Shown here: positions 1 to 64,000 of the stretch, one piece after another
Numbering within the stretch: the first letter of the stretch is position 1
Layout of the letters: each line of letters opens with the position of its first letter
Origin: Anas platyrhynchos
Taxonomy: Eukaryota; Chordata; Aves; Anseriformes; Anatidae
Reading direction: 5' to 3'
NCBI RefSeq assembly: GCF_047663525.1
Contig: NC_092602.1
Coordinates: 8,305,501-8,369,500 of the forward strand
Length of the DNA: 64,000 bases
The notes under the pieces: generated by a model
Told to the model about the DNA's origin: nothing
Seen by the model: only the letters and a program-made list of their open reading frames with translations
Databases searched by the model: none
Made by a program: the position numbers and the translations under genes

Positions 1-773
1 TAAATGCGCATTCCCTAGTGCTACTTGATTTATATCCTAGCAAAATCATTTTTTCTTGAATAGTTTGAAGTTTTTGGATTCCCTATCACAAAGCTGCAAC
101 GCGTTCTTTGGTAGTAATATATGAGTGGAAAAATAATATATACGTGGTGACAGTTCTGCATAAATCTCCGTTTAACTACTAGTTACCACAAACTCTCCAT
201 TGGGTAAGAACGACAAGGCACTAGTGTGATTTTTAGTTTGTTAGGTTTTTCTTCTGGTAATTAGTTTAGGTAATGAATTTCTTCGTAAATTGATCATATA
301 TAAGCAGCATATAACCTCTCTCTTATGGATGCTGAAGTATACACACTGTATGTGCAAGATAAACTGCTTGTGTCCACGAATTTTTTTCTCTGAACTGTGT
401 TATTGTAGATGGTTGGAAGTGTTCTGATGTTCATTCTTCTTATGAGATCCCATATCAATTAGCAAAGAACCTAGAATGTTTCTGACCTCTTACCTTCCTA
501 TAAATCCATCTATATAACCAGAGCAGTGTGAAGGAGGAAGGCAGACAACTGTGGAAAGTTCAAGTAAGATTTCTCCAGGAGTTAAGGGCTTGCTACATTT
601 ACTGATAATCAAGAGATAACATCGATGGTATTCTTCTGAGGCACATATCTGGACAAAAAGATACCAAAAAAAATCCGTGATTTCCTAATGTGCTATTGTA
701 CCCTTTTATGTAACTGAAAGAATGACTTCTCCTTTCCCATTGTGTTGTTCTGTTCTTCTTTTTTGTTGTTCAG
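1..773 (+). other. DEPDC5: DEPDC5 intron (3' part)
   Basis: AT-rich sequence without a recognisable exon, running into the acceptor ending at 773 (TTGTTGTTCAG). I infer it is the tail of a DEPDC5 intron because the next exon starts in mid-protein. I see no repeat or RNA gene in it. Confidence 0.7.
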
Positions 774-10016
<9,243 letters not shown>

Positions 10017-10530
10017 AATAGAGTTGTATCTCTTAAGGAGACAGCTAGAAGCTTTACCTTGTGGCAAGGAAGTAGAGGGGGAGAATGACTGGAAAAGAGC
10101 CTCTCTGTTGGATTCATTTTGAGGCTCCAAGGGGACCTGATCAATATTGCTGTTGATATTCAACAGAATTTGATTAGGCCCTTGGAAAAAGAACCTGAGC
10201 TCTTGGCTTGCCAGTACCTATCACCTGACCTCAGCTTGGTATCAAGTAGCTGCTGTCTTTGATTGCCAAAACTTCCGTTAGAGCAGGGAGAGTGCAAATG
10301 GTTTTCAAGGGCAGTTAGATTCAGCACCATGTGGTGGTATCAGCTCGTCATCACTGGAAATGACGGGTGCTGTTTGCATCTGCCGTGCCTGACAGCAGCC
10401 TCTGTCTTTCCCTTTTGAGGTGTACCTGGTTGTGTGAATATGTATGATAAAATGTGAAGAGATGCCTGTTAAGTTTCATACATGTAAATAAGTAAAAATA
10501 CAGAAAACCAAGTGACCTGATGTTTTGTTG
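10017..10530 (+). other. DEPDC5: DEPDC5 3' UTR (probable)
   Basis: Sequence between the stop codon and a plausible cleavage region. No canonical AATAAA is present before 11.2 kb. A variant AGTAAA at 10491-10496 is followed within about 35 bases by GT-rich sequence (TGATGTTTTGTTGT), which is the arrangement expected for a poly(A) site. The end is approximate. Confidence 0.5.
10491..10496 (+). terminator. Candidate DEPDC5 poly(A) signal (AGTAAA)
   Basis: Variant hexamer AGTAAA about 475 bases after the stop, with a downstream GT-rich element. A canonical but more distal alternative is the double AATAAA at 11210-11219. Confidence 0.4.
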
Positions 10531-12124
10531 TAACTCTAGACAGCAGGAGAGAACTGGGGAGTAAAGGAGAACATCACCAAAAGGAAATACTGCTTCTTAA
10601 GTCCTGCATGATAATGAAATGCTCAGAGTCCAGTGGTGGGACTTCGTCCTCTCCAGCGCAGGATGTAAAACGGTGTCATACAGCAGGAGCAAGAAGCCGG
10701 TTACCAGCCTGCTAGGCCAAAGGAGAATTTACAGGCAACTGAGTGGAGGAAAGGGGGGATTCAGATTTTTTTAAGATGTCTGTATGCAGCAAAATGCAGA
10801 TGCCTGCACTCAAGTATGCAGTCTTTGCCTTTGCAAAGAAAGCTAGCATACGTCCCATGGAGCCAGATATTGAAATGTGAATTGGGGGTGGGTTTGGGAC
10901 CTGCGGCTGGCAGCACGGTGCGTGGGTGGTGGTTGATTCCTGCTGCACAGTGGTTGCTGCTGCTGGCTGTGCTCCTGGCTGTGCTCGCTGTAGCAGAGTC
11001 AGCAGAGGGCTGGCACATTCACACTGCTGTTCAGACCTGATTCAAGGAAAATCATGGCTGCTTCAGTTTTGGCTCATCTCGCGGAATGACTCATCTGTTA
11101 TGAGATGGGACCCACCTAGAAAAGATGGGATTGAGTTGCATTCCTCTTTCAGTTCCTTTAAGTGTGTGAAAATTATCAGGGCATGTCTGAGCCCCATTAA
11201 CATCTTATAAATAAATAAAAGGAAAAAGGAAAAAAAAAAAAGAAACCCTCCTATAAACATATCTTGCTGCCCTCTATTCTACCTCCGCTTCCCCATGAAC
11301 ACGTAGCCGTGCGTGCAGCCGTGGGCTTGTCAAAGCGAGTGCTGTGGGAGAGGGAGGTGGAGGGGGAGACCGTGCCTGGGGCCCTCGAGGTCAGCGGGGT
11401 CCTGGAGGCTCTCCCCGTCCCAGGTGAGCCTCCAGCTGCCTGCGGGGGGGAGGCTGGCGGTAGGGGAGGCTCCTCCGGCCCGGCCTGCAGGTAGTGGGCT
11501 CTGGCGCCTTGCAGCGGGAGGCAGAGGCCGCCACTTGCTCCCCAGCACCTCGGGAGGGCGCGGGGGTGGCCCTGCTCCTCGCCCTGCTCCTCGAGCTCGC
11601 AGGTACTTAACAGCTTTGCCTCCCTGGCCCAGAGGATGGGGGCACGGGGAGGCACCGTGCCGGTCTCCTTTCCCCCAGGAAAACAGGGTGAAAGCAGCCT
11701 CGATGGTCGGAGCTAGGCTGTGCTGTACTGCCTGGCCCTGTTTTGGAAAACACCCCGCTTTGTTTCCCCAGAATGGGTCCGGGCTTCAGCTATAGCAGTC
11801 TGTGCTCCCCGTTCAGCAGCTTGGATGGGGGAGCCGGATTTGAGAAGGGGGATCAGAGCAGGGACCTGGGGGCAGTGGAGAGCCAACAGCACCCCCAGCA
11901 CCCCAGGGCCCCTGACAATAAGCAAGAGCTGAGCAGGAGCAGCCCAGAGTCTGGCTTCCTACAGCCCTCCTGTACTGCCTCCAAGAGGGTTTTGTTGTTT
12001 TATTCGCGTTGTGGATTTTTTTTTTTTTAATGCAGACCATAGAAGCTAAAAATAAGAGATAATACTTTTTATCTAACCACAGTTTTCTGCATTGCATAGA
12101 AAAGGTTTCCAGCAGGACGTCAGG
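10531..12124 (+). other. DEPDC5-ANHX spacer, probable ANHX promoter and 5' UTR
   Basis: About 1.6 kb with no recognisable coding exon. It becomes GC-rich at about 11280-11660, which may be the ANHX promoter. A good donor (CCCAG then GTGAGC, at 11424) ends a GC-rich candidate non-coding exon. An acceptor (TTCTGCATTGCATAG, ending about 12098) sits just before the ANHX start codon. Double AATAAA at 11210-11219 may be a distal DEPDC5 poly(A) signal. Confidence 0.4.
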
Positions 12125-22485
<10,361 letters not shown>

Positions 22486-22864
22486 CCTGCCTACAGCGAT
22501 GCTCAATGTGGTCTGCACTTCTCCAGGAAACACCCTATTCTTTCCTGTTTTTCTCTCATTTTTTAAAATGAATGAAGAGTTTGACATGGAGTTGAGGAAC
22601 AGAAAGAATGAGGTAGATGGATGAAGGCCTTTTCTAATAGTTATGCAGTTGGTTTTAGTTTTATGAAGAATTTTGCAAAGAATATAAGAAACCAAAGGTA
22701 CATTGTGGATTGTAGGTTTTCACTAGAGCAGTCTGAATTTGCTCTGTGAACGTTAAAATATCAAGTCACTGATTCTGTGTTAGTTGCATCGTTCTACCTA
22801 TAGCACTGGTCAGATAAGAGTCCTTCATTACACCATGCAGGCATATGAAACTCTACTCAGAAGG

Positions 22865-22870
22865 AATAAA
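22865..22870 (+). terminator. Candidate ANHX poly(A) signal (AATAAA)
   Basis: First canonical AATAAA after the ANHX stop codon, 380 bases downstream. Confidence 0.45.
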
Positions 22871-23757
22871 ATCTTAGTTACATTGCCTAACAGTTGGATA
22901 TTGGATACGAGATAAAGGTTATCTCAGGCATGGAAAATAAGGACTCAGCTAAGTGCTGGTAAAACACTGCTGTTACTCATCTCTGCACTTCTGTTGTGCT
23001 GCTGGGCATCACTTTGAAATGTTCCATGCTCTATAGTGCTGTAGGAGACACAGACTGGAGCATGGCAGAAATTACAGTGCTAGAGTTGCTGTTCTTGCAG
23101 GACTGGAAGGGGGGCATACAAGTGCATTGGTAGCTAACACTGCCTGCATCTGATTGCCTGCAAAAGGCGGATAAATGGTGGGAGCCTCTTGAGCCGTTTC
23201 AGTTCCCAGATCTGGATGGGCTGAAATTGCACAGGCAATTGTGTCACCCTTCAGGTGGTCTGCGGCAGTGTGACGCTCAGCAGCAGCAGGTGAGCGCATC
23301 CTATTTGCCCTGCAACGCAGTGTGAGCTGCGCGAGGCGTCTTTGAGCAGGGGCTAAAGCTGTATTTGGCTGAAGGCTACTTACTCCACAGGGGTCGGAAG
23401 TTCCAAGTGCGACCCACCTGGGAAATGTGCACAATTCTTTACTTTTTGCCCAGTGCTTTTCCGTGTTTAACCCAGCCTGGAGGCCTCCTGTCACACTCAC
23501 TGCCTTGTGCTGCTCACAGATCAGGAGCCCTGTTCCTTTTCTTTCACTTTCAGACTAAGAAGTAGAATTGTGTATGAATAGCAAAGCAGGCTTAAAATTT
23601 CTGCTGTAAGTCATCGGGCAGTCTTTTTGGTACTTTCTGTAACTATTACTGGTATTTTTTAAATAGCAAGGTATTGTGAAAGGGGTAATCTTTGTCAAAT
23701 CTACTGCTCTGAGATGAACAAAGTAGATGCCTCCAGAACTGTTTGTAATAGTTGTCA

Positions 23758-23763
23758 AATAAA
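23758..23763 (+). terminator. Second candidate ANHX poly(A) signal (AATAAA)
   Basis: Canonical hexamer, the last before the CpG island at 24 kb. A tandem poly(A) arrangement with 22865 is possible. Confidence 0.35.
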
Positions 23764-24270
23764 GGTTATGAATGACTCTTTCTCAAGGGTTCATCTTCAA
23801 GGTAAGAGTATGAGGTGATTGTTCACACACGGTATTTCTTAAACCCCCCAGCACTTGGGCTGTGACCCTGATATTCTAGAGCTCCTTTCTCTGGATCTGG
23901 CTTTAAATGCCCTTTTCCTGGTGGATGCTTGTGCTCAGAACACTGGTGAGGGGAATGCTTATGTGTACGTTCACACTTTTGTCTCCTTAAACAATGGGGC
24001 TTTGCGCGAGCCGGGGCTGGCACGCGGGGCGGAAAGGCTGGGCGACCTCAACCCGTGAGGGCTGTGCTGTCCCTGCCCTGCCAGCCCCGCTGGGTGCCTC
24101 CATTTTAACGCTCTGTCCCTCGCCACCCTTCCCCTGCCCTGCAGCAGGGCCTCCCGGCTCCGCCGCTCCCCGGCCGCTTGCGCCAAGCCGGGGCTCGCTG
24201 AGGCGCCCTGAGCCCGCCACGCTGCTCCCGCCGCCATGGCGGCCGCGGGCCGGCTTCCCGCTTCCTCCCC

Positions 24271-24303
24271 ATTGGCCGCCCTGCCCGCCGCGCCCGTAGC
24301 AAC
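24271..24303. promoter_or_regulatory. NF-Y/RFX module, copy 1
   Basis: ATTGGCC (inverted CCAAT) at 24271 and TAGCAACAGCG, an X-box half site, beginning at 24297: an offset of 26 bases. The same pair with the same offset recurs 61 bases downstream. Confidence 0.5.
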
Positions 24304-24331
24304 AGCGACAAATTTATCTCCCCGCCTCCTG

Positions 24332-24364
24332 ATTGGCTGCCGCCTCCCGCCGAGCCATAGCAAC
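24332..24364. promoter_or_regulatory. NF-Y/RFX module, copy 2
   Basis: CTGATTGGCTG, a good NF-Y/Y-box match (ATTGG at 24332), and CCATAGCAACAGCG, a good X-box match (TAGCAAC at 24358), again 26 bases apart. Confidence 0.55.
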
Positions 24365-24840
24365 AGCGGAGCGGGCGCGCGGCGACCGTTGGCGGCCGGG
24401 GCGGGGCGGGGGGGGAAGGGGGCAGTGAGCGGGGCCGACCCGCCTGAGGGGACGGCGGGGCCGAGGCCGGGGCTGCTGAGGGGAGGCCGGAGGTGCTGGC
24501 GCCATCCCAGCCCCGCCGAGTAAAATCCGTCCCCTAGGGCTTGGCTCTGCGGTGGGCAAGAGCTGCGGCTTCTCTGCTTGCCTGTGGTTGAAAGAGTAAG
24601 GCGCGGCCGTGCGCCAAGCAGCGAGGCGTGCCGAGGGAGCCCCCGTGAGCAGCCCTCACACAGGATCCTGACAGACTTTTGTGTGAGGTGCCGCATAAGG
24701 TACTTTGTTTCTCCCCGTTAATGACAGGGCACGTCACTGCCGTTATTATGACTGAGCTAGTCATTCGTGTATGAGAATATATGAGGATGAAAGCCTGTGT
24801 TTTATGCTTCCCTGCTGTTGAAGATTGATACATTCAAGTA

Positions 24841-24937
24841 CAGGAGTGATGCTACTACGTATTTGAAAGCAAATTAAAATACATCTCCTTTTGAGACGTA
24901 TTTCCATTTGCTTTCAGATACGTAGTGCTGTTGCCTG
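24841..24937. mobile_element. 97-bp near-palindrome, possible hAT-type MITE or hairpin RNA
   Basis: Arms 24854-24887 and 24893-24926 are reverse complements over 34 bases with four mismatches, one of which would be a G-U pair in RNA, around a 5-base loop. The whole unit opens with CAGG and closes with CCTG, like the ends of Charlie-type hAT elements. No clear 8-bp target duplication is visible, so the transposon call is inference; a miRNA-like hairpin is the alternative. Confidence 0.45.
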
Positions 24938-27035
24938 TCAGGAAGATGATGCGGATTAGCTGAACACTTCTCCACCTGTGCAGAAACTTCAGACACCTGT
25001 CACAATTTAATAGTTCATTTTCTAAAGAAACAGCCCATGCTAGGGAATGCAGATGTTTTGGGTTTGGAGATAACTGACCTTTGTTTTACTGCCTTACCAA
25101 TACCTCTGTCCTTAGGCCTTAGTTTCTAAATAGTTCAAGACCACAGGCGTTTTGACTGTTTAATTTTAAAGAGGTGTCACTCTAGCACCATTCCGAAGAA
25201 GCGCTAGAACAAGTATCCTCACCAAGCTTACCTCTGAGCCAGACTTTGCAGCTGAAGCAGAATAACAGCTTTTTCTCATACTTCATTTAATGAGTTTCAT
25301 TTCCAGATTTGGCACTGTTGCTCTCTGGAGGACAATTGAATTTTCTAGGTCATTTCCCATATGAAATAACTTATTACTTCTTTGTAAACTTATATTAGAT
25401 GAGTCAAAGTTTGATATGTGAAATCCAGCAAATTAAAAGTATTTCTTTAAGAGATGTAAAGCCGAGTGGATGAAGTATGGTGTATTCTAGCCCACCAACA
25501 TCTTTGCCACATACCACCTGGGTATAGAATCTGCACAGAATACTTTTGAGGAGTTAGCTGTGTTTGGATGAGAATTTGCCACCTGTACCTGCAGGCGATC
25601 TCAAAAAATCTGACCAAGCAGAGTTACAGGCAGCTGAGCAGAGTTCAGAGGTAGGCTGCTGCTTCCCTGCCTGTCAGCAAGCACAGGCTGGCTGTATAGC
25701 CGTGTGGCAGAGGAATCTGCTGAGCACTGGTGCCACTTAGCATCTGGCCTCCTCTGCCGCCGGGTCTGGGTGGAGTTGGTCCTTTGAGGGACAGCAGGGT
25801 TCTTCACATTGTATTTACACTGTGCCATCATTTGAATGGTTCGGTTTGTGTATTACCTTGCTCTTATTTCCTAGTGGTGATCTGTATCCCCATCATGATC
25901 CAGATTGCCTATTCTGCCATATGTAGCAAGCTCTGGATGTGTTTATGTTGTTCTTCTGTGGAGCTGTAATTAGAAGTACTCTGAGCATGTGACTGACCTT
26001 CCCTGAACTGAATGTGCTGTACCTGCTGTTGTCATTCCTCCTCCTCCTCAACATGGCATGCCCTAGCAAAGAAAGGAGCTTGCCCTAGATAGAAAAAGCA
26101 AAGATATTTTTAATTTCAAAATTCATAAAAAGGGCCCAAAGAACAGTACTCACATGAGCTAATTGGTCACAGAAGGGGGATGGAGATCTGGGAGCATTTT
26201 CAGAAGTTCTGTTAATCAGCTGCCTCAGAGGTGAGGACACCGTCCCAGCGGGCAGCTTTCCTCTTGGCACTTTGGCGGATGGGCCCTAAGCCTGGTGAGG
26301 TCAGACTGAGCTGATGCCTGTCAGCAGTTCTGAGCTACAAGTGTGGTATAGAAGTGGCAGCACAGAGGACCTGCGTGGCAGCTGCCTGTGAATGACTTCT
26401 CTGAACTAATCCACTACAGTGCTAATGAGGATTAATGACATGAGCAGTAGTTTTCCCCGCTCTCATCCCCTTTGACAGCCCCTGCCTGCTCTCATAGTTA
26501 TTGAATGGGCTCATCTGAGGCCCACAAATGCCAGGAGAGACAACTCCAAGGCCAGTAATTTCAGGAACTCTCTTCTGGGTGCCTGGCTCAACTTGCTTAG
26601 GGCCTCGTTTTCAGACAAAGTGAGCAATTATGCAGGGGCTCAAGTAGGGCACCCAGAATAAGAGGCCACTTTTGCAAATGTTGGCAAAGGCATTATGTTT
26701 TATCTCTGCACTTCATGAATCTTATCCCCAAAGTCTTTTGTGTTATGTTCTGCAGTGAAAGGTCATTGTTTCAGATCAATCATTTTCAGTAGCATTTAAT
26801 CCATTTTTATGTCAAGATAATCCACTTTGGTAAAGTTCGAAGTAGAGTAAAAATTAATTTATCAAGGAAGATCTGGGCTTATTTTTGAAATGGGTTTGCT
26901 GATGCTGAATCTTTGAATTGCGTATGGTGAGGTCTTGGGGGTGGTTCCAGAAGTGATGGACATCTGAATTCTGATCTTATCTCTGTGTTGCAAATGATCA
27001 GCACCTCTGAAAAGCCCAGGGATTTAGCAGGATAT

Positions 27036-27086
<51 letters not shown>

Positions 27087-30000
27087 TTTTTGACTTTCAG
27101 CATTTACTTAGTATGGGTGCCTTTTTCTCTTTCAAGTAGGGCCTTCTTTTTAGTATGGCGCTGTGGTGAAGGCTTCTGATAAGCAGGCTTTTTCATGTTT
27201 CCCTGTTTATGCTTGTAAATTCTGCTTACTTCCCTTTACGTAAAGGACAAAAATACATTCTTGTATCTGCATAGGACTGGCAAAAACTGTAGTCTGAAAC
27301 AGCTCATGAAGAGTTAAAGCTGCTTTCAGTTAGCTCCTGTGTTCTTGCCACTTACAGAAACCCCCACAACTGAGCATGCTTCAACCTCCTGTGCATATCC
27401 CTGAATCATTCTGGCAAGTAAAAACACTGCCATAATCTTTTATTCAGACATAGTGCTCATTCTTCACTGGACTCTGAAATGAGCAAATGCTTGGAAATAG
27501 CACATTTTGCCAAAGAGTTCTGAGGATTTATCAATTCATGTCTGCACAGGGCATGCAGAACATGCAAAAAGCGACTGAGTAGGAATGCTGAGTGATACTA
27601 AAGACACTATCAAAAAACAGGTTTGGGTTAACCTCTCTCTCTCTCTTGATGGCATGAGAGTTTCACAGGTTTTGTACAAATTGCTGCTCTTTTGTTTTAG
27701 GGCTCTCCTGTTGGTGAATAGATGTATAATATACAACAATTCACAGCATGAACCCCATTGCTTCTGAGCAGCACTGAGGCAGCGTAATCTTTCTCCCTTC
27801 ATTCTAGCTTTTACCTTTGAGTTATGAGGTAGGTTCTGTGAGAATGATTGAAGATTAATACGAAATTGAAATATGACAAGTAGTAGAATATTTTTACACA
27901 CACTGTGACAGCCTAGAGGGTTCTGTTGCTTGTTAAACTGTGGTGTATGGTTTGGCCAGAAATATATCACTGAAATTATAGTCTCTTGTGGTTTGGGAAA
28001 GAATCATCACACTTCAGCTACACCCACTCCTATCTTCTGCTCTGATCTTGTCATTGGTTACAACACCTTCCCTCCCTGATGTGCACTTATCTCACTTCAT
28101 TGCGGGGATGTGCTGCCAGGCTTCTAACAATAAAAAATATGGATAGTCCTGAGCCTGTGAAACAATCTGTCCTTACAGCACTATTTGAACATCGTGCCCC
28201 CATGTAAGTGCCAGTCCCACCATTTCCAAGATCAGATGCTCACAGATTCTCCATCTTTGTCTGCCGTCCCCATCTCTACTGCTTTTATTGTGGTGTGGAA
28301 ACTGGTTAAACTCCCACTTCAGTTTGTGGTTGCCTCTGCTCTCTCAGTTTTTCAGTGTCTTGTCCCCAAGGCTGTATCATTTAGCAGTTCCCTAAATAAA
28401 ACATTCCCATGCTGCAGAAGAAGAGAGGGGAGATGACTTGCTGCAGGAGCGAGGTGGATGTTAGTGGCAGTACCACTGCTTTAGTTCCATGTCTCAGGAA
28501 GAATGCATGCAGCAAAAGGCGTGTGCTCCCCCCCTGCAGCTCAGCAACCGAAGGGGGAGGCTTTGGGCAGCGGTGTAGGGCCGGGAAGACTCTGGTATGC
28601 TGTCTAGTCGTTCCCCCATCACATTTCCTTTCCATCAGTGTGCCCTGTAGCTCAGTCCCCTCAGCTAAGCATCAGCCCTGGGAGACTCCCTCCGAGACGG
28701 CTTGGCTGTCCCCGGTGCCCCTGCGTGGAGCCGCGCAGTGAACTGGAACGGCATTTCAGCAGGGAGCTATTTGCGGAACGTCGGTGCTGCCCAATAATCA
28801 GATATGCCCGTGGAGCGGAGCCACTGCCTTAGGTCATGGTGCAGTTTGCAGTGCCATAAGTTTCTCCATCTACAAATTGTTGCAGGGTGTGGTCACTGTG
28901 CCAACGGCTCTAAATCCTGCCTCGTGGGAGCGGTGTTCCTGAGCTCGGCCAGGATCGCGGGGCTCTGCAACGCCATGCCTGGTGCCTGGCATCTGAGCTT
29001 AGCAGGGGAAACAGAGCTGGGCAGTGTTCGGCGCTGCATTCAGCACTCCAGTAAAAGGACTGCTGACATTTCCATTTCTATTTGTTTTTTGTAACCCAGT
29101 TTACAAATACCACAGCAGAAATAAAATAGTAGAATTAAAGCTCTTTGCCTGAGCTCTAATTTGTTTGCATTTGTACCTTTGTAGGTCCTGGGAGCCACTG
29201 CTGCGGCTGGAGATCAGAGCACTAGACGCTGTCCACACAGGAGAATATAGGTACTCTCCCCCACACCTTGTATGTCTGAAATGCAATCTCATCACTTGCT
29301 TTAGGTTAAGGTCAGGCTCTAGGGATGCTACATACAAGGTTGCCTTATTTTAGCACTTTGCCTTGCAAGTACTGGATTTAGACATGTATCTGATTTTAGA
29401 GCAGTGATGTTACAAATCACCTTGTGGATTCCATATTAAGAGGTTTTGAGATGCTTTAGACTCAGAAATAGCCATTATACAGAAGCTTCAATTAAAAAAA
29501 ATATATATTTTGTGCATGTGTGAATATATCCACGTACGTTTGGTGGATTAATGCACATTCTTCGACTCAGTGGGTGAATAACTGGTTTTAAAAATACTTG
29601 TGATCTGTTTCCCTTGGGAATCTGAAACTGCTGCACCAGACTCGGTTTTGTAGACCCTACAAATTTTCAGAGCTGTTGGAACACTTCGTGGGCTGAGTAA
29701 TCTCTGCTAAGGAGTTACTCTGAACTGCAGAGTTTTCAAATTGGAGAACTGGACTGGGGGTTTTGAATTGGCCCATCTTTTGCTATTCTTGCATGTGTCA
29801 TATTAAAATCTGTATTTTGACTTTGAATCATACCTTTTCAAGAACATGCTCCTGATTGCTTTAGATAAAAGACCTTTATACTTCGGTAAATCCAGTGTTT
29901 TGCATTCAAATTAAAAGTGTTGCATCCATTCTGATAATGAATTCTGTTGATACGTGGGATCTATTCAGTTAAGGTTTTATCTGTCTCTGCCTTCTCTTAG

Positions 30001-30300
30001 AAAATGTACAAATAAAATTAAGTTAGGAAAAAGGCACCGTTCAGCTTGCATTGTGTGTACGTACAGCCGTGTACTTCACAATACTGCAGGAGCTGTTCCC
30101 TCAATGTTCTGGCAATCAGTTTACAATCTCACACGTGCCTTTTATCTTTGTACTTCAATAGCTAACATTTATTCTTATTTTTATCAATATTTATTAATCT
30201 CCTTAAAAATAAGCAACAGGCTTTCTTTGAAACATTCCTCCGGTCCCTTTCAATACCTTACTGCAGCATTTATCTTAAATGACGCTGACCCTCGGCTGTC
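24938..30300. other. Intergenic stretch before YWHAH
   Basis: About 5.4 kb with no coding exon I can support. It contains an ATTT microsatellite at 27033-27090 and a moderately GC-rich patch near 28500-29000. A 66-base segment at 29185-29250 has both splice-like borders but no gene context. The rest is ordinary AT-rich sequence. Confidence 0.6.
27033..27090. repeat. (ATTT)n microsatellite
   Basis: Uninterrupted tetranucleotide repeat, about 14 copies. Confidence 0.95.
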
Positions 30301-30666
30301 TCAAGCTGCCCCAAACACGGGCAGAGTCAGGGCTGACCCTGGCGGCACTGCTGCAGCAGCACCGAGGCTAAGCGGAGAGCAGCAGCGGCGGTAACGGGAC
30401 CAGGCGCTGTCCCCTGCCGCCATGCGCTCTGTCCTCGTGTGGGGCTGACAGCAGCGAACCCAAACGTGCGTGGGTGCTGCGGCGCGGGGTTCCGGCAGGG
30501 TCAGTGCTGCAGCACGCCCGCTGCAGCCCGCGGGCCGAGCGCCCGTACAACACGCGCTGAAACCCCGCACCCAGTCCCGCGGCGCAGCAGCAGCAGCAGG
30601 GCGGGACGCGCCCGCTCCCTGCAGGCAGCCCCCGCGCGCTCACGGCGCGCGCCGCCGCCTTCCCGC

Positions 30667-30690
30667 GGCTGGGCTGGGCTGGGCTGGGCG
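30667..30690 (+). repeat. (GGGCT)n short tandem repeat
   Basis: About five units of GGGCT upstream of the putative YWHAH start of transcription. Confidence 0.85.
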
Positions 30691-30879
30691 CGCGCTCGCT
30701 GCTGCTCCTGCTCCTGCCCCCTCCCACCGCGGCGCGCGCTGCGGGCGGCAACCCCGCGCCGGCTCCGCAGTGCCCGCGCCCAGCGCCCACCTCCACCTTT
30801 GCAGCAGTAAAATGCAGCACTCGCAGCGCGCATGCGCCCTCCTCCCCGCCGCCCCTCCCTAGCCGGCGCCCCGGGGTAG

Positions 30880-30889
30880 CTATTTATAG
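30880..30889. promoter_or_regulatory. MEF2 box / TATA-like element
   Basis: CTATTTATAG matches the MEF2 consensus YTAWWWWTAR exactly and could also serve as a TATA element. It lies 4 bases before the CRE. Confidence 0.55.
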
Positions 30890-30893
30890 CAAG

Positions 30894-30901
30894 TGACGTC
30901 A
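30894..30901. promoter_or_regulatory. Perfect palindromic CRE (TGACGTCA)
   Basis: Full CREB/ATF consensus octamer inside the CpG island. It is followed at 30903-30912 by CTAGAAATAG, a near-MEF2 motif. Confidence 0.7.
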
Positions 30902-31350
30902 CCTAGAAATAGAACGCGGGGGAGCCGGCGCCCCCCTCCCCTCCCCTGCAGTCCCCCTCGGCTCCGCCCCCTCGTTGCCTTCCCAGCGCGCAGGCGCAGG
31001 CGGCGGCAGCAGCGGCAGCGCGAGGCGCCGAGGCGGGCGGAGCGGGGCTGCTCACACGCCGCTGCCTGTGAGGGGACGCGGCCAGCGCGCGCGCGGCTGC
31101 CGCTCCGGGAGCGCGAGGCGCCGACCCGCCGCGGCTGAGGCGAAGCCCAACGGTCGCTGAGAGGGAGCCGCGGAGAGCGGGCGGTCGGGCGTGAGGCGGC
31201 GGCTGCGCTTCGGTCCCCTCCGCGCTCTACGCCCCTGCTCGCCCCCGGGAGCGCGTTTCGAGGCGCGGCTCGTAGCCCCCCTCCCGTCTCTCTCTCTCTC
31301 CCTCCGAGGGGCGCAGAGTGCCCAGCCCGGCAGCCACCACGGAAGCGGCC

Positions 31351-31437
31351 ATGGGGGACCGAGAGCAGCTGCTGCAGCGAGCCCGCCTGGCCGAGCAGGC
31401 GGAGCGCTACGACGATATGGCCTCGGCCATGAAGTCG
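31351..31437 (+). CDS. YWHAH: YWHAH coding exon 1
   Basis: ATG in strong context; donor GTGAGT begins at 31438. Encodes the 29-residue first part, [19 protein letters not shown] through ASAMKS, which forms the dimer interface. Confidence 0.97.
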
Positions 31438-34400
31438 GTGAGTGGGGCTGGGCCGGGCCGGCGGGGCGCGGGGAGGGTGCGGAAGGGAGGCCGGGCTGCC
31501 CCGAGGCGGGGTCGGGGCCCGGGCGGCACCTGGGGCCGCCTCTGCCATTTTCTTCCTCCCTTATTTCCTCCGCGCTCTCGCACGGCTCCCTCGCGGCCCC
31601 CCCTTGCGGTCCCAGCCCCGGGGGTGGGGCCGTGCCCCTGCCTTCCTCCGCAGCCCTCCCGCCGAGCCGCGGGAGCACGGGGCGAGCCCTCGGGGGCGCT
31701 GCCCCACATGGGGACCCCCCTGCCGCCCCTCCTGGCTTGTGGGGACTAGGGCAGGGGGAGATGGGTCTGACCTTGGGCTGCGCCTCCCCTTCCACGGCAG
31801 TGCGGGCCACGCCAGCGGTTGGGGGCGCTGGGCGGGGGTGCCTGGGAGAGCTGCGCCCGGCAAGGGGAGCCCCTTCCTTTTCTAGACGCTTCTGCGATAA
31901 AAGGCACGAAACGCGGGCCTCGGCCGCAAACGTGAGCGCTCCGATTCGGAGATGGTCTAGTGGCTGCATCCGGGTATAAAGGCTGTTCGGGGCACGGTTT
32001 CATAAGCTTTAACGTTGCCTTCTTGCCTCTCCTTTGTAGGGTAACGTTCTCAGTGCATTCCTTACACAGTTGAATACTGACATGTGTTTAAACAGTAAGC
32101 TGCAGTTGCAACTCAGCTCCTTTCAAAGCCAAGCAATGAAAATGAATTGTACTGACCTGTTTGTACTGGTACACAATAAAATCGGAGAATGAACAAACTT
32201 ACTATGTCTAGTTCCTTCTTTTTTGGAAAAAAAAAAAAAAAAACACAACATAAAAAGACACCACAAAGCATGAATCTAAATGTTAAGGGTAATGATAATG
32301 CTGGTAAATATTTTATAGTATCTTTGCTGTATCTGTTTGCAACAGGTATAGTCTTGTTAATCTCTTTTTTGTGAACACCAGAAGGCCTCAAGAGGACTCA
32401 GGTTTCCCTTGAGAGTAGTGCTGTTTAAAGACATGGGAGGGTTTTGGTTTGAAAGAGCAGCTTCAAATCAAGTTCACGTTAAATGAATTTGTATTTGTGA
32501 CAAAAATGGTCTTCTTCAGCAACTGGGATGTATGTCACATTCCTTAAATGAGGGCAGGAAAAAGGGATTTATTTTGTTGCCCTTGTATTTTTTTAATGTA
32601 CAAGCAACCTTCCCTATTGTGGCATAATAAATATTAGGACCAATCTAGTACATCTAATACTGAGATACTCAAGATGTATTGCTGCTTCAGATCTAGACAT
32701 TAAAATGAACTGTATTTAATGATATTACTAGAATTTCTGGTATGTATTATGTTTTAACAGCTTCATTCATCTCAAGAATGTTTTCCATTGCTATTTCTAA
32801 AGGAGGCAACCAAAAAATCCCTAAAATCCACTGCTGCTCTAGAAGACACAATTTCTAGGTGTAGACAGTGGCTTTTAATTTTTCCAAGCATTGCTGAACT
32901 ATAGTGTATATATGGCTCTCTGCACATGTGAAGCAAAAAGTATGTTTGACACGCTTCCAGAAATGCATAAATAAAAATGACTAGTGTGTACGTCTAGTTG
33001 TCTTCTTAAACTGACTTAACTACTGTTCAATTTTCATTCGTTTTATGCCATAGTATTCTCTAATATTATTTTTGCTCTCTAAGAAATTGTATAATGATGA
33101 GCTTCTGTAATTGGGAGCTTGTTAGCGCTTTGTAGGTGAGCTGAGCCTTGAGCATTTATGATGCATGACATTATAGACACTTAAATACAAAAATCAAACT
33201 ATTAAGAAGGTGAGTTTCCTCCTATGAAGCTGTTCATGTAATGTGGTGTGCCCCTAATGTAGCATCTATTGGTTGCTGGGCTTTTACAGGCGTTAACTCT
33301 TAAGATGGTAGTTTCCAGAACTCTCTTTTAAGAATGAGTTGATTTTATAGGTGTGAGCTTAAACACCTATTAAATACTATGTGGGTTCTGTTCCCACACA
33401 GCTAATGTTTCCTTCAATTTTAATGACTGTAAATAAGTATTTGGAGAACTTTTCTCTAAATAGAAGAATATTCAAATAATCTTGCAATCCAGTGATGTTA
33501 AGCTTCTTTCAACAAGAAATCAGTGTTCTAAATTGGATAGGCATTCTCAGTTCAATACTTTAGTTTGATTTAAAAAGATCTCTGCATGTAACGGATGATT
33601 TTTTTTTTTTTAAGTGGCTGTGTGAAAATAGCATGTTTCCAGTATAATAGAAATGCAAGTGCTTAGTTTCAGTTCCAGGTATTTATCACCACAATTCTAC
33701 AGTCCACAATATAGCCAGCAGCCTTATAGTTGCTCCTAAAACATAAAGTGACAAAAACTGTTTTAACAAAAGCATATATGCCCTGTCTTTGAGACTGCCG
33801 CTGAAGAAGTATGATAAAACTGTCATTTCAGCTGTTGCTATAAAGCTGAAGAAACACTTGTTGTTAAGTCCTATCAGTTCACTATTCCATAGAAAAGCTA
33901 GATGACGTAACAGTTGTAGCTTAAGTAAGGAAATGACTGTTCAATAATATATTTTTGTTGCTACTGAATTTTCGTTTCCTTAGAAGGGTTCCAGTACTTC
34001 TACTTACAATGTGTAGAGAGCGAAGTGTTCACTTAAATAGCTGTTACAAATTAATGGGTTTAATTAACTTTTTTTATTTTGCCAGAATTGTTTTAATAGC
34101 AAATAAATGCATGTGTAAATGTGCCTCTACTAAATGGCATTCGTCCAAGGGCAGTGGCAGTCCCATTGCATTAAATAATGCTTTAGGATTCCAACTATTT
34201 GAAATAACCCTACACGGTAGGTAAAAATTTGCTTCTAAACATACTGGGGAGAAAAAAAAAAAACAACAAACTTTTGGCATAAAGGATATTGCTTGTAGGA
34301 ACAAAGACGCTGAGAATACTGCACTGAATCCTTATGGGTGTAGATCATTCCAGAAATGGAGTTGAAATGTTGATTGTAAATACTAAATAGTTGAACAGTT

Positions 34401-37400
34401 ATACTTTAACTCTTAATATTTCAGTCAGTATTAATTCCAATATGTAGTGTTTGGAAGGTTCATTAATTTATATTGCTTTTCTAGTATAGGTATGTAGCAG
34501 GTGTAGACGTTTATACTTCAATTGAAAATGGAGATGGATTGCAGGTGAGATAAGTAATTTAAAATCAGTTGTGAAATAAATTTATTTCACTCTGAGAAGT
34601 ATTGAGTCTGTGTATAATCCAGAGCTTTTTAAGCCTAATCGCATGAGGTTCTAATTCAGTTTGTAGGCTTTATCTATGTATGTGAAGGGAATTAAGTTTG
34701 AGGTGTTCTGAATTTTTAATACTGTATCGCTAGCTTCTTCATATTAGTGTCTGGTTTTGGGTTGATGAGGTAAGTGTGTAGGATGAGGGATTGAGATGCC
34801 TTTAATATAAACAATATCCTTCCTTGCTTTGAGATGACTTCCTTACTGTGGTTTTATACAGTAAATGTAGCTATAGAGCCTCCAATGCTTGGTATAAAAC
34901 ACTGAAGCTATGCGATACAAGAAATTATTCTGGTTTAAACTTAGGTGTGAGAGGTGTGCTTTTGTAAGAAAAGTATGGGGCAACACCTAAGTTGTTATTA
35001 CTTAGAAGTCATGCTACAATTAGGTTTTTCTATTAAGTGCTATTGTTTTTGCTAACAAACATTACAGAAAGGCTAGGTCTAAAAAGTAAAACTACATTGC
35101 TGGAACCAAAGATCTTTTCTATTAAGGAAAAGTTATAGGTACAACAGAGGACAGGAAAAAAAATCCTTTAGCATTCCAAGCTTTTCTTTACATCCCAATA
35201 TGTAAAGGCAAAAATGTCTGGTTTTATTTAATTTCATAATATATCTGAAATTGATAGAACAGTTGATAGATCCCTAAAGGTCAAATAATTTTCTTTGAGA
35301 GTAGTTTCTTGTAATATAACCACTATATGAGGAAGGCAGATGTGTTTTTTAGATGGACATAAAACATCAACATTTTTAACCAGGACAGGGAATAGTTTGC
35401 CATTTCTCTTTCAGAAATCACCTTTGGGATGAGATGGAAATGGCTCAGGACTAATGAAATAAAAATGAGGGAGGTGAGGTGGAAGTGACACTAACATCCT
35501 GAGGCTTGTTGAAAGGTGAGACTGCAAAGGAATGAGTTTCACTCCGAGCATTGGCAACTTCTACCCCAGGAGGAATCACTAGTGAGCAGCTACTCATCTG
35601 TTACACCAAGTTTCTGCACTCTACATCTATGTTAGGTGCTGCTCGCTTTGGAAGTGGTTATCAGTTTTTAGATTAACACAATCTGCTAAGAAATGGTATG
35701 GTATTGATATCTGAACTGTACCTTACCTGAGAAATTAATTAGCTTTGTGCTTCGAGGCTTGTGGCACTGCTCTGTGTAGTCTTCCAATTATGATATGTTG
35801 CATCTGTTACAGCTGTGGTTGATGCTGCCGAATGAGAAGTATTGTCTGTCTTAAAGCAAACCTAAAAGCTTCATTTCTGTATTACAATATTTAATTCCTT
35901 TGATACAGTGCTAAAACCTCACTTCAAAAACTATTAAATATGGGCGTATGAATGTCCATTTTTATTTCTAACTGGAAGTGTGAAAAGTCTGAAGAAACAA
36001 GGGAAGTCTAAACTGCTTTCAAACATTTCTCAGTTAATTTAGAGTGGTGATCTTCAGTCTATTGACTGTTTTGAAGCTAATTTTATTTTGTGCTAGGTTT
36101 GAATAGCTCTGTTGTGGAAGATTAATCCTTTGCCATCAGACTGTTGGCTTGCATTTGGGAAGGCAATATATTTGACAACAGGCTGTATAGTTGTTGAAAG
36201 TTTCTGCTCTGTTGTCCAAAACTTACAGTTAAGTCAGTTTCTTAATTTGTCACTAATTGTTTAGAAAACATTTTTGAAAGTCTTTGTTGGAAGACCAGAA
36301 TCTTCTAATGTTTTTTCTCCCTAGTTTTATGTATCCTAAAAAGACAATACTCATTACCAAAAAAACCCACAATTGTTTAGAGAGAGGCTTGAACTGATAT
36401 TTTTTGCTGATTCTCCAAGACCCATGAGTAACTTTTGATACATATTAAAGCTATTAAGCATCTCCTAAGTATATTGAATTAGCTTCTGTTATCTTTTCCT
36501 TTTTTATTTAAGGAATATTTTCAAGTGAGTTTATGGCCATCTTGAATATTAAACTGTACAGTCTAGTGGTAATCTTAAATAGTTTAAGTCTATTAAAAAT
36601 CTTTTCTCTTAGGTACTGTCATATTCTAAGTAGTTAGCGTTTTTTTCCTACATATGAACAACTGCTTTGTAGCTAGTCCTGTGAGGGATGGTTTATTTCT
36701 TGTTTGTGACTGTTTTACATGAATGTACCTTGAGTATTCCCTGCTATTTCTTAATCTTGTGATATCTTGTTGGTCGAGTGCTTACAGAGAGTTTTAGTAA
36801 CCTTATTTAGCACAAGCTAAACCTCAGCTGGCCAGTTAAAAGTTAATGTATGCAGTTTTCAAAAGGTAAAATGACTGTAGACCTACTTCTAATACTGAAG
36901 GTTGAGTAAAAACCAACCAAGATGACCAAAGATTATGCTAGACTTTACAAGTTTCTCCCTCTGTTAATGTGCAGTTTAAGAGTTTGAATGTAAGAAATTT
37001 CTGCAAATACGTTGTTTATCAATACCTGCATTGAATTTGAGTTATGGTTAAGGAAGGGAAGGTGGGAGGGCTTTTCAGGTGTAGGTTATTTGCAAATGTT
37101 GCATCTCCTGTGCAAGTGGGCTTTATGAATCAGCGTTTTCAGGGTGGGTGTTGTGATGCGTTCTCTGCGTTTGAAAATGAGTAACATCTGCAGAGAGAGA
37201 ATGGACTAGAAAAATCTGGAATACTCTTTCAAGGCTAGTGGTATTGCTGTAAGATTGTATTTTGTCTCTTGTGACAAATGAGATGAAATTTTGAAAATTG
37301 ACAACTTACAAGGATGTAAGTAAATACACCAGCTGAATGGTATAGTAAAAATTCAGCTTTTAGTAATCTATTTTTTTTTCAGTGCTTCTCAGGGTATTTG

Positions 37401-40260
37401 TTAGAAACTGTAAAATACCATTCTGGCGTCTTCACTACACAGAAGATAACTGTCTCTATTTTAAAGCTTAAGAAGTCACTTTAAGGAGGTAGAAGAAATA
37501 AATAAGGGTTAGGGTGACTGTATATCTCAGTTCACAAATAGATGAACACTAGCATTTAGGAGGGTCCCTAATCTGAAGCGGAGGGAAGGGGATTGAATAC
37601 GAAGGTTGTAGCACCTAGTTGAGAGTAAGAAACAGGAGATAAATGGAGGACGAGGTGAAAAACTGTAACGATGATGCATTGGATAAAGAATTAGGGTAGC
37701 TGTGGGTAGATTTCATTCCTGTCACATGGAGTCTGGGTTACAAGGGCAAGAGGTGGCACATTTCTTACTATTTTCCCACCAAGACTCAAGTTAGTTTTGT
37801 GCATCCATAGTTACCTTTGTCCTGTATAGTTTTTCATACTCAACATACAGGTAACATAACACAGTAGTATGTTATCTTCAAAAATACAAGAAAAAATGCT
37901 TGATATGTTAATGAAGACGGGTGGGGGAAAGAAGCTTTATTGTTAAATGGTGTTTGAAGTTTTAACAAAGCATCATTGATTCCTTTAAAATAAGCCACTC
38001 TGAGCGAAATTGAAGTTCTTTCAGGTGCAGGCCTTTCAAGTGAAGTTCTCCAGTAGTGTAGGAAAGACCAAGTGATCAAAGACAAAGAAGCAAGTGATAA
38101 TCTGTGGTGGTTTTTATTCTACTTCTGTAAAAGGAAATGCTCTTCTAATAGACTGTAGGGAATAAAAATCTCTTGGCTGAGCCCTGACATCTAGAAGGAG
38201 TTGATGTCTTTACTAGAGAGGATATTACAGGTAGATCATAGAGATTGTGCCTAGGATAATGTTGAGTGGAAGCTATGGAGAAGCTTGTGACAACTACATT
38301 AGAGTTGATTCCTGTGCATTTTACCCTTTGTAGACAGTCTGTCATTACATTAGACCAGGCAGAGCAGTGTCTTGTGGGAATTGAGGCCCCTTGAGCTGTT
38401 GGGAAGAGGTATTTTGGAGACAACTAAATTTTCCGTAAACTCTTATGGAAACAGATAATTCATAGAATCATAGAAACATAGAGTGGCTTGGCTTGGAAGG
38501 GACCTTAAAGATCATCTAATTCCATCCCCCCACTGCAATGGGCAGGGACACCTTCCACTGGAAGGTGTATAATTCATATAAACTATTTCTTTAGACTAGG
38601 AAGGATGTGTTCACTGGATGGTACACTGGCTACACCAAAGGTCTAAAAATAGTGTAGATATCTGTGACAGTTGTTTGCAGTGTACAAGTATTTGCAGATG
38701 TTCTGATGTGTCATGTGGTGTAAATATGCACATTTTTTGAAAGTAGTTAATGATTTTAGCAGTGTGAGCAGCATCGGGTTTACTTTCACATGGAAGTATG
38801 TATCCTTAGAATTCTAGTGACTTCTTTCAATGCAGTTAATGCAGTATTCTTAAAAGTAGTTGAGCTGTGTTTTTAATCTAATTCCTCAGCTTAATTTCAT
38901 GTTTCTAAACGTGCAAAAATTGAACAACTCAAAGTGACTGAGTTTGAAAGGCATTTTTCCCTAATTATCAGAGTGAAAAAGGCCTAAATGCAGTATTAAA
39001 TTTCTTCCATGTTTATCCCAGAAATTTGTCAGCACCCATCAGTCTACAGATATCCAGATAACTTTTGCATTACGTTGTATAATTGCTCATTAAGTGAAAG
39101 ATAGTATGAAACACTAATTCCATTTGTACTATGCAGAGCTTAATCATACTGACTTCAGCGCTTCCATCTCTGCTGTAGAATGAAAGCAAGCAGCAGGGGA
39201 AAAGAAATGCAAGGACTGCATCAGTTTCCAGTGTCTGTGCTGTGTTCCAGATGCGTAAAACTGGTATTCTAGGTACATTTAAATTCATTGTTAAATACGT
39301 AGTCTACATAATTATAGCAAAGACTTCCTAAGAACTGAGCCCTCCTGCGAATGCTTCTCCGTTACTCCAGTCTGACTCACCCTCATTCAGTGAATATGCT
39401 TTGTAATGGGTTTTAAATACCAGTTCTATTACAGCAGAACTGTGGGGGTATTCATTATGTCTTGACTGCAAAACCAGTTTTAAATTTTCAGTGTTAAAAA
39501 CTGTCTCCTGTCTAGAAGGAATTTTGAATCTTGTACCATGTGATGCAAGCTCCCATGCTCTTTAGACAAGCCCTTTAAATTTGATCTTTGTCTGTATTTT
39601 CAGGTAACTGAGCTGAATGAGCCTCTCTCAAATGAGGACAGAAACCTGCTGTCTGTAGCCTACAAGAATGTAGTTGGAGCTAGACGATCTTCCTGGCGTG
39701 TGATCAGCAGCATAGAGCAGAAGACTATGGCGGATGGGAATGAGAAGAAGCTGGAGAAGGTCAAAGCCTATAGGGAGAAGATAGAAAAGGAGCTTGAGAC
39801 GGTCTGCAATGATGTTTTGGCTCTCCTCGATAAGTACTTGATCAAGAACTGCAATGACTTCCAGTATGAGAGCAAGGTCTTTTATCTGAAAATGAAAGGA
39901 GATTATTACCGCTACTTGGCAGAAGTTGCTGCTGGAGAGAAGAAGAACAGTGTCGTGGAAGCCTCAGAAGCTGCCTATAAAGAGGCCTTTGAAATCAGCA
40001 AAGAGCACATGCAGCCCACTCACCCAATTAGGCTTGGGCTGGCACTCAATTTCTCGGTGTTCTACTATGAAATCCAGAATGCCCCTGAGCAAGCCTGCCT
40101 TTTAGCCAAACAAGCCTTTGATGATGCCATAGCAGAGCTGGACACACTAAACGAGGATTCCTACAAGGACTCCACTCTCATCATGCAGTTACTTCGAGAT
40201 AACCTCACTCTGTGGACGAGTGACCAGCAAGATGAAGAAGCAGGAGAGGGCAATAATTAA
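31351..40260 (+). CDS. YWHAH: YWHAH, 14-3-3 protein eta (complete)
   Basis: Dimeric cytosolic adaptor that binds phosphoserine/phosphothreonine motifs on many clients. Two coding exons, 31351-31437 and 39604-40260, join in phase 0 (AAG TCG | GTA ACT) to give 247 residues, one Asn longer at the C-terminus than the 246-residue human protein as I remember it. The 14-3-3 signature 1 ([11 protein letters not shown]) is at residues 42-52 and signature 2 at 216-235. The phosphopeptide-binding residues K50, R57, R132 and Y133 are present. Start [19 protein letters not shown] and tail [11 protein letters not shown] identify the eta isoform rather than gamma or zeta. The ATG (GCGGCCATGG) has a strong Kozak context. 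The 8.2-kb intron position, after codon 29, is typical. Promoter is CpG-island type. Confidence 0.98.
31438..39603 (+). other. YWHAH: YWHAH intron 1
   Basis: Intron of 8166 bases with a consensus donor (GTGAGT) and acceptor (CTGTATTTTCAG). The first 500 bases belong to the CpG island. The rest is AT-rich, with one CR1 fragment near 38.5 kb, an A-run near 32227-32244, and no coding exon that I can see. Confidence 0.93.
38461..38568 (-). mobile_element. CR1 LINE 3' fragment
   Basis: ATAGAATCATAGAA, then GGCTTGGAAGGGACCTTAAAG, split here as motif, and ATCATCTAATTCCATCCCCCC are the reverse complement of the bird CR1 3' end. The fragment is strongly 5'-truncated and is flanked by an exact 10-bp direct repeat, ATAATTCATA, at 38455-38464 and 38569-38578. 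Confidence 0.9.
39604..40260 (+). CDS. YWHAH: YWHAH coding exon 2 with stop
   Basis: Acceptor CTGTATTTTCAG ends at 39603. Encodes residues 30-247, including both family signatures and the ligand-binding groove; TAA at 40258-40260. Confidence 0.98.
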
Positions 40261-40733
40261 AAAGCTTTTCTCTGATCTGTCTTTCATCCACTTCACAATC
40301 CCCGTCATCACCAATATTACCTTGCCACAGTCACACTAAATATCTAGTGCTAAGCATATCTGTATTGTACAGCTGTTCAGATCTGCTGTCCACTTTATCA
40401 AGAAGCAGTTTCAGATGAGTCTTCATGGGCATTGATGGATCGATTGGTTTATTGGCCCTATTTATCTTAGGTGCACTTAAACAGTGCAGAAAGATGCATA
40501 TTAAATGAGGCATTTTTAGTTTGCCTGTTGATTAGAACATAAGGGGAAGAATAATGGAAAGCGATTGAGGATGATTAGATTCCAGTTAAAATTTTTGCCA
40601 TTTGAAATGAGCTGACAGTTCTGTTAAGCAGTACATTTTGTGCATGCAAAATCAATTAGCCACCTCAATTTTTTTTCCAGTCAATGAAAGCAGTTAAGCT
40701 GATGTGAAATGACAGCCCTGTTCATCAGTTTAC

Positions 40734-40739
40734 AATAAA
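40734..40739 (+). terminator. YWHAH proximal poly(A) signal (AATAAA)
   Basis: Canonical hexamer about 475 bases after the stop codon. Confidence 0.5.
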
Positions 40740-41006
40740 CTGTTTGAAATGTGAGGTTTCAGTAGCAATTTTTTTTTTTTGCCTCTAACTTATGTGCACA
40801 GTTTCTTTTAATGCAGTGCATCTACCTAAGAGTTTTGATACTTGTAACCTTTTGCAGTTGTTTTGAAGAATCATGAATTTATTTTTTTGTAAATTCTGGC
40901 TGTTTAGTTGTCTGTGTATTCTGACAACACTATGTCATTATTAGCCCATGTTAAGATGGATGACTGAGATGCCGGACTTCTAAATTAAATGTTTTGGAAT
41001 TAAATG

Positions 41007-41017
41007 AATAAAATAAA
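41007..41017 (+). terminator. YWHAH distal poly(A) signals (overlapping AATAAA)
   Basis: Two overlapping canonical hexamers, followed by GGGGTTATT and by TGTCCTGTCTTTTGTTC, a plausible downstream GU-rich element. Confidence 0.6.
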
Positions 41018-42295
41018 ATGCTGCTTCGGGGTTATTATCTCTACATAAGCTGTCCTGTCTTTTGTTCAGAGTAAAGATTGAGTTACTTACTATATCATTG
41101 ATGGGTCAAAACATGTTCAATCAAAAGTGTAGTGAGAAGTTGCCTCATATGCTAAAAATAAATAAACAAACAATGGTATGCTAAAATGAAAAAAAAACAA
41201 CAACAACAAAAAAAAACACAACACAGCAAACTAAAATGATACTGCTCACCTGTGTTAAAAATGAAGTTTCCAAAGCTATGTTTTAGTTAATTTGCTTGGT
41301 AGAGCAGTTGTAATGCAATTCTGCTGAGGAGCTAAAATGTGGTAAGGAATAGTAATTGTTACACAGGTGCAGAGATTTGTATTATTTACTTCTGTCCACC
41401 CTAAACCATTTTTTCTGAAGTACCAAACAAAAAATCACCTTTACATAGTCTCAGTAACAATGCAGTATTTCTTTTTAAAGAATGCCTCTCTGTTGTAGCT
41501 AACTTAAATCTAGTCCCCAAACTTATTATTTTTTTTTTTTCCTCTCCCCTAACAGTTAGTGTATATTCATTGGTTCCATATGTACTTCTGTAATGGTATG
41601 TTACAGAAGCAGGGAAAAAGTTAGCTGTTGTTGAGTTGCATGTGATTGTATCCAGACTGCACCTGAGCTAGCTGAAAGGTCAAGTAAGTTCTTATTTTTA
41701 TCTAAATCAATTTTTCTTTGATTTGTACAATAAATAGTACTGGCCTAAAGAACCACAGCTCATACTTTTTAAAAGCAATGCACTGGTTATTTTTAAAGAC
41801 CTGGGGGATTAGATTTTAGTCATAGACTTCTCCATATATTCTATTGTCTTCTAGGTGATTCCAGCTTTATTATGTGAGTAAAGCTTGTGAGGATCAGAAG
41901 ACTAGTGCAACATGTGGAAAAGATGAAACTACAGAACCTTGGTGGGCTGTTGCATAAGTTCGAGATGCTTGACCTCCTCCTAAAGTAGCCTGAAGTGTGT
42001 ACTTAATATGAATTATTGCTGTGTGCCTGTAGCCTATTCTGGAAGTCCCTTTTTCTTGCTCTGTTTGCTCAAACAGTGCGTGAGTCCCTGTTCCTTCAAT
42101 TGCTGGAGTCTTCTGGCCAGTAATAACCTTTTGGACTTTACAAGGCTCATATATGGTGCTCTTACATATTCTTATTTCTTCCCTTTCAAATTTGCATACC
42201 TGCCACTGTGGAATCAAGACGAAACTTGGCAATGAGACTGCCTTTATGCATCAAAACACTGTATGTTTAATCATTATTGGTGATTGCTAGGTTTC

Positions 42296-42321
42296 TTTTT
42301 TTTTTTTTTTTTTTTTTTTTT
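42296..42321. repeat. Poly(T) tract (26 T)
   Basis: Uninterrupted run of T, possibly the tail of a retroposed sequence on the minus strand, but no source is recognisable. Confidence 0.95.
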
Positions 42322-45300
42322 GTAAGTATTGCTATCTTTTTGTTAATTCAAAGGCTAAGGAGTTCTTGTTCTAATTACAGTCCTGTGCAGCTTCTTTGTC
42401 AGAAAACGATGAGCATTATGTAGTGTGTGAGTCAGCAGGGCTGTGACTTCGAGGCTAGGCAGTTGAAGATTAGCTACAGCCTTCGTGCATACAGTCTAAA
42501 ATGGAAACTAAAGGTGTTCTGTGGAATGGTACAGTTCCTGGGTGCTTTAGTCATTTCTGATAGGAAAGGTTATAAATTACAGTTATTAGGTAGTTGTGTT
42601 TCCCTGTTTTCTCATTGATCTGGATACACCTTTACTGGTTATCATGAGGTATGAAATTCCAGTTTGACATGGTTTACTGCCTGCTTTTCTAGAAAGGTGG
42701 ATTCCCTTCTCCCAAGCAGTATAAATTTCAATAGATTAATCTGTTATAGCCATAAATACAAACAGATGAGAAGATGACTGGAAGATGTTAAGAAAGCTAT
42801 GTGAAAAATTGGAGTTAAAATTCCTTCATTCTCTTGATGAATCACTATATCTTTTAACACATTTTCTGGTCGACTGAAGGTAGTTGACTGATCATTCATG
42901 AACGTAGAGGCCCTCAAAAAGCCGTTAAAGGCTATGGAAAGCTAGGAACACCAACTGTGACGTATTGCAAACAGGATTGAAAGTGCTTGCCCTGCCAAAG
43001 ATTGCTGGTACTTGGAAACTATCTAGGTTTTGTACCAGATGTCAGGATCGAATAGTATAAGTAGGATGTAGCAACTGCCTTCTAAGAATTTTGTATCTCA
43101 AGCCAGAATCTTTAGAGGAACCAAAATACTTAAGAATAGTGAGCACTTCCTTATTGAATGTCCTGAGATAAAACTCACAAAATTATGTAAAGTTTGTCAG
43201 TGAACTGTCAAACACAGGTAACTCGCTGCCAAGTGCTCTTAGCAAAGGAGAATTTGGTGAGCAGGAGATTATCTTAAGTTTGTAGATTAGCTTCCTCTGA
43301 AACATGAAGCTTAAAATTCCTAATGAGGAACAGCTGGCAGGTTGTTTTTCCTGCAAATGGGTGGCATGAGTTTGTGCTGGACTGTATGCTGACTCATATG
43401 ATTACTCAGGCTACCATCTCAGCATATTTGGGAGAGATCTAAGTGATGATCAAGTTCTGTTGAGGGTGATGAACTTAAAGGCAGGTGAGTGAAACTACTG
43501 TGTGTGTTCGGGTAAGTGTGCACAGGGTAACAGACACAAAAGTCTTACTGGTTTCATTAAACATGTGATCTGCATATTAGCTTTACAGCAGTGGATGCTT
43601 CCCTAAGGGGGAGGTGAATTCTTAAGCTAAATCTTCAAATAATCTGTAATCTATTTAGGAAGTTCTTTAAACTTAAATCTTATTACTCTGAGTGCTCTGT
43701 GGCATAAAAAACATTTCTGTCTTCGTTAAGAATTCATAAACTGAGTGTTGACAGTCACGGTTGCTCTGCATAAGTTAATGATCACAAGTTTTAGAAGTCT
43801 TCTCAGTTAAATTCTTTTACCTGCTTCTGCCACCAGCAGTATAGCAATGTGTTAGATTTTCAGTAGGAGAGCAGATAGCTTCTCCCATGTTCTGCAGTTG
43901 TCAGTTAATGATCCAGTGTCACATAGGGCATTTTCTTGTCAGTGTTTTTTGCTGAGTCAGTGGGCCCATTTTCTATAGCGTAGGAACAAGAAATGCTCTG
44001 AGGCAGTCCATATTGTTACCATTTCAGCAATTTTCATTTTTCTGGGCCATGGAATTGCTGTATGTTTTTCTGTAATCCTTATCATAGCAATGATCTGGAT
44101 GAAAACAAGACGTGACTAGGGCTTATTGTTTATTGCAATATTCCTCAGTGAGCTGTGGGATTCAGATATTCTCAAATTGGTTATTTGTCTTAGGTGACCC
44201 ACATCTCAAGTCTGTTGTGTTTCAGTCTCTAAAACCCCAGGCTGCACCCATCTCTGCAGACACCAGTTATTCACCAAAAGTGCTTAGCTGAAGTTTACAG
44301 CATTCCTCTCTGAAGCAGGAGTGGAAGGAGTGTAAAAACATCAGAACGCGCCACCCTATCCCTGGGATCTGTGTCTCTTTACACTGCCTTATTTCAGGTC
44401 TAATAAGATGCTTACCTGCTTACCAAATACCTGGTTCTGGATGGGAGTAATGTTTCCTTGATCTTTGCCATGCCTTTCACAGGCAAACTTTGCTGAAAGA
44501 TTAAGTCACTCTGAGGGTCTTGATTTATGTAGTATGAGCAAGGTACATGGGTGTCCTTGAATTTTTAGCAACCTGATAGCTCCTGATGGTAAAGCAGCAT
44601 TTTGTATGATTCTATATGAGCTTGAAAGCTAAATGATAATCAAACATTAATAGCATGTTCTTTACAGGGACAGAAATTCAGTCTGTGTCCTAATCTGCTT
44701 CAGTGCATTCAACTTTTACACAGATAGTTGCATTTGTCGCAGAGATCTCCAGCACCACCTCCCCCTCTCCTTTTTGAATCCTAACCTAAAAATGTGCCAT
44801 TGCAACAGGAAACAAAACTTCTTAACGCTGTGTGTAGTAGGGGCCTTATTATACAATGTAATAGCATTGCAGAAGACTGACTTTTGAGGCAAAAAGCAGC
44901 TTTAAGAAACAAAGTGAGGTTGAGATCATTGTGGTTAACATGCACCAAAGAAACACAATTACTCTGGTAAGTAATCATGTTTTGCTAGTAACTTCTTTGG
45001 AATAACTGTGGTTTTGAAAGTGATTCTCCTGTGTTGCTTTTCCACTGTATATAACTTCTGTTTACTCTTTGCCATCCTTAGTACCACTACTTGTGACCCA
45101 AATGCCTAAGCTGGGAAGGACTGAATTTTAGAGCCAAATGTATTTCCAAAGGAGCATAGGAGTACTTACTGAACTACTCTGTGTGCTGCTTTCAGCAGCT
45201 GCAATAGGATCCTATACAATTGCCTAGAAAAGATTTTATGGTAGTACACTTCAGGTGGAGGGACATGAAATGACCAGCTGAATTTTAAGTCATACATGAA

Positions 45301-48067
45301 AATGACTTGAGAATAATAGCAAAAGTCAGAAGGGTGAAAAGTGATGTCAATACGTATTATTAAATACTCTGTCAGCATGGGGCCAGTCTGAAATTCTTCA
45401 ACAAACCTGTTTAACAACAGAGAAAAAAAGATAAAGTTTAGATAAAAACTTTTTTAAAAAAAAAAGATAATTAAAAAAAAAAAAGAACTTACATGTTCTT
45501 GTTTTTTAATCCTATCCTATCCTAATAATTTGAGCTAATTTAACAGCTACAGAATGAGCTGTTCTTTTTTTTCCCCATCTTTGATTGTCTTTGATAATTT
45601 TACCTTACACAGTTTGAGGGTTGAATTAACACACTTAGTAGACTTTGGCCTTAAATCTGATCTGTTATGCTACTTACAGGATAACCAATCTATTTTAGAC
45701 CATTCATTTAGTATCCTGAAAAAGAAAATTTTAAAAACATTTTTTATTTTTGCTTTTAGCAAAGATTGTTCTAGAGCTGAAGTGAACAGCCTTTTGTTTA
45801 TCATTTTAGAATGAGTTTTTAGCATCTACGTCTAAATTTCATGAAACTGTATTCCATACCACATGCTAATTTAGTACCACATGGAAATTTATCTTTGCAC
45901 ACAAATACTTCTCGAACACAAGTGTATTTTAAAATGCATATATAATGCAAATTCTGCCTGGTATCTACTCTGGGAGATTTGGCAGACATAAAGGAAGTGA
46001 ATGAGTTCCCAACAGAACCATATATTGTTATAATACTGCACATTAAAAATATAACATAATTGTATAAGCTGTAATTATATATACATTTTTAAAATTGTCA
46101 TTGATAAACTAAAGGATTGACAATGAAGTTTTAATACATAATTATTATAATAAAATACTCTAAAATCTGTTACATATATATACATCTATTAAATAATAGT
46201 AAGTGAAAGTAGAAAATAAAGTATATGCATATATAAGTATCTTATAGTTCCTTGAGACCTTGAACAGTCCTTAAATTGATGGACAATGTACAACAGATTT
46301 TTATGCAGAGAATCAAGATCTGAACTAATTAATACTGTCAACGGAATTAATGAAGATTAGTTCATGTGTAGATGAGATCAAAATCAATTTATGCAGAAGT
46401 GCATTGCAATGTAAGCTCTGTCTTGCCATTACGCCATCATTTGGAGTGAAATTGGAATTGATTTCAGGACCTGAGTTATAAACTAAAAGCATTTAGATGT
46501 ATTTGTGGTTCCACCCTAGCACAACAAAGGCCAAGAAGGCAATTTGTTAAATATTTGTTCTCTAAGGCAATTGAAAGAGATTGCCTTTAGTCATTAGTGT
46601 CAACCAGCTGCTGCAGTAGATCACTCTGTGCTTGGGTGGAAGACAACATAGTATTATTTTTCTAATATTTTGAAGTAAGGTTCTGATAATCAACAAATAC
46701 TTTGTCACTGTAGTGATCAATAAGATTTTTTTTGAACATCTGACTCTTGCAGAGGGCAGAGACCAGTGGATGTCTGTAGTAACACAGTAATCAACCAACT
46801 GGTGTCCCCGCTGAGTGAAATGGAGAGTATTCTCTTTCTGTAATGAAAAACTGATGTTTATCTCATGTTTACTTGGTTTTAAATCACTGAAAAAATGAAG
46901 CCCAGGTGCTTATTTTTTATTTAAATACAATCCTAGCTACTTCAGTGAGATACCTGCCCAGGAAAACCTGAGAGTTAAGGGTGCTAGAACTTTGAAACTT
47001 GACCCTGAATAAATGAGTATTTGGTGTGTGTTGTGGAAGTCTGTGTGCCATGCAGACACTCCAGGACAACTGGGGACCATCTGTAGCAGCTTCCTGCCTC
47101 TGTGGCAACCAGAGCTATCCTGGAGCAATGATCCCCGTTGCTGTCCCTGCGGCCCAAATCCAGAGATGGGAGCAGAAGGCCAAAGCTTGTGTTTGGCATG
47201 AAATGGCACAGCTCACTCCAAATGTTTGCTGGCTGGCCACCATGTTGGGTCAGTGTGTTTCTGCTGAAGTTCCAGCATGTCCTTAAAGGGCAGGAATAGT
47301 TCTTCCTCACTTGTCACCTCAAGCTTTTTAAGGGCTGCTATTTGCCTCTTCTAAAACAAGTCCTGTTAAGCCTCTCTGGGCTGTAAAACATCATGGAAGC
47401 ACTAGGGAGTTGAGATGTTTGCTGTCATTGGTATCAACAGAGTACAGTGTTCTTAATACAGGAGAACGCTTTGGTGCTGTTGCTGATTCATTCCCCTGGT
47501 TTTCACAGCTGAGACTTGCTTTGGGATTGCCCCTGCACTTCTGTAAAAAATGGTCATTTTTGTACACTGTAAGGTATACAGTGTTGCAATGAACATCATT
47601 AATTACAGGTGTTTAAAATAGTTTAATAGAGAAAGTAAATGGTACGCCAAGTTTGAAAATACCTCATTTGCAAGTTCTTACAAGCCACTGGAGTGGAATT
47701 TCTAGTAAGTCATGGCAAGGCTGATTTGGAAAATATGGGGGAAGCATTTCACTTTGTCAGCAAATTATAAGATTTCTTGATACACTTTCAGTATTGCCAT
47801 CTGCCACAGTAGAAGCTCTATTTTGACTTAATGTTTTATATTGCTAAGAAAAAAAGTGCAGGTTCCATAAACTGCTCGTATAAATTTCATCTTGAAGGTT
47901 TTCTTTCTTCTCTTTTGACAGCTGAGCATCATTTCACTAAAGAGGAAAGTTAAAATCCTAGCACTGGGAATAGTTTTTTCCATTAAATATTTTCTCATCC
48001 TTCAAATCATCTATTAGGTGGTTTGCTTGTCCTGCATGGACCTTCATTGATTTCAGTGTTTAATTTA

Positions 48068-48106
<39 letters not shown>

Positions 48107-48107
48107 A
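48068..48107. repeat. (AATA)n microsatellite
   Basis: About ten uninterrupted tetranucleotide units. Confidence 0.95.
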
Positions 48108-49305
48108 CCAAAACCAAAACAAATCGGAATATTCCACAAAACTAAATTTTAAAAAAATATATAATTTTAATCTAAATTTGTAAAAGATTCCCTCCACCTC
48201 CCCTAAATTATTACATTATTAAAGTAAATCTGACAAGGTAAAGGAAAATTGATTTAAGTGAGCTATAAAAACAAGATAAACTTATTGCAAGTCAAGTTCT
48301 CCTCATCCAAAGGGAGATTAAAAAAAAAAAAAAAAGGAAATATAGTGGATTGATAAATTAACTATATTAAAAGTAAGTTCTTAATAATTAAATGACAGAT
48401 TCTGAATTTCAGACTATTTGTTCTTGCTCTTTTCAGGTTTTGAAATGATAGATTAGGACCAGAATCTTTGCCTTGAGTACTTGTTATCATTGATGTCCAG
48501 TTCACCAGCTCTGATGGTGAATGCAGCCAGCCATACTAAAAGAACTTTCCTATGCTTGGAAATTTGTGGTACATTTGTCCCAGAGTATTTCTTTGAGAAG
48601 AAGGTAACGTAGTTCACCTTGTGATTAGAATGAACAACTATTCTACAGGAGCTTTTTTGATAAAGATTTATGTAGATAAACCCTAACATAGTGTTACGTA
48701 AAGCTAGGAACACATCTTCAATAATCTGTTATGTGCTATAAGGTTCTATTGCTCTGTCTTGTCTTCAGAAAACATGTAGGAATTTTGGAGTTTAGAGTAA
48801 ATTGTGTATTGCCATCTTACTGGGGATGCCAAACTCAAGATTTGAGGGATCTGACACAATCTTAGTGCTATGAAATACCATTTTTGACAAGTCTAAGAGT
48901 GGATGGAATTTTTAGCTTAGTTTAGTATTCCAGTACTAGTTACGTTTAAAAAAAATGCTTAAAATCTTCACAAAATATATCATACATATGTGTGTTGTTA
49001 ATTCTGCCATAAAATGTATACTGACTCCTGGGGTTAGGAATTAAGATCTGCTAACGGTGCCAGATCGCTGTGTACAGGTATTATGAATTATTCATCCTGT
49101 TATCCCGGTGTAATCACAATAACGTCTTGGTGCTAATTAGCAAGTGATGGGCTGACACAAAGTCAAGAACACCCAGGAGATATTTTGTATAACAGTTATT
49201 CTAATTCTTGCTGGTAAATATCTTTTCTGCTGTTATGATTTTTTCTTTATTTAATAGAAACAGGTATTATTTTGGGACCCTTTTAGTTATTTAAACATTT
49301 ATTTA

Positions 49306-49331
49306 AAAAACAAACAAACAAACAAACAAAA
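49306..49331. repeat. (CAAA)n microsatellite
   Basis: About six tetranucleotide units. Confidence 0.9.
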
Positions 49332-52092
49332 CTTTTAGGATAAAAGTGAGTTGAGAGCTGAAGTTCTCCAATTAAGTTGAAGAAAACTGTCTGCAAGTTT
49401 TCCTTGCTGTCACTAAATTACTTTGTAGTTTTCCCCTTTCTTCCATTACCGGTAAGCTTTATTGTGTGATATTAATAGGAGCTGAATTTAACTTATTTTT
49501 AATGAATGCGGAACACCCAAATGTGGAATTGTAAACCATAGCATTTGCTACGTTAATTAAGGCATTAGACATTTGTACATACTAATATTTTTGACTTTAG
49601 GGTACACAGTTTAAAATGGCTAGTAGATTTCTTTTGTTTAACGTGAGTGTAACTTGTGACTCATTTTTTCCCTTTCCCACTGTTAAGTCAACTCTCAACA
49701 TTTTTTGTTTGACTCACTGTTAGTATGTATCAGTGTTCATTGAGGGGCTTTATCAGAACTCAAAGGGCATTACTAATTCACCTTTTATCGCTGTTCCTTA
49801 AAAATATCTGTATTTTTGAAATAAGACTGCAGCTTGAAACACTGCTTCATTAATGCAGATAATTTCAGTCTCAGAGCTAAGCCTGTTTAAAAAAAAAAAA
49901 AAAAAAAGGAAAAAAAGACACACACACACGGTCCTATTTGTTTTCTTCTCTAGCAGTCTTTTTTTCTTCATTTTGTGCTGTCCGTGACAAGATTTCCTTC
50001 CTTCCCCACTCTCCTTGAAGAAACACAGTTTGGTAACTACATGAAGATGTAACTGGTGGGTAGTACCACTCAACTGTATTCTAATGCCCAACGTAGCCTG
50101 AATTTTGCTTTACATGCACACAGCTAGCTGTTCTCTGAGTATCTTTTAGTTTAAGGAGAAGGAATAAGAGGACCGAAGAATAACTTTGTGGAATTGATGC
50201 TGGCCTTGTTTTATGTGTTTTTCTTGATGTTTGTGCTTCTGTTCATCGGTGGCGTGAGATGTTTTTCTCCCTTTCCTCTCCTCCTCCCCTTTTCCTGTTT
50301 CTCTCCCTCAGTCACCACATCCTTCCTAGTTCTGCTTATCACTGAGATTTTTCATCTCTCTCTCTCAGTTCTCACCCTCCTGCCTGTGATTAAACACCTG
50401 GAACGTTTCCAGCCTGATGACTGCAGAGTTTTGCAATGAAATTCCTTTGGGATTTGCTGCAGTAAGGCTCTGCTTCTTGAAATGCATTGCTCTGAAGGAG
50501 TCAGACTTTCTGTATTCTAATGCTCATCTTTGTATAGATTTTGAAAGTACTGGGCATATTAAATGCATCATTGCTACCTGAATAGCAGAGGCCTCATAGT
50601 AGGAAACTGTTTCATTATTACAAACTATATAAAATCCTTCCCCCAGAAAACTTTCTTCCTTTTGGCTGAAATATGTGGACAACTGAACTGATCAACATTC
50701 TGATACCATTGACTTTTGAGATTCTGCTTTTGGAGGGTTAGCCTAAAGCAAGAGTTGCATCTGCTGCTATGCACAAGTTAGGTAGGTTTCTAAACCCCAG
50801 TATGTGAAATTTGGTTCTGAATAGTATTACTGAGGTTTGTCTTAGCTTCAGCTGTATTAAAAAAAAAAAAAAATCACTTTTGGTGGAAAATGTCATAGCT
50901 GCAACATTACATTGCTTAATTGCTATGTTACAATGACAGTTGCTACATCTGATTCAACATTAACTCCTGAAATGAATGGTGGAGGACAATTATCTGTGGA
51001 AATTAAACTAAAGATTTTGCGTAAGAGAAAATAAGTGAATATGTCTTGCTAGATAGGAAAATACTCTATGATTGACTTTGAAGTTTCTTCAATACCATTG
51101 TCCTAAGTTTTTAGACTGCAAACTGTCCTCAAAAGGCTCTCTGTTTTGTTAATTTATCTTTCACTCAAGGCTGTGTACACTGATAAAACATTATGTATCA
51201 ATAATGTCAGTTTCCTTGCCAAAAAGCCTTTTTCCCAGAGCTTTTGAGCCATTTAACATAAAGCTGCCATTAGCATTGCCCACCAGCTGAGGCTGTCTAG
51301 AACGCAAAGACAATTGAATCAGAAAGGACATTTGTACTCGGTAAATTGAAACATTTGAAAATACTGGAAGATCTAGAAATTAAAGAGATGGAACCAATGC
51401 TCTTTACTTCCTTCTTGGTGAAGGAGCTTTCAATCAATGTTAAGCATTTTCATTTGTAAGTTATTCAAGTTATGTTGTCTTATATTTAAGTGCAAAAGAA
51501 ACCAACAAAATAACAGCAAAAAGAAAGAAGAGGGCAAATTAATTTTCTTTTGAAGCCCTGTACAGGCAGGACTGTATCATCAAGGTATTAGCATTGCTGT
51601 GAATGAGCACCTGAGTCACTGAGAGAATGGAAATGTATCATAAAAAGTACCTTGTATCAGAAAACGTAGCTAGAATATTCTATATGATTTGAGCTAGTGT
51701 CTCTCTGGAGGCTTCTGGTAGTTTCTTATAGACTGTTAAAAGTCTCACCATCTAAATCAGCATTTAAGCCATGCCTGCTGCACCTAAACTTCACGTGACC
51801 ATGCACGCTCTCATTCAGCAAGTCTAACCTAAATAATGTAATATCAAATTAGATAATGCATTTAATTTTTTTCCAATTAAATAGTAGTTCAGATTCCTAA
51901 CATTTTTCTTATTCCCTCTGTACTTCTTTCGGTCTCCTGTCTTCATTCTCTGTTCCTGTCCCTTGCCTTTCCTCTTCTCACAAACTAATTTTTTACTGCC
52001 TTTATCTTTTATTCCCTGCTCTTTCCTGAGTCCTGGTGTCCTCCCTGACCTCTCTTCCCTCTTTAAATACTTTCTTCCTGGCCTCATGGAGC

Positions 52093-52183
52093 ATCGCCAT
52101 GGTGACTGCATGATGTCACTGCACTGGGAACTGTTGCCCAGGAAACTGCGTGATGTCATTGCGGAGACAGTTGCCATGGTTAC
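52093..52183. promoter_or_regulatory. Tandem RFX X-box / CRE-like array
   Basis: Three X-box motifs, ATCGCCATGGTGAC (52093-52106), GTTGCCCAGGAAAC (52133-52146) and GTTGCCATGGTTAC (52170-52183). The first two are each followed after exactly 4 bases (TGCA, TGCG) by TGATGTCA, at 52111-52118 and 52151-52158; the third is followed by TGAG but has no CRE-like octamer. The first two units are exactly 40 bases apart and the third 37. X-boxes bind RFX proteins and TGATGTCA resembles a CREB/ATF site (established). That this is an enhancer or promoter is inference. Confidence 0.6.
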
Positions 52184-55100
52184 TGAGGTACCGGGGAGAA
52201 AAGGGGTTGTTATTTCACAGATGGCAGGAAATGCTCCCATTAATGGCAACAAAGAAGATGCTTTTATTTATGTATTTCTGTTCCAGGGAGGGCTGCCTGT
52301 GATTCAAAGTCCCCGTTCCTTTCCTGATACAGTGTGCTCAGTTTGGGTTTTCATTTGGTCTGTGTGATTCTGCTCACCTATTTCTATCGTTAAATGTTAC
52401 TGTGAACATCAAGACACAATAAAAAAGGGGAAAAACCTACCTTGTCCAGTGCTTCTGTGTAGTACGGATTCCCACCTGTCGTTGCTCTTTGCTTTTTCCT
52501 ATTCGTTTTCTTTTGTTTCTGTGATGAGCAGCCCAGCCCAGCTGTTACCCCGGCAGATGTCAGAGGTGCACTAGCAGTGAACGTTACATCTCTGAGCTTG
52601 CTTCATCTGCCCCAGGCTCTGTTTCTCTGAAGGGCAAGCTATAATTTGTTTTCCACTTCTTTCATGCCTTTACCAACTTTTGTTTCATCACTGTTAAAAT
52701 ATGCCTGCTTTTTGTTTTTGTTTTTAGTAATTGCAAGAGTTCCAGGAAATGCCCAATGCGAAAGGTGAAGCAGGAGTTAAATAAAAAGTAGGAGCAGCTA
52801 TTAGAGATATGCAGGTATGCAATAATAAGTTTGTTAACCCTCATTGTGTGCACAGAACAATGTGTAAGCATGTGTGTGCAGCTAATGTTTCGTGTAAGGA
52901 TGTGGGAATGTAAGTAGCGGTAACCATGTGTCTTAAGTCTGTGCATGTGATGTGTAGATCAGTAGCTCTGACAGAGTGTTGTGTATGTGTATAAACATAC
53001 ATATAATTGCTCTATGTGCAGATGCTCTAGAGTTCACTAGAAGCTGTGCTTACAGGCTTGCCATTAGTTAACCAGGAAACGGGCCATTCTCTGTTGCTGC
53101 TGTGTTTTGAGATCCTCAAGTTGAAAATTCTAACTTGGGTTAACTTCCAATTACTGCAGAGCTGAAAACAAGAATTCTATCAAAGATACAGAGTGCTAGT
53201 AGCAGGCCAGGTATTGGGATATTGGGACTGAGAAATTTTGGAGTTCTGAAATCTTGACTGAAAGCCAGGTCTCCTGAAATGGTGGGAGGAGACTGGAATT
53301 GAGGTAGCAGCTAAATTTTGGCAACACTGGATGAGGAATGGTGGAGAGAGAATATAACTTCATTTGGGTGGAGGGGTGGGAGGGGGGGGGGGGGGGGGGG
53401 GAAGATATAGAGAGCAGAATTTCCAGACTTAGTTATGGGGGAAAACAAGGGAATGCCAATTGGGATTTTTTGCTGTTTGTGGTGAAGCAGTAAAGATATT
53501 TCATTAGAATTTAATTTTGTATTCCTTTCCTCATACTTTGAAAGTACTATTTGTATAAATGTATATTTGCTCAGTATACTGCAAAAAGTAATCTCAACCT
53601 CTTTGCCAAAGTAACTAAAAGGAAATCATGTTTCACATCTCTATCTAGGTAGGGCTGCAGGAAACAAGTTATAAGAGATCAGACGGCAATGAGATAAAAC
53701 AGATAACGGAGGTGGAAAGCAGCAGTCAGTCAGTGTGGAGAGGTTCATAACAGTCAGGTGAGAGACATAATCACTAGCCAGTGTTTGACCTGTGTGTAAG
53801 TTCTTAAATTATAACTTGATAAGTGTTTAGTTAATCAACATGCAATGGTGGTATTGGGATATCAGGTCTCTTTGTCCATTTTGAGCTAAGGGACTTGCAT
53901 CACTGTGAAATGTGGGTCAGTAATCATGCAACTTTCCTGGACTCTAATGGACTAGAACGATTTTATGGTTGCTAGAATTAGGGTACTGTTGAATCTGATA
54001 TTGAAGGGATATTTAATTTCTGCCATTAATGGCCACCAGTGTTACTTGTCCTGTTAAATGAGCTTCAGAACGAACCCTGAACTTGAGTTTGTTTCATTTC
54101 AGCACTATACCAGACAATGTGAGATTATTATATTTAAATACATTTTAAACATTTATATTTGGGTCATATTTTTTGTTAAAGTATGAGAAAAATCAAGAAG
54201 TTGGAATCTTTTTAACTGTCAGAGAGGTCATGAAAAGGTTTGTGAAGCTTATATCTCTCCAAATTTTGCCTGGAATCGGCAGTCAGATTCATGATTCATT
54301 ATCCATCTGTCTGTCTCTCATCTTTCAACGTGAAATTTTTGTAAATATTTAAATAGTAATTGTATGCTGTGATACAGCAATACTAGAGACCACATACTGA
54401 TAAATAAATATAGACTTATTTTCTACCACTGTCAGCCAGCTGGGATATCTGTATGTTAAAATCCTGTGTGTAGCAGGGGGAGGCACCATGCCGTGCTGCA
54501 GGAATGACAATCCCATGAGCAATGTGAGCTTAGTTTTTGCTGGCCAATGCTTCCATCTACTGGAGATCTCTGTTCTCACAGTATTCATTCTGTGCTGTAT
54601 TCTGAGATCTAGTCTTGATAGTTAAAATCCTCCAAATATTATCATGTATAAATTACAGTATATAATAAAAATAGTTCCTCTTGTGATATTAAGTGGCTAG
54701 CACAAAATGCTTTTACATGCTCTTTACATTTGAAAGATGTGTAATTGAATCAAAACTGTGTTTTTTTCCTGAAATGCAGCATTTAAGACAGTAGTAATAT
54801 AAATGAAGGTACAAAATTTAAAACTATCTTGCTGGTGGGTAGTTGTGTGATTTGATAATAAATACAGAATTTTCAGGAGGAGACTTCAGAGCCTGTAGGA
54901 TTGCTCCTTTATGCTTTATGAGCAAACAGGATTGGCGTTGATGTCCATTGAGACATGAAGTATTTTAGTATCAAGACTAGAAAAGTAGACTCAGTATTAC
55001 TTACGCTGCTACAGTACATCAGAGTTTGCCTGTGCTTCATAAGAGTCACTGTAGGAGGCAATCAACACTGCTGTAGTCAGTACTGATTTGCCTTTCAGGG

Positions 55101-55526
55101 GAATTAAAGGCTTTTTTTTTTCTTCTGGTGGCTGAAAAGAAACACCACAAATAGTGGATTTTGGTTTTCTTGTTAGCATCTCCCTGATTCCTTAAGCACC
55201 TTGAAGTGTTTGATTAGAAAATTTAGGAATAAACTAGTTTCTGGAGGAACTTACCTGTAACCCAGCTAAAAATACTTCTCAGCCCACCTTTCTCTGTGTG
55301 GTTCTTCTCATTCTTCCCTGCAAATCCACTGATTTGTTGAAAGACCAGCATGGAATTATTATCCCTGTGATATTTATTATTCTTATCAGGCTTTGTACAA
55401 ATAAGAACACTGTAAAATGTAAAGAGAATAAATACTTTTGGTTCTGTGTTACTGTTATTTATGACAGTGTTGTTAAAAGTAATAATATCAGAACACCTTT
55501 GGACTTGATACAGTACTGTTACAAAT
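52184..55526. other. Gene-free region downstream of YWHAH, part 2
   Basis: No exon recognised. Contains AATAAA near 52419 and a G-rich tract with a 20-base G run ending at 53401. Otherwise AT-rich sequence without visible structure. Confidence 0.6.
53366..53401 (+). repeat. G-rich tract with G20 run
   Basis: Three short G tracts (GGG, GGGG, GGG) followed by 20 consecutive G. It is able in principle to form a G-quadruplex, and its length is prone to assembly error. Confidence 0.9.
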
Positions 55527-55766
55527 CACAGAATCACTGAGTGGCTTGGGGCCATAATAGGATCTAGTTCCAACCAGAACCATGGGCATGACGCCTCCCA
55601 ACACACCAGGTGTCCCAATGGCCTTGGGCACTTCAGGGATGGGGCAGCCAGTTTCTCTGGGCAGCCTGCTGCAGAGCCTCACCACCCTAACAGTAAAGAA
55701 TTTTCTCTTAATATCTAATCTAAATCTGCCCTTTTAGTTACCTCTTGTGCTATCATTACACTAAAT
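55527..55766 (-). mobile_element. CR1 LINE 3' fragment
   Basis: ATCACAGAATCACTGAGTGG, then GATCTAGTTCCAACC, CTGGGCAGCCTGCTGCAGAG and TTCTCTTAATATCTAATCTA follow the reverse complement of the CR1 3' region in order. 5'-truncated, about 240 bases. Confidence 0.88.
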
Positions 55767-57784
55767 GTAACATTTTTATATGTAAATTATACACAAAATT
55801 TACAAGTTTATGTGCACTAGATAAATTTTATAGGATTTTATATAAACTATCAATCTGTGTATACAGCATAATCACATATGATGATAACATACAAAGTTAC
55901 TAATATAAATAAATGGTCATTAGCACAGTGCCTCTATAAAAAGGATGTAATGTCAGTGCACCTTGCCCCACCTACATGCAATCTGTGCAGTTCTGTGCCC
56001 TTTGGGATCATTATTACAGTGAGATAAGTATCTTCATTTGTTCACGTGAAATCTTGATGTGCTCCCCATGTTGGCCTTCAGTAATTAACTTTGTAGACTA
56101 CATCAGCTTTTGAATTTAACATTACCTTTAAGCTTTTTGAAATACCTGTGCTTGATAAGGTGTTACATTGTTCACGTGTTTAACTTCATTATGCAGGAGC
56201 CAGGAGGCAGGGAGCTGGAAAGATGTGCCAAAGCACAGGAATGGATTTAAGGGATTAAAATATATGCTGTGTTCTATAACATTTTTTTAAAATTACTAGA
56301 ATTCTAGGAATTTTAGTCTTGAGATTTCCATCAGTTGTTCTTCCACTGTTAAGGAAAAATAGTTCAGGATGTATTCCACTCCATGTGTTATTTGTAAACT
56401 GATCCTGTGTGGGGATGTTTCTGTGCTTTTGTAAAATTAAACAGCTCCAGATTTCTAGGTAGCATATATTCTGACCTAATTGTTGAGAATGCGGGGGAAA
56501 TGAGTCTGTAAATGGTAGGAACACTATAGCCTGTGTCTGAAGTGGATAATTCATGTGGACAAAGAACTACTGTTCACCTTAGCAGCCATCAGAAGCTGAG
56601 TAGAAATAACTGAGCTGAATATGCAGTTAAAGAGATTATGTGGAGCCCAAAGGCAGAAACTTAAATGTTTTTAGTTTTCCTTGTGTTGTTAGTTCATTTG
56701 TAGGAGCAGCACTTTCAGAAGCTGCCATTCGTAGTCATTTAAAATAAGAAGCATTTTCTTGGAGGTGAAAAACCAAACTGAAACAAAAAACCCCACCTGA
56801 CAGTCCGTCATATACCTGCAATATACATGCACCTAGAGGTGGAAGGAATGCTTTTCTCTGCGTAATCATGCGGGAGCACATTCCACTGCTGATGTACGTG
56901 CTTTCGTCCTAGGGGTGTTCTGACTATCAATATCTTTATGGCTTACATGCTATCTAGAGCTTTAGCAGATTGTGACTTGTGCAGGCAAGTCTGTGCATTG
57001 TGAACTGAGCTTTAATTAAAAAAAAATCTTTTTACTACCTTTGAACTCAGATGACTCACTGTCAGTGTCAATGGATATATGTGCTCTTGCTGTTTCAGTT
57101 TTCTTAGGAAGTTATTAAGAATTTAGTAGTCAGTCGGATTGTAACTTATAATGTTCCTTGAGAATTTACTTACAGTGGCCTCAGTTACCTCATATGTGAT
57201 GTGGCTATAACTTTAGACAGTGACGTATCTTGGAGAAATTGTATAATGCTTGCAGTCCTAGGAGGTGAAGAAAACAAAGAGGTTGCGATGTATGGATGGA
57301 TGTGATTCAAATAATAAATCAGTATGTGTTTTTTGTTTTGTTTTGTTTTTGAACCAGCTTCCTAGCAGGTAAAGAACATGAATATAGCCTTGTTGCACCA
57401 CAGTTGTCTGTGACTAAATCATAAAAGCTCATAAGAAATTTTTCACTGGATAAATTAACAGGCAGAAGATGTTTCAAGGTAGTTTTTCCCTGAAGAACTT
57501 ATTTGTGCAATCATAAGCACAGTAAGATGTTCCTTAAATTTGAAGATAATATCGGTTATTTCAGAGGAAGAAAAGTGTGTATGTACAGGAAGAAAGAAGG
57601 GTAGTTATTGATCTGAGCAGTTGAGTCATATGGAAATCAATTTACTTTTCAGTTCCTGGAAACTGAGCATTGCAGCTGGTTATTTATTGTTGTGTTGTAT
57701 GCTTTCTACCTGTGTCACTGATGGAACAGAGAGCGCTTCTGCTCTGAAGCAGAAAGAGCCTACAAATTGGCTGCTCTGTTAAAC
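55767..57784. other. Gene-free region downstream of YWHAH, part 3
   Basis: AT-rich sequence without recognisable genes or strong repeats. Confidence 0.6.
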
Positions 57785-57868
57785 AGGGAATGGTTTAGGT
57801 CAGAGGTTGGACTCGGTGATCTTGGAGGTCTCTTCCAACCTAGGTGATTCTGTGATTCTGTGATTCTT
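57785..57868 (+). mobile_element. CR1 LINE 3' end fragment
   Basis: AGGTTGGACTCGGTGATCTT, GGAGGTCTCTTCCAACC and three tandem GATTCTGT-type octamers are the typical CR1 3' end in + orientation. Only about 80 bases remain. Confidence 0.9.
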
Positions 57869-59635
57869 TCAAATGGCTGAATGGTGCAATGACAGCAACA
57901 TTCACTGGTGATACTTTGTGACTGATGCCTCATTTTGCAAGCTTTACGGAACTTGCTGCCTTGTACACTTCGATGATGCTCTGTTGTATGATGTCAGTTC
58001 TGGTTTTGAATATAACTCTATTAAATCTTGTCAAGTGGCAAGCAGATGTGAATTCATTTTCATGTTCTAGGTGTCCAGTTATACTCAGCTTGGCACGACA
58101 GTAGTTGGGAAGTCCTGGTTACAGTGGTCAGTCCTGGAGTGCTCTGACTGAACAAGCAAGAGAAATGAAATAGGGTTATCTGTTTACACAAGTTTGTCTG
58201 TTTTAACAGTTTTGCTATTTTTTCCCCTGTATCAGCCGTAGTGGTTGAGTACCTATCTTATTTACTCATTTCTGTTCTATTCAATAAGGTTTGTAGAGAG
58301 ATCTTTCACGCCAATTGTTCCATTGTGTATTTTATGCTACTTCCACCTTCTTTTCTTCTCCCTATCTATTAGATCTTGTTTCCACGTGTTTATTAATCCT
58401 TTCACTGTGTTTCTTGTGTTCAAAAGGAACAATAGAGAACTCTTTTTCTGTGTTTGGAATTATTTCTTTCTGAAGGTTTTGATTGCTTTGGGTAAACAAG
58501 CCAAATGGACAAACACCAGTTGTAATAATGGAAAGAGGGGAGGGGGGTCTCCTTCTGCAACATAAACCACCTTCCCCTCATGTCCCTAAAAAAGGACATG
58601 GTGGAGAAAGAAAGGACCTGTGGTGTCCTCTGAGGAACACTCCAGGCCTGTCAGTGGGTTGTGTTCAGCATCATCCAGAGAACCTCTGTTGCTATCTGCG
58701 GTGTTATAGCGCCAAAACTCCCAAGCCAGGAAAGGAAGTTTCTTTTTATTTTATTGAGTCTCTCTGGGTTGTGTGAGTGAATATCTCTAGAACTGTGTCA
58801 GTGTTTCCTTCCTCATGTTGTAGATTTTGGAGCATTTCTTAGCACCAAAAATTTAATCTGTTTGCTTTTCATAGAGGCTCTAGAGACAACACTTGAAGAA
58901 TAAACCCAACTCTCATGTCACCGTGCAGCAGAACGTTAGCACCACTTTGTTTCTTTTTTCTGTCCCTGGCTCCACAAATAGTCTCAGTGGCACAGGAGTC
59001 TATACTGACTGTTAAATCATACGTAGCTTCACCATAGTTAAAAAGGTCTTGTTACGTGTATCTGAATCCACACTGAAAACGTAAAAAGTAGAAGCTAACT
59101 CTAATCCTACAGAGCTCTTTTTCATGTTATTTCTGGTACTGCTGCCAATGAATGCCAAAATGGGATACAGTTTTCGGTAGCCTCCTTTAACTTTAAGCAC
59201 TGTGGATTACTTGTCTATATATATTTCAAGGTACTTATGGATCATGTAGTTATGCTCTTCACGAGTTACGTGAGACACTCTGTGAGTAACCATCTCAGAA
59301 TGTAAACAAGTTAATTTTCTGGCACTTCTCATTAGAGGTTCAGAATCCTGCCACTTTTTGTCTGTTGCTGTTTTTATAGTGTTATGAAGATTGGAGTCAG
59401 CCAAGATTTACGTGGTGTTAATTAGATTACTTACTTCCAGGGACATGACAAAAAGTGTGACCTTTTCAACATCATTTCCCACCTCCAGTTCCTGCTAAAG
59501 ATTGGTGTTGACACAAAGTTTTTATGCTGTTTTTTCCTTCTTCGTAATTACAAGCTAAGTTTTCTGGGAAGGTGGACAGTTCTTCCATGCTCGTTTCTTT
59601 CCAAGTGCATGCCTTGTTCTGCAGACATTTTATTT

Positions 59636-59720
59636 CTATATATACATATACATGTATATATACATATATATACATGTATATACATATACATGTATATATA
59701 TGTATATATATGTATATTTG
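59636..59720. repeat. TA/TATACA-rich microsatellite
   Basis: Alternating pyrimidine-purine repeat of TATATA, CATATA and TGTATA units followed by a short GT run. Confidence 0.9.
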
Positions 59721-61204
59721 TGTGTGTGTGGTGAACAAACAGAAATTGTTTGAAGACCACTTAATGTGAACATTTGCAAGGCGAACTGTTTGTAGAATGA
59801 GCTTTTTGAAAAAAAATTAGCTTTTCTGAAGTGCATACGAAAGTCAGAAAGTACTGCATTGTATATGATGATAAAGTAGAGTTCCCTGCCTTTCGCTTTC
59901 TTCTGATTTAGTTGAAAGTACTAGAAAGATATGAAGTCTTTGCCCAATCAGTGAAACAATTGGTTTATCAGTATTGTGTAAACAATGCATGCAATGAGCG
60001 AGTAATTTCTGGTGAGTGCCTGATAAAGAGGTAGGCATCCACATCTCTTCATGACCAAGAACTTTCAACTCCCATCACTAAAACTATTCCACTTCAAGTC
60101 TCCTTGAGGCTTTAAATTCCTGCAAAGTGAGTTTTCTCCTCTCTGCCAGGATTGGTACCATCTACAATAGGTTTGAGACCATTCATGGGGTGGAAGGAGA
60201 AAGCAGTAGTTGCTTGGATTAGAGGACTGCTTTTTAAAATAAAGAAGTGATTGTCTTTTCCAGTATTGATTGTACAAGAAGGTTATGGACAATTTTAATA
60301 AGAAATCTGTAATGCCATATTTTATTTTTTTTTTTGATGAAGAGGAAAATCTGAAAATATGTGCAATTAACACTTCAAAATAATGTTATGAGATAATTCA
60401 AAATCTTACCAAGAAGCAGAATTTTCTGGCACTATGAACTCCTAGTCCATTTTTTTGATTTTCTTTTCAGGTTTGCAAGGGGAGGATTTATATTTCTTAT
60501 GAAATAGGATGTTAGATGCACTTAAGAGTGGCAACTTAGTGATCTCTGCTAGCTTCAGACATGTGAGTTAGTAATGCCTATGCATATTCATCAGAAGAAT
60601 GATTTTTCATCAGTATGGTTTATGTAGTTTTACATATGCTTTGTTGTGGATGTAGGATACCCTCTTGTGATCTTTAGATTTGCCAAAGCACGTTGAAAGT
60701 TCTGAAAGAAAGAGACTGCAGCCTATTTCCTGCAACATGTTGTTCTGTAGGAAAATATGAAACAAAATCAGCAGCTTGTTTTTTCTCTGATTTCTTCAAG
60801 GTAAAGCAAAGTGCAAACTTACTGGCTAAACTTAATTCCAGGACTATAATCCTGCTTTATTTTTTCACTAGGACATTTAGGTGGATAACCAGGAATTTAA
60901 TGGAATCATAATGATGTAAAATAAGTGAGGTTAGTCACACAATGTTTCCTTTTGATGGAAGAAAGACCAATCACTGACTTACGTGCAGTGTGAATCTTGC
61001 AGATTCTAAAAGCAGGAGACTGCAGTTTGAGCAATTTTATAAACACTAGGGAAGGCTCTCAGTCTTCTGCCAAATTACCGTTGTGGTCCTTGCATTGTCA
61101 AAGGGTAATTCATAATGTTTTAGAAACCTTGTCAGCTGGAATCTCTGGCATAGCCCTGTACACAGCACACATGCAAACCTTATTAAAAAGCACATGATGT
61201 GTTT

Positions 61205-61218
61205 GTTGCCAGGGAAAC
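61205..61218. promoter_or_regulatory. RFX X-box motif
   Basis: GTTGCCAGGGAAAC matches the X-box palindrome with both half sites intact. Isolated motif; function unknown. Confidence 0.4.
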
Positions 61219-62789
61219 ATAAGCCATTAAGCTCTAGAAGCATAATTCATAAGAAACAAATATTAGCTATTAACATCTACTTTCTCCATTAGTGCCATGA
61301 AACCTATATGAAATAGCCTTGCAGTCTCCTAGCTAATGGAAATGACATAACTGGAGAATGAAAAGGTGAAATGAGAAATTATAATTCACCGAGCTCTAAG
61401 TACAGACAGAGTAATGAGAATGTGGGACTGGGCATGTTTTCTTCTCTCATGTTGATAATACATTGAGCACCTGGTTATCCTGCTCATGTTATTGAATATT
61501 ATGACTCACATTGAAAGCAAGCCTTTGCCAAGCAAAGAAAGAACAGGTCTACTTTTCCCAGGAGTCTTTCTGGAATATGAAAATAAAAATATGAAATATG
61601 AAAATAAAAGCTAGACATGGGAAGGAGAATGGAAAAGTATTTTCTATTGTTTTAAGTTTTGATACTGAAATCATTTTAAATTTGACTTACGGATTTAATA
61701 TCCCCTTTAATATCCATTTTCTATTCCATTATAATTGGCTAACACAATGTGGTTATAGCTTTTTAAAATTTTTGTCTTTTGGTCAATCTCAATTTGATCT
61801 TAAAGTCTAGAAGCTAATTTCTTCATCTTTCTCTTTCTGGTAATTATATTGGATTAATTACTTTTTTAATATTCTGCAAAGTTCATGATAATTTTTTGTG
61901 AAGAATTCATCGTAGCCACACAGGCACTCTGTGGCAAACTTTCACTGTGCTTGTGTTCTGAGAAATATTTCTAGCAAAAAATGAGGAGGGGAGTGAATCT
62001 GGCTTAATTTTTGCCTGGTCTAAACAGTTGTCACTTCTGAAATGCCATCCAGGACCATGGATAGTCAGGACCCTAAAGCTGGCTTGTGTTACTCATATGT
62101 GGTGGCTACCTTTGTTCAGCTTGAAGATCAGGAAGTCAAAGTCATTACTGCTCTTTACTCCCAGCTGTTCCATTGATTTTGAACCATCCTTTTTGAGAGG
62201 AGAATTAACGTTGTCTGCGGAAAAAAAAGTGTTGATTTTACCATATTGGGGTAAAGCTAGCAAAAAAACGAGATTTGTAACCTCAGGCTCCAAGTCATCT
62301 AGAGTTTAATACAATAAATCAACTACAGTCAATTGAAGTCCATTGTAGCTTTGCTCAGACTTTATTCAGGCACCATGCCTGCGGCTCCAAAGAGAGGTCT
62401 ATATGAGAACTGAACAAATAGTGACTGGGTGCTTCCAGACTTTGCCCCCACAGCTCTAATGTAGTTTCAGTTAGCTCGCATGTAGTTTCTGTTCAGATAA
62501 GTCACAATGAAATAGTAGAACTGGAGTATACCCTGCTTTTTCCTGGGTTTTATGGGACTTTCCCTGATAGCAACTTCAAGGATTTGGCAGTGAGTGAATA
62601 TTAAGAAATGAGCATATGACACTGATGACTTTTTTTAGTGGTGTGATTGTGAGAATCTGCGTCAAAACTCTGGTTTGTGAGCCTTTGACAACCTATGTGA
62701 ATGCAGGGATAAGCCTGCAAAACAGCCTTGTGTAGTAGGGTGGTCTTTGAAGAACAGGAAACACTGTATCAGAGATCTCAAGATAACAT

Positions 62790-64000
62790 AATTTAGCTTG
62801 AAATGGGCCTCCAGAGATCATGAAGAACAGGCTGAACTTTGAAGTTAGATCAGATTGTGCAGGGCCTTGTCCAATCAGCTGTTGGAAAATCTTCAAGAAT
62901 AGAGATTTCTCAGTCTTTTTAGGCAACCTTGTTTCAGGGCTTAACCACTCACACTGATTGTTTTTTCCATGTATATTAAGTCATAACTTCTCCTGCTGCA
63001 ATCTGTGACCATCGTATCTTGTCCTTTCACTGTGTACCTCTGAGAAGAGTGGTTCTGTCTTACCTGTAACTGCCCTTCAGATATTTGATGACAACAATTC
63101 AATTCCCCTCCCAAAGCCTCTTGAGGCTAAACAAATTCAGATCCCTCAGTCTTTCCTCATGCATCATGCAGTCCAAGCACTTAAATATTTCAGTGACCTT
63201 TCAATGTACTCTCAATTTATCAGCATTTCTTTGGTGCAGAAAGGTCCCAAACTGAACGCAATGTTCAAGGTGCTGTCTCACAAGTATGAAGCAGGGTTTG
63301 CTTCCATCAGTCTGCCAGCTGTGCTTTCGCTAATGCAACCTTTTATGTCCTTAGCCCTTGCCAAGAAATGTTGCATTTGCAGACTCATATTGAGTTTGGG
63401 TTTCACTATGATCCTTTAGCTTGTTTTATGGTGATTTTTTCTCCCAGGTGCAGGACTTGTGTTTGCTTGTGCTGAATTTCACAAGGTTCTTGTTGACCTA
63501 TTTGTGCAGCTGGATGAGATCTCTCTGAGTGGCAGCCCTGACTTCCAGTGTGTGAATTGGTCTCTTTAACTTAATGTCATCTGTGAACTTGAAGAAGGTG
63601 CATTCTATTCCATCAGCAAGCCCGGGTTACTGATGGTGTTAAACAATATTGACCCTGATACAACCTGCAACCAGCTTAGACTTTGAACCATTGGCCTTTG
63701 AGCCTAATGGTGCAGCCAGTTTTTCACCTACCCTTTTGCTCACTTATCCAGTCCATACGGCCCCAATTTGACTACAACAATGGCAAAACCCTGCTACTCC
63801 ATGTTCACAAAACCAGTTATTTTATTGTAGAAGGCAGTTGGATTTATCAGGCATAGTTTTCCCTTGGTAAATCTGCAATAACTGTTCCCAGTCACCTTTT
63901 TGTTCCTTTGTGTGCCTGGAAATGGCTTATGGGAGGATGTGTTCCTCTTCAAATATGGAGAATTCTGAAACTTTCCAGGGGTACACAGTCAATTTCAGTA
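62790..64000 (-). mobile_element. Old CR1 LINE copy, running to the window end
   Basis: Reverse-complement order of CR1 3' coding and UTR pieces. It runs from GGCCTTGTCCAATCAGCTGT and TTTTAGGCAACCTTGTTTCAG, split here as motifs, through TCCCTCAGTCTTTCCTCATG, CCAAACTGAACGCAATGTTC and AAGGTGCTGTCTCACAAG to GTCATCTGTGAACTTGAAG and TGTTAAACAATATTGACCC. It is diverged well beyond the shorter CR1 fragments in the window, with indels and stops; the borders are approximate. The open frame at 63159-63419 lies inside it and is not a gene. Confidence 0.8.

Follow-up and report, generated by a model that had tools for sequence, protein, structure and literature searches.

The S-X-X2-Y module of MHC class II genes, which involves the RFX5 complex, CREB and NF-Y, has an X-to-X2 dyad distance of about 13 bp in HLA-DRA. 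Another element, the E1A-responsive element of the PCNA promoter, reportedly combines RFX1/EF-C with ATF-1 (1995). Here, we describe an array of three X-box-like sites, two of which are followed by the CRE/ATF-like octamer TGATGTCA, at positions 52093 to 52183 of the window, the whole 64-kb stretch of DNA that was analysed (C16:8305501-8369500 of a 1.26-Gb, 42-contig genome). Like the MHC class II module, the array has an RFX-type site and, a few bases on and in the same strand, a CRE-like site. The earlier note had likened it to the X1-X2 boxes, and this stands for the adjacent motif pair, at the motif level only. Unlike the known module, the array has palindromic X-boxes, repeats the pair, has a dyad distance of 15 bp and is accompanied by no Y box (CCAAT) or S box consensus string in 51900-52400. 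The PCNA element is a promoter element whereas the array is intergenic, and the two are likened by the named factors only. MHC class II modules are described as having a set order, orientation and spacing (PMC2278383, PMC7866136), and distal X-box-like elements with enhancer activity have been reported for this system (PMC7866136). In the E-selectin promoter, an ATF2-dependent element is TGACATCATTG, and the mutation used in that study blocks ATF2 binding (PMC4973847). Binding of TGATGTCA by the ATF/CREB family is therefore plausible.

Motif geometry and genomic setting

The sites of the array and the features flanking it are on the forward strand. X-box mismatches were counted over 14 bases against the palindrome GTTGCCATGGCAAC, and motif calls used consensus strings rather than curated matrices. 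The first X-box-like site, ATCGCCATGGTGAC (52093-52106), has a CpG inside and no mismatch to RTNRCCNNRGYRAC; with 4 of 14 mismatches to the RFX palindrome, it is weak by the latter consensus. The second, GTTGCCCAGGAAAC (52133-52146), has 3 mismatches, and the third, GTTGCCATGGTTAC (52170-52183), is the best match with 2. The octamer TGATGTCA lies 4 bases 3' of X-box 1 (52111-52118) and again 4 bases 3' of X-box 2 (52151-52158), giving the same dyad distance in both units, while no octamer follows X-box 3. All of these coordinates agree with the earlier note, and the spacers TGCA, TGCG and TGAG are exactly as written there. The octamer is without the central CpG of the full CRE. On both copies the flanks, R-TGATGTCA-Y, fit a putative ATF/CREB site. 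The pyrimidine-rich tract noticed 5' of the array is likewise present, with 80% C+T over 51900-52080, and an isolated RFX half-site, GGCAAC (52245-52250), lies 3' of it. Further X-box-like sites, GTTGCCAGGGAAAC and GTTGCTATGGTTAC, were observed at 61205 and 7053, with no exact TGATGTCA or TGACATCA alongside.

Genes were placed by TBLASTN with human protein sequences. DEPDC5 gave seven matches on the forward strand, from 771 to 10013. YWHAH, on the same strand, has exon 1 at 31351-31443 and exon 2 at 39604-40254; exon 2 is nearest to 14-3-3 eta among PDB sequences and matches Pfam PF00244. No SLC5A1 exon within the 64-kb window was matched better than E 1.8. The SLC5A1 exon for residues 23-45 was found downstream of the window, at L002:9793-9861, and the start codon is probably an in-frame ATG at L002:9775, equivalent to window coordinate 73775. 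The array lies 11.8 kb beyond the end of the YWHAH coding sequence, at about 40254, and 21.6 kb ahead of the SLC5A1 start, so it sits in the interval between the two genes. The gene-free position about 11 kb after YWHAH given in the earlier note is thus borne out. The segment L002:9650-9775 (window 73650-73775), 5' of the likely SLC5A1 ATG, contains a TATA-like stretch and GTTTATCATTAACC, which resembles an HNF1 site. Rfam gave no match at gathering scores. The CpG observed/expected ratio, taken in 400-base blocks that begin at 51801, 52001 and 52201, is 0.28-0.36.

Regularity and rarity of the array

The array was first described as a regular 40-bp tandem array. Units 1 and 2 are indeed 40 bases apart; the third unit starts 37 bases on and has no octamer. 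Units 1 and 2 are identical at 25 of 40 positions, comprising 8 of 14 in the X-box, 3 of 4 in the spacer, 8 of 8 in the octamer and 6 of 14 in the tail. Units 2 and 3 share 18 of 40 and units 1 and 3 share 19 of 40, mostly in the X-box. Outside the X-box and the octamer, units 1 and 2 have 9 of 18 bases in common (binomial P about 0.03 with an assumed match rate of 0.27). The array was not reported by TRF at a minimum score of 40, nor by an ungapped repeat finder over 51500-53000. Since TRF is silent, 'tandem array' is generous wording for what amounts to one near-repeat and an additional X-box. The related suggestion of a minisatellite that duplicated a regulatory unit survives in part: a partial tandem duplication is plausible from the likeness of units 1 and 2 within and beyond the motifs, but the repetition is weak.

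Chance occurrence was gauged with 150 first-order Markov sequences of 64 kb for each of two models, based on the composition of the window and of 52.0-52.6 kb (local). Three X-box-like sites (at most 4 mismatches) within 91 bp occur once in the window, against 0.013 (window model) and 0 (local model) per sequence, and an X-box-like site followed after 4 bases by an exact TGATGTCA, on either strand, occurs twice, against 0.0067 and 0, respectively; these figures are guides and not P values, because the definitions were chosen after the array was seen. There is no excess of X-box-like sites over the whole window (26 observed, 25.6 and 27.8 expected), and it is their clustering alone that stands out. 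Exact copies of TGATGTCA number 4, mildly above the expected 1.8 and 2.2. The clustering thus exceeds the Markov controls, in keeping with the non-random arrangement proposed earlier.

Every genome pattern search was paired with a control in which the pattern was read backwards. A 161-bp query spanning the array matched the genome only at itself, in a DNA search that skips very common words. Searched at up to 3 mismatches, a pattern of the unit's first 31 bases gave 2 matches in 1.26 Gb, both of them the window units, and none in the control. The check proposed in the earlier note, whether the unit turns up elsewhere as a dispersed satellite, therefore came out negative, and a dispersed satellite or transposon-borne repeat is rejected. 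Two exact copies of TGATGTCA 40 bp apart are found at 4 places genome-wide, including the array. Two of the other three have no X-box-like site (at most 4 mismatches) within about 300 bases, and one of these falls in a repeat with many copies of TGATGTCA/TGACGTCA; at the third, the only X-box-like site has 4 mismatches and overlaps the octamer. When a 19-nt core was searched for exactly in prokaryote genomes and IMG/VR, 22 bacterial records and 5 viral contigs came up; we read these as chance matches.

RFX half-sites paired with the octamer elsewhere in the genome

A strict X-box, GTTGCCNNGGNAAC, followed by TGAYRTCA within 30 bases has 11 matches genome-wide, window unit 2 included, and none in the control; two of the other matches carry TGATGTCA at spacing 5. 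The pattern TGACATCA-N(0-20)-GTTRCCNNGG, which corresponds on the opposite strand to an X-box half and then TGATGTCA, has 81 matches (control, 6). From these, 41 were dropped as one satellite block, at C3:119.69-119.84 Mb, with spacing 15-16. The satellite matches have the form TGACATCA-N15/16-GTTGCCATGG or a close variant. The 40 non-satellite matches that were kept include 11 at spacing 6, 4 at spacing 5 and 2 at spacing 4. The other 20 spacing bins average 1.45, so that the Poisson probability of 11 or more at spacing 6 is 4e-7, or 8e-6 allowing for 21 bins. The other half of the X-box, which lies outside the pattern, is X-box-like (at most 4 of 14 mismatches) in 10 of 11 matches at spacing 6, 1 of 4 at spacing 5 and both at spacing 4. 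A second half-site, GTTGCTATGG, gave 5 matches and none in the control; 4 of the 5 are at spacing 6 (binomial P 2.5e-5).

The peak at 6 appeared neither in the other orientation nor with TGACGTCA. With the same octamer in the opposite orientation there were 28 matches (control, 8), of which one is at spacing 6 and two are the window pairs; this set shows no clear spacing peak, the largest bins holding 4 matches each, at 12 and 16. In that orientation, GTTGCTATGG had no match genome-wide, nor had its control. When TGACGTCA replaced TGATGTCA, 22 matches were found (control, 13), none at spacing 6 and 8 at spacing 3, 7 of the latter in two arrays. From these sequence patterns, it looks as if this genome has a specific composite in which an RFX half-site and TGATGTCA are combined in one orientation, and the non-random spacing of the pairs elsewhere suggests that the two are used together. 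The window array does not have the form GGYAAC-N6-TGATGTCA; both of its units are at spacing 4, off the peak, and its X-boxes are matched by neither half-site pattern.

The 17 flanks compared (spacings 4-6, of the 40 non-satellite matches) gave no support for a shared transposon source of the spacing-6 composites. BLASTN alignments of at least 25 bases among these flanks fall mostly within the roughly 28-bp core; those that reach beyond it come from pairs such as L037/L050, L044/L049 and L043/L051 and span 25-44 bases. The array itself shows similarity over the motif pair: 29 bases of unit 2 align with L014 at 86%, and L052 is matched by both units at 81%. By eye, 3 of the 11 spacing-6 composites (L041, L045 and L047) have TAATCAC about 32 bases upstream of the X-box, where BLASTN is silent. 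In searches of an open-licence library, outside of which most subscription journals fall, we found no report of a spacing-specific RFX/TGATGTCA composite, and this is weak evidence that the composite is new. A CAP-SELEX survey describes RFX3-GLI composites, and 'CREB' is absent from its main text (PMC12119339); for human development, the accessible portion of a regulatory-syntax study contains neither 'CREB' nor 'ATF' (PMC13216069), and that of a human RFX gene survey neither 'spacing' nor 'tandem' (PMC5838959).

X-boxes and CRE octamers also occur together in two larger tandem arrays. In the first, which is minisatellite-like (L081, C17:445401-446500), they alternate, with 24 X-box-like and 11 CRE-like sites and a 24-bp period at about 296-918 (C17:445696-446318). 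Its spacing is 3, its GC content is 0.66 and 9 of its 11 octamers are the full TGACGTCA. By eye, exon-like sequence with a splice donor lies just after it. The second (L082, C30:6571101-6572000) has a 33-bp unit in about 9.8 copies at 301-615 (C30:6571401-6571715), and its 900 bases contain 6 X-box-like sites, 14 CRE-like octamers and several copies of GTTGCCATGG. Here, the CRE octamers stand beside GTTGCCATGG at spacing 3 and the right half of the X-box is degenerate. At L018 (C9:9999868), a GC-rich stretch has two X-box-like sites together with two copies of TGATGTCA at a distance of 38 bp. The C17 and C30 arrays resemble the window array in setting CRE octamers beside X-box-type sequence, but differ from it in period, in spacing and, on C17, in the mostly TGACGTCA octamers. 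Because periods and spacings differ and the window array matches only itself, these arrays are separate and not copies. A census of CRE-CCNNGG-CRE gave 680 matches (control, 12); it was not used as a count, because the matches listed extend as far as C17 and at least 35 of the approximately 100 listed belong to one dispersed repeat. A stricter version gave 13 matches and none in the control; the C17 array accounts for 10 of them and the C30 array for 3. This version is blind to the window array because the core of the middle X-box is CCCAGG.

Candidate function and rival explanations

From the motif positions, their geometry, their rarity in the genome and the gene setting, we infer, at about even chances, that the array is a small distal cluster of RFX and ATF/CREB cis-regulatory sites, partly duplicated and a candidate as regards binding and activity. 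In such a cluster, dimers of the RFX family would occupy all three X-boxes. The TGATGTCA copies that lie 4 bp from X-boxes 1 and 2, with the dyads 15 bp apart, would each take a bZIP dimer of the ATF/CREB family. Partial tandem duplication probably produced one of units 1 and 2 from the other; the spacers would then have drifted while the octamer was kept identical. The cluster may act on a neighbour, YWHAH or SLC5A1. The identity of the octamers, at 8 of 8 bases while the 14-base tails agree at 6, supports this reading, as do the clustering, the R-TGATGTCA-Y flanks, the E-selectin element and the non-random spacing of such pairs elsewhere in the genome. Against it are the spacing of 4, seen in 2 of the 40 non-satellite matches versus 11 at the favoured 6, the weak X-box 1, the octamer without CpG and the low CpG ratio.

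A decayed, non-functional minisatellite is a somewhat doubtful alternative. A short GC-richer unit would have been duplicated once or twice and then drifted, with the motifs incidental to it. The likeness of units 1 and 2 does run beyond the motifs, the arrays of 24 bp (C17:445.7-446.3 kb) and 33 bp (C30:6571.4-6571.7 kb) indicate that such units expand in this genome, and deamination of methylated TGACGTCA would, by reasoning, yield TGATGTCA. However, beyond the X-box and octamer the agreement is 9 of 18 bases whereas the octamer is intact, and the best X-box is in unit 3, where there is no octamer. We regard it as improbable that the array is the proximal promoter of an unannotated transcript, for example of testis or ciliated cells. 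In mouse spermatogenesis, RFX2 sites lie very near the start sites for the majority of targets (PMC4498915). But CpG is low at the array, 51900-52400 has no TATA, CCAAT, Sp1 or ETS consensus string, and splice donors scoring at least 8 of 9 are limited to 52910 and 53758 on the forward strand (52100-56000), with none on the reverse strand (50000-52300).

The two other accounts were rejected. A protein-coding exon, for which the forward frame is open over 51888-52367 (159 aa, with 147 aa on the reverse strand), is very improbable: searches of Pfam at E up to 0.1 matched neither open frame, and the forward frame takes in the pyrimidine tract. Furthermore, 40 is not a multiple of 3, so the repeat shifts the frame and does not encode a repeated protein unit. 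A module of the S-X-X2-Y type that recruits CIITA, as in MHC class II, is hardly credible; an RFX-type site does precede a CRE-like site with pyrimidines ahead, but the proposal fails at the level of consensus strings, with Y and S missing, and the known modules have the fixed arrangement cited above.

Beyond the candidate site cluster, a broader proposal is that the genome uses a fixed, orientation-specific RFX half-site/TGATGTCA composite, with a favoured gap of 6, as a regulatory word distinct from the MHC class II module, that RFX/CRE sites have repeatedly been made into tandem arrays with periods of 24, 33 and 40 bp, and that the window array, a small off-spacing member, regulates SLC5A1 or YWHAH; we consider this proposal, taken whole, rather unlikely. 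Taken alone, the array is a modest candidate enhancer. It pointed to a composite of RFX half-sites and TGATGTCA that, within one vertebrate genome, favours one spacing and one orientation. Should RFX and a bZIP factor co-bind this composite, the RFX-CREB partnership of MHC class II would extend beyond immunity.
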